This document shows positions 1 to 64,000 of a stretch of 64,000 nt of DNA, piece by piece. Position 1 is the stretch's first letter; every line of letters begins with the position of its first letter. The notes beneath the pieces were generated by a model. It searched no databases. It had not been told where the DNA came from and saw only the letters and a program-made list of their open reading frames with translations. This DNA is from Ramlibacter pinisoli (GTDB lineage: Bacteria; Pseudomonadota; Gammaproteobacteria; Burkholderiales; Burkholderiaceae_C). The stretch covers positions 1,178,001 to 1,242,000 of the forward strand of contig NZ_WSEL01000003.1 in assembly GCF_009758015.1 (NCBI RefSeq), given 5' to 3'. Position numbers and translations under genes: made by a program.

Positions 1-292
1 CGCGTGGCATGACGCAGGCCAGCGCGAAGCCCTGCGGCAGGTCCATGGGCACGTCCTTGAGGGAGTGGACGGCGAGGTCGGCCCGGCCTTCCTCGAGTGC
101 GACTTCCAGTTCCTTGACGAACAGCCCCTTGCCGCCCACCTTGCTGAGGCTGCGGTCGAGGATCTGGTCGCCGCGCGTGGTCATGCCCAGCAGCGAGACG
201 TCGTGGCCCCGGCTGCCGAGCAGCGCTTTCACATGCTCGGCCTGCCAGAGGGCGAGACGGCTTTCACGGGTGGCGATGACGATGGAACTCAC
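1..292 (-). CDS. hemC: Porphobilinogen deaminase, N-terminal part (runs off window)
   Basis: Hydroxymethylbilane synthase, the cytosolic tetrapyrrole-pathway enzyme that polymerises four porphobilinogens. The visible 97 residues begin [18 protein letters not shown] and include the family signature region with [13 protein letters not shown] and [13 protein letters not shown]. The start is a GTG at 292: the nearest upstream ATG is in another frame and hits a stop. It is divergent from ppc across 87 bp. Only the first third of the usual ~310 residues is in the window, so the catalytic cysteine that carries the dipyrromethane cofactor is not visible. Identification is from sequence motifs and is firm. 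Confidence 0.95.
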
Positions 293-379
293 GCTGCGGA
301 CCTGCTGGCGGAACTGAAGTGGGCCGATGCTAGCATCCGCCTTGCCTAACAATTAAGCAGATTCCCGGAGGACTCCCCG
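293..379. promoter_or_regulatory. hemC/ppc divergent intergenic region
   Basis: This 87 bp gap separates two divergent genes, so it must hold or overlap both promoters. The half next to ppc is locally AT-rich (CCTAACAATTAAGCAG) and ends in a clear ribosome binding site, CGGAGG, 8 nt before the ppc ATG. No convincing -35/-10 pair can be assigned by eye. Confidence 0.5.
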
Positions 380-3181
380 ATGCCAGCAGCCACCCCGGAA
401 ACTCCGGCCCGGCGCGCCCGCGAGAACGAACGACCCCTGGTCGAGGACATCCGGCTGCTCGGCCGCATCCTGGGGGACGTGATCCGGGAACAGGAAGGCG
501 TGGATGCATACGAACTCGTCGAACGCATCCGCAAGCTGTCGGTGGCGTTCCGGCGCGATGCCGACCACGACGCCGACCAGGCGCTCAAGTCGCTGCTGAA
601 GACCCTCAGTGGCGACCAGGCGGTCAGCGTCATCCGCGCCTTCACGTACTTCAGCCACCTGGCCAACCTGGCCGAGGACCGCCACCACATCCGGCGCCGC
701 CTGGTGCACGAGCGGGCCGGCGACAGCCAAGAAGGCAGCATCGAAGTGGCCTTGTCGCGCCTGCGCTGGGCCGGCATCGCGCCGAGGACGATCTCGCAGA
801 CGCTGGCCGACAGCTACCTCTCGCCGGTGCTTACTGCGCACCCGACCGAGGTGCAGCGCAAGAGCATCCTGGACGCCGAGCGCGAGATCGCGCTGCTGCT
901 GGCCGAGCGCGACGAGATCCGCGCCCGCGCGCTGCCCAAGGACGCACTGGCGCCGCGCGAACTGGCCGCCAACGAGGCGCAGATCCGCGCCCGTGTCATG
1001 CAGCTGTGGCAGACGCGCCTGCTGCGCTTTTCCCGCCTCACGGTCACCGACGAGATCGAGAACGCGCTGTCGTATTACGAGGCGACCTTCCTGCGCGAGA
1101 TCCCCAAGCTGTACGCCGGCCTCGAGCGCGAGCTGGGCCAGCAGCCGGTGAGCAGCTTCCTGCGCATGGGCATGTGGATCGGCGGCGACCGCGACGGCAA
1201 CCCCAACGTCAGCGCCGAGACGCTCGACCAGGCGCTGCGGCGGCAGTGCGAGGTGGCGCTGCGCTTCTACCTCACCGAGGTGTACTTCCTGGGCCGCGAA
1301 CTGTCGATCTCGGCGATGCTGGTGGACGTCTCGCCCGAGATGCGCAAGCTGGCCGAAGCCTCGCCGGACCGCGACCTGCACCGCCAGGACGAACCGTACC
1401 GGCGCGCGCTCGCGGCCATGTACTCGCGGCTGGCCGCCACGCTCAAGGAGTCGACCGGCGGCGACGCGGCGCGCCACCTGCTGCCGCCCGCCAACCCCTA
1501 CCGCACGGCGGAGGAGTTCCACGCCGACCTGTGCACCATCCGGGCCTCGCTGCTCGCCGGCCACTCGGGGAGCCTGGTGGCGCACCGCCTGCAGCCCCTG
1601 ATCCGCGCGGTGGAAGTGTTCGGGTTCCACCTGGCCACGATGGACCTGCGCCAGAGCTCCGACCAGCACGAGGCCGTGGTCGCCGAACTGCTGTCCACCG
1701 CCCGCGTCGAAGCCAACTACGCCCGGCTGCCGGAACAAGCCCGGCGCGAGCTGCTGATGCGCCTGCTGGCCGACGCGCGGCCGCTGCGGGTGATCGGCGC
1801 GCCCTACTCCGAGCACACGCGCAAGGAACTGGCCATCTTCGAGACGGCGCTGCGCATGCGTGCGCAGTTCGGCCGCGAGGCGATCCGCCACTACATCATC
1901 AGCCACACCGAAACGGTGAGCGACCTGCTCGAGGTGCTGCTGCTGCAGAAGGAGGTCGGCCTGCTGCGCGGAACCACCGACGATGGCGCCGTGGCCGACC
2001 TCATCGTCGTGCCGCTGTTCGAGACCATCGAGGACCTGCGCAACGCGGCGCCGATCATGCGCGACTTCTACGCGCTGCCCGGCATCGCCCGCCTGGTGCA
2101 GCGCTCGGGCGCCGAGCAGGACGTCATGCTGGGGTACAGCGACAGCAACAAGGACGGCGGCATCTTCACCAGCAACTGGGAGCTGTACCAGGCCGAGATC
2201 GCGCTGGTGGAGCTGTTCGACGAGCTGCCCCTGCGCATCCGGCTGCGCATGTTCCATGGCCGCGGCGGCACCGTGGGCCGCGGCGGCGGCCCGAGCTACC
2301 AGGCCATCCTGGCCCAGCCCCCGGGCACGGTGCGCGGCCAGATCCGCCTGACCGAGCAGGGCGAGGTGATCGGCTCCAAGTACGCCAACCCGGAGATCGG
2401 CCGGCGCAACCTCGAGACGCTGGTGGCCGCCACGCTCGAGGCGACGCTGCTGCAGCCGACCAAGCCGGCGCCCAAGTCCTTCCTCGAGGCGGCCGAAGCC
2501 CTGTCGCAGGCCAGCATGCGCGCCTACCGCGCACTGGTGTACGAGACGCCCGGCTTCACCGACTACTTCTTCGGCGCCACCCCGATCCGCGAGATCGCCG
2601 AGCTGAACATCGGTTCGCGCCCGGCCTCGCGCAAGTCGAGCCAGCGCATCGAAGACCTGCGCGCCATCCCCTGGAGCTTCAGCTGGGGCCAGTGCCGGCT
2701 GACGCTGAACGGGTGGTACGGGTTCGGGGCCGCCGTGGAGGCCTTCCTGGCCGACCCGGCGCGGTCGCGCAAGGAATCGCTCGCCCTGCTGCAACGCATG
2801 CACCGCCAGTGGCCGTTCTTCCAGGCGCTGCTGTCCAACATGGACATGGTGCTGGCCAAGGGCGACCTGGCCCTGGCCTCGCGCTATGCGGGCCTGGTGA
2901 CCGACACGCGGCTGCGCAAGCGCATCTTCGGCCTGATCGAGGCCGAGTGGCAACGCACCGCCGACGCCCTGCAGCTGATCACCGGCGAGAAGCACCGGCT
3001 GGCCGGCAACCCGGCGCTGCAACGCTCGATCCGGCACCGGTTCCCCTACATCGACCCGCTGCACCACCTCCAGGTGGAACTGGTGCGCCGCTACCGGGCC
3101 GGACAGTCCGACGACCGCGTGCGCACGGGCATCCACATCTCCATCAACGGCATCGCCGCCGGCCTGCGCAACACGGGTTGA
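380..3181 (+). CDS. ppc: Phosphoenolpyruvate carboxylase
   Basis: Carboxylates PEP with bicarbonate to oxaloacetate, replenishing the TCA cycle; cytosolic homotetramer. The 933 residues are full length for bacterial PEPC. Catalytic signatures are present in order: [13 protein letters not shown] with the essential His near residue 154, [19 protein letters not shown], the glycine-rich [15 protein letters not shown] loop that closes on PEP, and the C-terminal [10 protein letters not shown]. The ATG at 380 has the ribosome binding site CGGAGG 8 nt upstream. Its convergent neighbour is terC. In pseudomonads hemC sits directly next to algR; here ppc, terC and a permease gene lie between them. Confidence 0.98.
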
Positions 3182-3208
3182 CCGTGCGGCTGCCTGCCTG
3201 ACGACTGC

Positions 3209-3961
3209 TCAGGTCGGGCCTGCTTCGCGGCGCACGGCGGGTGCCAAGCGGCGGCGCAGGCGCAGGTTGAGCAGTTCCACCGCGATCGAGAACGCCATCG
3301 CGAAGTACACGTAGCCCTTGGGCACGTGGTGCTCGAAGCCGTCGGCGATGAGCACCATGCCCACCATCACCAAGAACGACAGGGCCAGCATCTTCACCGT
3401 GGGATGGGCGGAGATGAAGCGCCCGATGGCGCCGGCGAAGACCATCATCATCGCCACCGAGGTGACCACCGCGGCCATCATGACCGCCAGCTCGTCGACC
3501 ATGCCGACGGCCGTGATGATGGAGTCGAGCGAGAACACCATGTCGACCAGCATGATCTGGACGATGACGGCGCCGTACGTCGCCCCTTTCACGGTGCCCG
3601 CCTCACCGTCGGCCCCCTCGGCCTGCAGCGACTCGTGGATCTCGCCGGTGCTCTTCCAGATGAGGAACATTCCGCCCAGGATGAGGATGAGGTCGCGGCC
3701 CGAGATTTCCTGGCCCACCAGCGGCAGCGTGAACAGCGGCTGCGTCAGGCCGATGATCCAGGACAGCACCAGCAGCAGCCCCAGCCGCAGGAACATGGCC
3801 ATGAACAGGCCGATGCGCCGTGCCGTGCCGCGCTGCTCGGCCGGCAGTTTCTCCACCAGGATGGAGATGAACACGATGTTGTCGATGCCCAGCACCAGCT
3901 CCAGCGCCGTCAGGGTGAACAGCGCGATCCAGGCCTGGGGGTCGGTCAGCAGGTCCATCAT
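3209..3961 (-). CDS. TerC family integral membrane protein
   Basis: A 250-residue inner-membrane protein of the TerC family, whose members are linked to tellurium resistance and to metal (notably Mn) handling in the secretory pathway. Visible features are about seven hydrophobic segments and the two family acidic motifs, ALELVLGIDNIVF near the N terminus and LVDMVFSLDSIITAVG in the middle, whose acidic residues lie inside membrane segments. A polar linker rich in Glu and Gly (residues ~105-125) separates the two halves. It begins 17 bp after the AI-2E permease gene, so the two are probably cotranscribed. The transported ion cannot be read from the sequence. Confidence 0.9.
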   Translation of the reverse strand: MMDLLTDPQAWIALFTLTALELVLGIDNIVFISILVEKLPAEQRGTARRIGLFMAMFLRLGLLLVLSWIIGLTQPLFTLPLVGQEISGRDLILILGGMFLIWKSTGEIHESLQAEGADGEAGTVKGATYGAVIVQIMLVDMVFSLDSIITAVGMVDELAVMMAAVVTSVAMMMVFAGAIGRFISAHPTVKMLALSFLVMVGMVLIADGFEHHVPKGYVYFAMAFSIAVELLNLRLRRRLAPAVRREAGPT

Positions 3962-3978
3962 GGGCGGGCCTCCGGAAG

Positions 3979-5172
3979 TCAGGTTCCCAGCAGTTCACCG
4001 ACGGGCTTGAGGTGGTCGACGCGGTCGCAGATGGCCTTGACGACCATCATGATGGGAATGCCCAGCAGCAACCCCCACACGCCCCACAACCAGCCCCAGA
4101 ACAGCACGCCGATGAAGACCGACACGGCGTTCATGCGGCTGGCCTTGCTGGTGAGCCACGGCACGAGCAGGTTCCCCTCGACCGTGTTGATGAGCAGCGA
4201 ACTGCCCACCACCATCAGCGGCAGCTCGATGTCGCCGCCCTGGATGAACGCGACGATGCCCGCCCCGATCGTGACCAGGATGGAGCCGATGTACGGCACC
4301 AGGTTCAGCACCCCGGCCGCCACGCCCCAGACGGCCGCGTGCTTGAGCCCGAGCATGGCAAACACCGCACCGGTGGCGAAGCCCACGCCCACGCTGGCCA
4401 GCAGCTGCACCAGCAGGTAGCGCTGCATCTGGGCGTTGATCTCGTCCAGGGCCTGCACCGTGACCTTCTTCTCCGACAGCCCGGGCCCGGTGATCTTGAC
4501 CAGCTTGCGCCGGAAGGTGTCGCCCGACAGCAGCAGGAAGTAGGTGAGGAAGGTCACCAGCGTCAGTTGCCCGATGAAGCTGGCCACGCCGATGGTGCCG
4601 CTCCACAGGTGGTCCCGCAGGTCGAACTGCGGCCTCTCCACGATGACGCGCTGCACGCCGCGCGGAGCGGGCGCCGGCTTGGCACCGTTGTTGCCCGCAT
4701 CCTCGGCCGCCTTGGCCAGCTCGGCCGCCGCCTTCTGCATCGGCTCCAGTGGCCCGCTGCTCCTGCGGACCTTCTCGTTGACCACGTCGCGCAGCCGTTG
4801 CGCGGCCGACGGCAGCGAGTTGATCAGGTCGTTGGCATCATCGGCCAGCGACCAGATCGCCGCCCCGCTGCCACCCAGGATGCCCAGGATGAGCACGGCC
4901 GCGCCCACCGCGCGCGGGATGCGGAGGCGGACCAGGCCGTCCACGATGGGGGACAGCGCGTAGTAGAAGACGAACCCGAGCATGAGCGGGATGAAGAAGG
5001 CGTCGGCCCACTTCAGGATGGCCAGCACGGCCAGGGTGGCCAGCACGATGATGCCGATGTTGCGCGGGTCGCCGTGGGGATGCAGCACCACATGGGGTGC
5101 CTGCGTGGGATCGACCTGCTCGGGCGGGGGAACCTCCCGGAGGACTGTATCTACCTGCTGCTCTTCATTCAT
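3979..5172 (-). CDS. AI-2E family (PerM/YdiK-like) membrane permease
   Basis: A 397-residue polytopic membrane protein of the AI-2E transporter superfamily (PF01594). The family includes an AI-2 exporter and Na+/H+ antiporters, so substrate is open. The N-terminal ~40 residues are polar and proline-rich. Then come a TM pair, a long extracytoplasmic loop (about residues 95-180) and a C-terminal TM bundle with the family region LNLVPYIGSILVTIGA and NTVEGNLLVPWLTSKA. It lies between algR (40 bp upstream) and terC (17 bp downstream), all on the minus strand, suggesting a common transcript. Confidence 0.9.
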   Translation of the reverse strand: MNEEQQVDTVLREVPPPEQVDPTQAPHVVLHPHGDPRNIGIIVLATLAVLAILKWADAFFIPLMLGFVFYYALSPIVDGLVRLRIPRAVGAAVLILGILGGSGAAIWSLADDANDLINSLPSAAQRLRDVVNEKVRRSSGPLEPMQKAAAELAKAAEDAGNNGAKPAPAPRGVQRVIVERPQFDLRDHLWSGTIGVASFIGQLTLVTFLTYFLLLSGDTFRRKLVKITGPGLSEKKVTVQALDEINAQMQRYLLVQLLASVGVGFATGAVFAMLGLKHAAVWGVAAGVLNLVPYIGSILVTIGAGIVAFIQGGDIELPLMVVGSSLLINTVEGNLLVPWLTSKASRMNAVSVFIGVLFWGWLWGVWGLLLGIPIMMVVKAICDRVDHLKPVGELLGT

Positions 5173-5211
5173 GGGGACCTTTGTCGCGCACCTGCCCGAG
5201 TCCCCGTTCCT

Positions 5212-5955
5212 CTAGCGTGTCAGCGCCTCCCGGACCGCGCTGAGTTGCCGCCTCGATACCGCCAGCAGCTCTTCGATGCCGTTGAGCCGCACCGCCCAGC
5301 CATCACCCTCTTCGGGGTCGTCGTGCTTCTCGAGGGCCCGCACCGCGCGCCGCGCCACGAGGGCGTTGCGGTGGATGCGCAGGAACTGCGCCGCGTGGCG
5401 CTCCTCGAGTTCGCTGAGCGATGCATCAAGGATATAGCTTCTGGCCGAGGTACGGACCGTGATGTACTTCAATTCGGCCTTGAAATAGAGAACCTCCGAC
5501 AAGGGAACGCGCTCTGTTCTTCCACGATCCTGGATGACCAGCGTCTCGACGGCCTCCCCATTCCCCCGCCGGGCCGCCACCAGCCGCCCGACCTTCTGCA
5601 GCGCGACCTGCAACCGCTCGAGCCGCACGGGCTTGGTGAGGTAGTCGACCGCCTCCAGGTCGAAGGCAGCCACCGCGTGCTCTGCATGCGCCGTGACGAA
5701 CACCACCGCCGGCTCGTTGGCCATGCCGCGCAGCGCCTGCGCCAGCGCCAGCCCATCGGCTCCGGGCATGCGCACGTCCAGCAGCACGGCATCGTAGGGA
5801 TGCCGGCGCAGCGCTTCCATGGCTTCCATGGCGTTGGCGGCCTCGCCGGCCACCACGGCCGGGGGAGAGGCGCAATCGGACAGCAAGGTGCGCAGGCGAG
5901 CCCGCGCAAGCGACTCGTCGTCGACCACCAGCACCTGCAGACTTCCCGTCGTCAT
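5212..5955 (-). CDS. algR: LytTR-type response regulator (AlgR-like)
   Basis: DNA-binding response regulator. Residues ~8-120 form a receiver domain with LVVDDES acidic pocket, phospho-acceptor Asp in AVLLDVRMPGADG, FVTAHAEHAV and the conserved Lys in YLTKPV. Residues ~145-247 are a LytTR domain (YFKAELKYITVRTSARSY, FLRIHRNALVARRAV). The chosen ATG at 5955 has GGAGG 5 nt upstream; a GTG four codons earlier overlaps that site. 247 residues matches AlgR (248). Paired with the kinase 57 bp upstream and close to argH and hemC, as in Pseudomonas. Symbol assigned by domain match plus synteny; target genes are unknown here. Confidence 0.88.
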   Translation of the reverse strand: MTTGSLQVLVVDDESLARARLRTLLSDCASPPAVVAGEAANAMEAMEALRRHPYDAVLLDVRMPGADGLALAQALRGMANEPAVVFVTAHAEHAVAAFDLEAVDYLTKPVRLERLQVALQKVGRLVAARRGNGEAVETLVIQDRGRTERVPLSEVLYFKAELKYITVRTSARSYILDASLSELEERHAAQFLRIHRNALVARRAVRALEKHDDPEEGDGWAVRLNGIEELLAVSRRQLSAVREALTR

Positions 5956-6012
5956 TGGCACCTCCACGTTGTTGGGGCTTGCGCCCGCCCCGAACCGACC
6001 CTGTGGCCTTCC

Positions 6013-7062
6013 TCAGGCCGGTACCTCGATGCGCACCTGGTACACCCCATCCCGCAGCGCCGTCCGGAACTGCACCTGCACGTCGTGCAGCAGGTGCAGC
6101 CGGTCGCGCACATTGTCCTGTGCCAGCCCGTGCCCCGGACGCCCCTGCCCCGCCGGCACCGTGTTGGTCACCTTGATCACCACCACCCCACCCCGGTGCT
6201 GCGTGCTGATCTTCACCTGCGCCCCGGCGGTGCTCGGCTCCACGCCATGCTTGACCGCGTTCTCCACCAGGGGCTGCAGCACCAGCGGCGGCACCTTGGC
6301 CTCGCCGGCCCGGGGATCGATGTCCCATTCGACCTTCAGCCGATCGCCGAACCGCACTTCCTCGATGGCCAGATAGCGTCGCGCGAGAGCCACCTCCTCG
6401 TCAAGTGTGACAGCCTCGCGGGGTTCGGCCAATGCGTGCCGGAAGAGGTCGCTCAGGTCCTCCAGCACCGTTTCGGCCCGGGCCGGGTCTTCCCGGACCA
6501 GGGCGATGGCCGTGTTCAGCGTGTTGAAGAGGAAATGGGGCCGGATGCGCGCCTGCAGCTCCGACAGGCGTGCCGCGGTCTCGGCCGGCATCCGGCCCTT
6601 GGCGCGCAGCACCAGGGCGGCCACCAGCGCCCCCGCCAGCAGGCCGCCCGCGGCACCGGCGGCGACCCAAGGCGCGCCCGCCATCAACCCGCTGGCAACC
6701 AGCACGGCGCAGGCCGCCAGCCCCGCCAGGACGCCCAGGGCCACGCCGAAGGCTTGCTGCAAGGCCGGCGGCACCCGCGCCAGCAGCTGCTTGAGGCTGC
6801 AGGCCACCAGCAGCCAGGCCAGGGTGGGCGGCAGCGACGCGAAACTCAGGAGCGCCAGCCGCAGCAGCCACTCCTGCCAGCCCGATGTCCCGAACAGGGC
6901 GCCGACGGCCATCACCAGTTCCACATACAGCACCGCGCGCAGCACCACGCCCAGCTGGCAGGCATCGAACACCAGCGGCCGCTGGCTCCCGGCCATGGGC
7001 GCCGCCGCCCGCCCGGCGTCGGGCAGCTCGGAGAAGGCCGATAAAATTTGGGAGTCTTTCAT
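6013..7062 (-). CDS. algZ: LytS/AlgZ-type sensor histidine kinase
   Basis: Membrane sensor kinase partner of the adjacent LytTR regulator. Residues ~25-150 contain four to five hydrophobic segments. The C-terminal half is a His_kinase (PF06580) domain with the phospho-acceptor His in [18 protein letters not shown], the N-box [16 protein letters not shown] and the glycine motif [13 protein letters not shown]. The start chosen is MKDSQIL at 7062; an upstream in-frame ATG at 7119 would add 19 residues overlapping the divergent promoter. The stop lies 57 bp before algR, so they form an operon. The signal sensed is not evident. Confidence 0.87.
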
Positions 7063-7147
7063 CAAGGTCGGGCTAACCCGATTATTGGTGAACTCCCCCA
7101 CCCCGCCACCGGGGTCCAACCATGACCGGGTGCCGCCCGGCTGCCCT
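7063..7147. promoter_or_regulatory. algZ/argH divergent promoter region
   Basis: An 85 bp gap between divergent algZ and argH. The segment nearest algZ includes the AT-richer stretch ACCCGATTATTGGTG. An out-of-frame ATG at 7122 starts a short frame that overlaps the argH start, so the argH ATG at 7148 depends on frame rather than on a strong ribosome binding site; none is visible. Confidence 0.4.
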
Positions 7148-8530
<1,383 letters not shown>

Positions 8531-8556
8531 TATCGCCTCGCAGCAAGCTCTACAGA

Positions 8557-9057
8557 TTAGTCAACCGGAATCAGATGACCCTGCTTTGCCGCCAATGCGA
8601 TCCTCTTCTTCGCCTCCGCGTCCGTCGAATTGATTTCGCAAGCAAAGCCCGGTTTGGCTGTCTCCAAAGACCCCAGCTTACTTACGAGCGAACGCAGGTC
8701 GGAACTTCGTTCGGTAGGGAAATCAAGCCCGACCGTCAGTTCTGAGCACGGTTCAATCATTGCAGGTGCCTTGACACACACGATCCAGGGGACCGTTGTG
8801 ATTTTGGCCTCGGCGGTTTGACTAAAGCTGACCAGCTCTCGGTACTGAGCCCGGCACTCAAACCCTTCGCGCTTCAAACCTTGGATGAAGGTTAGCGCTT
8901 TGACGCCTTCGTACGGGTGGCCCTCATTCAGCTTAGCTTCAACAGCCAGCACAGTTCTTACTTTTGAATCCAACGATTCGATCGCCAACGGATCGTATTT
9001 GCCGCCTCGCTCACAGGCAGAAAGCACCAGACAGAACGCAATAGTCGACAAGCGCAT
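8557..9057 (-). CDS. Small lipoprotein, candidate immunity protein for the upstream RHS protein
   Basis: A 166-residue predicted lipoprotein with an unrecognised mature domain. It starts MRLSTIAFCLVLSAC: a short basic n-region, hydrophobic core and a lipobox LSAC with Cys14. Serine at +2 after the cysteine (the next residue is Glu) is absent and there is no Asp at +2, so outer-membrane sorting is plausible. Mature part has four further cysteines (FECRAQ, IVCVKA, EPCSEL, GFACEI), allowing two disulphides in the periplasm. The ATG lies 2 bp after the RHS stop codon, with GAGGAA inside the end of the RHS gene, so translation is coupled. Base composition is clearly lower in GC than the surrounding genes. 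Position and secretion signal fit an immunity protein; function is inference. Confidence 0.75.
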   Translation of the reverse strand: MRLSTIAFCLVLSACERGGKYDPLAIESLDSKVRTVLAVEAKLNEGHPYEGVKALTFIQGLKREGFECRAQYRELVSFSQTAEAKITTVPWIVCVKAPAMIEPCSELTVGLDFPTERSSDLRSLVSKLGSLETAKPGFACEINSTDAEAKKRIALAAKQGHLIPVD

Positions 9058-9059
9058 GG

Positions 9060-12000
9060 TCAGTTCCTCAAAGACGGTCCAACTTGAAGCTGAACTGCGG
9101 TCCCCCAGCGCATCAGAGACGATGACCATTTCCTTCCCAGATTACTGACCTCTCGCACGATCAGATTCGCAGCATGCCAACTCTGTGTGTCGAACAACTC
9201 CTGCGATCTGAATGGCGACATTGGCAGTTGACGATTGGCGTAGTAGCCATATCGTTCGATAAATCTGTCAATTCCGGCAAGACTTGCCTGCAGAAATTTT
9301 TCTCCTGCAGTCATGGATGCCGTCACCCCACCACTGCTCAAGAATTCGATCGCTTGATTGACCGTAAATTCGTAAGTGAATCGGTTACGCCCCCCGGGCC
9401 CTTCGATTTCGTTCGGTCTCAACAATCCCTCCCGCAACGCGCCTGCGCCACCCAGAAACCGCTCGGTGATCAGCCGGTAGTTGATGTCGCGTGTTTCAGG
9501 GCTCCGTAAGAAGGCGAACATGCCAGCCGACTCGAGCTGCTCCGCTGTTAATGCCCGCGCCTCCTGAACGGTGGATTGCACGCCGTTGAGTGTTGCGACC
9601 TTCTGGGAGGTCGTCAATCTTGTTCCGCTCACATTCTCCAGTGCCACCATGACCTGCCTGGTGGCGTCGAGTGCCTGGTCTTCGGAAATGTAGTCCTGGT
9701 AACTCAATTGCCTGATGTGCCCTCCAGGACTCGTGTACGAGATGAACTTTCCTTTCTCCTCGTGCCAGTACGAATGGAAGATGGAATCGACCAAGGCGTG
9801 CAGGGCAATGCCGACGACGATGTCGTCGTCCTTGTAGTCACTGATGATCCGCTGGAAGGTCAGGACGTTCTCTTCGGTCGGACGGCCGTTCAGGGCGTGC
9901 ACGGCCTCCATGACCTTGAATCCAGCTTCGCGCGGCGCATACCCGGGCTCGGTCGCCATGTACCTGACACCGTTTCGGTAGGCGTCCACGATCGACAATT
10001 GGTCGGGCATCTGGGAATACCTCATGATCCGGTACAAGCGGTCCCGGTCCATGCCGACTGCTGCTCCGACTTGGCCGATCAAGTAGTAGTGTCCCGAGGC
10101 CGTTCCAGTCCCATACATCGTCGGTCCCGGCTGGATGCTCGCGAATTCGACGGACCGGTTTGCGATGTCCCTGTCGAAGTCGTCGGGGACCCGTGGCAGT
10201 GCCTGGCCAGAGAACATGGGGAGATCGGCACTCCCGGCCGGACTCATGAGGCTGCTGAACTGCGGGGCAGGCGTGATCTGGCAGTCCCGGTCGATGAGCA
10301 TGTTCAGCGCGGCCATCCTGGATTCTTCGTTCTGCCTCCTGAGCTCGATGGACCGGAATGCCTCCTGAGGCGTGGATCTGGACGTTGGAACCAGGTCCTC
10401 GACGAGGGCATTGCCGAACGCGTCGATGGCAACCTGCTGCGTGGTGATGCGTCCACCCTTGGCTATCGCGGTCGCCACTCCTGCGGCAAAGCTGGTCAAC
10501 GTGCGCGCTGCGAGCGCGCCCGAGCCGCTGTCGACATCCAGCGTCATTGGCTTGGCGATCTGACCGACGAAACTCCCCACGCCCGCCGCAGCGACATTGC
10601 GCCAGTCGAACCGTTGCTGAAGTCCGACGATCACGCCGATACCTTGCGTGAGCCCATTCGCCACCATGGCCCTCGCCACCGTGCCGGGAGGTCCGGCGAG
10701 CCCCGCCATGCCGAGCGGGACCGAATGCGTGACACCGGCACTGACGGCCGACAGGGCGACGGACCGCCAATCGAAGCTCTGGATGGTGCCGGTCGCCAGG
10801 CCGACGAACTGGCTCGCCAGGCCTCCCGCCGCCGCCCCGACCATCGCGGCTCCGAGACCACCAGCCCCGCCCGCACCAGCCAGGATGGCACTGCCCGCTG
10901 CCATGTTGCCCGCGACCGTTCCGGTGCTGGCTCCGACTGCGGTAGCGGCGCTGCTCGCAGCCGCCTGCACACCGCCACCGAACAGCCCTGAACCGGCCGC
11001 CGCTCCGCTGGTATAGATCGTCACCGCCACCGCCACCACCACCATCAACAGCTGCCCCGCCGATCCGCAACCGTCGGTGCCGGACGGCATGGCCATGACG
11101 GGCGTCATGTCGCCCGCCATCCGGGCCGGGTCGTAAGGGCGGAAGGTGGTGCCGTCGTTGCGCGCGGTGCCAACCGTGCTCGGGATGTTCAGCGACTGAC
11201 CGACTTTCAGGCCGGTGCTCGAAGCGAGGCCATTGGCCTCGGCGATGCGGAACCACAGCCGGCCGTCGCCGTAGGCTGACTGGGCGATGCTCTGCAGCGT
11301 GTCGCCCGGGCGCACCTGGTACGCACCGGGGCTGGCGTTCGGGTAGCTGGCGCTGATGCGCGCATAGCCGAAGTCGAAATCCGCCAGGTTGGCGAAGTTC
11401 GGATTGCTGGCGGCTCCCGAAGCGGGGTTGGCGGGGTTGACGCCGACGCCGTAGACCCCCAGCACCTCGCCGTTGACGACCAGCTGGCGCTGCACGTTGC
11501 CGGCCTGGTTGACCCACAGGGCGCGGCCGGCGCCGTCATTGACGAAGCTGCGGTTGTTGCCGGGCTGGGACGAGTCGACGTAGCCGACCAGGAAACCATT
11601 GGCGTCGTACTGCTGGGTGCTGGCGCCGGGTTGCACCAGCTGGGTCGACCAGCCGGTGGTGGCCTGGGCGAAGTAGCCTTCCTGGCGACCGAGCGTGGTG
11701 GTGTAGCGCTTCGTGCCGCCGTCGCCTTCCCAGTTCGCCACCGCGTAGCCGCGCGCATTGCCGGCGGCGTCGTAGCCTTCCGCGCGCTGGACGGAGAAGG
11801 CTGGCCCGACGGTTTCCGCCGTGTCCCAGCTCGTGTCGGACCGGGCCGCGCCCTGGGCAGTGAGCAGCTTCTGGTGCAGCATCCGGCCGTTGGCGTCGTA
11901 GCGGTTGATGCGGATGTCGCGGCTGCTCGCCGGCGACGCCGCCAGTGCGTCGGCGACCAGTGACGCCAGCGCGGGAGGCACGGTCGCCGTGGGGCCCGAC

Positions 12001-13637
12001 TGCACGACCCGGCTGGCGCCGTCGAACAGGCGCAGGTCGACCTGGATACCGTCGCGCTGCACCGACTGCAGGCGGTCGAGGGCGTCATAGCGGTACTGTT
12101 CCGTGCTCAGGCCCTCGCCGCGCGTGGATGCCACCGCCGTGGACGCATAGAGCGCCGCCCCGTCGGCCGCATAGCCGGTGATGGCCTGCTGGCCGGGGGC
12201 GATCGCGACCCGGTCGGCGCTCCAGGAGGTGTCGCTGGTCCGGTTGCCATTGCGGTCGAAGGTGATCAGGTGCCCTTGCCGACCAATGTTCCCGGCCGCG
12301 TCGACGGCGTCGACGACGACCTGGCGGTTCATGGCGTCGAAGCGGAAGAAGCGCTGCACCGTCTCGGTGGTCTCGCCCGCCACGCCCTGGTAATTGACGG
12401 ATGTCGCGACCCGGGTGCGATTGCCCACCGCGTCGTAGTCCATGGAGACATGCACCCGTGCGTCGGCCACGTCCCGCAGGTTGCCCTGGGCGTCGAACGA
12501 GAGGTGGTTGTCCTGGTAGGTCGCCCCGCCCTGCACCACCCGTTCGCGGATGCGGCGTCCGCCCAGGTCGTAGGCGAAGGTGCTCACCTTGCCCAGGGCG
12601 GCGTCGGTGATGGAGACCTGCTGTCCGGCGGCGTCGTAGCCGAACGCGAGATTCTGCCCACGCGTGCTGGTTTGCCGGATGAGCTGGCGCGCGATGTCGT
12701 AGCCGTACGAATAACGCGCGCCGCCCAGGTCGGTGTGGCCGGTCAGCAGGCCGAAATAGTCGTAGCTCCAGGTGGCCGCGTAGCCATTGGCATCGGAGTC
12801 CGCGATCTTGCGGCCCTGGGCGTCGAAGGCGGCGCGCACCGGCTGGCCCAGCGGCTGGCGAGTCTCGATGACGTTGCCGCGCAGGTCGTAGGCGTAGCGG
12901 ATCGTCTCGCCGTTGCCGTTGGTCTGGCTGAGCTTGCGACCGAGCTGGTCGTAGGCGTAGCGCACCCGCGTGGTGGTGGCCCCGCCTGCGGTGACGGAGC
13001 GCACCTGCGTGAGGTTGTTGCCCGCGTAGTCGTACCAGGTGGCCTCGCCGCTGGCGGTGGTGGCGCTCGCCAGGCGGCCGGCGGCGTTGTACCCGTACAC
13101 CAGCGCGTTACCCGCCGTGTCGCGGCTGGACAGCAGGCGCATCGCTCCCGTGGACTGGTACCGCTGGGTGGCGCCGGTGCTGCCGTCGCGCCATTCGAGC
13201 TGGCCCTGGGAGGTGATCAGCGTGATGGTGTCGTGGGCACCACCGCCTTCGCGCGTGAGGTAGGCGCCGAGGGCGGCGTCCCAGGCGTATGCGGCGACCG
13301 AACCGTCGCGGTCGGTGCGTGTGAGGGTGCTGCCCACCGCGCCGAGGGTGCCGGCGAGCACCAGCGGCTGCGGGGCGGTGCCGTTGGTCCAGTTGTCGCC
13401 GTTGTCGTCGTTGAAGCTGCCCTGGCTGTTGTACGTCCTGAGCGCAAGCGCCTCGGGCCCGCGCGCCATGAGCCGGTCGTCGCGGGACTGCAGGACCAGG
13501 TTGCCGGTGGCGACGTTGACCAGCGCCTGTTCGCCGTTGCGGCCGGTGTTTGCAGAGCCGAGCACGCCCTGCTGCCCGAGCGTTCGCATCGAGCCGAGGT
13601 CCAGTCCCAGGCTGCTTCCGCTGACGATAGCCACCAT
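9060..13637 (-). CDS. RHS/YD-repeat protein with LysM and a zinc-phospholipase-like C-terminal domain
   Basis: A 1525-residue giant. Residues ~1-720 carry degenerate YD/RHS repeats (YGYDIARQLIRQ, YDAAGQQVS, YDAVGNRTRV). Residues ~770-820 are a LysM domain (YQVRPGDTLQSIAQSAYGD). Residues ~850-1090 are a Gly/Ala-rich hydrophobic region ending DAFGNALVED. The last ~375 residues form a separate domain with HYYLIGQVGAAVG (His1183), Asp1212 in RYSQMPD and H1280-ALV-D1284-SIF-H1288-SYW-H1292, resembling metal ligands of DUF6765/zinc phospholipase C-like folds. No PAAR domain, no signal peptide and no canonical DPxGL pre-toxin motif were seen. GC falls sharply in the C-terminal coding third (40% over 9241-9300). 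A secreted or surface antibacterial toxin is the working inference; domain calls are by eye. Confidence 0.85.
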   Translation of the reverse strand: MVAIVSGSSLGLDLGSMRTLGQQGVLGSANTGRNGEQALVNVATGNLVLQSRDDRLMARGPEALALRTYNSQGSFNDDNGDNWTNGTAPQPLVLAGTLGAVGSTLTRTDRDGSVAAYAWDAALGAYLTREGGGAHDTITLITSQGQLEWRDGSTGATQRYQSTGAMRLLSSRDTAGNALVYGYNAAGRLASATTASGEATWYDYAGNNLTQVRSVTAGGATTTRVRYAYDQLGRKLSQTNGNGETIRYAYDLRGNVIETRQPLGQPVRAAFDAQGRKIADSDANGYAATWSYDYFGLLTGHTDLGGARYSYGYDIARQLIRQTSTRGQNLAFGYDAAGQQVSITDAALGKVSTFAYDLGGRRIRERVVQGGATYQDNHLSFDAQGNLRDVADARVHVSMDYDAVGNRTRVATSVNYQGVAGETTETVQRFFRFDAMNRQVVVDAVDAAGNIGRQGHLITFDRNGNRTSDTSWSADRVAIAPGQQAITGYAADGAALYASTAVASTRGEGLSTEQYRYDALDRLQSVQRDGIQVDLRLFDGASRVVQSGPTATVPPALASLVADALAASPASSRDIRINRYDANGRMLHQKLLTAQGAARSDTSWDTAETVGPAFSVQRAEGYDAAGNARGYAVANWEGDGGTKRYTTTLGRQEGYFAQATTGWSTQLVQPGASTQQYDANGFLVGYVDSSQPGNNRSFVNDGAGRALWVNQAGNVQRQLVVNGEVLGVYGVGVNPANPASGAASNPNFANLADFDFGYARISASYPNASPGAYQVRPGDTLQSIAQSAYGDGRLWFRIAEANGLASSTGLKVGQSLNIPSTVGTARNDGTTFRPYDPARMAGDMTPVMAMPSGTDGCGSAGQLLMVVVAVAVTIYTSGAAAGSGLFGGGVQAAASSAATAVGASTGTVAGNMAAGSAILAGAGGAGGLGAAMVGAAAGGLASQFVGLATGTIQSFDWRSVALSAVSAGVTHSVPLGMAGLAGPPGTVARAMVANGLTQGIGVIVGLQQRFDWRNVAAAGVGSFVGQIAKPMTLDVDSGSGALAARTLTSFAAGVATAIAKGGRITTQQVAIDAFGNALVEDLVPTSRSTPQEAFRSIELRRQNEESRMAALNMLIDRDCQITPAPQFSSLMSPAGSADLPMFSGQALPRVPDDFDRDIANRSVEFASIQPGPTMYGTGTASGHYYLIGQVGAAVGMDRDRLYRIMRYSQMPDQLSIVDAYRNGVRYMATEPGYAPREAGFKVMEAVHALNGRPTEENVLTFQRIISDYKDDDIVVGIALHALVDSIFHSYWHEEKGKFISYTSPGGHIRQLSYQDYISEDQALDATRQVMVALENVSGTRLTTSQKVATLNGVQSTVQEARALTAEQLESAGMFAFLRSPETRDINYRLITERFLGGAGALREGLLRPNEIEGPGGRNRFTYEFTVNQAIEFLSSGGVTASMTAGEKFLQASLAGIDRFIERYGYYANRQLPMSPFRSQELFDTQSWHAANLIVREVSNLGRKWSSSLMRWGTAVQLQVGPSLRN

Positions 13638-13856
13638 TGCAACTGCCCCCTGTGAGGTCGTTCGGGATGGGCCGCAACGGGCGCGGCCTGCCGCAGGTGC
13701 GTCCAGCAGCTCCTGCCGACCAGTACATCGGGATGGCAGGGCCTCTCGTTTAGCGGCTAAACCGCCGGGCAGGACGGTGGATGGATTGGCAGGAGCAACA
13801 GCACCTTCGCGCCGCGGGCGGGCCATCCGCCTGCGGCGCCCCACCGGAGACCCGCG
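13638..13856. promoter_or_regulatory. Divergent RHS / TPR promoter region with a palindrome
   Basis: A 219 bp gap between the RHS gene and the divergent TPR gene. It contains the perfect inverted repeat GTTTAGC-G-GCTAAAC at 13748-13762, in an otherwise GC-rich stretch, which is a good candidate operator shared by both genes. The TPR gene has GGAG 7 nt before its ATG. Confidence 0.5.
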
Positions 13857-14420
13857 ATGGACCATGAGACCCGCTACCGCGACCTGCTGGAGCAGGGCCT
13901 GCAAGCCAGCCGGGACCAGAGGGGAGCGGCCGCCATCGAGTTGTTCGCCCTCGCCAGCGACGTCGCACCGGCCGAGGGCATGCCCCATTTCCTCATGGCG
14001 TCCGAGCACGCGGCCGAGGGGCGCACTGAAGCCGCGGAGCGCGCCTTCGCCAACGCAGTCCTGCTGGCGCCCGGCTTCCACCTGGCCCGCTACCAGCTCG
14101 GGCTGCTGCAGTTCAGCTCCGAGCGGGCGGGCGCGGCACTGGTCACCTGGCAGCCGCTGCTGGACCTGCCGGCGGGGCAGCCGCTCGGCCACTTCGTGCG
14201 CGGCTTCGCCGCCCTGGCACGCGACGGCTTCGGCGCCGCGCTCGACGAGTTCCGGCTGGGCCTGGCGTGCAGCGAAGGCCAGCCGGCCCTGGCGGCCGAC
14301 ATTGAGCGGGTCGTGGCGGCCGTCCAGAAGCTGGCGCCGCCGGCGGACGGCTCTCCACCTCCTGCCGACGCGGCCGCCGGCCATGTGCTGTTGTCTGCCT
14401 ACGCCCGCGGCCTGCACTGA
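13857..14420 (+). CDS. Tetratricopeptide-repeat protein
   Basis: A 187-residue cytoplasmic protein with no signal peptide or membrane segment. Two to three TPR-like helical pairs are visible (residues ~15-50, ~52-85 with FHLARYQLGLLQF, ~95-135), with typical small/aromatic spacing. TPR proteins act as adaptors or chaperones. It opens a plus-strand trio divergent from the RHS gene, and the next start is 9 bp after its stop, so they are probably cotranslated. A chaperone or export-adaptor role for the RHS protein is a guess from position only. Confidence 0.75.
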   Translation: MDHETRYRDLLEQGLQASRDQRGAAAIELFALASDVAPAEGMPHFLMASEHAAEGRTEAAERAFANAVLLAPGFHLARYQLGLLQFSSERAGAALVTWQPLLDLPAGQPLGHFVRGFAALARDGFGAALDEFRLGLACSEGQPALAADIERVVAAVQKLAPPADGSPPPADAAAGHVLLSAYARGLH

Positions 14421-14429
14421 GGCCCCGCC

Positions 14430-14792
14430 ATGACCCGCATCGACTCAGGCCCTGCCCTCTCCACCTGGCTGCCCGCCGAAGCCAGCACGCCGGGCGTGCA
14501 CGCCAAGCCCGCCTCGACGGCCCAGGCCCGCCCTGCGGCCCAGAGCCTGGCGGCCACCGCTCTGCAACGCATCCGCGCTGTCCCGCCGGACGACCCCGAC
14601 CGCCGGCGCAAGGCCCTGCGCATCTACCTCGAGACCACACTGCTGCAGGCCTTCGGCACGCAACTGGCCCTCGATGGCGGGTTCACCCAGCTGCTCGATG
14701 CGGTGCAGGAGCGCATGGCCGCCGATCCGCAGATCGCGGCCGTGGCCGACCGGGCGGCGGCGATGTTGTGCGAGCAGGCGCCGGCGGGCTGA
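14430..14792 (+). CDS. Conserved-looking small protein of unknown function
   Basis: 120 residues, not recognised. The N-terminal ~45 residues are Ala/Pro-rich and probably disordered. Residues ~50-115 are predicted helical (RRKALRIYLETTLLQAFG, FTQLLDAVQERM). No signal peptide or transmembrane segment. It starts 9 bp after the TPR gene stop and has no coding rival on either strand of comparable quality. Third-position GC is high, typical of real genes here. Function unknown; the tight spacing suggests it works with the TPR protein. Confidence 0.65.
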   Translation: MTRIDSGPALSTWLPAEASTPGVHAKPASTAQARPAAQSLAATALQRIRAVPPDDPDRRRKALRIYLETTLLQAFGTQLALDGGFTQLLDAVQERMAADPQIAAVADRAAAMLCEQAPAG

Positions 14793-15003
14793 GCCCGCGC
14801 GCCGAGGGCGGGGTTCAGTCACGCCCACCCGTCCGGGCACTCGTTGCTGCAACGAGGAGCGCCTCGCACAGCGGCCCGGAATCCGACGCCCGGCACCGCT
14901 CCCGCGCCGAATGGCTGATCTCCAGATGCAACTGGCAAGTTACAGTTTGTATCCATGGAGACATCCACCCGCCTGCGCGGCGTGCGAGCCAGGCGCCCCT
15001 GAC

Positions 15004-15966
15004 ATGGCGCCTGCTCCGCCCGCCCCCGCCGCCCCAGCAACCGGCGCCGCCGTGCGCCAGCCGCAGCCGGCGGGCGTGCTCACCTCCTGGATCGAGCAGC
15101 TGCTGCACAAGGCCGCCGGGCCGCATGCGCAGTGCCTGCTGAAGGTCTCCGGCGAGCTGGGCGTGCGAGCCTGGGGCCGCGAGGCCGAGCGGTTGCACGA
15201 TGCCCTGCGCGTGGTGGCCGCCGCGCTGGCCGAGCTGGACTACGGCCTGGTCACGCACGTGGACGGCACGCCCCACGACCCGCCCGACCTCGACAACTTC
15301 GCGCCGCTGTACCGGCGCGTGGCGGCCGCGCTGGAGCCGGTGGACGCCCTCGCCGGCGAGCTGGAGGCCTGGGTGCAGGCACACGGCGGCGGCGTGCGGC
15401 GCGCCCAGGTCGAACTGAAGATGGAACAGGAGCGGATGGAAGAGGCGCTGCTGCGGGGCGACGGCTGGCTGGCCGCCGCCTGGAGCGACCTGAAGAACCG
15501 CCGCCCCACGCCGGGCGACCGGGCCTCGATCGACAAGCTGCGCTTCCTGGCCCGCACCGCCGACCAGCTCGGGTCGCGGCTGCGCGGGCTGCATGCCGCC
15601 GGCCGTGCCGTGCGGGAGGCTTGCGACACCGCCCAGCAGGTGGTCGCGGTGCGCGCCGCCCTCGTGCGGCGGCTGCGCGAAGACCTGCCGCCGGCGCGGC
15701 GCGCCTGGGTGCTCGCACTCGAGCGCCTGCTGGCCGCGGCCCGCCAAGCCGGCACGGCCAGGCTGCCGGTGCAACCGCTGGCGCTGGCCGAGGCGGACTT
15801 GCGCCAGGTGCTGGAGCGCTGCCTGGCCGAGTGCGCCCGGCTGCGCCAGGACCAGCGCGGCCTGCAGCGCAGCCTGGCCACGGCCTGCGAGCAGCTGCGC
15901 GCGGCCCTGCAGCCGCCCGCGCCGCCGGCCGCCCCGGTTCAGCCCGCCGCGCCCCCGCAGCCCTAG
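15004..15966 (+). CDS. Helical protein of unknown function, third gene of the RHS-divergent set
   Basis: 320 residues from the ATG at 15004; in-frame ATGs at 14911 and 14926 would lengthen it by 31 or 26 residues and none has a good ribosome binding site. Pro/Ala-rich N terminus (~25 residues) and C terminus (~20 residues) flank a long, Leu/Arg/Ala/Glu-rich helical core with coiled-coil character (VELKMEQERMEEALLRGD, VRAALVRRLREDLPPARR). No signal peptide, no membrane segment. The 14793-15003 gap contains a locally AT-rich stretch (AAGTTACAGTTTGTATCC) that may be its own promoter. No family recognised. Confidence 0.65.
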   Translation: MAPAPPAPAAPATGAAVRQPQPAGVLTSWIEQLLHKAAGPHAQCLLKVSGELGVRAWGREAERLHDALRVVAAALAELDYGLVTHVDGTPHDPPDLDNFAPLYRRVAAALEPVDALAGELEAWVQAHGGGVRRAQVELKMEQERMEEALLRGDGWLAAAWSDLKNRRPTPGDRASIDKLRFLARTADQLGSRLRGLHAAGRAVREACDTAQQVVAVRAALVRRLREDLPPARRAWVLALERLLAAARQAGTARLPVQPLALAEADLRQVLERCLAECARLRQDQRGLQRSLATACEQLRAALQPPAPPAAPVQPAAPPQP

Positions 15967-16036
15967 GAAACCCCGGCCCCAGCTACCCCGACAGTTGCTT
16001 GCACATCGGTCGGGCGGCTTCTGGAATCATGGCGCC

Positions 16037-16504
16037 ATGTCGGCCACGGTACGGCTCTGGATGCTCGCGCTGCTCTCGGCAGCGGTGCTGCTGTCGCGCT
16101 GCGACGCGCTGGCGCCCGGCGGGCTGTCGACCGCGCCCGACCTCGCCTCGGCCGACGTGGTGCAGCAACTGCAGGGCACCTGGCAGCGCGATGCCGCCGA
16201 GCAGGGCATGCAGGCGCGCCGCCTGCTCACCCTGCGGCCGAACGGCTCCTTCCTGGAGACGGTGCACGTTGTGGATGCCGGCGGCGCGGCCACCGACTTC
16301 ATCCACGAAGGCACCTGGCTGTACGACGGCACCAACCTCAAGCGCCACTACACGAGCATGAACGGCAACCCGCCGTCGCGCCTGAACCTGCCGTTCGCGA
16401 CCTTCGAGATCCGCTTCGAGTCGCGCAACGAATTCCTGGGCATCGACCGCATCCACGGCCACGAGGTGCGCTATCGGCGCGTGGCCGCCGACGCGCAGCC
16501 CTGA
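16037..16504 (+). CDS. Secreted protein of unknown function
   Basis: 155 residues beginning MSATVRLWMLALLSAAVLLSRC. The first ~25 residues form a signal peptide; the cysteine follows L-S-R rather than a standard lipobox, so lipidation is doubtful. The mature part has a lipocalin-like or DUF-type beta pattern (QLQGTWQRD, LLTLRPNGSFLET, GTWLYDG), reminiscent of proteins that begin with a GxW turn. Start chosen because the signal peptide begins there; the open frame upstream belongs to the preceding gene's shadow. Function unknown. Confidence 0.65.
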   Translation: MSATVRLWMLALLSAAVLLSRCDALAPGGLSTAPDLASADVVQQLQGTWQRDAAEQGMQARRLLTLRPNGSFLETVHVVDAGGAATDFIHEGTWLYDGTNLKRHYTSMNGNPPSRLNLPFATFEIRFESRNEFLGIDRIHGHEVRYRRVAADAQP

Positions 16505-16705
16505 CCCTCGATCGGGAGATGAATTGTGGGTGAGGCCCGCCATGACGGGGACGCCATCGTCATGCCGCGCTCACCCCGGCTCCATCGCCGGAACCAGGCC
16601 GCACCCGAGCCTGGGCAAGACTGAAAACGACAACTTCCTCCTGTCAGCCTTTTGGGTGAGGCCCGGCGGGTTACTGAAGAGCTCAGCGGTCCGTAAGCTC
16701 GTCGG
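16505..16705. other. Intergenic stretch with degenerate repeat fragments
   Basis: 201 bp without a convincing gene. It contains GGGTGAGGCCCGCCATGACG near 16526-16545 and the related GGGTGAGGCCCGGCGG near 16655-16670. These resemble halves of the GTCATG...GCCATGAC repeat seen at 25.2 and 31.6 kb. Between them is an AT-richer segment (GACTGAAAACGACAACTTCC) that could hold the promoter of the next gene. Confidence 0.4.
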
Positions 16706-16984
16706 ATGGAACAGATCACCGGTCCCGTCCACGGTTACTGGCTGGCCTGCTACACCGTGCCCAGCGAGCAGGGCCACTATGCCTACGCCAAGCTGTGCAT
16801 CGCCGCGCCCGACGACGTGTGGGAGGCGAACTTCGCGGTGCGCAAGGTCGGCGCCGGTCCCTGCACCGACCCCGCCGAGGCCATCCGCCTGCTGGTCGAG
16901 CGCACCACCAGCCGGCTGGCGCGCAAGGCCGCGCAGCCGAGCGAATGGATGATCCTGCTGGAGAGCACCCCGACGGCCCGTTGA
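16706..16984 (+). CDS. Small conserved-type protein of unknown function
   Basis: 92 residues, cytoplasmic, unrecognised. Mixed alpha/beta composition (GYWLACYTVPSEQGHYAYAKL, VRKVGAGPCTDPAEAIRLL) with no signal peptide or membrane helix. The pattern of a short beta-rich N-terminal half followed by two helices suggests a small folded domain. It lies alone between repeat fragments and the convergent dihydrolipoyl dehydrogenase gene. No ribosome binding site is obvious at the ATG. Confidence 0.6.
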   Translation: MEQITGPVHGYWLACYTVPSEQGHYAYAKLCIAAPDDVWEANFAVRKVGAGPCTDPAEAIRLLVERTTSRLARKAAQPSEWMILLESTPTAR

Positions 16985-17030
16985 CGGGCCGACCCAACGC
17001 CTCGCGGCGCGGGATCGGCACGGGATCGGC

Positions 17031-18428
17031 TCAGATGTGCAGCGCGTGGCCCAGCGCCCGCAGCGCCGTCTCCTGCACCGCCTCGCCCAGGGTGGGATGG
17101 GCATGGATGATCCCCGCCACGTCTTCCAGCCGGGCGCCCATCTCGATCGCATAGCAGAACGCCGCCGCCAGCTCCGACACGCCGGTGCCCACCGCCTGCC
17201 AGCCCAGCACCTGGTGCGTGTCCTGGCGCGCCACCACGCGCACGAAGCCCTCGGTGCCCTCCAGGCTCATCGCCCGGCCGTTGGCCGCGAACGGGAACGA
17301 GGACACGACGACGTCCAGCCCGCGCGCCTCGGCCTCGTCGGGCGACAGGCCGGCGACCACCAGTTCGGGATCGGTGAAGCACACCGCCGGGATGGCCTGG
17401 GGCGCGAAGCGGCGCCGGTGGCCGGCCACCAGTTCGGCCACCATCTCGCCCTGCGCCATCGCGCGGTGCGCCAGCATCGGCTCGCCGGTGAGATCGCCGA
17501 TCGCCCACACGTTGCGCATCGAGGTGCGGCACTGCTCGTCGACCTTCACCGCGCGGCCCGCCATGTCCAGCTGCAGCCCTTCGAGGCCGTAGCCGGCGGT
17601 GCGGGGCACGCGGCCGACGGCCACCAGCACCTTGTCGGCCGGCAGCGCGTACTCGTCGGCATTGCTGCTGCGCACGCGCAGCCCGTCGCGTGACTCGGTC
17701 AGGCCCTGCGCGGTGCAGTTCAGGTGCAGCGTGATCCCCAGCCGGCGCAGCGACGCCAGCACCGGCCGGGTCAGCTCCTCGTCGTAGGTGGGCAGCACCC
17801 GGGCCGCGGCCTCCACCACGGCCACCTCGGCGCCCAGCTTGCGCCAGGCGATGCCGAGCTCCAGCCCGATGTAGCCGGCGCCCACCACCACCAGGTGCCT
17901 GGGCCGCTCGGCCAGCGCCAGCGCCTCGGTCGACGAGACCACCGGCCCGCCCAGCGGCAGGTCGGGCAGGGACACGGCCTGCGAGCCGGTGGCCAGCAGC
18001 AGGTGCTCGCAAGTGATGCGCACCGGCTCGCCTTCGCGGGTGGCCACCTCCACCGTCTTGCCGTCGACGACCGTGCCCCAGCCCTGCACCACCTGGACGC
18101 CGGCCTTGCGCAGCAGCGCGCCGACCCCACCGGTGAGCTTGCCAACGATGCCGCCCTTCCACTGCTGCGCCTGGGCGAGGTCCAGCACCGGGTTCTCGAC
18201 CCGGATGCCGAGCGCGTTGGCGCCGGTGAAGCGGCAGGCCTGCGCGTACTCCTGCGCCAGGTGGATCAGGGCCTTGGACGGGATGCAGCCCACGTTCAGG
18301 CAGGTGCCGCCCAGCGCCTCGCCCTCGACCAGCACGGTGGGGATGCCGAGCTGGCCGGCGCGGATGGCCGCGACATAGCCGCCGGGGCCGCCGCCCAGCA
18401 CGAGCAGCTTCTTGTGCAGTGTCTTCAT
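17031..18428 (-). CDS. lpdA: Dihydrolipoyl dehydrogenase (E3) of the branched-chain complex
   Basis: FAD enzyme that reoxidises the lipoyl group of E2 using NAD+. 465 residues, full length. FAD-binding [10 protein letters not shown] near the N terminus, redox-active disulphide [16 protein letters not shown]-binding [12 protein letters not shown], second FAD contact VWAIGDLTG and the C-terminal catalytic HAHPTLGE His-Glu pair. It is the last gene of an E1alpha-E1beta-E2-E3 operon, starting 4 bp after the E2 stop with GTGGAG just upstream. The location makes it dedicated to the branched-chain complex (LpdV-like); a separate E3 for pyruvate dehydrogenase would lie elsewhere. Confidence 0.97.
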
Positions 18429-18432
18429 GCCA

Positions 18433-19773
18433 TCACTCCACGAACAGCAGCGCCGGGGACTCGAGCAGCGCGCGGATCGCCTGCACGAACTGCGCCGCGT
18501 CCATGCCGTCGACCACCCGGTGGTCGAACGAGGACGACAGGTTCATCAGCGAGCGCCGGACCACGGCGTCGCCCTGGAACACCGGCCGCTCGACGATGCG
18601 GTTGACCCCGATGATGGCCACCTCGGGGTGGTTGATGACCGGCGTGGTGACGATGCCGCCCAGCGGCCCCAGGCTGCTGATGGTGATGGTCGAGCCGGCC
18701 AGCTCGTCGCGGCCGGCCTTGCCGCTGCGCGCCGCCTCGGCCAGCCGCGCGATCTCCTTCGCGCAGGCCCACACGTCCATCGCTTCCGCGTGGCGCAGCA
18801 CCGGCACCAGCAGGCCGGCGTCGGTCTGCGCGGCCACGCCCAGGTGCACCGCCTCGTGGCGCGTGACCACGCCGGCATCGTCGTCGAAGCGGGCGTTCAT
18901 CTGCGGGAACTCGGCCACCGCCAGCACCACGGCACGCGCGATGAAGGGCAGCACGGTGAGCTTGCCGCGGGTGGTGCCGTGCCTGGCATTGAGCTTGGCG
19001 CGCAGGGCCTCCAGCTCGGTGACGTCGATCTCCTCGACATAGCTGAAGTGCGGGATGCGGCGCTTGGCCTCCTGCATCTTCTGCGCGATCTTGCGGCGCA
19101 GGCCGATGACGGGCACCTGCTGCTCGCCGTGCTTCTCGCGCAGCCGGGCACCGCCGCCGACCGGCAACGGCTGGCCGCGCGACGCCAGGTAGACGTCCAG
19201 GTCGGCGTGCTCGATGCGCCCGGCCGGCCCGCTGCCGTGCACGAACTGCAGCTCGATGCCCAGCTCCCAGGCGCGCCGCCGCACCGCCGGCGAGGCGATC
19301 GGCTTGTCGCCGGGGGCGCGCTGCGGAACGGGCGTCGCCTTCGGGGGGCTCGGCTGGATGGTGCCCTCTACCGCCGGGCGAACGTTGGGGACTGGGCTGC
19401 GCGGCGGCTGGTCGACCTTGCTCGCCGCCACGGTCGGCGCAGCGTGTGCGCCCGCGTCGGTGGCCGTCTCCCGCACTGGGGCAGCAGCCGCGGCCCGGGC
19501 AGCCGGGGCGCCCGCCTTCACGTTCCCCTCGCCCGCCACCTCGATGCGCACCAGCTCCGCGCCCACCGCCATCAGCTCGCCGGGCTTGCCGCCCAGCTCC
19601 AGCACGGTACCGCTCACCGGCGACGGGATCTCCACCGTCGCCTTGTCGGTCATCACGTCGGCGACGATCTGGTCTTCCTGCACCGCGTCGCCGGGCTGGA
19701 TGCGCCACTCGACCAGCTCGACCTCGGCAATGCCCTCGCCGATGTCCGGCATCTTGATTGCGTAGATTCCCAT
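18433..19773 (-). CDS. bkdB: Branched-chain 2-oxoacid dehydrogenase E2 (dihydrolipoyl acyltransferase)
   Basis: Core acyltransferase of the BCKDH complex, passing acyl groups from lipoamide to CoA. 446 residues: N-terminal lipoyl domain (residues ~1-80) with the lipoylated Lys in [13 protein letters not shown]; an Ala/Pro-rich linker; a peripheral subunit-binding domain (residues ~155-190, [20 protein letters not shown]); and the catalytic domain with [15 protein letters not shown] near the C terminus (active-site His and Asp). The start at 19773 has AAGGAGG located inside the end of the E1beta gene, so the two are translationally coupled. Only one lipoyl domain is present, as usual for BCKDH E2. 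Confidence 0.95.
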
Positions 19774-19778
19774 GGCGC

Positions 19779-20843
19779 TCAGCCTCCTTCCACCACGCGC
19801 CGCAGCGCGGCACCGACCCGGTCGGGCCCGGGGAAATACGCCCACTCCTGGGCGTGCGGGTACGGCGTGTCCCACCCGGCCACGCGCTCGATCGGCGCCT
19901 CCAGGTGGTAGAAGCAGTGCTCCTGCACCAGCGCCGACAGCTCGGCGCCGAAGCCGCTGGTCTTGGTGGCTTCATGCACGACGACGCAGCGGCCGGTCTT
20001 CTTCACCGACGCCACCACGGTCTCCAGGTCCATCGGCCAGATCGCGCGCAGGTCGATGATCTCGGCATCGATGCCGGCCTCCTGGGCGGCGGCCTCGGCC
20101 ACCCACACCATGGTCCCGTAGGTCACCACCGTCACCTGCGACCCCGACCGGAACACCGACGCCTTGTCCAGCGGCACCCGGTAGTAGCCCTCGGGCACAT
20201 TGCCCAGCGCATGCCGGGACCAGGGCACCACTGGCCGGTCGTGGTGGCCGTCGAACGGCCCGTTGTACAGGCGCTTGGGCTCCAGGAAGATCACCGGGTC
20301 GTCGCACTCGATGGCCGAGATCAGCAGCCCCTTGGCATCGAGCGGGTTGCTGGGCATCACGGTGCGCAGGCCGCAGACGTGGGTGAACAGCGCCTCCGGG
20401 CTCTGGCTGTGGGTCTGGCCGCCGTAGATGCCGCCGCCGCAGGGCATGCGGATGGTGATCGGGCAGGTGAAGTCGCCGGCCGAGCGGTAGCGCAGCCGCG
20501 CCGCCTCCGACACGATCTGGTCGGAGGCCGGGTAGAAGTAGTCGGCGAACTGGATCTCGGCCACCGGGCGCAGGCCGTAGGCTCCCATGCCCACCGCGGC
20601 GCCCACGATGCCGCCCTCGCTGATCGGGGCGTCGAAGCAGCGGTTGCTACCGTACTTGGCCTGCAGGCCCTCGGTGACGCGGAACACGCCGCCGAAGTAG
20701 CCCACGTCCTGGCCGAAGACCACCACGTTGTCGTCGCGCCCCATCATCACGTCCATGGCCGACCGCAGGGCCTGGATCATCGTCATCGGCTTGCTCTCGC
20801 CGGCTTCGCTCTCGAGGAGCTCTTCACGTGTCTTGGTCAGCAT
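19779..20843 (-). CDS. bkdA2: Branched-chain 2-oxoacid dehydrogenase E1 beta subunit
   Basis: Beta chain of the thiamine-diphosphate decarboxylase component. 354 residues from MLTKTREE; an in-frame start 18 codons upstream is possible but AGAGG 5 nt before 20843 favours the shorter form. Transketolase pyrimidine-binding domain (residues ~20-200; FGQDVGYFGGVFRVTEGL, APISEGGIVGAAVGMGAYG, QIVSEAARLRYRS) followed by the transketolase C-terminal domain (VTVVTYGTMVWVAEAAA, VVVHEATKTSGFGAEL). It lies between E1alpha (78 bp gap) and E2 (5 bp gap). Confidence 0.95.
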   Translation of the reverse strand: MLTKTREELLESEAGESKPMTMIQALRSAMDVMMGRDDNVVVFGQDVGYFGGVFRVTEGLQAKYGSNRCFDAPISEGGIVGAAVGMGAYGLRPVAEIQFADYFYPASDQIVSEAARLRYRSAGDFTCPITIRMPCGGGIYGGQTHSQSPEALFTHVCGLRTVMPSNPLDAKGLLISAIECDDPVIFLEPKRLYNGPFDGHHDRPVVPWSRHALGNVPEGYYRVPLDKASVFRSGSQVTVVTYGTMVWVAEAAAQEAGIDAEIIDLRAIWPMDLETVVASVKKTGRCVVVHEATKTSGFGAELSALVQEHCFYHLEAPIERVAGWDTPYPHAQEWAYFPGPDRVGAALRRVVEGG

Positions 20844-20921
20844 GTGGCCTCTCGGTGGATGCGGGAACCTTCGCGGACGGGAGTTCCGCCTTCGCATTCG
20901 GAGCTTCGGTAGTCATTCATC

Positions 20922-22184
<1,263 letters not shown>

Positions 22185-22371
22185 TCAGGTCTGCAGAGCG
22201 GTGCCCGCCGGCGGGTAGCCGGGGGCTCCACGGAGGCCCGCGCCGGGTTGCGGCGCGGGTTGCTGGTCAGTGTAGGGGAAAGGTGCCGCGGGGTGGGTGC
22301 CGGGGCGCGGCCGGCCATCGCGTTCGGGCAGGGCTGGCATGGCCGCCGGCGATGGCTAGACTTCGGCCCCA

Positions 22372-22758
22372 ATGCCCTTCCGCATCACCGTCGACCACAC
22401 CGCCACGCACCTGGCCATCGCCTGCGAAGGGCCGGCCGGGCTTGGCGACCTCTGCGCCGCCGTCGACCTGGCCAGCGGCCTGGCCCGGCGCGAGGGCTAC
22501 CCGCGGGTCCTGCTCGACCTGCAGGGCGTGGAGGTCGACCTGGGCTTCACCGACCACCTGCAGCTGGGCACCCACGCCGCCGAGCGCCTGTGCTCGCTGG
22601 AGCGGGTCGCGGCGGTCGTGCCGGCGCGCCTGCGCACCGGCATCAGCGAGAAGGCGGCGCAGAAGTCGGGGCTGCACCTGCGCTCGTTCACCGACCGCGA
22701 CGAGGCGCTGCACTGGGTGCAGGCGTCCCTCACACCACCGGCACCTGTGCGTCCTTGA
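22372..22758 (+). CDS. STAS/SpoIIAA-like small protein
   Basis: 128 residues, cytoplasmic, with an alternating beta-alpha pattern typical of STAS or SpoIIAA-like folds (MPFRITVDHTATHLAIACEGP, YPRVLLDLQGVEVDL, RVAAVVPARLRTGISEKAA, LRSFTDRDEALHWVQ). The closing phrase with D-x-x-EALHWV matches the SpoIIAA-like family C terminus (FxxxxEAxxWL). No serine in the classic phosphorylation position could be assigned. Its 3' end overlaps the end of the convergent Lrp-type regulator gene by 29 bp. Role unknown; family call is tentative. Confidence 0.7.
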   Translation: MPFRITVDHTATHLAIACEGPAGLGDLCAAVDLASGLARREGYPRVLLDLQGVEVDLGFTDHLQLGTHAAERLCSLERVAAVVPARLRTGISEKAAQKSGLHLRSFTDRDEALHWVQASLTPPAPVRP

Positions 22759-23242
22759 GGACCCGCAGCACGAAGCTCGACTTGCTGTGCCGGATGCCGG
22801 GAATCTTGTAGAGCTTCTCGCGCAGCAACCGCTCATAGTCACGCGTGTCACGCACCGCGATGCGGATGTAGTAGTCGTAATCGCCGGACACCAGGTAGGC
22901 CTCCATCACCTCGGGGATGGTCGCCAGCACGCGGCCGAAGGCGTACAGCGTCTCATCGGTGTGGCTCTCCAGCGTGAGCTGCACGATCACCGTGTCCTTC
23001 CAGCCCAGCCGGGCCCGGTCGAGGCGGATGCTGTACTGCTGGATCACCCCGTCGGCCTCCAGCCGCTTGATGCGGCTCCAGCACGTGGTGGGCGACAGGC
23101 TGACCGCGGCGCCGATCTCCTGCAGGGTGCGGCGCGAGTCCGCCAGCAGCTCGCGCAGGATGGCCAGGTCGAACTTGTCGTAGGTTCCCGTCGATTCATC
23201 GGGTTTGTCGGACTTCTTCGATTGTTTTTTCGGCGTTGCCAC
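22730..23242 (-). CDS. Lrp/AsnC family transcriptional regulator
   Basis: 170 residues: a Lys/Ser-rich N-terminal extension (~22 residues), a winged HTH (LAILRELLADSRRTLQEIGAAVSLSPTTCWSRIKRLEADGVI) and a C-terminal RAM effector domain (GDYDYYIRIAVRDTRDYERLLREKL). Lrp-type proteins sense amino acids; BkdR of pseudomonads is an Lrp-type activator of the bkd operon. Here it sits between a bkd operon and a divergently read acetolactate synthase gene, so control of branched-chain amino acid breakdown versus synthesis is the obvious hypothesis. The start region overlaps the upstream open frame of the synthase by a few bases. Confidence 0.92.
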   Translation of the reverse strand: MATPKKQSKKSDKPDESTGTYDKFDLAILRELLADSRRTLQEIGAAVSLSPTTCWSRIKRLEADGVIQQYSIRLDRARLGWKDTVIVQLTLESHTDETLYAFGRVLATIPEVMEAYLVSGDYDYYIRIAVRDTRDYERLLREKLYKIPGIRHSKSSFVLRVLKDAQVPVV

Positions 23243-23280
23243 GTCCAGCCCTCGGAAAAACGAAGCCCATTCTGGCCCAG

Positions 23281-25092
23281 ATGCCGAAAATCATCCACAT
23301 GGACACCGCTACCGCCAACGACCTTCTCCAACGCGCCGCCAGCGGCACCGCCTCGGAGTGCAACGGCGCCGAGATCCTGCTGGATACGCTGCTCGCCTGC
23401 GGCGTCGACACGCTGTTCGGCTACCCGGGCGGCGCCGCCCTGCCGCTGTACGACGCCCTGTACCAGCGGCCGGCGCTGCGCCACGTGCTGGTGCGCCACG
23501 AACAGGCGGCCGTGCACGCGGCCGAGGGCTACGCGCGCAGCACCGGCCGGCTGGGCGTAGTCCTGGTCACCTCGGGCCCGGGCATCGCCAACACCATCAG
23601 CGGCCTGCTCGACGCCATCAGCGACTCGGTCCCGGTGCTGTGCATCAGCGGCCAGGTGGCCACGGCCGTCATCGGCACGCAGGCCTTCCAGGAGAGCGAC
23701 GCGCTGGGCATGTCGCGCCCTGTGACCAAGTGGAACCACCAGCCGCAGCGGGCGCAGGAAGTGGCCGGGGCGGTGCGCAAGGCGGTCGAGCTGGCGATGA
23801 GCGGGCGGCCCGGGCCGGTGCTGATCGACATGCCCAAGGACGTGCAGCTGCAGCGCGTGGCCGTGCCGGCGCCCGCGTCCGTGCCGGCCGGCGCCCTGCC
23901 CGGGCGCGCCGCGCGCACCCATGCCGCGACGGCACAGGCGCTGCAACGGGCCGCCGACCTGCTCTCGACGGCGCGGCGCCCGGTGCTCTACGGCGGTGGC
24001 GGCCTGGTCAACTCCGGCCCCGAGGCCTGCGCCGCCTTCACCGCGCTCGGCCGCGACTGGAACCTGCCGACCACGCTCACCCTGATGGGGCTGGGCGCCT
24101 TCCCGGCCTCCGACCCGCACTTCCTCGGCATGCTGGGCATGCACGGCACGCTGGAGGCCAACCAGGCCATGCACCACGCCGACCTGATCGTCTGCGTCGG
24201 TGCACGCTTCGACGACCGCGTGACCAGCCGGCTGGCCGACTTCAGCCCCGGCGCGCGCAAGATCCACATCGACATCGACCCGGCCAACATCGACAAGGTG
24301 GTGATGGTGGATGCCGCCCTGCCCGGCGACTGCGGCGCGGTGCTGGCGGCGCTGCGCGCGCTGCTGCCGCCGGCGCCCCCGGCGGCGCGGCTGGACGCCT
24401 GGTGGCAGCGCATCGACGGCTGGCGCCAGCGCGACTGCCTGGCCTTCACGCCACGCACCGACACCATCCTGCCGCAGCACCTCGTGGCCGCGCTGCAGGC
24501 CCAACTGGCCGGCCGCGACGCCATCGTCTCCACCGACGTCGGCCAGCACCAGATGTGGGCCGCGCAGTACCTGCGCTTCGACCAGCCGCGCCGCTGGCTC
24601 ACCTCGGGCGGGGCCGGCACCATGGGCTACGGCGTGCCGGCCGCCATCGGCGCGCAGGTCGCGCATCCCGACAAGCTGGTCGTCTGCGTGAGCGGCGACG
24701 CCTCGGTGCTGATGAACATCCAGGAACTGTCGACCGCCACCCAGCACGGCACGCCGGTCAAGGTGGTGCTGTCGAACAACGGCTACATGGGCATGGTGCG
24801 CCAGTGGCAGCAGCTGAACCACGGCAACCGCCTGAGCCACAGCTGGAACGCCGCCCTGCCCGACTTCGTGGCGCTGGCGAAGGCCTTCGGCTGGGGCGCC
24901 CGCAGCGTCGACGACCCGGCCCAGCTCGACGACGCCCTGGCCGAGTGCCTGGCCCACGACGGCCCCTTCTTCCTCGACGTGCGCGTGACCGCGCAGGAGA
25001 ACTGCTACCCCATGATCCCGTCCGGCCGCGGGCACCACGAGATGATGCTGGCCGACGGCGTGTGGTTCAGCGAGGACGCGCGGGCGGGGTGA
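23281..25092 (+). CDS. ilvB: Acetolactate synthase, catalytic subunit
   Basis: ThDP/FAD enzyme that condenses pyruvate (or pyruvate with 2-oxobutyrate) in Val/Leu/Ile synthesis. 603 residues from 23281; ATG at 23299 is an alternative and no ribosome binding site settles it. Domains: N-terminal ThDP pyrimidine domain with catalytic Glu in VRHEQAAVHAAEGYAR, central domain (residues ~200-330, VCVGARFDDRVTSRLADF), C-terminal ThDP domain with GDASVLMNIQELSTA and VVLSNNGYMGMVRQWQ. No small regulatory (ilvN/ilvH) gene follows; a repeat region does. It is either a stand-alone isozyme or pairs with a subunit encoded elsewhere. Divergent from the Lrp-type regulator. Confidence 0.92.
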   Translation: MPKIIHMDTATANDLLQRAASGTASECNGAEILLDTLLACGVDTLFGYPGGAALPLYDALYQRPALRHVLVRHEQAAVHAAEGYARSTGRLGVVLVTSGPGIANTISGLLDAISDSVPVLCISGQVATAVIGTQAFQESDALGMSRPVTKWNHQPQRAQEVAGAVRKAVELAMSGRPGPVLIDMPKDVQLQRVAVPAPASVPAGALPGRAARTHAATAQALQRAADLLSTARRPVLYGGGGLVNSGPEACAAFTALGRDWNLPTTLTLMGLGAFPASDPHFLGMLGMHGTLEANQAMHHADLIVCVGARFDDRVTSRLADFSPGARKIHIDIDPANIDKVVMVDAALPGDCGAVLAALRALLPPAPPAARLDAWWQRIDGWRQRDCLAFTPRTDTILPQHLVAALQAQLAGRDAIVSTDVGQHQMWAAQYLRFDQPRRWLTSGGAGTMGYGVPAAIGAQVAHPDKLVVCVSGDASVLMNIQELSTATQHGTPVKVVLSNNGYMGMVRQWQQLNHGNRLSHSWNAALPDFVALAKAFGWGARSVDDPAQLDDALAECLAHDGPFFLDVRVTAQENCYPMIPSGRGHHEMMLADGVWFSEDARAG

Positions 25093-25399
25093 GGCCTGCC
25101 GCGGCGCGCCGGCCCCGCTCCGTCCTCGTTAGGCGGGCTCGACCCAAACCTCTCGTCGTGACGGGCTTTGACCCGGACCTCGTCATGGCGGGCTCGACCC
25201 GCCATCCATCTCCGGGACCTGGCACCGCCCGATGGAACGTTTCGGGGATGGATGCCGGATCAAGTCCGGCATGACGAAGGCGGTGTGATGGCGGACTCGC
25301 CCCACCTCGTCTGGCGGGCCCGAACCCAAACCTCGTCATGGCGGGCTTGACCCGCCATCCATCTCCGGGACCTGGCACAGCCCGATGGGCGATCGCGCC
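25093..25399. repeat. REPIN-like repeat cluster (locus B)
   Basis: 307 bp without a gene. 25182-25275 is a 94 bp element whose ends are each palindromic hairpins: GTCATGGCGGG...CCCGCCAT at the left and ATGCCGGA-TCAAG-TCCGGCAT-GAC at the right, so the whole starts GTCATG and ends CATGAC. A 58 bp segment (25178-25235) recurs at 25331-25388 with only two mismatches, giving a second, half-length copy. The same element lies inverted at 31559-31650. The structure matches REP doublets. Confidence 0.8.
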
Positions 25400-25975
25400 T
25401 CAGGACTTCGGCAACAGCGCCGCCAGCCGTTCCTGCCGCAGCACGTCGATGCCGTTGGCGGTGGCGAAGCGTTGCGCCTGCGGGCTCAGCTCGCCGAGCG
25501 TGACCAGGATGCCGTGCTGGGCCTCCTGCTCGCGCACCGCTTTGTCCAGCGCCTCCAGCACGTCGGCGCCCTGGCGCGCGGCCTTCCAGCGGCGCGCGCT
25601 CACCAGCATGCGCTGGCCGCCCTTCTCGATCGCCAGGTCGGCGGCGCCACGCGCGGCCTGGACCTGCCAGCCCTGGCGCGCATAGCCTTCGCGCAGCGCG
25701 GCCTCGAACTCCGGCCAGCTCATGCTCGCGGCGGCCTCCAGCCGGGCACGCGACTGCGCCGCGCTCGGCTGGCGCCACTGCCGCGACAGCGCGATGCAGC
25801 CGATGACGACGAAGGGAAACGCGCCCAGGCTGGCGAGGGTGCGGTAGGGCACCGGCACCAGCGCCTGGGTGAGCGCCACCACGGCGGCGGCGACCGCGAA
25901 GCTGATCCACCACGGCGAGCGCAGCAGCACCGCGAACAGCGAGTTCGGCGCCATGCGCGGGAACTTCATGGCCAT
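25400..25975 (-). CDS. Membrane-anchored restriction-endonuclease-like (Mrr_cat fold) protein
   Basis: 191 residues. Two adjacent membrane segments (residues ~15-35 and ~42-62) are followed by a cytoplasmic domain resembling the Mrr-cat/restriction-endonuclease-like family: MSWPEFEAALREGYARQGW, then ADLAIEKGGQRMLVSARRWKAARQG. Family members usually read D-x(n)-QCKRW or QAKRW at this place; here it reads SARRW, so the catalytic Q/E-x-K is altered and nuclease activity is doubtful. Start could be 25975, 25969 or a GTG at 25978. It lies 10 bp downstream of the SlyD-like gene on the same strand. Confidence 0.8.
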   Translation of the reverse strand: MAMKFPRMAPNSLFAVLLRSPWWISFAVAAAVVALTQALVPVPYRTLASLGAFPFVVIGCIALSRQWRQPSAAQSRARLEAAASMSWPEFEAALREGYARQGWQVQAARGAADLAIEKGGQRMLVSARRWKAARQGADVLEALDKAVREQEAQHGILVTLGELSPQAQRFATANGIDVLRQERLAALLPKS

Positions 25976-25985
25976 CACAGCCCGC

Positions 25986-26462
25986 TCAGTGGTGGGCGCC
26001 GTGGGCCCCGTGCGCGTGGCCGTGCGCGATCTCCTCCGGCGCAGCGGCGCGCACGCCGGTCACCTTCAGCGTGAAGCGCAGGTCCTTGCCGGCCAGCGGG
26101 TGGTTGCCGTCCAGGTGGACGGTGTCGCCCTTGACCTTCACCACCGTGAAGGGAATGGGCTCGCCCTCCGGGGTGCGCCCCTCCAGCTGGCCGCCGACCT
26201 TGATGCCGGGCGGGAACTCGCTCTTGGGGATGGTGCTGACGAGCCGCTCGTCGCGCTCGCCGAACGCGTCGGCGGCCTTGAGGTCGAGCGTGACGGCATA
26301 GCCCGGCTCGCGCCCCTCGAGCGCCTCCTCGATCTTGGACAGTGTGTTGCCGTAGCCCCCGTGGAGGTAGGCCACCGGCTCGCGGCTGTTCTCGACCAGG
26401 CGGCCCAGGCCGTCGGCCACCTTCACCTGCATGGTGACGACGGTGTCTTTGGTGATCTGCAT
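25986..26462 (-). CDS. slyD: SlyD-like FKBP-type peptidyl-prolyl isomerase
   Basis: 158 residues. FKBP fold split by an insert-in-flap domain (residues ~65-130), as in SlyD: N-terminal TKDTVVTMQVKVADGLG, YLHGGYGNTLSKIEEALEGREPG, DAFGERDERLVSTIPKSEFP and DGNHPLAGKDLRFTLKV. The C terminus ends in a short His-rich tail (AHGHAHGAHGAHH), a reduced form of the metal-binding tail of E. coli SlyD that serves Ni delivery. Cytosolic chaperone/PPIase. Followed by the nuclease-like membrane gene. Confidence 0.93.
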   Translation of the reverse strand: MQITKDTVVTMQVKVADGLGRLVENSREPVAYLHGGYGNTLSKIEEALEGREPGYAVTLDLKAADAFGERDERLVSTIPKSEFPPGIKVGGQLEGRTPEGEPIPFTVVKVKGDTVHLDGNHPLAGKDLRFTLKVTGVRAAAPEEIAHGHAHGAHGAHH

Positions 26463-26510
26463 GGCCGCGATTTTGCCGGATGGCGGAACGGGGAGCCGGA
26501 GCGGGCGCGC

Positions 26511-26701
26511 AAGCGGACAGCCGAACGCAGAAGGCGCAGAAGTTGCGCGGCAGATGCAGAAGAAACCTGGTTCGGGCGGAAGACACCCGGAGGAACCGGC
26601 GTTTGGGTCGCCAGCGGGGCCTCCCCAACCGGGGAAAACCTACTCGTGTCTCTTCCGCGCCTTCTGCGTCTTTCGCATCCTCTGCGTTCGGCTGTCCGCT
26701 T
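26511..26701. repeat. MITE-like element with 21 bp perfect terminal inverted repeats
   Basis: The interval 26511-26701 begins AAGCGGACAGCCGAACGCAG and ends with its exact reverse complement (21 bp at 26511-26531 and 26681-26701). The inner flanks are also related (GAAGGCGCAGAAG on the left, CGCCTTCTGCGTC on the right). A partial third copy of the right end (CGTTCGGCTGTCCGCTCCCG) follows at about 26718-26737. It contains no open frame of note and fills the 291 bp gap between slyD and the Bug-protein gene. No target-site duplication was identified. Confidence 0.75.
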
Positions 26702-26753
26702 CCGACTCCGATCCCGCGTTCGGCTGTCCGCTCCCGCGTCCGCGTTCGACGGC

Positions 26754-27737
26754 CTACGACGCCTTCAGCCCCGCCGCCCGCACCAGGTCGCCCAGCCGTT
26801 TCTCGTCGCGCGCGATCAGATCGTTGAGGGCCTGAACGCCCAGGGGGTTGGCGTCGACGCCGACCTTCAGCAGGGCCGCTCGTCCCTCCGGGCTGTCGAG
26901 CGCCTTGTTGATCTCGGTGTTGAGCCGCTGGACGATGGCCGTCGGCGTGCCGCGGGGTGCGGCCACGGTCTGCCAGGCCTGCAGGTCGATGGCGGGGAAG
27001 GTCTCGGCAATGGTGGGCACCTGCGGCAGGGCCGCCAGCCGCCGGCCGGCCGCCAGGCCGATGGCGTTGAGCTTGCCGGCCTGCAGCTGCGGCAGCGCCG
27101 CCACGGCATCCAGGAACATGAAGTCGATGCGGCCGGTGAGCAGGTCGGACACCGCGGCCATGCTGCCCTGGTACGGCACGTGGGTGGCGTTCACCTTTTC
27201 CTGCGCCTTGATCATCTCGACCAGCAGGTGGTGCATGGTGCCGATGCCCGGTGAGCCGAAGTTCATCTGGCCGTTGCGCCGCATCTCGGCCACCAGCTCG
27301 GCGACCGAGGCCACCTTCAGGTCGGCGCGCGTGACCAGGAACAGGCTGACGCTGCCGATCATGGCCACGCCGGTGAAGTCGGACGGCACTGCCGGCGGCG
27401 CCGCGTACATCGCCGGCGAGATGGCCAGCGTGGTGCTGGTGGCGACCATCAGGCTGTAGCCGTCCGGCGGCGACTTGGCCACCACGCTGGCGCCCAGCAG
27501 CGTGCCGGCGCCCGGGCGGTTCTCCACCACCAGCGGCTGGTTCAGCGCCGGCCGCAGCCGGTCGGCCACCAGCCGGCCCAGCGTGTCGGTCAACGCGCCG
27601 GGCGGGAACGGCACCACCAGCTTGATCGGCCGGTCGGGGTAGCTGCCCTGCGCCCAGGCGGGCAGCGCCAGGCCGGCGCCCAGGGCCGCGCCCGCGCCCA
27701 GCACGCTGCGGCGCGACAGCGCGCCCGCGCCGCTCAT
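26754..27737 (-). CDS. Bug/TctC-type tripartite tricarboxylate transporter binding protein
   Basis: 327-residue periplasmic solute-binding protein of the Bordetella uptake gene family. Tat-type signal SRRSVLGAGAALGAGLALPAWAQ, then the family start YPDRPIKLVVPFPPGALTDTLGRLVAD, VVENRPGAGTLLGA, MNFGSPGIGTMHHLLVEM, and HVPYQGSMAAVSDLLTGRIDFMF. No membrane TctA/TctB genes are adjacent, which is usual for this expanded family. It is the last gene of a minus-strand operon; its ATG overlaps the dioxygenase stop (4 bp), so they are translationally coupled. The ligand is unknown but probably the operon's substrate. Confidence 0.93.
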   Translation of the reverse strand: MSGAGALSRRSVLGAGAALGAGLALPAWAQGSYPDRPIKLVVPFPPGALTDTLGRLVADRLRPALNQPLVVENRPGAGTLLGASVVAKSPPDGYSLMVATSTTLAISPAMYAAPPAVPSDFTGVAMIGSVSLFLVTRADLKVASVAELVAEMRRNGQMNFGSPGIGTMHHLLVEMIKAQEKVNATHVPYQGSMAAVSDLLTGRIDFMFLDAVAALPQLQAGKLNAIGLAAGRRLAALPQVPTIAETFPAIDLQAWQTVAAPRGTPTAIVQRLNTEINKALDSPEGRAALLKVGVDANPLGVQALNDLIARDEKRLGDLVRAAGLKAS

Positions 27738-28711
27738 GCGCCCTCCTTCGACAGGTTGCGCTCGAACTCGCGGATCGGCCGCTTGCCCGCGACGACCGGC
27801 TTGACGTGGTGGCCATCAGGCAGGGGCGCGACGCCCTCCTCCGGCGTGTAGGGACCGGTGACGCCCACCACCGGCTCGCCGCAGACGGTGACCCGGTTCA
27901 TGGTGCGCCGCTGCGGGTAGTAGTCGTGCGGCGCGTAGTGCTGGGTCGAGCGGTTGTCCCACATCACCACCGTGTTCGGCTGCCACTTCACGCGCAGCTG
28001 GAACTCCGGGATGGCGGCCCGCGCGTACAGGTAGTTCAGGATCATCTGGCTCTCGTCGTCCTTGAGCCCCTTGATCTTCACGGTGAACTGCGCATTGCAG
28101 TTGAGCACCCGGCGACCGGTCACCGGATGCAGGCGCACCAGCGGGTGCGACGGGTTGGGGAACTGCTGCTCCAGTTCGCGCAACTTCTTCTGGTGCGCCT
28201 CCGAGCTGGTGAACAGGGGCCGCCAGGGCTTGAAGTCGTGGATGGCTTCCAGCCCGTGGATGTACTGCTTCATCCGCTCCGACAGGCCGGTGTAGGCAGC
28301 CGTCATGCTGGCGAACAGCGTGTCGCCGCCGTACTCGGGGATCACCTTGGCGCGCAGGATGGTGATCGACGGCGGTGCGGCGCGGAAGGTCTCGTCGGCA
28401 TGCCACTGGTCGGTCAGCGCCGGCGGGTTGTCGGCCGAGTAGTCCAGCACGATCACCTCGCGCTTGTCGTCCAGGTTGGGGCTGAACGGGTGGATCGACA
28501 GCTCGCCGAACAGCTGGCCGAACGCCATCTGCTCCTCCAGCGAGATGTCCTGGTCGCGGAACACCAGCACCTCGTGCCGGCAGAAGGCCGCGTGCAGCGC
28601 TTCGAACTGCGCCCGCGGCATGGGCTTGCGCAGGTCCAGGCCGCGGATCTCGGCGCCGATGTTGCCGCCGAGGCGCACGACATCGAAGCCCGGGTGGGTC
28701 GGGTGGGTCAT
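27734..28711 (-). CDS. TauD/TfdA family Fe(II)/2-oxoglutarate dioxygenase
   Basis: 325 residues. Non-haem iron enzyme that hydroxylates its substrate at the expense of 2-oxoglutarate and O2. Iron ligands visible as QWHADETF (His-x-Asp) and RSTQHYA (distal His), with the 2-oxoglutarate-binding Arg in RRTMNRVTV. Start at MTHPTHPG has GGGAG 8 nt upstream. Middle gene of the operon class II aldolase - dioxygenase - Bug protein. Substrate cannot be named; family members act on taurine, chlorophenoxyacetates and related acids. Confidence 0.93.
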   Translation of the reverse strand: MTHPTHPGFDVVRLGGNIGAEIRGLDLRKPMPRAQFEALHAAFCRHEVLVFRDQDISLEEQMAFGQLFGELSIHPFSPNLDDKREVIVLDYSADNPPALTDQWHADETFRAAPPSITILRAKVIPEYGGDTLFASMTAAYTGLSERMKQYIHGLEAIHDFKPWRPLFTSSEAHQKKLRELEQQFPNPSHPLVRLHPVTGRRVLNCNAQFTVKIKGLKDDESQMILNYLYARAAIPEFQLRVKWQPNTVVMWDNRSTQHYAPHDYYPQRRTMNRVTVCGEPVVGVTGPYTPEEGVAPLPDGHHVKPVVAGKRPIREFERNLSKEGA

Positions 28712-28746
28712 TCGGAAAGCTCCCTGGAAGGTGGGGATGACGCGGT

Positions 28747-29493
28747 TCAACGCTCGATGCCGTACCGGCGCAGCAAGGCCTCGAACATCTGCTGCGAGAT
28801 GCTGGCGCCCTTGTGGCCGTCGCTCATCGCCAGCCGGGTGGCCGGCACGCGTTCGAGCACGTCGACCGGGATCTGCCGGTTGGGGCCGGCGCCGGCGTCG
28901 CTGGCCAGCTGGATCTCGCAGGCACGCTGCAAGGTCCACAGGCGCTGGAAGCACTGGGCGACCGTGCCGCCCACCGCCAGCAGGCCGTGGTTGCGCAGGA
29001 TCAGGTGCTGGCGCTCGCCGAGCGAGCGCACCAGTCGCGGCCGCTCGGCCAGCCCGGTCGTCACGCCCTCGTAGTCGTGGTAGCCGACGTCGCCGTACAG
29101 CATGGCGGAATAGAAGTTGTCGTGCCGCAGCCCGTCCTCCTTGCACGCCACGGCGCAGCCCGCCGTGGTGTGGACGTGCATCACGCAGTGGGCGTCGGGC
29201 CGGGCGGCATGGATGGCACCGTGGATCACGAAGCCGGCCCGGTTCACCTGGCGGCCGGTGCCGTCGATGTCGTTGCCCTCGGCGTCGATCTTCACCAGGT
29301 TGTCCGCGGTCACCTCGCTGTAGTGCAGCCCGAACGGATTGATCAGGTAGTGCGGCTGCCCCTGGGGCGAGGGCACGCGCAGGGTCAGGTGGTTGAAGAT
29401 CGCCTCGGTCCAGCCGAGGTGGTCGAACAGTCGGTAGCAGGCCGCCAGTTCGCGGCGGGCGGCGGCTTCATCCAGCAGCGGGGCATCGTCCAT
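28747..29493 (-). CDS. Class II aldolase/adducin family protein
   Basis: 248 residues, class II (zinc) aldolase fold. Metal ligands in CVMHVHTTAGCAVA (HxH) and the downstream His in ILRNHGLLAVGGTV; GFVIHGAIH and the N-terminal HLTLRVPSPQG are also typical. Members cleave sugar phosphates or act as decarboxylases and dehydratases. First gene of the minus-strand operon, divergent from a MarR regulator across 79 bp; start MDDAPLLDEAA chosen as the first ATG that begins the conserved domain, though 26 codons more are open upstream. Confidence 0.9.
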   Translation of the reverse strand: MDDAPLLDEAAARRELAACYRLFDHLGWTEAIFNHLTLRVPSPQGQPHYLINPFGLHYSEVTADNLVKIDAEGNDIDGTGRQVNRAGFVIHGAIHAARPDAHCVMHVHTTAGCAVACKEDGLRHDNFYSAMLYGDVGYHDYEGVTTGLAERPRLVRSLGERQHLILRNHGLLAVGGTVAQCFQRLWTLQRACEIQLASDAGAGPNRQIPVDVLERVPATRLAMSDGHKGASISQQMFEALLRRYGIER

Positions 29494-29572
29494 CGGCGCA
29501 TTGTTGGGCGGGCCGCCATCGTGGTTGAAAGAAACTATCCTCCGGGAAATCCCGAGCCGCCCCCCACCCATC
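29494..29572. promoter_or_regulatory. Aldolase operon / MarR divergent promoter region
   Basis: 79 bp between divergent starts. It has the locally AT-rich stretch TGGTTGAAAGAAACTATCC at about 29521-29540 and a loose dyad (GAAAC...GGGAAAT). MarR regulators commonly bind such shared regions and repress both sides. The exact site cannot be fixed by eye. Confidence 0.4.
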
Positions 29573-30088
29573 GTGACCTCCCGCCTCGACGCCCCGCGCC
29601 GCTACGACGACATGCTGCTGTACCGCATCAACCGCCTGCGAGCGGTCGGCGGAGGCATGGTGCTGCGCTACTGCGAGGGCCAGTTCGGCATCACCCGGCG
29701 CGAATGGGTGATGCTGGCGCTGCTGCACGACAGCGGCCCGATCTCGTCGTCCGACCTCGCCGGCCGCGCCGACCTGGACAAGTCGGCGACCTCCAAGGCC
29801 GTCACGACCCTGCTCGACAAGGGCCTGGTGGAACGCACCACCCGCCCGGGCGACCGGCGCTACTCGCTGCTGACGCTGAGCGACAAGGGCCGGGAACTGC
29901 ACGCGCGCGTGCTGCCGGTGGTCGAAGGCATCACCCGCCGCATCCTGGCCGGCCTGTCGCGCGACGAGGTGGCCGTGCTCGACGACATGCTGGCGCGCAT
30001 GCAGAGCGAGGCCGAGGCGCTGTGGGCCGAAGCCGCCGACCTGCCGCGGGCCGATCGGCGCCACGGGGGGACGCGCGGGGCGGGGTGA
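29573..30088 (+). CDS. MarR family transcriptional regulator
   Basis: 171 residues from a GTG at 29573 (VTSRLDAPRRYDD); an ATG at 29501 in the same frame is possible but would run through the shared promoter. Winged HTH typical of MarR: MLALLHDSGPISSSDLAGRAD, SATSKAVTTLLDKGLVERTT, wing GDRRYSLLTLSDKG, flanked by dimerisation helices. Divergent from the aldolase-dioxygenase-Bug operon, so it is most likely that operon's repressor responding to the substrate or its CoA ester. C terminus is Arg/Gly-rich. Confidence 0.9.
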   Translation: MTSRLDAPRRYDDMLLYRINRLRAVGGGMVLRYCEGQFGITRREWVMLALLHDSGPISSSDLAGRADLDKSATSKAVTTLLDKGLVERTTRPGDRRYSLLTLSDKGRELHARVLPVVEGITRRILAGLSRDEVAVLDDMLARMQSEAEALWAEAADLPRADRRHGGTRGAG

Positions 30089-30201
30089 GGGGGAGCGTGT
30101 CCCTTCTTTCTACGGATGTCCGCGTTCACGACCGTGTCCTACAACGCCGCCACCCGACTTGCGGGAGATTCAGCCTGAGCAAGACATGAGGCGACTCCAC
30201 C

Positions 30202-31533
<1,332 letters not shown>

Positions 31534-31558
31534 GACGGTCGGGCCCCACATTGCCGCC

Positions 31559-31650
31559 GTCATGCCGGACTTGATCCGGCATGCGGCCGGAATTGCTGGT
31601 CGGGTGATGAGAAGTCCCGGAGATGGATGGCGGGTCAAGCCCGCCATGAC
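31559..31650. repeat. REPIN-like element (locus C), inverted copy of the 25.2 kb element
   Basis: A 92 bp element beginning GTCATGCCGGACTTGATCCG and ending GGGTCAAGCCCGCCATGAC. Its reverse complement matches 25182-25275 at both ends and in the CCATCCATCTCCGGGAC stretch, with a divergent centre. Each end is an imperfect hairpin, so it has the two-REP-in-opposite-orientation structure of a REPIN. It lies in the 338 bp gap after glgC. Confidence 0.8.
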
Positions 31651-31778
31651 GGGACCTGGGTGAAGACCGCCATGACGGGGAATGGGTCGGGCCGGCATGA
31701 CGGACACTGGGTCGGGCGGGCCATGACGGGCCTGAGTCGGGCAGGCTATGACGGGCCTGGGTCGGGCCGGCCACGACA
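31645..31778. repeat. Tandem repeat, 25-26 bp unit, about 5 copies
   Basis: Five consecutive units, each starting CATGACGG (one TATGACGG), with starts at 31645, 31671, 31696, 31722 and 31747 and a partial sixth at 31772. The consensus is close to CATGACGGGCCTGGGTCGGG followed by CCGGC. The first unit overlaps the right end of the REPIN-like element, so the array looks as if it grew from that end. The remaining ~90 bp to the next gene show nothing else. Confidence 0.8.
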
Positions 31779-31871
31779 GCGCCGATCGCGTCGCCTGCGC
31801 GGCAGGCCGGCCGTGACCCGTGGCGCACAATGCCGCGCGGCCATCCCGCCGGCCGCGCCCGCACGACGTCC

Positions 31872-33413
31872 ATGACCTCCTCCGGTTCCACGCCCCCCGT
31901 CACCCTGCCGCCCTTCCGGCCCATCGACGACCTGGTGCGCGAGCACGCCGTCGCCCACCCTGGCCACCCGGCCCTGGTGCAGGGCACGCAGCGCCTGGCC
32001 TGGGGCGAGCTCGACGCGCTGGCCGACCGCATCGCCGCGGCCTTGCAGCGCGACGGCGTGCAGCCGACCGAGGCCGTCGCGCTCAGCGGCGCCAACAGCA
32101 TCGCCTACGCCGCGCTGTTCCTGGGCGTCCTGCGCGCCGGGGCCGCGGTGGCGCCGCTGCCCACCGGCGCCACCGCCGACCAGCTCGCCGGCATGGTGGC
32201 CGACAGCGGTGCCCGGCTGCTGTTCGCCGACCACACGGTGCCCGCCCTGGCGACGGCGGTGCCGCGCATCGCGATGGACAACAGCCCCGGCTTCCCGCCG
32301 CTCGATGGGTGGCTGGCGCCCGCCGGCGCCCGGTCGCAGCGCGTGGCGGTGCAGCCGGACTGGCCGTTCAACATCATCTATTCGTCGGGCACCACCGGCA
32401 CGCCCAAGGGCATCGTCCAGCCCCATGGCATGCGCTGGGCCCACGTGGCCCGGGCCGAGGCCGGCCGCTACGACGGGCGGTCGGTGGCGCTGCTGGCCAC
32501 CTCGCTGTGCTCCAACACCACGCTGGTGTGCTTCTTCCCGGCGCTCTCGCGCGGGGGCACGGTGGTGCTGACCGAGGGCCGCTTCGACCCCGGCGCCTAC
32601 CTCGCGATCGCCGAGCGCGAGCGCGCCACCCACACCATGCTGGTGCCGGTGCAGTACCAGCGCCTGATGGCCTGGCCGGACTTCGACCGCCACGACCTGT
32701 CGGCGTTCAGCATGAAGTTCTGCACCAGCGCGCCGTTCGCGGCGGCGCTCAAGGCCGACATCCTGCGCCGCTGGCCGGGTGGCCTGATGGAGTACTACGG
32801 CATGACCGAAGGCGGCGGCACCTGCATCCTGGCCGCGCACGACTTCCCGCACAAGCTGCACACCGTCGGGCGGCCCTCGGAGGGCCACGACATCCGCCTC
32901 ATCGACGAGGACGGGCGCGAGGTGACGCCCGGCGAACTGGGCGAGGTCGTCGGCCGCTCGCCGGCCATGATGAGCCGCTACCACAACCAGCCGGGCAAGA
33001 CCGCCGAGGCCGAGTGGCATGACGAGCAGGGCCGGCGCTACATCCGCACCGGCGATGTGGGCCGCTTCGACGCCGACGGCTTCCTGGTGCTGATGGACCG
33101 GCGCAAGGACATGGTGATCAGCGGCGGCTTCAACATCTACCCGAGCGACCTAGAGGCCGTGCTGCGCACGCATCCGGCGGTGGCCGACGTGGCCGTGGTG
33201 GGCGTGCCGTCTCCCGAGTGGGGCGAGTCACCGGTGGCCTGGGTGGTGCCGGGCGACGCAGCACCGCAGCCCGAGGACCTGCGGGCCTGGGTGAACGGGC
33301 GCGTGGGCAAGACGCAGCGCCTGGCCGGGCTGCGCTACCTGGCCGAACTGCCGCGCAGCGACATCGGCAAGGTGCTCAAGCGGGAACTGCGCGAACGCTG
33401 GTCGGCGGGCTGA
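31872..33413 (+). CDS. AMP-dependent acyl-CoA synthetase/ligase
   Basis: 513 residues, ANL superfamily. Activates a carboxylic acid as an acyl-AMP and transfers it to CoA. P-loop YSSGTTGTPKGI (~residue 165), LMEYYGMTEGGG, the ribose-binding Asp in RTGDVGRFDADGFL, hinge DRRKDMVISGGFNIYP and catalytic Lys in DIGKVLKRELRE. The substrate-binding region is divergent, so chain type is not predictable; fatty or aromatic acids are both possible. Monocistronic; start chosen at MTSSGSTPP, with 14 further open codons upstream. Confidence 0.93.
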   Translation: MTSSGSTPPVTLPPFRPIDDLVREHAVAHPGHPALVQGTQRLAWGELDALADRIAAALQRDGVQPTEAVALSGANSIAYAALFLGVLRAGAAVAPLPTGATADQLAGMVADSGARLLFADHTVPALATAVPRIAMDNSPGFPPLDGWLAPAGARSQRVAVQPDWPFNIIYSSGTTGTPKGIVQPHGMRWAHVARAEAGRYDGRSVALLATSLCSNTTLVCFFPALSRGGTVVLTEGRFDPGAYLAIAERERATHTMLVPVQYQRLMAWPDFDRHDLSAFSMKFCTSAPFAAALKADILRRWPGGLMEYYGMTEGGGTCILAAHDFPHKLHTVGRPSEGHDIRLIDEDGREVTPGELGEVVGRSPAMMSRYHNQPGKTAEAEWHDEQGRRYIRTGDVGRFDADGFLVLMDRRKDMVISGGFNIYPSDLEAVLRTHPAVADVAVVGVPSPEWGESPVAWVVPGDAAPQPEDLRAWVNGRVGKTQRLAGLRYLAELPRSDIGKVLKRELRERWSAG

Positions 33414-33425
33414 CGCACCGCCGCC

Positions 33426-33623
33426 TCACTCCCGCTCCTTGTGCTGTTCGCGCGGGAGTTCCAGCGGCGGTTCCGGATCGTCGACCTGCGGGTTCTGTCG
33501 CTCCAGCATGCGCATGCGATCGAAGGCAGCAGCCGCGCCGCGGCCCCAGCGCCTCGGCTTGGCGCGGCGTTCCTGCCCGTCCCACCGCCCGTCACTGGGC
33601 GGGGTTCCATCACGCGACTGCAT
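33426..33623 (-). CDS. Small basic/acidic protein of unknown function
   Basis: 65 residues, highly polar, with a basic N-terminal half (DGQERRAKPRRWGRG) and an acidic, proline-rich C terminus ending EQHKERE. No signal or membrane segment. Support for it being real is the ribosome binding site AAAAGGA 6 nt upstream of the ATG at 33623, in the correct place, plus termination 12 bp from the convergent acyl-CoA synthetase end. A longer open frame upstream lacks such a site. No family recognised. Confidence 0.5.
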   Translation of the reverse strand: MQSRDGTPPSDGRWDGQERRAKPRRWGRGAAAAFDRMRMLERQNPQVDDPEPPLELPREQHKERE

Positions 33624-33822
33624 CCATGGTCCTTTTGACGCGGAGTGTCGCGCAGGAAAAAACCGACGCCTGCGGTCCATCCCTGACAAAGCCGCCCCCA
33701 TCGTTCGCCATCGCGGGTAGGACAACAGTGACTGAGCCAGGGGTCCTTTCAGGGGTCGTCCTACAAGGAAATGGATTCTTTTCCCAAACGGCCGAGCCGC
33801 GCGCCGCGCAATGATGGCCGCC

Positions 33823-34071
33823 ATGAGTACGACGACCGACCGCTCCCCGCGTGCCATCGAGGCCGGGCAGGCGTACCTCGACCGGCGCGGCCAGCGGTGG
33901 CTGGTGGCCCGGGTCGAGCGTGCGTTGTCCGGCGACGAGGCCCAGATCCGCTTGCGCCTGCAGTTCGCCCCGCCCGACACGCGCGCCGCCGACTACCTGA
34001 TGGGAGAGCGCGAGTTCCGCCAGCTCGCCCGCGCCCGCGGCTTCCGTCCCGAAGCCTGCGAACCGGCCTGA
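33823..34071 (+). CDS. Small protein of unknown function
   Basis: 82 residues, cytoplasmic. A compact beta-rich start (GQAYLDRRGQRWLVARVERAL, AQIRLRLQFAPPDTRAADYL) followed by a helix (EREFRQLARARGF). The pattern suggests a small OB- or SH3-like fold but no family is recognised. ATG at 33823 chosen; two earlier in-frame ATGs (33811, 33814) are possible. It is followed after 21 bp by the DUF1345 gene in the same direction and may share its transcript. The 199 bp upstream contain no gene. Confidence 0.6.
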   Translation: MSTTTDRSPRAIEAGQAYLDRRGQRWLVARVERALSGDEAQIRLRLQFAPPDTRAADYLMGEREFRQLARARGFRPEACEPA

Positions 34072-34092
34072 GGGCCCTTGCGGCCCGCCTCC

Positions 34093-34815
34093 ATGGAGAG
34101 CCCGCCGCCGAAGCCGACCGCGGCCGAGCGCCTGGGGCTGGGTCGGCACGTGCCGCTGTGGCGGGCGCTGCGGGTGCGGCCCCGGCTGGCCGCCGCGCTC
34201 GGGTTCGGCCTGCTGGTCTACGCCGCCAGTCCGCTGGTGGCGACGCTGGGCACCTCGGCGCGCTGCCTGGTCGGCTGGAACGCCGGCGCGCTGCTGTACC
34301 TGGCCCTGGCCTGGCACGAGATGCGGGGCGTGGACGACGCGAAGCTCATCCAGTCCCGCGCGGTCGCCCAGGACGAGGGGCGCACGACCATCCTGCTCCT
34401 GGTGGTGGTGGCCGCGGCGGCCGTGATGCTGGCAGTCGGCACCCAGCTGGCGCAGGTGAAGTCGCTCGACGAGGACGCGGGTCGCGGCTGGCACCTGGTG
34501 CTGGCCGGCGTCACCGTGGCCACCTCCTGGTTCTTCACCCAGGTGCTGTTCGCACTGCACTATGCGCACGACTTCTATCTGGCGCGCCACCGGGACCGGC
34601 CCGACCCGCTGCAGTTCCCCGGCACCCAGGACCCGGGCTACAGCGACTTCTTCCACTTCGCCTGCGTGATCGGCGCCGCGGCGCAGACGGCCGACATCAC
34701 GTTCCAGGGCCGCAGCCTGCGGCCGGTGGGCACGCTGCACTGCGTGCTGTCGTTCTTCTTCAACACCACGCTGCTGGCGCTGTCGATGAACGTGGTCGCC
34801 AGCCTGCTGACCTGA
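34093..34815 (+). CDS. DUF1345 family membrane protein
   Basis: 240 residues with about five membrane segments (residues ~35-55, 60-80, 105-125, 140-165, 210-235). Family marks of DUF1345 are visible: [50 protein letters not shown]. In members this central HYAH...YSDF region is the most conserved part. Start ATG at 34093; a TTG at 34078 is less likely. Function of the family is not established. Confidence 0.88.
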
Positions 34816-34908
34816 GCGGCCACTGGCGGCACGGGGGCTCCATCCGCACCGCCGCGGGCCGCGCCCGGGCCAGTGCATGATGTCGGCCTGGATTAGCAAG
34901 GAACCGAG

Positions 34909-35517
34909 ATGGAAACCCCCCACGAACACGACGAACCCGCGTCCGGCGCGCCCTCCACGGCCGAGCCGCGCAACGCCTTCCTGGAAGAAAAGGCCTTCAA
35001 GTCGCGCACCGTGCTGCTCTTCGGCGAGGTCAGCGACCGCTCGGCGGCCGACATCGCGCGCCGCCTCATCGCGCTGGACGCCGAGTCGGACCGGCCCATC
35101 GACATGCTGGTGAGCTCGCCCGGCGGCCACCTCGAATCGGGCGATGCCATCCACGACATCATCCGGTTCATCGGGGCCCCGGTGAACATGATCGGCACCG
35201 GCTGGGTCGGCAGCGCCGCCACGCACCTGTACCTGGCCGTGCCGCGCGAGCGCCGCTTCTGCCTGCCCAACACCCGCTTCCTGATCCACCAGCCCAGCGG
35301 CGGCGCCGGCGGACCGGCCAGCGACATCGCGATCCATGCACGCGAGATCATCAAGGCGCGCGAGCGCATCGCACAGACGATTTCGCGCGAGACCGGCAAG
35401 CCGCTCGACAGCGTGCTGCAGGACATCGAACGCGACCGCTGGCTCTCGGCCGAGGAAGCGATCGACTACGGCCTGGTCGGCCGCATCATCTCCAACAAGT
35501 CCGAGCTCAAGCGCTGA
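34909..35517 (+). CDS. ClpP-like ATP-independent/orphan Ser protease subunit
   Basis: 202 residues with the ClpP fold. The triad is intact: Ser in GTGWVGSAATHLYLAV, His in CLPNTRFLIHQPSGGAGG, and Asp in IERDRWLSAEEAIDYGLVG. The N-terminal ~30 residues are acidic/polar and unlike the canonical processing region, and GSAA replaces the usual ASMGA active-site context. It stands alone, with no clpX/clpA or tig gene beside it, so it is a ClpP paralogue rather than the housekeeping copy. A strong terminator follows at once. Which unfoldase it serves, if any, is unknown. Confidence 0.88.
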   Translation: METPHEHDEPASGAPSTAEPRNAFLEEKAFKSRTVLLFGEVSDRSAADIARRLIALDAESDRPIDMLVSSPGGHLESGDAIHDIIRFIGAPVNMIGTGWVGSAATHLYLAVPRERRFCLPNTRFLIHQPSGGAGGPASDIAIHAREIIKARERIAQTISRETGKPLDSVLQDIERDRWLSAEEAIDYGLVGRIISNKSELKR

Positions 35518-35535
35518 GCTTCGGCACGCCCGTGC

Positions 35536-35563
35536 AAAGGCCTGGGTCTCCCAGGCCTTTTTT
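35536..35563 (+). terminator. Rho-independent terminator after the ClpP-like gene
   Basis: AAAGGCCTGGG-TCT-CCCAGGCCTTTTTT: an 11 bp stem with a 3 nt loop and a run of T, beginning 19 bp after the stop codon. Because the stem begins with A and ends with T runs it could act for both strands, serving also the convergent metallo-beta-lactamase-fold gene. Confidence 0.92.
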
Positions 35564-35580
35564 CTTCCCGCCGCCCGACG

Positions 35581-36717
35581 TCAGCGCACGGCCAGCCACC
35601 ACCGCGTCGACTCGAACGGCGCGTCCGCATCCACCACCTCGCCCACGCGCGGCGTCACCAGCTCGACGCCCAGGCGGGTGGCGGCCGACACCGCCCGCCG
35701 GATCGGTTCATCCCAGTCGTGGAAGGCGAGGTTGAAGGTGGACCAGTGGACGGGAAACATGCGCCGGCCCCGGACATCGCGGTGGACCTGCACGGCCTGC
35801 TCGGGCGTCATGTGGATGTCGGTCCACGCGGCGCCGGGGCCGTAGGCGCCGATCTTGATGAAGGCCATGTCGAACGGGCCCAGGCGGGCGCCGATGTCCT
35901 GGAACAGCTTCCCGTAGCCCGTGTCGCCGCTGTAGAAGAAGCGGTGCTGCGGCCCCAGCACCGACCAGCTCGACCAGAGGGTCGTGCTGCGGTTGCCCAG
36001 GCCGCGGCCGGAGTAGTGGCGCGTCGGTGTGCACACGATGCGCACGCTTCCCAGCGAACGCTCCTGCCACCATTCCAGTTCTTCGACCTGCCGGGACGGA
36101 ACGCCCCACCGCTCCAGGTGGGCGCCGATGCCCAGCGGCACGAAGAACCGCGAGCCGCGTTGCGCCAGGTGGCGCACCGTGTCCATGTCCAGGTGGTCAT
36201 AGTGGTCGTGGGAGATGAGCACGGCGTCGATCGGCGGCAGGTCGGCGAGCGCGATCGGGGGTGGATGGAAACGACGCGGCCCGATGGGCAACGGCGAGAC
36301 CCGCTCGGCGAACACCGGGTCGAGCAGGATCCGCAGCCCGTCGATCTCCACGTAGGTGCTGGCATGGCCGATCCAGAACGCGCGCAGGCCGCTGGCCGGT
36401 GGGGCTGCCTGCAGCGCCTGCTTGTCCACCGGCAGCACGGGCACGGGCGCCGGCGGCTCCCGCACCTCCTCGCCGGAGAACTGGCGCAGGGCGTAGTCGA
36501 CCAGCGATGTCGTGCTGGGCGCCTCCGGTTCCAGGTTGACGAAGCGGCCGTCGCGGTACTGGGGATTGGCCTGGGCACGCGCCAGCCGCGCACCCTCCAG
36601 GGGCGCGCCGAACTGTGGCTGCGACAATACCGCCCACCCTGCCGCAACGAGCACGGCCACGACGGCGGCAAGCGTGACGGTCGTCCGCACCAGCCAGCTT
36701 GCACGCTTGGGCCTCAT
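35581..36717 (-). CDS. Metallo-beta-lactamase-fold hydrolase with N-terminal membrane anchor
   Basis: 378 residues. A basic N terminus and single hydrophobic segment (residues ~8-33) anchor or export the protein. The catalytic region is of the UlaG/NAPE-PLD-like MBL family: GHASTYVEIDGLRILLDPVF, the metal motif ISHDHYDHLD, CTPTRHYSGRG, YSGDTGYG and the closing MFPVHWSTFNLAFHDW. Resemblance to NAPE-PLD-type phosphodiesterases is from the PxRHxSxRG motif. Start at MRPKRASW has GGGAGAG just upstream. Physiological substrate unknown. Confidence 0.9.
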   Translation of the reverse strand: MRPKRASWLVRTTVTLAAVVAVLVAAGWAVLSQPQFGAPLEGARLARAQANPQYRDGRFVNLEPEAPSTTSLVDYALRQFSGEEVREPPAPVPVLPVDKQALQAAPPASGLRAFWIGHASTYVEIDGLRILLDPVFAERVSPLPIGPRRFHPPPIALADLPPIDAVLISHDHYDHLDMDTVRHLAQRGSRFFVPLGIGAHLERWGVPSRQVEELEWWQERSLGSVRIVCTPTRHYSGRGLGNRSTTLWSSWSVLGPQHRFFYSGDTGYGKLFQDIGARLGPFDMAFIKIGAYGPGAAWTDIHMTPEQAVQVHRDVRGRRMFPVHWSTFNLAFHDWDEPIRRAVSAATRLGVELVTPRVGEVVDADAPFESTRWWLAVR

Positions 36718-36865
36718 GGACTCTCCCGCGATGTCAGGCGACTTCGCAGTGTGCATGGCCGGGGCCCAGCGGACAACCGCCGTTGCGGATGGGGCGGCGA
36801 GCGGTCGGATCCCTTCCAGCGTTGCGGCGCCCGGACCGGATCGTCCGCGGCGCCGCGCCTCGCGC

Positions 36866-38284
36866 TCAGGACCCGCGTCCAGCGAGAGCGTTGACCGTCT
36901 GCGGCACCTCGACCGGATCTGCTCCCGGGACCACCACGCGGGCGGCGGACGGCACCGGGCCGCGCGCGGAGCCGATGCCCTCCAGCACGCGCACGTGCAC
37001 GCGCTGCACGCCGTTCACGCCCATGCCCTGGCGGTTCCAGCGGTTCTCCGGATTGACCAGTTGCACGTCGCCGGCTTCATCGGTCGCACGGCAGGCCAGG
37101 ATGTGCTCGCCGGCACTGGCGCTCCAGTCGATCTGCCATTGCGTCCAGGCGAAGCGATCCCCGGACACGGGAACCAGCCGGGCCTCGCGCCAGGTCGCCG
37201 TGTCGTCGGTGCTGACCTCCACGCGGGTGATGCGGCCGGCGCCCGACCACGCCACGCCCTGCAGGGTGACGGGTCCGGGGGCGAGGAAACGGTGGCGGGT
37301 GATCAGGTCCGGCACCCCGGGTGGGGTGATGAGCGAGTGCACGCGCTTGAACGTGACCGGTTCGCCGGCTTCCCCCTTGACCTGCTGGTAGCGGTAGACC
37401 TTGGACTGCTGCACGCCCCGGAAGGGCTGGTTCAGCACCGTGATGGCGCGCAGCCACTTGACGCTGGCCATGCCGTACCAGCTGGGCACCACCAGCCGCA
37501 GCGGGAAGCCGTGCTGCGGCAGCAGCGGCACGCCGTTGTGCTCCCAGGCCAGCATCACCTCGTCGCGCAGGGCTTCCTTGATCGGCAGGCTGCGCTCGAA
37601 CGCGTGCTCGACACCGAGGTCGACGCCGGAGTCCCAGCCGGTGAACAGCACTTCGACCGCATCGTCCAGCACACCGGCCTGCTCCAGGATCTGGCGCAGC
37701 GGCGTTCCCGTCCACTGGTACTGGCCGAGGGCTTCCTTGAACCAGGGCACGTAGACGGCGCGCGGGTGCAGCGTCGAGCGGCCCGTCCCGGCGCACTCGA
37801 GCGTGACCACCTGCTGGATCAGGGTCCGGCGCTTCAGGTCGTCCAGGCTCAGCCGGGTCGGGTTGCGCACCCTGCCGTCCAGCGCGACGGAATAGCCCTG
37901 CGCGCTGAGCTGCGGAACATCGAAGTGGATCAGCAGGTAGTGGGCGCCGAGGGGCGTCAGCGCCTCGCGCAGGAACTCGGCCTGCATGCCGTGGTTGCGG
38001 AAGGCCAGCACGCTCTCTCCCGCGCTGAAGACGCGCGAGGCGTCCTGCGGGTCCGGGCGCACCGGCGTCGGCGTGTCGGGAACGGTCGTGCAGTTGGCGG
38101 GCGCCTGCTGCAGGGGATTGCCGGTGGTCAGCTGGGCCGAGACCTTCGGCGCGGCGAAGGCAGCGGCCGTGGCCGCGGCGCTGGTGGCCAGGAAGCGGCG
38201 GCGGCCCGGCCCCGAGAGGCCGGTCTCTGCTGCTGAGGTGGTGGCGGCGGGCCGCGCGGCAGTGCGGTCGATCACGGAAGTCAT
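36866..38284 (-). CDS. Periplasmic molybdopterin-dependent oxidoreductase (sulfite oxidase family)
   Basis: 472 residues. Twin-arginine signal GRRRFLATSAAATAAAFAAPKVSA. The oxidoreductase molybdopterin-binding domain includes the Mo-ligand Cys164 in VVTLECAGTGRSTLHPR and HGFPLRLVVPSWYGMASVKWL; the C-terminal dimerisation domain has GVAWSGAGRITRVEVSTDD and NRWNRQGMGVNGVQRVHV. This is the SorA/SoxC-like layout. The Tat signal matches cofactor insertion in the cytoplasm. No haem subunit gene lies beside it. Substrate (sulfite or another sulfur compound) is inferred only at family level. Confidence 0.92.
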   Translation of the reverse strand: MTSVIDRTAARPAATTSAAETGLSGPGRRRFLATSAAATAAAFAAPKVSAQLTTGNPLQQAPANCTTVPDTPTPVRPDPQDASRVFSAGESVLAFRNHGMQAEFLREALTPLGAHYLLIHFDVPQLSAQGYSVALDGRVRNPTRLSLDDLKRRTLIQQVVTLECAGTGRSTLHPRAVYVPWFKEALGQYQWTGTPLRQILEQAGVLDDAVEVLFTGWDSGVDLGVEHAFERSLPIKEALRDEVMLAWEHNGVPLLPQHGFPLRLVVPSWYGMASVKWLRAITVLNQPFRGVQQSKVYRYQQVKGEAGEPVTFKRVHSLITPPGVPDLITRHRFLAPGPVTLQGVAWSGAGRITRVEVSTDDTATWREARLVPVSGDRFAWTQWQIDWSASAGEHILACRATDEAGDVQLVNPENRWNRQGMGVNGVQRVHVRVLEGIGSARGPVPSAARVVVPGADPVEVPQTVNALAGRGS

Positions 38285-38528
38285 CGGTCTGGTCCTTGTC
38301 AGGTCCGACCTCCCTCCCACGATCACCCGCGGACATCCTTGTTGCGCCAGCGCCGACGAGACGTGAACGCGCCCGGGGCGCGGCTGCTTGTCGCATGCCG
38401 CTCCCGAACGTTGGTCAGAGATGGATTGGATCTCCAGCGCGGCCGGAGGGCCGCGCCGCAGGGCGCCCGGCCGGGACGGCCGGGCTGGCTCCGCCTGTCC
38501 GGTCAACCCGAACAGGGGCGCCGCTGCG

Positions 38529-38903
38529 TCACGAAGACTTGGAGGTCTTCTTGGCGGCCTTGGCGTCGGCCTCGGCACGCTTGACGTCGGCCTCGGCCTT
38601 CTCGTGGGCCGCCTTGGCGTCCTTGGTGCAGGCCTTCTGCTCGTCGCCCTTGAGGGGCTTGCACTTGGCCTTGGCGGCCTTGTAGTCGCCGTCGGCCTGC
38701 TTCTTCATGGCCTTGGCGTCGGCCTTGGCGTCGGCAGCGGGGGAGCCGCTCGACGGCGGCATGGTCGTCGCGCTCGACGGGCCAGGGCTGGTCGCGGCGC
38801 TGCTGCCGGTCGAGCCAGCGCTGCTGCCGGTCGACTGCGCGAACGCGGCGCCGGCGAGGCCCAGGCTGAGGGCGGCACTGAGGGTGATGAGGGTCTTGTT
38901 CAT
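38529..38903 (-). CDS. Secreted Ala/Lys-rich helical protein
   Basis: 124 residues. Signal peptide MNKTLITLSAALSLGLAGAAFAQ, then a Ser/Thr/Pro/Gly-rich segment (residues ~24-60) and a long charged helix rich in Ala, Lys, Asp and Glu (KADAKAMKKQADGDYKAAK). Two cysteines (AKCKPL, KACTKD) lie in the helix region. This composition is common in periplasmic histone-like/cell-wall-associated proteins of Burkholderiales; function unknown. The ATG at 38903 has GGAGA 8 nt upstream. Confidence 0.75.
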   Translation of the reverse strand: MNKTLITLSAALSLGLAGAAFAQSTGSSAGSTGSSAATSPGPSSATTMPPSSGSPAADAKADAKAMKKQADGDYKAAKAKCKPLKGDEQKACTKDAKAAHEKAEADVKRAEADAKAAKKTSKSS

Positions 38904-39394
38904 GCGAAATCTCTCCTTGATGGACGGACGGAACACAGGCCCTTGCGGGCCACCTGACGTAGGCCTCTAGTCAACGCGCCAGGCCAGGCCTGACTTGTAG
39001 GAGCCCACCGCTTCGGGCGCGGTTGCGCGGCGATGGCGCATGCAGGCCGTTGGAGTTCGCGTCCAAACGTAATAACTGCCCAGCTAGCGGGGCCGGTCCA
39101 CATGGGATCCATTCCCATACCGACGTGCATTCCGTGACCGGCTTCACGATCGCGCGTCGGCGTAGCCCAGCCATTCGTGAACTAGCTCTGCCATTCGCGT
39201 GCACGGCTCTTACAAGGGGCGACGTGCACCTTGAGACAAACGCGGGACTTGGTTACGCGCGTAGGCCTTCGCCCTAGCGGTATGTCGGACACCTCCTACT
39301 ACATTCGGCCACCTGCTGAGGTAGCCGATGCGCCGCCGCAGCTCCCCCTTCACCGGGCCGAGGCGCGCAACCGCGATGACGAGGTCCCTAACCC
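38904..39394. other. 491 bp intergenic region upstream of the GH8 gene
   Basis: Divergent promoter region between the secreted helical protein and the GH8 gene. Lower GC than neighbouring genes, no good open frame. It contains the dyad ATGGGA-TCCAT-TCCCAT at 39102-39118, a candidate operator, and several AT-richer patches (CAAACGTAATAACTGCC at 39063-39079; CTCTTACAAGGGGCGACG at 39206-39223). Length and dyad suggest regulated expression of the glycanase. Confidence 0.5.
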
Positions 39395-40867
39395 ATGTTG
39401 TTGTTGAACATGAAGCGACGCATCTTTCTCCAGACCGGTTCCCTCTCCGCCGTGACGGCGCTCAGCGCCTGCGGTGGCGGTGGTGGCGGCGCCGACACGG
39501 CCGTGGCCTCCACGGCGGTCGATGCCGAAGCCGAGGCGAAGCGGATCAAGGTCACGCCGGCGCCGACGCCGGCCCCCACGCCCGCCCCTGCACCGGCACC
39601 GGGGACGGCCCCCTCTCCGGCGCCGACCCCCGCGCCCACCCCGGCCCCGACGCCCGCTCCCACGCCCGCCCCGACGCCGGCGCCCTCGCCCGCCCCGGCC
39701 GGCGGCCCGAACTACCCGTTCGGTTCGCGCCTCGTGCCCTACGTGGCCGGCATCCTGCCGACCAACGCCTCCAACGCGTCCATGGATGCGGCGATCAAGA
39801 GCTGCTACGACCGCTGGAAGGCCAACGGCATCGTCGACGTGCCCACCGTCTCGGGCGGCAAGGCGCTGCGCTTCGCCAGCAACTACCTCACGGTGTCCGA
39901 GGCGATGGGCTACGCGATGCTGGTGGTGGTGCTGATGGCCGGCCACGACGCCAATGCCCGCTCCACCTTCGACGCCCTGCTCAAGACCGTGCGGGCCCGC
40001 CCGGCCTACAGCATCCCCGGCGTCGGCAGCTGGCTGATGGACTGGCGCCTGGAAGCCAACGGCGCGTCGAGCAACGCGGCCGGCGGCGGCTGGAACGCCA
40101 TGGACGGCGACCTGGACATCGCGATGGCGCTGCTGATGGCCGACCGCCAGTGGGGCTCCACCGGCGCCTGGAACTACAAGCAGGAGGGCATCAACACCAT
40201 CAACGCGATGAAGTCGTTCAACATGAAGCCGGACGGCACCACCAAGGGCCTGGCGACGGCCGACGTGAGCCGCACCTCCGACTACATGATCAGCCACTTC
40301 CGCGCGTTCGCGAAGGCCACCGGCGACACGTACTGGAGCACCACGGTCATCGACCGCTGCTACTGGCTGATCAACCGCATGCAGACGGTGTATTCGCCCA
40401 GTGCCGGCCTGATGCCCGACTTCATCGTGCAGACCAACACCAGCACGCCCATCCCCTCGCCGGGCAACATGGGCGACTTCACGGCCACCGAGATGGACTA
40501 CTTCGCCAACGCGCAACGCAACCCGTGGCGCTGGGGCACCGACTACGTGGTCTCGGGCGACGCACGCTGGAAGGCGGTGTGCAACAAGCTGATGAACTTC
40601 TTCAAGGCCGACACCGGCGGCGACCCGGCCCGCACCGCCATCGGCTACGAACTGAGCGGCAACCCGCTGCAGCGCCCGTACCCGAACTGGACCCCCAAGG
40701 GCATGATCGGCCCGCAGCTGTGCGGCGCCATGGTCGACCCCGCCCACCAGGCCTACCTGAACGCGCTGTGGTCGTACAACGCGAACAACTTCTCGCTGAA
40801 CTACTACGACGCCGAACTGCAGATCCTGCCGATGATCGTGGCCTCGGGGAACTGGTGGCAGCCATGA
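39395..40867 (+). CDS. Glycoside hydrolase family 8 lipoprotein (endoglucanase-like)
   Basis: 490 residues. Lipoprotein signal MKRRIFLQTGSLSAVTALSAC followed by a poly-Gly run, then a (AP/TP)n linker at residues ~53-101, then a GH8 (alpha/alpha)6 domain. GH8 marks: YLTVSEAMGYAMLVVVLMAG with candidate catalytic Glu169, and WNAMDGDLDIAMALLMADRQW with Asp237/Asp239. Family members hydrolyse cellulose, xylan or chitosan internally and often belong to cellulose-synthesis loci, but no bcs gene is near. The ATG at 39395 has GAGG upstream; ATG at 39410 is an alternative. Surface-tethered polysaccharide degradation is likely; substrate unproven. Confidence 0.9.
   Translation: MLLLNMKRRIFLQTGSLSAVTALSACGGGGGGADTAVASTAVDAEAEAKRIKVTPAPTPAPTPAPAPAPGTAPSPAPTPAPTPAPTPAPTPAPTPAPSPAPAGGPNYPFGSRLVPYVAGILPTNASNASMDAAIKSCYDRWKANGIVDVPTVSGGKALRFASNYLTVSEAMGYAMLVVVLMAGHDANARSTFDALLKTVRARPAYSIPGVGSWLMDWRLEANGASSNAAGGGWNAMDGDLDIAMALLMADRQWGSTGAWNYKQEGINTINAMKSFNMKPDGTTKGLATADVSRTSDYMISHFRAFAKATGDTYWSTTVIDRCYWLINRMQTVYSPSAGLMPDFIVQTNTSTPIPSPGNMGDFTATEMDYFANAQRNPWRWGTDYVVSGDARWKAVCNKLMNFFKADTGGDPARTAIGYELSGNPLQRPYPNWTPKGMIGPQLCGAMVDPAHQAYLNALWSYNANNFSLNYYDAELQILPMIVASGNWWQP
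39556..39708 (+). repeat. Intragenic CCNACGCC-type repeat encoding the Pro-Ala-Pro-Thr linker
   Basis: About 150 bp of imperfect 6/12 bp direct repeats encode alternating Ala-Pro and Thr-Pro pairs between the lipidated N terminus and the catalytic domain of the GH8 protein. Such arrays vary in length by slippage and give a stiff spacer. Confidence 0.8.
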
Positions 40868-40871
40868 CATT

Positions 40872-40902
40872 CACTCTGAAATCGCTGCGCGATTTCAGAG
40901 TG
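40872..40902 (+). terminator. Perfect hairpin after the GH8 gene
   Basis: CACTCTGAAATCGC-TGC-GCGATTTCAGAGTG: a 14 bp perfect stem with a 3 nt loop starting 4 bp after the stop codon, followed by GTTCTCTAATTAG rather than a clean T-run. Probably an intrinsic terminator or a 3' stabilising stem-loop. Confidence 0.7.
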
Positions 40903-40915
40903 GTTCTCTAATTAG

Positions 40916-40951
40916 TTGACCTCGGACCGGCAAAGCCGGATCCGAGGTCAA
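40916..40951. repeat. Second, near-perfect inverted repeat
   Basis: TTGACCTCGGA CCGGC AAA GCCGG A TCCGAGGTCAA: 11 bp plus 5 bp stems with a single bulged A. It lies in a 336 bp gap that carries no gene, between two other hairpins, and its purpose (transposon scar, operator, or processing site) is not evident. Confidence 0.7.
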
Positions 40952-41011
40952 GAAGTGTCCGCGCTGCATGCTATTCCGCGCGGACGGCGCGACTCGTCGT
41001 TCGATCAAGAG

Positions 41012-41048
41012 AAATGCCGTGCTCCTGAAGGAGGCACGGCATTTTTTT
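41012..41048 (+). terminator. Rho-independent terminator, plus-strand
   Basis: AAATGCCGTGC...GGCACGGCATTTTTTT: a stem of about 10-11 bp with a small internal stem (TCCTGAAGGA) and seven T. Nothing obvious is transcribed toward it apart from read-through of the GH8 gene, or a small RNA from the 40.9-41.0 kb interval. Confidence 0.8.
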
Positions 41049-41117
41049 CGCCCCCGATCGACAGCGCGTCCCTCACAGCAGATCAGCCACCGCCCTGGCT
41101 CTGGAAATCCGCTGATC

Positions 41118-41160
41118 TGCCCCCTCTCCCCCTCGGGGGAGAGGGATGGGGAGAGGGGGC
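41118..41160. repeat. CCCTCTCCCC palindromic intergenic repeat
   Basis: CCCCCTCTCCCCCTCGGGGG followed by AGAGGGATGGGGAGAGGGGG: an imperfect long palindrome of a type scattered through many proteobacterial intergenic regions. It sits 45 bp beyond the thiolase stop codon and may act as its transcript end. Confidence 0.65.
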
Positions 41161-41203
41161 TCCCTGCTTGGGCTTGATCGTCCCAAAGGGCGCGATCTTC
41201 AAT

Positions 41204-42385
41204 CTAGTGAAGAGCTTCCACGATAGTGACGTTCGCCATCCCTCCTCCCTCACACATCGTCTGCAGGCCGTAGCGACCTTTCCTCCGGTTCAAGACGTTC
41301 AACAACGTCGTCATCAGCTTGGCGCCCGAGGCGCCCAGCGGATGGCCCAGGGCGATGGCGCCGCCGTGCACGTTCAGGCGGGCCGGGTCGGCGCCGGTGG
41401 CCTGCAGCCAGGCCAGGGGGACGGACGCGAAGGCCTCGTTGACCTCGAAGGCGTCGATGTCCTCGATGCGCAGGCCGGCCTTCTTCAGCGCGGCCTGGGT
41501 GGCCGGAATCGGGGCCTCCAGCATCACCACCGGATCGTGCCCCAGCACCGAGAGGTGGTGGATGCGCGCCAGCGGCTTCAGGCCGAAGGTCTGCAGCGCC
41601 TTCTCGCTGACCACCATCACGCCGGCCGCGCCGTCGGCGATCTGGCTGGCGGTGGCGGCGCTGAGGCGGCCGCCCTCCTGCAGCAGCTTCACGCCGGCGA
41701 TGCCCTCCAGCGTGGCGTCGAAGCGGATGCCCTCATCCACCGTGTGCAGGGCCGCGCCTGCTTCCTCGCCGGCCTTCCAGGCGGCAACCGGCAGGATCTC
41801 GGGCGCGAACAGGCCGGCCTCGGTGGCGGCGCGGGCGCGGCGGTGGCTCTCGAGCGCATAGGCGTCGAGCTGGTCCTTCGACAGCCCGTACCGGCGCGCG
41901 ATCATCTCGGCGCCCACGAACTGGCTGAACTCCACGCCGGGATAGCGGGCCTGGATGCGCGGGCTCATGTAGAAGCCCATGCCGTTGCGGCGCGGCAGCT
42001 CGCTGGGCGTGAACATCGGCACCCGGGACATGCTCTCGACGCCGGCCGCGATCACCACGTCCTGCGTGCCGGCCATCACGGCCTGCGCCGCGAACTGCAG
42101 CGCCTGTTGCGACGAGCCGCACTGGCGGTCGATCGAGGTGCCGGGCACGGACTCGGGCAGCAGCCGGGAGGCCAGCACGGCGTTGCGGGCCACGTTGGTC
42201 GACTGCTCGCCGGCCTGGCTGACGCAGCCGAGCAGCACGTCGTCGACGGCGGCCGGATCGATGCCGGTGCGCTCGACGAGGGCATCCAGCACTTCGGCAG
42301 CGAGGTCGGCCGGGTGCCAGCCCGAGAGGCGGCCGTTGCGACGGCCGGCGGCGGTGCGCACCGCGGCGGTGATGTAGGCGTTCAT
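41204..42385 (-). CDS. Thiolase (acetyl-CoA acyltransferase)
   Basis: 393 residues. Condenses or cleaves acyl-CoA/3-ketoacyl-CoA. Nucleophilic Cys in SIDRQCGSSQQALQFAA, catalytic His in GGAIALGHPLGASGAKL, and second Cys in MCEGGGMANVTIVE; also FEVNEAFASVPLAW. Start MNAYITAAVRTA matches the family N terminus; the open frame upstream is not conserved. Single gene without a 3-hydroxyacyl-CoA dehydrogenase neighbour, so degradative versus biosynthetic use is open. Confidence 0.95.
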   Translation of the reverse strand: MNAYITAAVRTAAGRRNGRLSGWHPADLAAEVLDALVERTGIDPAAVDDVLLGCVSQAGEQSTNVARNAVLASRLLPESVPGTSIDRQCGSSQQALQFAAQAVMAGTQDVVIAAGVESMSRVPMFTPSELPRRNGMGFYMSPRIQARYPGVEFSQFVGAEMIARRYGLSKDQLDAYALESHRRARAATEAGLFAPEILPVAAWKAGEEAGAALHTVDEGIRFDATLEGIAGVKLLQEGGRLSAATASQIADGAAGVMVVSEKALQTFGLKPLARIHHLSVLGHDPVVMLEAPIPATQAALKKAGLRIEDIDAFEVNEAFASVPLAWLQATGADPARLNVHGGAIALGHPLGASGAKLMTTLLNVLNRRKGRYGLQTMCEGGGMANVTIVEALH

Positions 42386-42515
42386 GTGCACGAGCCTAGC
42401 GCGAAACGCCGGCGGTGCAGGAGCGCGGAAGCACGCATCCGGAATGTGGGAGCGCAAGCGCAAACGGATACACGGGCATCCGGACACCCGTACCCCGCCC
42501 CGCGATGGGCGGGCG

Positions 42516-42546
42516 AAAAAAAAGCACGGCAGCCGTGCTGCCGTGC
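42516..42546 (-). terminator. Rho-independent terminator of the DUF4382 lipoprotein gene
   Basis: Read on the minus strand: GCACGGCAGCACGGCTGCCGTGC followed by eight T. It lies about 40 bp after the stop of the minus-strand gene upstream and separates it from the thiolase gene. Confidence 0.9.
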
Positions 42547-42586
42547 CTGTCGCGGGGGACGCCGCAGCTGCGGCGTCCCTCATTCC

Positions 42587-43783
42587 TCAGGGCGCGAACG
42601 TCAGGTCCACCACCCCGTCGGTCGTCGTGACGTCGGCGGCCTGGTCCACCGCCGTGCGGCCGGGTGCCGCCGCCTGCACGCGGTACTTGCCCGCCGCCGC
42701 GGTATCGGCTGCGAAGGCCAGCGTGCCGGTCGCGGCGTACGGCGCCTTCACCGGCGCGGCCGCAGGCACGCGCAGGACGTAGGTGGCCGCCGTGGCGTCG
42801 ACCGGCACCCGCGCGACCTCGACCGTGGGGCCGCCGGCCAGGGCCTGGCTGGCGCGCACGGTGGCGTCGGTCACCAGCGCCGTGGCCGTTCCGGCCGGCA
42901 CCGAGACCGTGCCCGTGACCTGGCGCATGGCCGAGGTGGGCGGCAGGATCGCCGTCGCGGTGCCGTTGACGACGGTGGTTGTGGCCGTCACCGGCACGCT
43001 GCTCACCACCGTGGTGCTGCGGCCCTCGGAGCCGATCACCACGTCATAGTTGCCGGCCGGCAGCGAGCCGAGCACGAACCGGCCGGTCGCGTCCGGCACG
43101 GTGGAGCGGACCACGGTGCCGTCCTGCTGCGCCGTCACCGTGGTGCCGGCGATCGTCAGCGTGGTCGAGACGTAGCCCAGGATGCCGGTGGCCACACGCG
43201 GCGTCACGGTGAGCACCGGCTTGAGGTTGTAGTTGCCCGAATTGCCGGCGCGCACGACCGAGCGGCAGGCGTCGAAGTCCAGCACCAGGTCGGTGGTCTG
43301 GTTGGTCGAGACGTCGAAGGTCGCCTTCAGCTTCAGGCCGCTCTGCTGCGCGCTCGGCGTGGCCAGCGGCACCAGGGCGCCGCCGGTCGGCTGCACCGCA
43401 TTGGCCTGCGGCGCCGCGCTACCGTTGTCCAGCAGCACCAGCCGGACCTGGTTGTAGCGGCCGGCCGGCAGCTGCGTCTGGCCGAGTTCCTCGAACACGC
43501 CGTTGGTGAGGTCCAGCAGGTCCAGGCGCCTGGGGGCCGCCAGCACGATCTCACGCCAGCCGGCGTCGCTGTCGGCGGCGCTGCCGTCCTGGTGCACGCG
43601 CACCCGGTCGACCGTCACGTACACATGGTCGTAGCCGCAGCCGGGGGCATCCGTCAGGGCCACGCTCAGGGCGCCCGATCCGGCCGTGCTGGTGCCGCCA
43701 CCGCCGCCTCCACCACAGGCAGCCAGCGCGGCCGCCACGGTGCACGAGGCCAGGGCCCGCAGGCCGAACATCGATTTGCTCAT
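42587..43783 (-). CDS. DUF4382-type lipoprotein with carboxypeptidase-regulatory-like repeats
   Basis: 398 residues. Lipoprotein signal ending LAAC at Cys23, then a Gly run. Residues ~38-180 match the DUF4382 pattern (LSVALTDAPGCGYDHVYVTVDRVRVHQ, LDLLDLTNGVFEELGQTQLPAGRYNQVRLVL). The rest is Thr/Val-rich beta sandwich, with GRFVLGSLPAGNYDVVIGSEG like a carboxypeptidase-regulatory domain. An outer-membrane or surface lipoprotein; family function unknown. It ends in a clean terminator. Confidence 0.88.
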   Translation of the reverse strand: MSKSMFGLRALASCTVAAALAACGGGGGGGTSTAGSGALSVALTDAPGCGYDHVYVTVDRVRVHQDGSAADSDAGWREIVLAAPRRLDLLDLTNGVFEELGQTQLPAGRYNQVRLVLLDNGSAAPQANAVQPTGGALVPLATPSAQQSGLKLKATFDVSTNQTTDLVLDFDACRSVVRAGNSGNYNLKPVLTVTPRVATGILGYVSTTLTIAGTTVTAQQDGTVVRSTVPDATGRFVLGSLPAGNYDVVIGSEGRSTTVVSSVPVTATTTVVNGTATAILPPTSAMRQVTGTVSVPAGTATALVTDATVRASQALAGGPTVEVARVPVDATAATYVLRVPAAAPVKAPYAATGTLAFAADTAAAGKYRVQAAAPGRTAVDQAADVTTTDGVVDLTFAP

Positions 43784-43939
43784 CCAATCCCTCTCGGTTG
43801 TGATCGAGGGCGGATGGTCGCGACCGGGCGGTATGGCCCCGTTGGAATTCGTAACTGATGCGTCGGTTGTCTACGCGAGGCGGCTCGCCGACACCTCTCG
43901 TTGCGGTTGCCTGTGACGATTTCCCATCACATCGGCCGC

Positions 43940-44638
43940 TCAGTGCTCCAGGCGCAGGAACAGGTCGGCCTCCGGCGACACCTCGGCCAGCCGGTCGCGG
44001 TCGAAGAACTCGGCCACGGGCAGGTCGGCCAGCACCCGACCACGCTCCAGGTAGGCCACGCGGGTGGCCAGCCGCTTGACCTGCCCCAGGTTGTGGCTGG
44101 CGAAGACCAGTGTCGTGCCGCCCTCCGCGAACTCGGCCATGAGCGCCTCGACCTCGCGCTTGCTGGGCGGATCGAGGTTGGCGGTCGGCTCGTCCAGGAA
44201 CAGCACCTCCGGCTGCAGGCACCAGGCCCGGGCCAGCGCGACGCGCTGCTGCTGGCCGGCGGACAGGTGGCGGGCGTTGCGGCCGGCCAGCTCCTGCAGC
44301 CCCACCCGGGCCAACGCCGCCGGTGCGCGCTGCACCGCCTCGTGCCACGGCAGCCCGGCCAGCCACAGGCCCAGCACCAGGTTGCGCTGCACCGAGGTGC
44401 GCAGCAGGAAGGGGCGCTGGAACACCATGGCCTGGCGCGCTGCGGCGTCGCGGGTGAAGGTGCCGCGCACCGGCGGCAGCAGTCCGTGCAGCGTCCGCAA
44501 CAGGGTGCTCTTGCCGCTGCCGTTGGCGCCGATCAGGGCCAGCCGGTCGCCGCGGGCCAGCTGCAGCTGGACGCCGTGCAGCACCGGGCGGCCTCCGATC
44601 GCGACGTCGGCCTGCGTGAGCTGGAGCAGCGTGCTCAT
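43940..44638 (-). CDS. ABC transporter ATPase, tungstate/molybdate-type
   Basis: 232 residues. Walker A GANGSGKST, Q-loop MVFQRPFLLRT, signature LSAGQQQRVALARAW, Walker B VLFLDEPTANLD, H-loop FASHN. The LSAGQQQR signature and short size fit importer ATPases such as TupC/ModC, without the C-terminal molybdate-binding domain of ModC. Its start overlaps the permease stop by 4 bp (ATGA). The adjacent binding protein is missing. Confidence 0.9.
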   Translation of the reverse strand: MSTLLQLTQADVAIGGRPVLHGVQLQLARGDRLALIGANGSGKSTLLRTLHGLLPPVRGTFTRDAAARQAMVFQRPFLLRTSVQRNLVLGLWLAGLPWHEAVQRAPAALARVGLQELAGRNARHLSAGQQQRVALARAWCLQPEVLFLDEPTANLDPPSKREVEALMAEFAEGGTTLVFASHNLGQVKRLATRVAYLERGRVLADLPVAEFFDRDRLAEVSPEADLFLRLEH

Positions 44639-45369
44639 GCCACGGCTCCCCCCATCGCGCCGGCGGCCTCGGTCTGGGTGAGGCGCCAGCGGCGCAGCAG
44701 CGCGAGCACCGCGTTCAACACGAGCACGATTCCCAACAGCACCACGCCCAGGGCCACCGCCAGCGGCAGGTCGCCCTTGCTGGTTTCCAGCGCGATGGCG
44801 GTCGTCATCACGCGCGTGAAGCCGTCGATGTTGCCGCCCACGATCATCACCGCCCCGACCTCGGCAATGGCGCGGCCGAAGCAGGCGATGCCGACCGTGA
44901 GCATCGCGTAGCGCTCGTCCCACACCAGCAGCAGGCCGCGCAGCCAGCGGCCGGCGCCGAGCGAGGCCAGCTGCTCGCCGTGCGCCTGCTCGGCGTCGTC
45001 GACCAGCTGGCGCGTGAGCGCCGCCGCCACCGGCAGCACCAGGAGGGCCTGGGCCAGCACCATGGCCTTGAACGAGAACAGCCAGCCCAGCGACCCCAGC
45101 GGCCCCGACCGCGAGAGCAGCAGATAGACCAGCAGGCCGACGACCACCGAGGGCACCGCCAGCAGCGTGTGCAGCACGGCCAGCGCGGCGCCCCGGCCCG
45201 GGAAGCGCGCCACGCCCAGCCAGGCCCCGGCCACGCAGCCGATGGCGCAGCCGATGACGGTCGCGGTTCCGCTGACGGCGAGCGAGCGGCCGACGATGGC
45301 CAGCAGCTGCGGCTCGGCACTGGCCACGAGCTGGAACGCGGTGACGGCAACCTCGGTGAACGTGCTCAT
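44635..45369 (-). CDS. ABC transporter permease, TupB-like
   Basis: 244 residues, about six membrane segments with the BPD inner-membrane signature region EQLASLGAGRWLRGLLLVWDERYAMLTVGI and GRAIAEVGAVMIVGGNIDGFTRVMTTAI. The latter is characteristic of tungstate (TupB) permeases. It is translationally coupled to the ATPase. A TupA-type binding protein normally accompanies these two genes; here the upstream gene is a divergent cupin, so binding protein would have to come from elsewhere. Substrate assignment is inferred from sequence style. Confidence 0.88.
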   Translation of the reverse strand: MSTFTEVAVTAFQLVASAEPQLLAIVGRSLAVSGTATVIGCAIGCVAGAWLGVARFPGRGAALAVLHTLLAVPSVVVGLLVYLLLSRSGPLGSLGWLFSFKAMVLAQALLVLPVAAALTRQLVDDAEQAHGEQLASLGAGRWLRGLLLVWDERYAMLTVGIACFGRAIAEVGAVMIVGGNIDGFTRVMTTAIALETSKGDLPLAVALGVVLLGIVLVLNAVLALLRRWRLTQTEAAGAMGGAVA

Positions 45370-45565
45370 CAGGCAATTGTCGCCCGGGGCGCGGCACGCC
45401 TGCATCGACCGCCGGGCAGCCCTCCGGCGCGACCTTTCAGGCCATCGCGACGGCACGCGATCAGCCGCGGACTACAGCGCGGGCGCGCGGTCCGGCCTAG
45501 CCTGCGGACGTGGACGCGAACGGCCGACGAGCCAGCGTCCCCCTCCACCCCGACCGGACCCCACC

Positions 45566-45964
45566 ATGGCCCTGCCCCACGCCCAACCGCTGGACATCGT
45601 CAACGTCGCCCCCCTGGGCGCGGCCCTCGGCAATGCCGTGAGCACCAGCCTGATCAAGACCGGTCGCCTGCAACTGCTGCACATGGTCCTGCGCGCCCAC
45701 CAGGACCAGCCCGAGCACCGCGTCGACGACGAATGCACGGTCCACTGCCTGGAAGGCGAAGTCGAAGTGGTGACGGGGGGCGGCGTGCGCCAGCTGCGTC
45801 CCGGCAACCTGCTGCTGCTGCCGGGCGGCGAGAAGCACTCGTTGCGGGCGCGCACCGACTGCGCCGTGCTCGTCACCCTGCTCCTGGACCGTGGCGATGC
45901 CGGCCACGGCGGCGGCAACGGCACCCGGTCGCTGCGCGACCCCAAGTCGCCGGACGGCGCCTGA
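45566..45964 (+). CDS. Small cupin-domain protein
   Basis: 132 residues, single cupin barrel: VLRAHQDQPEHRVDDECTVHCLEGEVEVVTGGGVRQLRPGNLLLLPGGEKHSLRAR contains a relaxed motif 1 (His and Glu positions partly changed) and motif 2 (PGGEKHSL). C terminus is Gly/Asp-rich. Cytoplasmic. The metal and substrate are unknown. It is divergent from the ABC permease across 196 bp that show no other gene. Confidence 0.85.
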   Translation: MALPHAQPLDIVNVAPLGAALGNAVSTSLIKTGRLQLLHMVLRAHQDQPEHRVDDECTVHCLEGEVEVVTGGGVRQLRPGNLLLLPGGEKHSLRARTDCAVLVTLLLDRGDAGHGGGNGTRSLRDPKSPDGA

Positions 45965-45990
45965 CCATCCCATCCTCAGATGGTGTCGCC

Positions 45991-47244
45991 ATGACCACGT
46001 CGTCCGCCCACCGCGCCTGGCGGACCCTCGCCGCCGTCGCCGCCCTGGTGCTGGCCACGGCGTGCGGTGGCGGCGGTGGGGTCGGCGGCGGCGTCGCCAG
46101 CAGTGCCCCGCCCAGCGCCAGCGGCGGCGCGACGCCGGCGAGCGGCACGGCGCCGACGGGCACGGCCACCCCGACGACTCCCGCCGCCACGCCGGCACCG
46201 GTGATCACGCGCCTGGTCGTCGCCGGCGACAGCCTGGCGGATGTGGGCACGCTGGGCGTGAAGGCCACGGTGCAGAACGCGGCCAACCTCGCGGCGGGCT
46301 ATCCGATCTACACCGATCTCGTCGCGACCGGCCTCGGCGTCGGCGCCCTGTGCAACTACTTCTCCACCACCAACGTCATCGACCTCACGACCCACCCCGG
46401 CTGCACCGACTTCGCCGTGGCCGCTTCGCGGGTGATCAACCCCGTCACGCGCGGCGGCACCGCCCTGCCGCTTTCGCTCCAGAACCAGCTCGAGACGGCC
46501 GTCGGCGCCAACGGCGGCGCCTGGGCTGCCGGCGACCTCATCGTGGTGGACGCCGGCGCGAACGACGCTGCGGACCTCGCCGACGCCTACCTCAATGCGC
46601 GCGACGGCGGGCTCGACGACCAGGCCGTGTTCGTGGCCTTGCTGTCGCAGCAGCTCAGCGCCTCGGCGATCGACGCCGCGCTGGCGCAGCCCGACGGTGG
46701 CTCGGTCGCCGCCGGCCTGTACATGCGGCGCCTGGCGCAGACCTACTGGGAGACCATCAAGGCCAACACGCTGGACAAGGGCGCCGCCCACGTCGCCGTG
46801 CTCAACGTGCCCGACATCTCGCTCACCCCGCGGCTGCGCACCAACGCGACGGAGCTGGCGGCTGCGGAGGGCCCGGCCGTGGCCGATGCCTTCACCGCCG
46901 CACTACGGCAATGGATCACCGGCTTCAACACCGAGCTGTCCCGGCTCGCGGCCGACGACACCCGGGTGGCGCTGGTGCCCTATTTCGACGACTTCACGGC
47001 CCAGGAGGCCAACCCGGCCGCGTTCGGCCTGACCAACGTGACGGACCCGGCCTGCCCGCCGGTCGGCGAGTTCCCGCAGGCCTGCACGGACGCGGCCCTC
47101 GACGCCGCGCCGCCGCAGCCCGACCTCGCGCCGGGCTGGTGGCACACCTGGGCCTTCGCCGATGGCTTCCATCCCACGCCGCGCGGCCACGAACTGCTGG
47201 CCGCATCGGTGAACCGCGCACTGGAGCAGGCCGGCTGGCGTTGA
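45991..47244 (+). CDS. SGNH/GDSL esterase lipoprotein
   Basis: 417 residues. Lipoprotein signal ending LATAC then a Gly run and a Ser/Thr/Pro/Ala linker (residues ~25-68). Block I GDSLADVGTLG holds the nucleophile Ser; block III-like GANDAADLADAY; block V ADGFHPTPRGHELLA supplies Asp and His. This layout resembles outer-membrane or secreted GDSL esterases. It starts 26 bp after the cupin gene and may be cotranscribed. Substrate unknown, probably lipid or polymer ester. Confidence 0.9.
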   Translation: MTTSSAHRAWRTLAAVAALVLATACGGGGGVGGGVASSAPPSASGGATPASGTAPTGTATPTTPAATPAPVITRLVVAGDSLADVGTLGVKATVQNAANLAAGYPIYTDLVATGLGVGALCNYFSTTNVIDLTTHPGCTDFAVAASRVINPVTRGGTALPLSLQNQLETAVGANGGAWAAGDLIVVDAGANDAADLADAYLNARDGGLDDQAVFVALLSQQLSASAIDAALAQPDGGSVAAGLYMRRLAQTYWETIKANTLDKGAAHVAVLNVPDISLTPRLRTNATELAAAEGPAVADAFTAALRQWITGFNTELSRLAADDTRVALVPYFDDFTAQEANPAAFGLTNVTDPACPPVGEFPQACTDAALDAAPPQPDLAPGWWHTWAFADGFHPTPRGHELLAASVNRALEQAGWR

Positions 47245-47428
47245 GGAGCCCGGCTGACGAATCGATCCTGCTGGGCCGTGCAGGCCTTGGGCCCGGCATC
47301 GTCGCGCACCACCGTGGTGCCGAGCGCTCGGTGCGACAATCCGCGAAGGCAGCAACGGGGCTGCCATGCGGCCCCCGCTCGTCGGCAGGCCGACACAGCG
47401 GGACGATCCGCAGGGAAGACGAAGCATC

Positions 47429-47911
47429 ATGACCGAGGAGAAAGACAAGCCAGGCCAGCGCTCGGGCACCGGCGCCCAGAGCGTGCTGCAGCACATGGCG
47501 CACGACGCCAGGGAGTCGCCCGGTCCGTCCTTCGACCGCAGCAACTACACCATCCTCGTGGTCGACGACATCGCCGCCAGCCGCTACGCGTCCGTCCGGC
47601 TGCTCCAGGTGCATGGCTACAAGACCCGCGAGGCAAGCGACGGCAGCGAGGCCCTGCTGTTTGCCGACTCCTGCAATGCGGTACTCCTGGACGTCAACCT
47701 GCCGGACATCAACGGCGTCGAGGTCTGCCGCCAGCTGAAGGCGCAGTCCCCCGGCGTCCCGGTGGTCCTCATGTCGGCGTTCTACGTCGACGACCTGCAC
47801 ACCGAGGTGGGCCTGAGCGCCGGCGCCGACGCCTACCTCTACGCGGGCCTGACCTCCGAACAGCTGGGCGGGCAGTTCGACCAGCTGCTCGCGCCCGCCG
47901 CGCCGGACTAA
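47429..47911 (+). CDS. Single-domain response regulator with altered conserved lysine
   Basis: 160 residues: a polar N-terminal extension (~40 residues) then a receiver (YTILVVDDIAASRYASVRLL, phospho-acceptor Asp88 in NAVLLDVNLPDINGVEV, MSAFYV). The invariant Lys of the family (normally YLxKP) is replaced: the sequence reads GADAYLYAGLT. The protein has no output domain. Loss of that Lys usually impairs the phosphorylation switch, so it may be a phosphate sink or act without phosphorylation. Start MTEEKDK has AGGGAAG upstream. Overlaps the convergent PIG-L gene by 4 bp. Confidence 0.88.
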   Translation: MTEEKDKPGQRSGTGAQSVLQHMAHDARESPGPSFDRSNYTILVVDDIAASRYASVRLLQVHGYKTREASDGSEALLFADSCNAVLLDVNLPDINGVEVCRQLKAQSPGVPVVLMSAFYVDDLHTEVGLSAGADAYLYAGLTSEQLGGQFDQLLAPAAPD

Positions 47912-48723
47912 GCGGCAGCCGGCGGCGGGACCCCGGTCCCGGGCTGGCCCCGCACGCGCCAGAAACGCTCGGCCGCGGCGCCGCCCGACCCGAGCGAGCG
48001 CGCATGGCCCGAGATGGCGCCCCGGTAGTCGTCGGTGAAGCGGAAGATCACCGGCACCTGCGAGCCGTAGGCGCCGATGGCCGCCAACTTGCGCTCCAGG
48101 GTGTCGGTGACGGTGACCGTTTCCGCCGGCCCCACCACCTCCACGAGCTGCGCCAGCCGGCGGTCGAGGGCGGCCGGCGTGTGGATGCCGTACGGCAGAT
48201 CCTCGTAGGCCCACACCTCGACCCCGCGCGCCGCCAGTTGCCGGCCGGCCTCGAAGGCGAGCTGGTGGTCGACGTGGTCGCCCACGCCCAGCGGCACGAA
48301 CACCTGGGCGCCGGCCCGCCATTCCGGCAGCTCCAGCAGTTCGTCGGCCAGGTGGGTCGCCAATGCGACCTCTTCCGGATGCAGGGGACCGTAGAGCGCG
48401 CCGTCGTCGGGGTAGCGGTCGCCGCGGTAGATCGCATCGGGCAGCCCCAGCCAGCGGATGCCGCAACCCAGCACCGCCGCGGCGCGGGCATCCTCCTCGC
48501 GCCGCTTCGCATGCACCGCGTCGGGATCGTCCAGCTTCCAGCGCGCGTGCTTGTGGGCCGCCAGCTCGCCGACCATCGCGTGGACCACCTCGCTGGCGAA
48601 CACCGTCACGATGGAGGGCGCGCAGCCGGCGGCCGACCAGGCCGCGGCCGTGCCGCCGCAGGACAGGGCCACGTCGTCGTAGTGGGGTTGCAGGAACAGC
48701 GCGTAGCGCGGCGCGAGGGGCAT
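47908..48723 (-). CDS. PIG-L family deacetylase
   Basis: 271 residues, LmbE/PIG-L fold. Zinc motif FLQPHYDDVALSCGGT at the N terminus and the second ligand in PLGVGDHVDHQLAF; also TVFASEVV. Such enzymes remove N-acetyl groups from GlcNAc-type conjugates, for example in bacillithiol, mycothiol or glycan pathways. Start codon is the first ATG of the conserved domain; 69 bp separates it from the ArsC gene on the same strand. Substrate is not predictable from context. Confidence 0.9.
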   Translation of the reverse strand: MPLAPRYALFLQPHYDDVALSCGGTAAAWSAAGCAPSIVTVFASEVVHAMVGELAAHKHARWKLDDPDAVHAKRREEDARAAAVLGCGIRWLGLPDAIYRGDRYPDDGALYGPLHPEEVALATHLADELLELPEWRAGAQVFVPLGVGDHVDHQLAFEAGRQLAARGVEVWAYEDLPYGIHTPAALDRRLAQLVEVVGPAETVTVTDTLERKLAAIGAYGSQVPVIFRFTDDYRGAISGHARSLGSGGAAAERFWRVRGQPGTGVPPPAAA

Positions 48724-48792
48724 GCTGGGTCGGGGTCGGTCGCGGCCGGAGCAGATGCGATGGTGCGGGCCGCGCGGCTGATCGCGTGGGGT

Positions 48793-49215
48793 CTAGCCGC
48801 GCCGCTGGCCCGGGTCGCGGACCACTTCCCCGTCCTCCTTGGTGAAGGGCGCGAGCGGGCCGACGGGCAGCAGTTCCAGCACCGCCTCGGACGGGCGGCA
48901 CAGCCGGGTGCCCAGCGGCGTGCGCACCACCGGGCGGTTCATCAGGATGGGATGCTGGCCGATGACCTCGAGCAGTTGCTCATCGGTCCACTTCGGGTCG
49001 GCCAGGCCGAGCTCGGCGTACGGCGTGCCCTTCTCGCGCAGCAGGTCCCGCACGGGAATGCCCATCTCGGCGAGCAGCTGGCGCAGCTCCTCGCGCGACG
49101 GCGGCGTCTTCAGGTACTCGACGACCGTCGGCTCGATGCCGGCGTGCCGGATCAGGGCCAGGGTGTTGCGGCTGGTCCCGCAGGCCGGGTTGTGGAAGAT
49201 GGTGACTTGGGCCAT
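48793..49215 (-). CDS. arsC: Arsenate reductase (glutaredoxin-coupled, ArsC type)
   Basis: 140 residues. Reduces arsenate to arsenite with glutathione/glutaredoxin. Catalytic Cys12 in FHNPACGTSRNTL, HPILMNRPVV with the substrate Arg, and ELLREKGTPYAELGL typical of ArsC rather than Spx. No arsB or arsR gene is adjacent; this is common for housekeeping copies. It follows the PhoQ-like kinase gene after 47 bp on the same strand. Confidence 0.93.
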   Translation of the reverse strand: MAQVTIFHNPACGTSRNTLALIRHAGIEPTVVEYLKTPPSREELRQLLAEMGIPVRDLLREKGTPYAELGLADPKWTDEQLLEVIGQHPILMNRPVVRTPLGTRLCRPSEAVLELLPVGPLAPFTKEDGEVVRDPGQRRG

Positions 49216-49262
49216 GGTTCTATCTCTCTTGCAGGCCGCCATGCTAGCCGCCCCGGCCGGCC

Positions 49263-50597
49263 TCAGGGCGGCGGCAGCGTGATCTCCACCCGGGCGCCGC
49301 CCAAGCCGGCGCGGCCCAGCGCCAACTCGCCGCGGTGGCTGGCCACCAGGTCGTTGACCACCGCCAGGCCCACGCCGTGGCCGGGCACGCGTTCGTCCAG
49401 CCGCACGTGCAGCTGCAGGATGGATTGCGTGTCGCTGAACCCGGGGCCGTCGTCGTCGACCACCAGCCGCAGCCGGCCATCCGCCAGCGCTGCCGTGGCG
49501 GCCACGCGCGTCCGCGCCCACTTGGCGGCGTTGTCCATCACGTTGCCGGCCACCTCGAACAGGTCGCCCTCGTCGATGCGCCAGCCCAGGTCGGGCGGGC
49601 AATCGACCGTGAGGGCGAGCCCCCGCTCCGCGTAGACCTTGCGCAGGGCGCCGGCGATGCGTTCCAGCACCGGGGCCACCAGCACCGGCGGCGCGAACCG
49701 GGTGGCGCCGCCGGCAGCCGCGCGGCCCAGCTGGTGCTGCACGATGTCGTCCATGCGCTGGACCTGCTGCTGCACCGCGGCCGGCAGGCCGGCGGGTTCG
49801 GCGAGCGCATTGCGCAGCACGGCCAGCGGCGTCTTGAGGCTGTGGGCCAGGAAACTCAGCGCCTCCTTGTAGCGGCCCTGGCGCACGCGTTCCTGCTGGA
49901 TCAGCGTGTTCAGGTTGTCGGTCAGGGCGACGATCTCGTCCGGGTAGCGTCCCTCGATGCGGGCCTGCTCGCCGTGCTCGATGCGGCGCACCTCCACGGC
50001 CACGCGGCGCAGCGGCGCGAGCCCCCATCCGAGCAGCAGCAGCTGCGCCAGCAGCAGCAGCGCCGCCGCCCCCCCGAGCCAGATCCACATCGTGCGCGCG
50101 AACACGGCGACCTCGCGGTCGAAGGACGCGCTGTCCTCCACCACCGACAGCACCAGCGGCGACTCGCGGTCGTCGGCGGCCCAGTTCACGCCGTAGCTGA
50201 CGGCGTGGTAGGCCTTGCCGCCGGCCTGCACGGCCCCGATGCGCCATTGCCCCGGCTGCACGCCCTCGCGCTGGAACGGCGGGTCGACGCCCAGGCTGGA
50301 GGCCGAGCGCCACTGCTCCTTGCGGGCCACGTTGTCGATGCTGGCGTACAGGCCCGATTGCGGCAGCGCCAGGCGCGGTTCGGCCAGCGTGGGCGGCATC
50401 ACCAGCGCGCCCTGCTCGTCCAGTTCCGCCCGGGCCAGCAGCAGGTACACGGTGCCCTGCAGCCGGCTGAAATGCGCCGCCCGCACACTGTCGGCATGGG
50501 CGCGCTGCACGGCCAGGCCGGCCCCCGCGATGAAGGCGACCAGGACCAGCGCGGCGCCCAGGAGCAGGCGGGCGCGGATCGAATACCCGGCCGTCAT
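49263..50597 (-). CDS. PhoQ-like sensor histidine kinase
   Basis: 444 residues. Two membrane segments (residues ~10-30 and ~165-188) enclose a ~130-residue periplasmic sensor domain with PhoQ-like segments (LYASIDNVARKEQWRSAS, AVSYGVNW). HAMP-like region, H-box LAHSLKTPLAVLRNAL, N-box GNVMDNAAKWA, glycine box DDDGPGFS and GHGVGLAVV. HSLKTP is the PhoQ-type variant. Signal could be divalent cations or cationic peptides; unproven here. Start overlaps the regulator stop (4 bp). Confidence 0.92.
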   Translation of the reverse strand: MTAGYSIRARLLLGAALVLVAFIAGAGLAVQRAHADSVRAAHFSRLQGTVYLLLARAELDEQGALVMPPTLAEPRLALPQSGLYASIDNVARKEQWRSASSLGVDPPFQREGVQPGQWRIGAVQAGGKAYHAVSYGVNWAADDRESPLVLSVVEDSASFDREVAVFARTMWIWLGGAAALLLLAQLLLLGWGLAPLRRVAVEVRRIEHGEQARIEGRYPDEIVALTDNLNTLIQQERVRQGRYKEALSFLAHSLKTPLAVLRNALAEPAGLPAAVQQQVQRMDDIVQHQLGRAAAGGATRFAPPVLVAPVLERIAGALRKVYAERGLALTVDCPPDLGWRIDEGDLFEVAGNVMDNAAKWARTRVAATAALADGRLRLVVDDDGPGFSDTQSILQLHVRLDERVPGHGVGLAVVNDLVASHRGELALGRAGLGGARVEITLPPP

Positions 50598-51265
50598 CCG
50601 AGGGTGAAGCGGTAGCCGCGCCCGCGCACCGTCTCGATCGGCGCCAGCGTGCCGTCCGGATCGAGCTTGCGGCGCAGCCGGCCGAGCAGCACGTCGACCA
50701 CGTTGCTGTCCCGGTCCTCGCCGTGCGGGTAGAGGTAGTCGGCCAGTTCCTGCTTGGGCACCACGCGCCCGCGTTCGCGCACCAGGAACTCCAGCAGCCG
50801 GTACTCGAAGGCCGTCAGCTCCAGCGGCTGGTCGCGCAGGCGCACCGCCTGCGCCGCCAGGTCGATGCTGATCGGCCCCAGCGCCAGCGGGCCGGTCACG
50901 GCCTTGAGCGAACGGCGCAGCAGCGCCTTCACCCGCGCCGCCAGCTCCGGGTATTCGAACGGCTTGACCAGGTAGTCGTCGGCGCCGGCCTCCAGGCCCG
51001 CCACCTTGTCCTGCCAGGTGCCGCGTGCGGTGAGGACCAGGATGGGCATGGCGCTGCCCCGGGCGCGCAGGCGCTGCACGATGGCCAGCCCATTGAGCTT
51101 GGGCAGGCCGAGGTCGATGATCGCCAGGTCGAACGGGTACTCGGTGGCCAGGAACAGGCCCTCCTCGCCGTCGGCCGCCTGGTCGACCCGGTAGCCCTCG
51201 GCCTCGAGTTGCCGGGCCAGGCCCAGTCGCAAGGGTGCTTCGTCCTCGATCAGCAAGACGCGCAT
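50594..51265 (-). CDS. PhoP-like OmpR-family response regulator
   Basis: 223 residues. Receiver (MRVLLIEDEAPLRLGLARQL, phospho-acceptor in LAIIDLGLPKLNG, DDYLVKPF) and winged-helix output domain (LELTAFEYRLLEFLVRERG, DVLLGRLRRKLDPDG, TVRGRGYRFTL). The order PepSY gene, regulator, kinase with 10 bp and a 4 bp overlap indicates a single operon. It is the obvious binder of the OmpR-type direct repeats at 51629-51686. Confidence 0.94.
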   Translation of the reverse strand: MRVLLIEDEAPLRLGLARQLEAEGYRVDQAADGEEGLFLATEYPFDLAIIDLGLPKLNGLAIVQRLRARGSAMPILVLTARGTWQDKVAGLEAGADDYLVKPFEYPELAARVKALLRRSLKAVTGPLALGPISIDLAAQAVRLRDQPLELTAFEYRLLEFLVRERGRVVPKQELADYLYPHGEDRDSNVVDVLLGRLRRKLDPDGTLAPIETVRGRGYRFTLG

Positions 51266-51275
51266 GACGGCAGCC

Positions 51276-51515
51276 TCAGGGCCGGCGGCTGGTGCCGGCG
51301 TCGACCAGCACGACCCGGACATCGCCGCGCGGCGTCACCACCTTGACCCGCCAGACCTGCCGGCCGCCGGCATCGGCCAGGTCGACCGACAGGACGCGGC
51401 CGCCGGTCTGCTGCTGCACCTGCGCGGCCGCCTGGTCGCGGGACACCTGGGCCCAGGCAGGCAGCAGCGCTCCGGCCAGCAGGGCAGTGCAGATCAGGCG
51501 ATGGAAGGTGCGCAC
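51276..51515 (-). CDS. Small periplasmic PepSY-domain protein
   Basis: 79 residues from a GTG at 51515 (VRTFHRLICTALLAG...PAWAQ signal peptide) followed by a single PepSY-like unit: SRDQAAAQVQQQTGGRVLSVDLADAGGRQVWRVKVVTPRGDVRVVLVDA. PepSY proteins are periplasmic and often accompany PhoPQ-like systems. It leads the operon, 10 bp before the response regulator gene. A longer ATG-initiated frame upstream lacks conservation and overlaps the operator. Confidence 0.85.
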   Translation of the reverse strand: MRTFHRLICTALLAGALLPAWAQVSRDQAAAQVQQQTGGRVLSVDLADAGGRQVWRVKVVTPRGDVRVVLVDAGTSRRP

Positions 51516-51628
51516 GTCGGTCGGGTGGAAGGGCGATGGGAACGATGGTACTGCCGCCCACCGGCGAGACGGCGACCTGCAGGCCGTCGCTCCCGGAGGG
51601 CGTGGGACGCAAGGTAACGGCGGCTGCA

Positions 51629-51686
51629 TGAATGGCACCTGAACGAGGCAGCGCAGGAAATCTGCAATCCGTTCAGGAAGCATTCA
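51629..51686. promoter_or_regulatory. Mirrored OmpR/PhoP-type operator
   Basis: Plus strand 51629-51645 reads TGAATG-GCACC-TGAACG and minus strand 51686-51670 reads TGAATG-CTTCC-TGAACG. Each is a direct hexamer repeat with 11 bp pitch, the standard OmpR-family dimer site, and the two sites are arranged as an inverted pair 24 bp apart. They lie in the divergent promoter between the PepSY-regulator-kinase operon and the secreted protein gene at 51733, so the regulator can control both sides. Confidence 0.8.
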
Positions 51687-51732
51687 TGGACGCGCGCCCA
51701 CCATCCGTTCCATGCCAACACCAGGAGCCACC

Positions 51733-52188
51733 ATGAACCGTTCCATCCTCACCCAGCGTGTCGCGGCCACCGCCATCGGTCTGGTCGCCCTGGTTGCCGC
51801 CTCGGCCTCCCACGCGCGCACCGACGTGTCGGTGTCCATCGGCATCCCCGGTCCGGGCGTCTACGTCCAGCCGGCGCCGGTGCTCGTGCAGCCGCAGCCG
51901 GTGTACGTGCCGCCGCCGGTGGTGGTGCAGCCGCGCCCCGTCTACGTGCAGCCGCAGCCCGTGTACGCCCAGCCCATGTACGGCCAGCCGGTGTATGCCC
52001 AGCCGGTCTACGCCCGCCGCGGCCCCTGGGGCGATCGCGACGGCGACGGCGTCCCCAACGCCTACGACCGCTGGGACAACCGCCAGCACTGGGGCCATGG
52101 CCACCGTCACGGTCCCTGGGGCGATGCCGATCGCGACGGCACGCCGAACCGCTACGACCGCGCCCCGGGTAATCCCCACCGCCGTTGA
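51733..52188 (+). CDS. Secreted Pro/Val/Gln repeat protein with two DxDxDG calcium motifs
   Basis: 151 residues. Signal peptide ending ASASHA, then VQPxPVY-type repeats (residues ~45-98; VQPQPVYV, AQPMYGQPVYAQPVYA) and a C-terminal His/Gly/Asp-rich part with two thrombospondin type-3-like calcium motifs, DRDGDGVPNAYDRW and DADRDGTPNRYDR. Periplasmic or outer-surface location. Its promoter region carries the mirrored regulator site, so it is a probable target of the PhoP-like protein; that fits divalent-cation sensing. ATG preceded by AGGAG. Confidence 0.85.
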   Translation: MNRSILTQRVAATAIGLVALVAASASHARTDVSVSIGIPGPGVYVQPAPVLVQPQPVYVPPPVVVQPRPVYVQPQPVYAQPMYGQPVYAQPVYARRGPWGDRDGDGVPNAYDRWDNRQHWGHGHRHGPWGDADRDGTPNRYDRAPGNPHRR

Positions 52189-52555
52189 TTCCCGCGCCCG
52201 CGGTGCATGCACCGCGAGTCGGCTACCCGTCAGTTTCGACCGTCCTGCTGAGCTCCCGCGGCCTTCGCCCATGCGGCGTTGCAGCGGATGAGCGTGCTCC
52301 TCACAAATGAGGAGGCCCCTGTGCGCGTTGCAGCACAGGACGCCACATCCCAACGGCGCAGGAACATGGCTGCTGTTCGCGCGCGCGCAGATGACCAGAG
52401 GCGGGGACAGCGCTGCGTGCTCCCGTGTCCGCGCGTGACAGCGCACAGCGCTCGTAATGGCTCTTGGATTTGCCGCGCAGAGGCTCACACTGGGTTTCCT
52501 CTCCGAACCAGCAAAGGTCCGGCGATCGGCAAGGGCAACCTCCAAGGGGTGAACC
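52189..52555. other. 367 bp intergenic region before the multicopper oxidase gene
   Basis: No gene seen. It holds a perfect 18 bp palindrome CGCGGTGCATGCACCGCG at 52199-52216 (probable end of the preceding transcript, no T-run), CCTCACAAATGAGG near 52299-52312, and CCTGTGC...GCACAGG at 52318-52339. These stem-loops could form an untranslated leader. The ribosome binding site of the oxidase gene, AAGGGG, is 6 nt before its ATG. Confidence 0.5.
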
Positions 52556-54745
<2,190 letters not shown>

Positions 54746-54775
54746 CGACGCGAACGGTCCACGTTGGAGCGAATC

Positions 54776-55246
54776 ATGAACACCTTGCATCGGCGTCTCG
54801 TTCCCGTCCTGCTGGCCATCGTCGTCACCGCGGTCGCGGCGGCCGACGCGGACCAGCAGAAAGCCGTGACGGCCCAGGCGGCCGGCACGGTCGCGGCGGC
54901 CGGCCCGGCCACGGAGGCCGTGGTCTTCAGCGGACAGGCATCGATCAGCGGCAGGGTGGTCCGCGACACCACCTTCGGCGCGCCGCCGGTGCTGGAGATC
55001 ATCGTGGACATGAAGAACGTCACCGGCAAGGGCGTGCGCAGCGGCAAGGCCTACCTGGTCTCCAGCGAGTCCATCGTGCGCCGGCCGCTCGCCGCGTTCG
55101 AACAGGTCGAGGTCAGCTTCCCCTTCGCCCCCGACGGCAACGTCCTGCAGGCACGGTCGGCCATGGCATCCTTTGGCGTGAACTACAACGCCAGCAAGGG
55201 CCTGACGACGACCCCGGTGCGGATCTCGGCCCAGAACCCCACTTGA
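54776..55246 (+). CDS. Small secreted protein of the copper cassette
   Basis: 156 residues. Signal peptide MNTLHRRLVPVLLAIVVTAVAAA followed by a beta-rich domain: VVFSGQASISGRVVRDTTFGAPPVLEIIVDMKNVTGKGVRSGKAYLV. No cysteine, histidine cluster or copper motif is evident, so it is not a classic copper chaperone. It lies 30 bp after the multicopper oxidase and 16 bp before the SCO-cytochrome gene, all on the plus strand. No family recognised. Co-location suggests a periplasmic partner of the oxidase. Confidence 0.8.
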   Translation: MNTLHRRLVPVLLAIVVTAVAAADADQQKAVTAQAAGTVAAAGPATEAVVFSGQASISGRVVRDTTFGAPPVLEIIVDMKNVTGKGVRSGKAYLVSSESIVRRPLAAFEQVEVSFPFAPDGNVLQARSAMASFGVNYNASKGLTTTPVRISAQNPT

Positions 55247-55262
55247 TCGCGGACGTGTCGCC

Positions 55263-56252
55263 ATGACCAGCACGCTGTGGAAAGCGGCGGGGCTCGTGCT
55301 GCTGGCCGCCGCGGCCGGCCTGTGGGTCGGCGTGCGGGGGCCGGGAGCGGGACCGGCGCCGGCAGCCGCCGCGACGCCGTACGGACCGGACTACTTCCCC
55401 AACGTCGCGCTGACCACGCAGGACGGCAAGACGGTGCGCTTCTACGACGACCTGCTCAAGGGCAAGGCGGTCGCGATCAACCTGTTCTACACCAGCTGCC
55501 AGGACGTCTGCCCGCTGGAGACCGCCAACCTGGTGCAGGTGCAGAAACTGCTGGGCGAGCGGATGGGCAAGGACATCTTCTTCTATTCGATCGCCATCGA
55601 CCCCTGGGACACGCCCAAGGAGAACAAGGCCTACGCGCAGAAGTTCGGCGTGGGACCGGGCTGGCTGTTCCTGTCCGGCAAGGAAGCCGACATCCAGCTG
55701 CTCGCCCGCAAGCTGGGCCTGTCGCGGGCCAGCGACGCGGTCAGCAAGGATGGCCACAGCGCCAGCCTGATGGTGGGTGACGTGGCCAACGGGATGTGGA
55801 TGCGCAACTCCGCCACCGACAACCCACTGTTCCTGTCCACGACCATCGGCAACTTCCTGGGCTGGAAGAGCGCCAAGCCGGACGCCAGCTATGCGGAGGC
55901 GCGCCCGCTGAACATCGGCAAGGGGGAGTTCCTGTTCCAGAGCCGCTGCAGCGCCTGCCACACCATCGGTGGCGGCGACCGGGTGGGGCCCGACCTGCTG
56001 GGCGTGACCGAACGCCGCGACCACGCCTGGCTTGCCCGCTTCGTGCTCGAGCCCGAGAAAGTGCTGGCGGAAGGCGACCCGATCGCGACCGACCTGTTCA
56101 GGAAGTACAAGCAGGTCCGCATGCCCAACGTCGAACTGGGCAGCGACGACGTCGTCGCGGTGCTGTCGTACATCCAGGCACGCTCGCGGTCTCCGGAAGC
56201 GGGGACCGGGAAGGATGCGGTAGCGGGCAATGCGGCGGCGCGCGGCCGCTGA
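55263..56252 (+). CDS. SCO1/SenC-cytochrome c fusion protein
   Basis: 329 residues: N-terminal membrane anchor, SCO domain (residues ~40-195) with Cu-binding C79-QDV-C83 and His165 in KDGHSASLMVGD, then a class I cytochrome c domain (residues ~215-305) with haem motif C229-SA-C232-H233 and Met287 in VRMPNVEL. SCO proteins deliver copper or reduce thiols; the fusion brings a haem electron carrier in cis. Third gene of the copper cassette. Most likely passes electrons to, or copper to, the multicopper oxidase; that is inference. Confidence 0.92.
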   Translation: MTSTLWKAAGLVLLAAAAGLWVGVRGPGAGPAPAAAATPYGPDYFPNVALTTQDGKTVRFYDDLLKGKAVAINLFYTSCQDVCPLETANLVQVQKLLGERMGKDIFFYSIAIDPWDTPKENKAYAQKFGVGPGWLFLSGKEADIQLLARKLGLSRASDAVSKDGHSASLMVGDVANGMWMRNSATDNPLFLSTTIGNFLGWKSAKPDASYAEARPLNIGKGEFLFQSRCSACHTIGGGDRVGPDLLGVTERRDHAWLARFVLEPEKVLAEGDPIATDLFRKYKQVRMPNVELGSDDVVAVLSYIQARSRSPEAGTGKDAVAGNAAARGR

Positions 56253-57305
56253 TCACCCCAGCAGCTCTCGGCAACCGAGGTCGTCCACGGCCAGCAGGAT
56301 GCGTTCGTAGTTGTTCCACCAGATGCGCGGCGGCACGTCGAAGCCGGCCTGCCAGACGGGCCGCAGGATGAGCCAGAGGACCGACAGGCGGTAGTCGTCG
56401 TCCAGGGCGCTGCGGCCGTAGCCGGCCACGCCGTGCGCCAGCAGGGTGTCGTGGTACGCATCCAGAAGGCGATGCTCCAGCAGGCGGCGGCGCTCCGGAT
56501 ACCAGTGCATCGCGATCATGTAGGCCAGGTCGTCGGCTCCGGTGTCGACGCGCCAGGCGTCCCAGTCGAACAACCGGCCCCCGCCCTCGCCCGCCGGCAG
56601 GAAGCAGTTCCAGACATGGGCGTCGCCGTGGACGATGGTCATGTGCCGGTGCGTGGCATAGCGCGCGTGCAGGCGCGGGCCGGCGTCGATCAGCCTCTCG
56701 TAGAGCCTGCGGCGCTCGGGCGTCACCAGGTCGCCGGTGCGTTCCAGGAAGGACGCGAACCGCTCCTCGAAGGACGACAGCATGCCTTCGAGGTCTGCAG
56801 GTGTCGCCCAGCGCCCGGCCGACACGCCGAGGCGCGCATGGTCCCACCAGGCCGCGTGGAACCGGGCCAGCGTCCGGACGATGCGCTGGCACTGGCCTTC
56901 GGTGGGCGGCAAGGGCCAGGTCGTGGCGATGGCGTGGGTATCCGTGAGGTCTTCCAGCAGGAGATGCCAGGGTTGTCCGTCGCCCTCGCCCGCCGCATCG
57001 AAGCAGCGCGGCAGCAGCCCCGGCGGCGTGGCGGGCGCCACCTCCCGGTAGAACGCGACCTCCTGCCGGCCGCCATCCCAGCCCGCCTGCAGCCGCTCGG
57101 GAAGCTGCGTCTTGAGAACCAGGGACGCCGGCGCGCCGTCGGCTTCGCCGTCGTAGCCGACGCGCAGCCGCACGATCGAGGACAGCACGGTGTCCCTGGC
57201 TTCCAGCACGCCGACCTCGCGCACGCGGCCGGCGTGCAGGATGCCGGCGCGCTGCAGGATGCCGGTCAGCGCGTCGGCGTCGATGCGGGTCGCAACCGGG
57301 TCCAT
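56253..57305 (-). CDS. APH/ecdysteroid-kinase-like phosphotransferase
   Basis: 350 residues, protein-kinase-like fold of the APH family. Brenner motif HMTIVHGDAHVWNCFLP and Mg-binding GGRLFDWDAW, with a Lys in SLVLKTQLPERL. Similar proteins phosphorylate aminoglycosides, choline or unknown small molecules; the sequence resembles the ecdysteroid-kinase-like group rather than clinical aminoglycoside enzymes. It ends where the copper cassette ends, convergently with no gap. Substrate unknown. Confidence 0.88.
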   Translation of the reverse strand: MDPVATRIDADALTGILQRAGILHAGRVREVGVLEARDTVLSSIVRLRVGYDGEADGAPASLVLKTQLPERLQAGWDGGRQEVAFYREVAPATPPGLLPRCFDAAGEGDGQPWHLLLEDLTDTHAIATTWPLPPTEGQCQRIVRTLARFHAAWWDHARLGVSAGRWATPADLEGMLSSFEERFASFLERTGDLVTPERRRLYERLIDAGPRLHARYATHRHMTIVHGDAHVWNCFLPAGEGGGRLFDWDAWRVDTGADDLAYMIAMHWYPERRRLLEHRLLDAYHDTLLAHGVAGYGRSALDDDYRLSVLWLILRPVWQAGFDVPPRIWWNNYERILLAVDDLGCRELLG

Positions 57306-57321
57306 GGCGTCCGCTCCTTTC

Positions 57322-58311
57322 TCAGGGATGATCTGCCGCGCGGGACGGGGCGGTTACCGTGGCCGGCCGCGCGGCCGCGCCGACCGCCCGCGTGACCATT
57401 GCGATCCCGGCGCACACGAGCACCAGCGCGAGCAGGTTCTTCCACTCCAGCACCGACTCGCCCAGGAAGATGGCCGAGAGCACCGCGCCGAAGACCGGGA
57501 CGAGGAAGTTGAACACCGCCACCAGCGACACCGGGTTGTGCTTGAGCAGGATGGTCCACAGGGAGAACGCCACCGCCGACAGCAGGACCATGTAGGCCAT
57601 CAACGCCGCCGCATCCCAGGACCAATGGGCCAGGCTGCCCCCGGCCGCCCATCCCACCAGCAGCAGGATGGCACCGCCGATGGCCAGCTGGGCGCCGGTC
57701 ATGGCCACGGCGTCGAAGCGCTGCGAGAGCCGCTTGCCGTAGATGGAGGCGGCGGCCAGCACGAAGGCGGCGATCACCACGAAGCCCTCGCCGAGCAGCG
57801 TGACGTCGAACCGGGCCAGCTGCGGGCTGACGTTGACCACCAGCACCCCGGCGAAGCCCACCAGGCAGCCCAGCGCCTTGCGGTGGGTGATCCGCTCATG
57901 GCGGTAGATGAAGTGCGCCAGCAGCACGCTGAAGAAGGTGCCGGTCGCGTTCAGGATCGAGCTCTTCACGCCCGTGGTGTGGGACAGCCCGATGTAGAAG
58001 AAGACGTACTGCAAGGCCGTCTGGGTCGCGCCGAGCGCGAACAAGGCGCCCACGTCGCGCCCGGAACGCACGCCCAGCCGCCGCCCGGTCGCCCACGCCA
58101 GCGCCAGCAACACGAGGCCGGCCAACAGGAAGCGCCAGCCGGCGAACAGCATCTTGCCGCCCAGGTCGTCCGGGGCGATCTGCAGCAGCGCATAGCCGCC
58201 CTTGATCGCCGGGTACGCACTCCCCCAGAGCAGGCAGCACAGGGTGGCCAGCGAGACCACCACGGCGGGCCGGGCGAAGACGGAGTGGGGCTGGGAAAGC
58301 GGTGCGGCCAT
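57322..58311 (-). CDS. EamA-family (DMT) transporter
   Basis: 329 residues, ten membrane segments in two EamA repeats. Marks: LATLCCLLWGSAYPAIKGGYALL in the first repeat, YVFFYIGLSHTTGVKSSILNATGTFFSVLLAHF, and second repeat LVPVFGAVLSAIFLGESVLEWKNLLALVLVCAGI. Members export amino acids or metabolites. It lies 16 bp upstream of the phosphotransferase gene in the same direction, so they are likely cotranscribed. Confidence 0.93.
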   Translation of the reverse strand: MAAPLSQPHSVFARPAVVVSLATLCCLLWGSAYPAIKGGYALLQIAPDDLGGKMLFAGWRFLLAGLVLLALAWATGRRLGVRSGRDVGALFALGATQTALQYVFFYIGLSHTTGVKSSILNATGTFFSVLLAHFIYRHERITHRKALGCLVGFAGVLVVNVSPQLARFDVTLLGEGFVVIAAFVLAAASIYGKRLSQRFDAVAMTGAQLAIGGAILLLVGWAAGGSLAHWSWDAAALMAYMVLLSAVAFSLWTILLKHNPVSLVAVFNFLVPVFGAVLSAIFLGESVLEWKNLLALVLVCAGIAMVTRAVGAAARPATVTAPSRAADHP

Positions 58312-58435
58312 GGCGGGAGGCGGGTGGACACCCGGCTCGATCGCTCGGGACCCGGGTTTGATGTCGTGGGATACAGGGGGCGCTGATCCTAACGCCCCGC
58401 ACGCAGACGATCCGGTCGCGCACTCCCTCGTGCCA

Positions 58436-59317
58436 CTACCGGGAAGGCTCCTTCCCCGGCGGTCCCACCTCCTCCCGCAGGATGCCGTTGATCTCGGCGC
58501 CGAAGATCAGGGTGGTCGCGCTGATGTACAGGAAGACCAGCGTGGCGACCACGCCCGCGAAGCTGCCGTAGAGCAACGCCAGCTTGCCTGCCGTGCGCAA
58601 GGTATAGGACAGGGTGGCGGCCGCCGCGACCCACATTGCGGCGCCCACCAGCGCGCCCGGCAACACGGTGTAGAGCCGCTGGCGGATGTCGGGCAACCAA
58701 CCGTACAGCAGCGCGTACACCACCACCAGCACCAGGAAGGCCGCGCCGTAGCGCACGCTGTTGTGCAGCCAGAGCGTCTCCCGCCCCGCGTCGGTATTGG
58801 CTTCCAGCAGCTGCCACACGTAGGGCATGACGATCACCGTGCTGAAGGCGGCCAGGACGCCCGCCCCGGCGACCACCGTGAACACCGTGACCTTGATGCG
58901 CGCCTTCCAGAACGACAGCCCGCGCTCGATGCCGTAGGCACGGTTCAGCGCCGAGCGGATGGCCTGCATGCCCGACGAGGCCGTCCACAGCGTCGTCAGC
59001 ACGCCGATGGCCAGCAGCGCCTGGTTGCGCTGCGCCAGCACCTGCTGGATGACCGGCTGCATCGCGTCGCGCACCACCTGGGGCGCGTAGTCCAGGACCT
59101 GATCGACCAGTGCTGCTGTCTGGCCGGGCTGCCCGATGAAGCCGGCGGAAGCAGACACCAGGATCAGGAGCGGGAACATGGCCAACAGCCACGAGAACGC
59201 CAGGCTGCCGGCCTGGTTGCCGCTCTGGTGCAGGACGTAGTTGCGGATGGCCCGCAGCACCACCCCCAGGCCGGGCGTGGCCAGGAGGCGGCGCCAGGCT
59301 TCGCGAAGTCGGCCCAT
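58436..59317 (-). CDS. YihY/BrkB family membrane protein
   Basis: 293 residues, six membrane segments. Family features: SGNQAGSLAFSWLLAMFPLLILVSASAG near the N terminus, AIRSALNRAYGIERGLSFWKARI, ALLYGWLPDIRQRLYTVLPGALVGAAMWVAA and the C-terminal GVVATLVFLYISATTLIFGAEINGIL. No proven biochemical role for the family (once misnamed ribonuclease BN). A stretch of 124 bp with no gene lies downstream before the EamA gene. Confidence 0.93.
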   Translation of the reverse strand: MGRLREAWRRLLATPGLGVVLRAIRNYVLHQSGNQAGSLAFSWLLAMFPLLILVSASAGFIGQPGQTAALVDQVLDYAPQVVRDAMQPVIQQVLAQRNQALLAIGVLTTLWTASSGMQAIRSALNRAYGIERGLSFWKARIKVTVFTVVAGAGVLAAFSTVIVMPYVWQLLEANTDAGRETLWLHNSVRYGAAFLVLVVVYALLYGWLPDIRQRLYTVLPGALVGAAMWVAAAATLSYTLRTAGKLALLYGSFAGVVATLVFLYISATTLIFGAEINGILREEVGPPGKEPSR

Positions 59318-59424
59318 GGGCGCACTCTCCTTGTGATGACGCCGGCCCCCCGACGGACGGATCGCTGTCGGCACGGTGCCGACCCGGGCTGCTCCGGCTG
59401 CCTGGAACTGTAGCGGGCCGGGCG

Positions 59425-59655
59425 CTAGTCGTGGCCGTCCGGAAGGGCCATGTCGGCTGCCGCGCCGATGGCCTTGCCGGTCAGGCGCACGGTGCCGATG
59501 GCGGCGTCAGCCGCCAGGCCCGCCGCCGAAATGGCGACACTGGCCGTGGTGTCGACCGCGCTGACCACCGCACATCCGCCCAGCGGGGCGATGGCGAGGG
59601 CGAGCGCGATGGCGCCGCCGGCACGGGAAAGGGAAGGAGAGCGGAAGGACTGCAT
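59425..59655 (-). CDS. Small lipoprotein (NF038104-like)
   Basis: 76 residues. Signal peptide with GAIALALAIAPLGGC lipobox (Cys28) and a mature part of 49 residues that is almost entirely small residues (AVVSAVDTTASVAISAAGLAADAAIGTVRLTGKAIG). This resembles the small Burkholderiales lipoprotein family I recall as NF038104; the match is by pattern only. Function unknown. The ATG at 59655 is the first with a usable signal peptide. Confidence 0.8.
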   Translation of the reverse strand: MQSFRSPSLSRAGGAIALALAIAPLGGCAVVSAVDTTASVAISAAGLAADAAIGTVRLTGKAIGAAADMALPDGHD

Positions 59656-59805
59656 GGGTGGGCGCGATCCTAGTGCCCCCGTGTAACTCAGCTGTAGCCA
59701 CGCGGTAAGCAGTCGTGCGCCGTGCTCCCGCGCCCGGCATGGAACCAGCCCGCGGGCCGGTTCCGGGCTCGGCCCGACACCGGCGCAGGCCGGCATCGAT
59801 GGGCG

Positions 59806-59934
59806 TCAGAACTGCCACAGCAGGACCAGCAAGGCGGCCGACACGTACGGCCCCAGCGCGCAGACGAGCGCGTAGAGCACGGTTTTGCCGTCGAACTGGA
59901 AGGACGACTGCGGGCGGGTGTTGTGCGACTGCAT
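59806..59934 (-). CDS. 42-residue single-span membrane protein
   Basis: Too short for routine gene finders. Read on the minus strand from ATG at 59934 to TGA at 59806. The N-terminal ~17 residues are polar (MQSHNTRPQSSFQFDG), followed by a hydrophobic segment VLYALVCALGPYVSAALLVLLW and a terminal QF. The ribosome binding site is perfect, AAGGAGG 6 nt before the ATG. No other frame of either strand explains the region. Likely a small inner-membrane protein; function unknown. Confidence 0.72.
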   Translation of the reverse strand: MQSHNTRPQSSFQFDGKTVLYALVCALGPYVSAALLVLLWQF

Positions 59935-60465
59935 GGGGAACCTCCTTGGGGACATGCGAGGACCAAGGGCGGCCGCGCCGCGCGTGCGGCGGGCGTCCGG
60001 ACAGGCCGTGCGATGGCGTGCAGCGCTCGCGGCTAGGCGAACCCTGGTCGGTGGAAGTCGCCGCGCCGAACGACCATCGTTCGCGCAGCAGGCGTCAGGC
60101 GCGCGCGGGCAGCGCGCTCGTCAAGCGGAGAGCGCCGTCAGCGCGGGACGCCGGGAGGGAGCACCCAGCGGATGCTGGTGCGATGGCGCGAGCCGGGAAT
60201 CCGGCTCGGCTGCAGGCAAGGAACGGAAGGCTGGAGTCGCCTTGCGTCTGGCCCGCGACGACTTGCGGGTTTCAACATGGGGTCTTCTCCGTTCAGAGAT
60301 GCGGCGCGACATGCGCCACGCCTGCATTGTCGCTCGCTTCGGGAAATCGTGCTCGCCCCGGGGCTTGTCCGGTTGCCGCGCTCTTTGCACCCGCTGCACC
60401 CGCTGTTCAACGGCGGTTTGCAATGCCACGCGAGCATGGAGGCACCACAACGGAGCCACCAAGCC
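59935..60465. other. 531 bp intergenic region upstream of the RcnB-like gene
   Basis: Contains no convincing gene. A 46-residue minus-strand frame (60138-60278) has GGAG 8 nt before its ATG but very basic, low-complexity product. GC is uniformly high except at 60271-60300. Divergent promoters for the 42-residue protein and the RcnB-like gene should lie here. AACGGAG precedes the RcnB-like ATG by 10 nt. Confidence 0.4.
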
Positions 60466-60921
60466 ATGAAAGCCAAGACCATCGTCTGCAGTCTCGCGAT
60501 CGCCTCTCTGGGTTTCAGTTCCCTCGCGTTCGCCCAGCCCGCCTGGCGCGATGCGAACCACGATGCGCGCGAAGCCAGGCAGGACATCCGCGACGCCCAG
60601 CGTGACCTGCGCCGCGCCGACACGCCGCGTGAAGCACGCGAGGCACACCAGGACCTGCGCGAAGCCCAGAGGGACCTGCGCGAAGCACGCGTCGACCAGC
60701 GCGACGAGCGCCGCGACGATTTCCGTGCCCGCGCCCCGGCCTTCCACCGCGGCGACCGGCTGCCCCCGGCGCTGCGCCAGAACCACTATGCGGTGACCAA
60801 CTGGCGGGGCCACCACCTGGCCGCCCCGCCGGCCGGCTACCAGTGGTTCCAGGTGGGCACCGACTACGTGCTCGCCGCCATCGCCACCGGCCTCATCGCC
60901 AACCTGGTCCTGGGTTCCTAG
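60466..60921 (+). CDS. RcnB-like periplasmic protein
   Basis: 151 residues. Signal peptide ending LAFAQ. A charged helix with near-repeats (DIRDAQRDLRRADTPREAREAHQDLREAQRDLREARVDQRDER, internally duplicated) is followed by the RcnB family C terminus: HYAVTNWRGHHLAAPPAGYQWFQVGTDYVLAAIATGLI. RcnB modulates nickel/cobalt export in E. coli; in many bacteria the family is of unknown function. No rcnA gene is nearby. Periplasmic. Confidence 0.88.
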   Translation: MKAKTIVCSLAIASLGFSSLAFAQPAWRDANHDAREARQDIRDAQRDLRRADTPREAREAHQDLREAQRDLREARVDQRDERRDDFRARAPAFHRGDRLPPALRQNHYAVTNWRGHHLAAPPAGYQWFQVGTDYVLAAIATGLIANLVLGS

Positions 60922-61040
60922 GGGGCGAAAAAACGCTCACGGCTGAGACATGCGTCACGCTCAGCAGGGCGAATCATGTTCATGCCGTCACGTTCGGGCC
61001 CGAGGCGGTCATGGCTCTACCATTTTGCGAAGGAAGAGCC

Positions 61041-61886
61041 ATGCCAAGCCTGTTGCCCCTCCTCCATCGCCTGCCCGCGGCTCTGCTCGTCGGGCTGGCC
61101 GCCGCGCACACGGCGGCCCAGGCCGATCCGCCGAACCGCGCGGTGATGGACCCTGCGCCCGGGGTCCAGCTCAGCTACGAGCGGCAGGGACCGCTCGACA
61201 CGCCGACGCCGCCCGGCCGCTTCGACGGGACCATCGCCACCCCGGCCGGCATCCTGCGCACCACGGTGCGTGCGTCGCCGAACGAGGAGCAGCGCTTCCA
61301 GCGCGGCGACACCACCTTCGAGCTGCCGAGCCCGGTCCTCGACGGCCAGTTGCAGGTGCGCGAGCGCGAGGCCGGCGGCCTGGGCGCGACCTGGCGCGCC
61401 CGGCTCGGCGCCGGCCTGGCGGCCGACGCACAGGGCGAGCGCACCCCGATCCGCAGCGGGGAGGCGCTGCAGCTGCAACAACAGTTCACCGACGGCAACG
61501 CCGCCCGCGCCCAGGTGTCCAGCTCGCGCACGGCCGCTGCGCAGGGCCGGCGCTGGGATCTCGAGGTCACGCATGCCACCAGCAGCGCGCGCTGGAGCGC
61601 CGGCATCGACGCCTCCGAACGCAGCTACGTGTCCTCCTCGGGCGGGCTCGAGCCGCGCGCCGGCGTGCGCCTGGGCACCCAGTGGCTGGTGCTCCCGAAC
61701 ACGCGGATGGAAGCGCGCTACACCCGTCACGTGCGCTGGGACACGGAGGAGCCCCTCTCGTCGGTCATGCTCGGCACCCGCTTCGACCTGCCCCGGCGCG
61801 CCAGCCTGGTCACCGGCGTGGAGGTGGATGGGGAATCGCGCCACAAGGCGTCGGCGACGCTGATCGTCCCCCTCGAAGAGCGCTGA
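61041..61886 (+). CDS. Secreted protein, possible outer-membrane beta-barrel, unknown function
   Basis: 281 residues. The start at 61041 is fixed by AAGGAAGAG upstream; signal peptide MPSLLPLLHRLPAALLVGLAAAHTAAQA. The mature protein shows alternating polar/hydrophobic strands with many aromatic ends and Arg (GLGATWRARLGAGLAAD, RRWDLEVTHATSSARWSAGI, NTRMEARYTRHVRW) and ends ASATLIVPLEER, like short barrel proteins. No family recognised; a barrel is inferred from pattern only. Confidence 0.75.
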   Translation: MPSLLPLLHRLPAALLVGLAAAHTAAQADPPNRAVMDPAPGVQLSYERQGPLDTPTPPGRFDGTIATPAGILRTTVRASPNEEQRFQRGDTTFELPSPVLDGQLQVREREAGGLGATWRARLGAGLAADAQGERTPIRSGEALQLQQQFTDGNAARAQVSSSRTAAAQGRRWDLEVTHATSSARWSAGIDASERSYVSSSGGLEPRAGVRLGTQWLVLPNTRMEARYTRHVRWDTEEPLSSVMLGTRFDLPRRASLVTGVEVDGESRHKASATLIVPLEER

Positions 61887-61892
61887 GCGGGC

Positions 61893-62225
61893 CTACGGCG
61901 CCGCGCGCGGCTTGCGCGGCTCGAGGTCGCGCGCGAGCTTGTGCATCGCGGCGTCGTCCTTCACCCACTCGCCCCCGCGGCGGTAGGTGCAGCTGGCGGT
62001 GCGCTGGCCGGTCTCCAGGACGCCGGTGAAGCGGTAGGTCACCACGTAGTAGGTGGCGAAGTTGCCGAGGGCGGAAAAGTCGACCGCCTGGACGGTCACG
62101 TCGCGGCCGATGATGGGCTTCAGCCGCTGCAGGCAGTCGTCCTGGAGCCGCGCCTGCGACAGGCCCTGGGCCAGGCCGGCCGCAGGCAGCAGCAGGCAGG
62201 CCAGGGACACGACAGGGCGGCGCAT
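61893..62225 (-). CDS. Small secreted protein of unknown function
   Basis: 110 residues. Signal peptide MRRPVVSLACLLLPAAGLAQ, then a mixed domain (LQDDCLQRLKPIIGRDVTVQAVDFSALGNFATYYVVTYRFTG) with two cysteines (DDCLQ, ASCTYRRG) likely paired in the periplasm. Convergent end with the previous gene after 6 bp. On the same strand, 35 bp downstream of the citrate-synthase-like gene. Not recognised. Confidence 0.72.
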   Translation of the reverse strand: MRRPVVSLACLLLPAAGLAQGLSQARLQDDCLQRLKPIIGRDVTVQAVDFSALGNFATYYVVTYRFTGVLETGQRTASCTYRRGGEWVKDDAAMHKLARDLEPRKPRAAP

Positions 62226-62260
62226 CGCGGGATTCTCGCGCCGGGGCGTCGCAGAGGGGA

Positions 62261-63433
62261 TCAGGGCGCCGGCGGCCGCGCGCCCGGCCCGGCGTCGGGC
62301 AACGGGCCGACGTAGCGCCCGCGCGGGCGAATGACCTCCGCCGTACCCAGTTGCTCCAGGCTGTGGGCCAGCAGCCCCACGCTGCGCGCCGTCGCGAACA
62401 GCCCGAAGGCGGCGTCGGCAGGCAGGCGGCAGTGCGACACCAGCGCTGCCAGTGCCACGTCGATGTTGGGCTGCAACCCGGTGTGGTGGGTCACGTTGCG
62501 GATGAAGCGCGCAATCACCGGTGGCGGCTCGAACAGGGCCAGGAGTGCGGCCGCGCGCGGATCGCCGTCGGGATACAGGTGGTGGCCGAATCCGGCCAGC
62601 GGCGACCCGGTCGACAGATAGCGCGCCACCACCTCGTCGTCGCCGCTGCGTTCGACTTCGTCGATCAGCGCCTGCACGCGACCGGAGGCGTCGCCGTGCA
62701 GCGGTCCGGACAGCGTGGTCAGGCCGGCCAGCAGGCAGGCCGGCAGCGACGCGCCGGTCGACGCCGCGATGCGGGCGGCGAACGCCGAACTGGTCAGCTC
62801 GTGGTCGACCAGCAGCACCAGGGCCGTTCGCAGCAGCCCGGCCACCTCCGCCGGCTGCCGCCAGCCCTGCGCGAAGCGCGTGTGCAGCGGCTGCCGCCCC
62901 GGCCGGGCGCCGAATGCCGTCGCCAGCTGTCCCACCAGGCCCTGTCCCTCGGTGTGCAGCACGCGGGTCAGGCGGCCCCGGGTGGAATGCCCGGTGGCCG
63001 CCAACGCGGCCAGGCCGGTGAAGGCGGCCACCCGCCCCGCCTTGCCCTCGCGGGCGGCCGGCGCGACCGAGAAGTCGACCGCCTGCACCGCGCCCCACAG
63101 CAGCTGCGCCACCTCCTCCACGGTGGCCGACCGGGCCAGGCCGATGACGTCCTGCCCCCGGTAGTACGGGCGTCCACGAACGAACGTGCACAAGGCGGTC
63201 GGGATGCTGGGCTCGGCGCCGAACAGCGCGTTGGCGGCCAGGGTCTCGTGCTTGCGGCCGGCCTGCTTGCGCCTGGCCAGCGCGGCGATGTCCTCGGCGC
63301 GGTACAGGCTGCGGCGCGAGTCGGCCGGGTCGGGCATGACTTCGAGCTTGCCGCGGCTCACGTACGCGTAGACCGTCTGCGGCCGGACCCCGAGCAGGCG
63401 GCATGCCTCATCCATTGCGACCCAGGAAGCCAT
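62261..63433 (-). CDS. Citrate synthase-family protein with N-terminal helix-turn-helix
   Basis: 390 residues. Residues ~1-60 look like an excisionase/MerR-type winged helix (DEACRLLGVRPQTVYAYVSRGKLE, SRRSLYRAEDIAAL). The rest is a citrate synthase fold with catalytic residues: His in LVDHELTSSAF, His in GFGHHLYPDGDPRA and Asp in QPNIDVALAAL. The protein is shorter than standard citrate synthase. Such fusions occur in citrate-synthase-family proteins of proteobacteria; whether it is an enzyme, a DNA-binding regulator or both is open. Divergent from a 2-hydroxyacid dehydrogenase gene across 121 bp with a perfect palindrome. Confidence 0.88.
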   Translation of the reverse strand: MASWVAMDEACRLLGVRPQTVYAYVSRGKLEVMPDPADSRRSLYRAEDIAALARRKQAGRKHETLAANALFGAEPSIPTALCTFVRGRPYYRGQDVIGLARSATVEEVAQLLWGAVQAVDFSVAPAAREGKAGRVAAFTGLAALAATGHSTRGRLTRVLHTEGQGLVGQLATAFGARPGRQPLHTRFAQGWRQPAEVAGLLRTALVLLVDHELTSSAFAARIAASTGASLPACLLAGLTTLSGPLHGDASGRVQALIDEVERSGDDEVVARYLSTGSPLAGFGHHLYPDGDPRAAALLALFEPPPVIARFIRNVTHHTGLQPNIDVALAALVSHCRLPADAAFGLFATARSVGLLAHSLEQLGTAEVIRPRGRYVGPLPDAGPGARPPAP

Positions 63434-63468
63434 CGGGAGGGTGGAAGTGAATTGATGTTGATTTTATA

Positions 63469-63482
63469 CGTCAATATTGACG
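63469..63482. promoter_or_regulatory. Perfect palindrome in divergent promoter
   Basis: CGTCAAT-ATTGACG is a perfect 14 bp palindrome in an AT-rich stretch (63451-63482) between the HTH-citrate synthase and the 2-hydroxyacid dehydrogenase genes. TTGATTTTATACGTCAA just beside it adds a second, spaced dyad (63458-63474). It is a good operator candidate for a regulator acting on both genes, possibly the HTH domain next door. Confidence 0.75.
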
Positions 63483-63554
63483 CTTCCATCAAGTCTTTGG
63501 GACGATGCGCCCCTGCTTCCCGGAACCCTCTCCAACTTCCCTCGCCTGCCCCGG

Positions 63555-64000
63555 ATGAACCGACCGATGAAACACCAGGTCCTGCAACTCAACCCGATCC
63601 TGGTTCCCGCCATCAACGACGAGCTCGGATCGCTCTACACCGTGCACAAGGCGTTCGAGATGGCCGATCGCGAGGGCTGGCTGCGGAACCACGGCGCCTC
63701 CATCGAAGCCGTGGTCACCGGCGGGCACACCGGCATCGCGCGCGCGATGCTGGAGCAGTTGCCGGCCCTCAAGGTCGTCGCCGTCAACGGGGTCGGCACC
63801 GACGCCGTCGACCTGGCGTACTGCCGCGCCCGCGGCCTGCCGGTGACCGCCACGCTGGGCGCCCTCACCGAGGACGTGGCCGACCTGGCCATCGGCCTGC
63901 TGATCGCTGCCTGCCGCAACCTCTGCCCGGGCGACCGCTTCGTGCGCGACGGCCAGTGGGAACTGCATCCCCAGCCCAGCGCCCTGCCGCTCGCCCGCCG
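63555..64000 (+). CDS. D-isomer 2-hydroxyacid dehydrogenase, N-terminal part (runs off window)
   Basis: 148 codons are visible, starting MNRPMKHQ (63555) or MKHQVLQL (63567). The N-terminal catalytic domain of the D-2-hydroxyacid dehydrogenase family is clear: EAVVTGGHTGIARAMLEQLPALKVVAVNGVGTDAVDLAYCRARGLPVTATLGALTEDVADLAIGLLIAACR. This is the GVGTDxVDL and ExxADLAIGL region typical of glyoxylate/hydroxypyruvate reductases. The Rossmann GxGxxG and the catalytic Arg/Glu/His lie beyond the window. Likely NAD(P)H-dependent reduction of hydroxypyruvate or glyoxylate. Confidence 0.92.
   Translation, partial: MNRPMKHQVLQLNPILVPAINDELGSLYTVHKAFEMADREGWLRNHGASIEAVVTGGHTGIARAMLEQLPALKVVAVNGVGTDAVDLAYCRARGLPVTATLGALTEDVADLAIGLLIAACRNLCPGDRFVRDGQWELHPQPSALPLAR

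Follow-up and report, generated by a model that had tools for sequence, protein, structure and literature searches.

An RHS protein of Ramlibacter pinisoli ends in a region without a recognized family, and the next gene encodes a small lipoprotein; do the two constitute a toxin and its antidote? An initial annotation, made from the letters alone, had proposed this, likening the C-terminal region to DUF6765/zinc-dependent phospholipase C-like folds. The proposal was examined in the window (the whole 64,000-nucleotide stretch of DNA that was analyzed) and in related genomes. The features concerned are as follows.

9060..13637, minus strand: RHS-LysM carrier protein, 1525 amino acids (aa)
11181..11321, minus strand: LysM domain, residues 773-819 (Pfam PF01476, E 2.7e-9)
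10386..11180, minus strand: pre-toxin region, residues 820-1084, Gly/Ala-rich and hydrophobic, common to congeners as far as the tip junction
9060..10151, minus strand: predicted C-terminal toxin tip, residues ~1163-1525 plus the stop codon
9064..9069, minus strand: GAGGAA, a ribosome-binding-like stretch of the lipoprotein gene, within the last RHS codons (read from the sequence)
8557..9057, minus strand: lipoprotein of 166 aa with four cysteines in its mature part, the probable immunity protein
9013..9057, minus strand: lipoprotein signal peptide, residues 1-15, with lipobox LSAC (pattern)
13857..14420, plus strand: divergent neighbor of the RHS gene, TPR-like by eye, a possible accessory

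The observation behind the proposal is confirmed: the tip of the RHS/LysM protein has no Pfam family match, and the lipoprotein gene lies 2 bp on, stop to start, with GAGGAA (9069..9064) inside the last RHS codons. The mature lipoprotein contains the four cysteines described (C68, C94, C104, and C140), and its lipobox LSAC ends in C15. Pfam recognizes RHS repeats (E 1.8e-27) and one LysM domain in the RHS protein, but nothing is recognized in its last 375 residues at E <= 10; for the lipoprotein, Pfam returned a single line at chance level (E 0.2), and neither protein has an NCBIfam match. Two genes (13857-14792) diverge from the RHS gene, both without a Pfam match at E 0.01. The first (13857..14420) is kept beside the RHS start in 5 of the 8 congeners examined and may be an accessory; the second lies near the RHS start in 3 of 8.

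The RHS-LysM core (residues 680-1130) is present in 19 of 59 genomes of the genus, including the window's own. Of the core places listed, 20 were taken for comparison of their tips and 17 were readable, those in G025 and G022 reaching a contig end and that in G059 having a broken frame. In 16 of the 17 congener carriers, similarity to the core ends at residue 1078-1111; in the G016 carrier the best BLAST segment ends earlier, at 881. Every readable congener tip is then followed by its own small open reading frame (ORF; n = 17). Among the last 120 residues of 18 tips (these 17 and the window's), there was no similar pair at E 1e-3, and six tip pairs share parts ahead of those residues, extending up to 342 residues. 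Four of the 17 congener tips exceed Pfam cut-offs, all as nuclease toxins (GH-E, AHH, Tox-HNH-HHH, and Tox-REase-7), one falls just under its cut-off (Tox-URI2), and the remaining 12 are unmatched in Pfam at E 0.01. Because the same core ends in unrelated tips, each with its own ORF, the RHS-LysM protein is a polymorphic-toxin carrier, and at the level of sequence the comparison shows that related genomes have exchanged its C-terminal tip.

At 1525 aa, the RHS-LysM protein of the window is short relative to the open frames of ~4100-5500 aa in many congeners, and since both of its ends align with these longer proteins, most of the repeat region seems to be missing from it. One congener, G011, has 10 matches to the core (contigs C4, C23, C25, and C37; loci L009, L072, L074, L075, and L079), several of which cluster in short open frames on C23 and C37, an arrangement resembling a tandem store of spare tip cassettes.

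The tip also occurs on carriers unrelated to RHS proteins. When residues 1120-1525 were searched against 5.8 billion proteins, with length-limited candidates, the matches besides the protein itself were two TraG_N-domain proteins (35 and 34% identity; E 4e-40 and 2e-38), one of them named as Massilia sp. CT11-137. The TraG_N domain of the TraG-like carrier scores E 9.4e-20, and the 375-aa tip matches one TraG_N protein at a BLAST E of 5e-51. A further relative, P0004, is a 304-aa fragment from a JGI source (54% identity). A genome scan found the tip in Massilia sp. BJB1822 and in Pseudoduganella violacea, at two loci that each encode a 478-aa protein with a PAAR motif ahead of it (E 3.7e-17 and 4.6e-17). 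Thus, one tip domain is common to RHS-LysM, PAAR_motif, and TraG_N carriers.

The tip family is rare. It occurs in 3 of 60 genomes of the window's genus (the window's own, G037, and G011), always on RHS proteins, and in 4 of 74 genomes of the genus holding the Massilia locus. In one of these four, G1247, the tip gene is in two frames: at L033 (4945-6380) the PAAR-tip gene consists of two overlapping frames of 363 and 117 aa, and the downstream lipoprotein gene is intact. Wider searches, with up to 5 candidates scored per genome, gave matches in at least 2 of 399 genomes of the taxonomic family (the window's own and G071), at least 2 of 399 of the order (its own and G666), and at least 2 of 398 of the phylum (its own and G1092). 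The G1092 match (E 1.1e-4) is treated as chance, as no such motif occurs in the six frames of the stretch read. The G666 match (E 2.9e-4) is a remote tip relative on an RHS protein. The G071 protein is ruled out as a toxin tip: it is a distant stand-alone protein (L011, 1318-2247) with a hydrophobic N terminus (by eye), the tip's His/Asp pattern, and a DUF6765 match just under the cut-off, making it a possible nontoxin relative.

The partner is kept with the tip in relatives. A homologue with four cysteines directly follows the tip at 7 of the 7 loci with DNA (the window, L003, L004, L032, L033, G037, and G011), in three genomic settings, although these loci are not all independent, four being at one Massilia-type site and those of the window and G037 both lying by a gene that we take to be argH-like (87.5% identity); P0002, P0003, and P0004, which come without DNA, stand outside this count. 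The gaps between tip and partner are 2, 26, 34, -1, 26, 41, and -4 bp. Cysteines matching C68, C94, C104, and C140 are invariant in five aligned partner rows, and the G011 partner has the cysteine domain in two tandem copies.

The homology of the partners does not follow from position alone, because profile searches and profile-profile comparisons recover it. In 59 genomes of the genus, a profile from the window and two PAAR loci matched the window's gene (E 2.2e-67) and the gene adjoining the G037 tip (E 1.4e-13), with further matches at E 0.2 or worse and the G011 partner missed. A five-sequence profile matched in 3 of the 59, exactly the tip carriers, whose three genes are among the profile's rows. 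Six PAAR-type or unplaced partners, compared as a profile with the profile of the window and G037 partners, gave E 7.3e-12, and the two halves of the G011 partner gave E 5e-5 and 2.5e-6. In the protein collection the partner family forms 7 clusters, four of which are loci of this analysis and three of which (P0006, P0008, and P0011) are unplaced.

Taken with the exchange of tips, these results make it highly probable that tip and lipoprotein are a toxin-immunity pair, a reading built on homology and gene order. The lipoprotein could instead help to export or display the carrier, or act as a co-toxin: its putative antidote role rests on position and signal, and the partner kept beside the split tip gene of G1247 would fit either role. 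However, the partner tracks the tip on both RHS and PAAR proteins, and the partners differ on RHS carriers whose tips differ, so that we regard a helper or co-toxin as quite unlikely.

Base composition sets the pair apart from its surroundings. The tip has 57.8% G+C and the lipoprotein gene 53.9%, against 70.1% for the core, and of 635 sliding 500-bp windows, the 11 with less than 58% G+C all lie in the tip and lipoprotein gene, the sole low-GC stretch of the window. In G037, G+C falls from 73.3% in the core to 58.4 and 57.9%; the drop in G011 is smaller, from 63.0 to 57.5 and 55.9%, and at the three PAAR loci measured, G+C is low across the whole gene pair. Because G+C drops at the tip and lipoprotein, importation of the two as a cassette fits. 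An ordinary surface or housekeeping function for the RHS protein, with a C-terminal domain serving the producer's own lipid or envelope metabolism, would accord with the stand-alone relative at L011, which has the same His/Asp pattern, and with the retention of both the window and G037 loci by the same argH-like gene. That function is nevertheless very improbable given the sharp drop in G+C, the rare and patchy distribution of the tip (3 of 60 genomes of the genus, its own included), its replacement by nucleases in congeners, and the unrelatedness of its carriers.

Which activity the putative toxin might have was approached through its conserved residues. HYYLIGQ begins at His1183 and Asp1212 is present, as the initial annotation reported, and HALVDSIFHSYWH begins at His1280, placing D1284, H1288, and H1292 where claimed. 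In a six-tip alignment, however, the other five rows are gapped at H1292, which is thus not conserved and is ruled out as a metal ligand; the list also lacked the conserved H1247, H1307, and D1315. The set conserved in all six aligned tips is H1183, D1212, H1247, H1280, D1284, H1288, H1307, and D1315. Invariant columns make up 30 of the 269 ungapped columns, and all five histidines of ungapped columns are invariant (hypergeometric P = 1.3e-5, uncorrected and for related sequences).

The metal ligands of the zinc phospholipase C/S1-P1 nuclease fold follow the order H-D-H-H-D-H-H-D/E, and the His/Asp order of all six aligned tips agrees with it. In that fold the N-terminal Trp is also a metal ligand. 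The tip has no such ligand, being internal and without a Trp just ahead of H1183, and differs in this from the zinc phospholipase C of Bacillus cereus and Listeria and from S1/P1 nucleases. Its match to the fold is weak, and no sequence similarity to PDB entries was found. DUF6765 (PF20551) shares HYY, SQ..D, HxxxDxxxH, and GH..xxDPDY-like motifs with the tip, but the window tip has no match to it at E 10, and its relatives reach at most 21.8 bits against a gathering cut-off of 26.6 bits. The remote RHS tip of G666 is a clear DUF6765 (56.2 bits), and a profile bridge links the window's tip family to it at E 1.8e-7. Het-C (PF07217) was matched neither by the window tip at E 10 nor by its relatives at E 1. 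With a defining feature absent in each case, assignment of the tip to DUF6765, Het-C, or the phospholipase C/S1 enzymes was rejected. The initial interpretation is supported in part: the ligand order and the G666 bridge agree with a DUF6765/zinc phospholipase C-like site, the fold match is weak, the window tip has no DUF6765 match, and H1292 is not conserved. Given the pairing, phospholipase C-like metal chemistry seems somewhat favored.

The G666 locus itself (L092, 4444-7058) encodes an RHS protein with a DUF6765 end, and 2 bp downstream lies the gene for a protein that begins with a twin-arginine- and lipobox-like signal. By sequence, this DUF6765 tip and its exported-looking neighbor follow the same logic as a second pair, distinct from that of the window.

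A location outside the cytoplasm is suggested by the partners. Export signals, scored by a simple script combining lipobox and hydrophobicity, occur in 9 of 9 tip-family partners and a lipobox in 7 of 9 (the seven with context plus P0008 and P0011), those of G037 and G011 having a hydrophobic N terminus without a lipobox. The same script found a lipobox in 0 of 17 partners of other tips, whose N-terminal hydrophobicity maximum is at most 2.19 versus a family minimum of 2.32, a narrow margin. Partners were selected mechanically, by taking the first start no more than 60 bp away that gave >=70 aa, so that some starts may be wrong. From this contrast, action outside the cytoplasm is most likely for the putative toxin, which would set it apart from the nuclease tips that this carrier bears in congeners. 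A periplasmic toxin-immunity pair with a nuclease tip, or with a tip of the same fold that is some other phosphoesterase (acting, for example, on lipid-linked peptidoglycan precursors), is unlikely, though less so than the helper or housekeeping readings; the exported partners argue against a nucleic acid target in the cytoplasm, and where the carrier has a nuclease tip, the partner lacks a lipobox.

RHS polymorphic toxins (Zhang et al. 2012, PMC3482391) combine a conserved carrier, an exchangeable tip, and a small adjacent partner, as here; the window differs in having a tip and a four-cysteine partner without Pfam matches at cut-offs and a carrier with LysM and pre-toxin regions. Het-C tips of toxin systems have been proposed to share the zinc phospholipase C/S1-P1 fold (PMC3482391), and VgrGs with LysM and Het-C in Acinetobacter and a Het-C VgrG in Stenotrophomonas (PMC6838775, PMC13055248) place LysM and such a tip on one carrier, as in the window, but the window tip has no Het-C Pfam match and its family's carriers are RHS, PAAR, and TraG-like proteins. 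It is established that toxins acting in the periplasm can be countered by exported or lipoprotein antidotes (PMC6899460, PMC9860674). In the type VI secretion system (T6SS) pairs Tle3/Tli3 (PMC9860674) and VgrG2b/PA0261-type (PMC6899460), a noncytoplasmic toxin meets a periplasmic or lipoprotein antidote, as proposed here, and one antidote family may likewise have lipoprotein and other exported forms; the enzymes and antidotes differ, and no T6SS sheath gene was found in the window's genome. Lipocone proteins are another class of lipid-targeting toxin tips (PMC12419801). Because Het-C tips and exported antidotes are published, the toxin/antidote principle is already known (PMC3482391, PMC6838775, PMC6899460). 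In the open-licence PMC literature we found no description of this tip, of the pair, or of its occurrence on three carriers, and the term DUF6765 is used in none of the papers.

Unrelated tips on one core, one tip on unrelated carriers, and an adjacent cognate partner, the marks of a polymorphic toxin, all occur here. By homology, the tip is shown to be an exchangeable domain that PAAR and TraG-like proteins also carry, and the gene after it encodes a four-cysteine partner of its own that bears an export signal. Tip exchange, carrier sharing, the partner at every locus with DNA, export signals, and low G+C uphold the toxin/immunity pair, whereas its phospholipase part is one that we infer. Overall, a polymorphic toxin-immunity cassette with an envelope-acting tip and a lipoprotein antidote is the likely account. 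The carrier would present the tip to neighboring cells, and LysM and the hydrophobic pre-toxin segment may help it to reach the periplasm. There, the tip, predicted to be a mostly helical hydrolase with a probable multimetal site formed by the eight conserved residues, would cut an envelope phosphodiester, most likely a phospholipid head group, in the manner of phospholipase C. The lipoprotein, probably translationally coupled to the toxin through its start 2 bp past the toxin stop, would be anchored in the producer's own envelope and block the tip, such that kin survive. Substrate and delivery route are the least certain steps.

As to delivery, 2 of 7 genomes, G1247 and G1265, both with PAAR carriers, have the T6SS sheath marker TssC/VipB (PF05943, the sole family tested); it is absent from the window's genome (G000; completeness 99.98% as computed by the tool), G037, G011, G1205, and G1206. 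Its presence in G1247 and G1265 makes it plausible that the PAAR version uses a T6SS, at least there. Since this sheath gene was found in none of the three tip-bearing genomes of the window's genus, the delivery of RHS-LysM toxins becomes a testable question.

The tip and lipoprotein probably represent a new toxin/antidote family within polymorphic toxin systems, and would bring in one family of toxin tips and one of antidotes, both lying under every Pfam model's cut-off. The pair yields a clean prediction, that a tip toxic in the periplasm is neutralized by a single small lipoprotein, and the same carrier in related genomes, with nuclease tips and partners lacking a lipobox, supplies a natural control set. 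More tentatively, and with the balance somewhat against it, an envelope-lipid-cutting toxin and its exported four-cysteine antidote may form a cassette that moves among three unrelated vehicles: an RHS-LysM protein that works in the absence of a canonical T6SS, the PAAR tip of a T6SS, and a TraG-like protein of a conjugation channel. If so, the RHS-LysM vehicle would suggest that RHS-LysM proteins are delivered on contact by a route not yet described, and the TraG-like vehicle would make a mating-pair protein a carrier of toxins.
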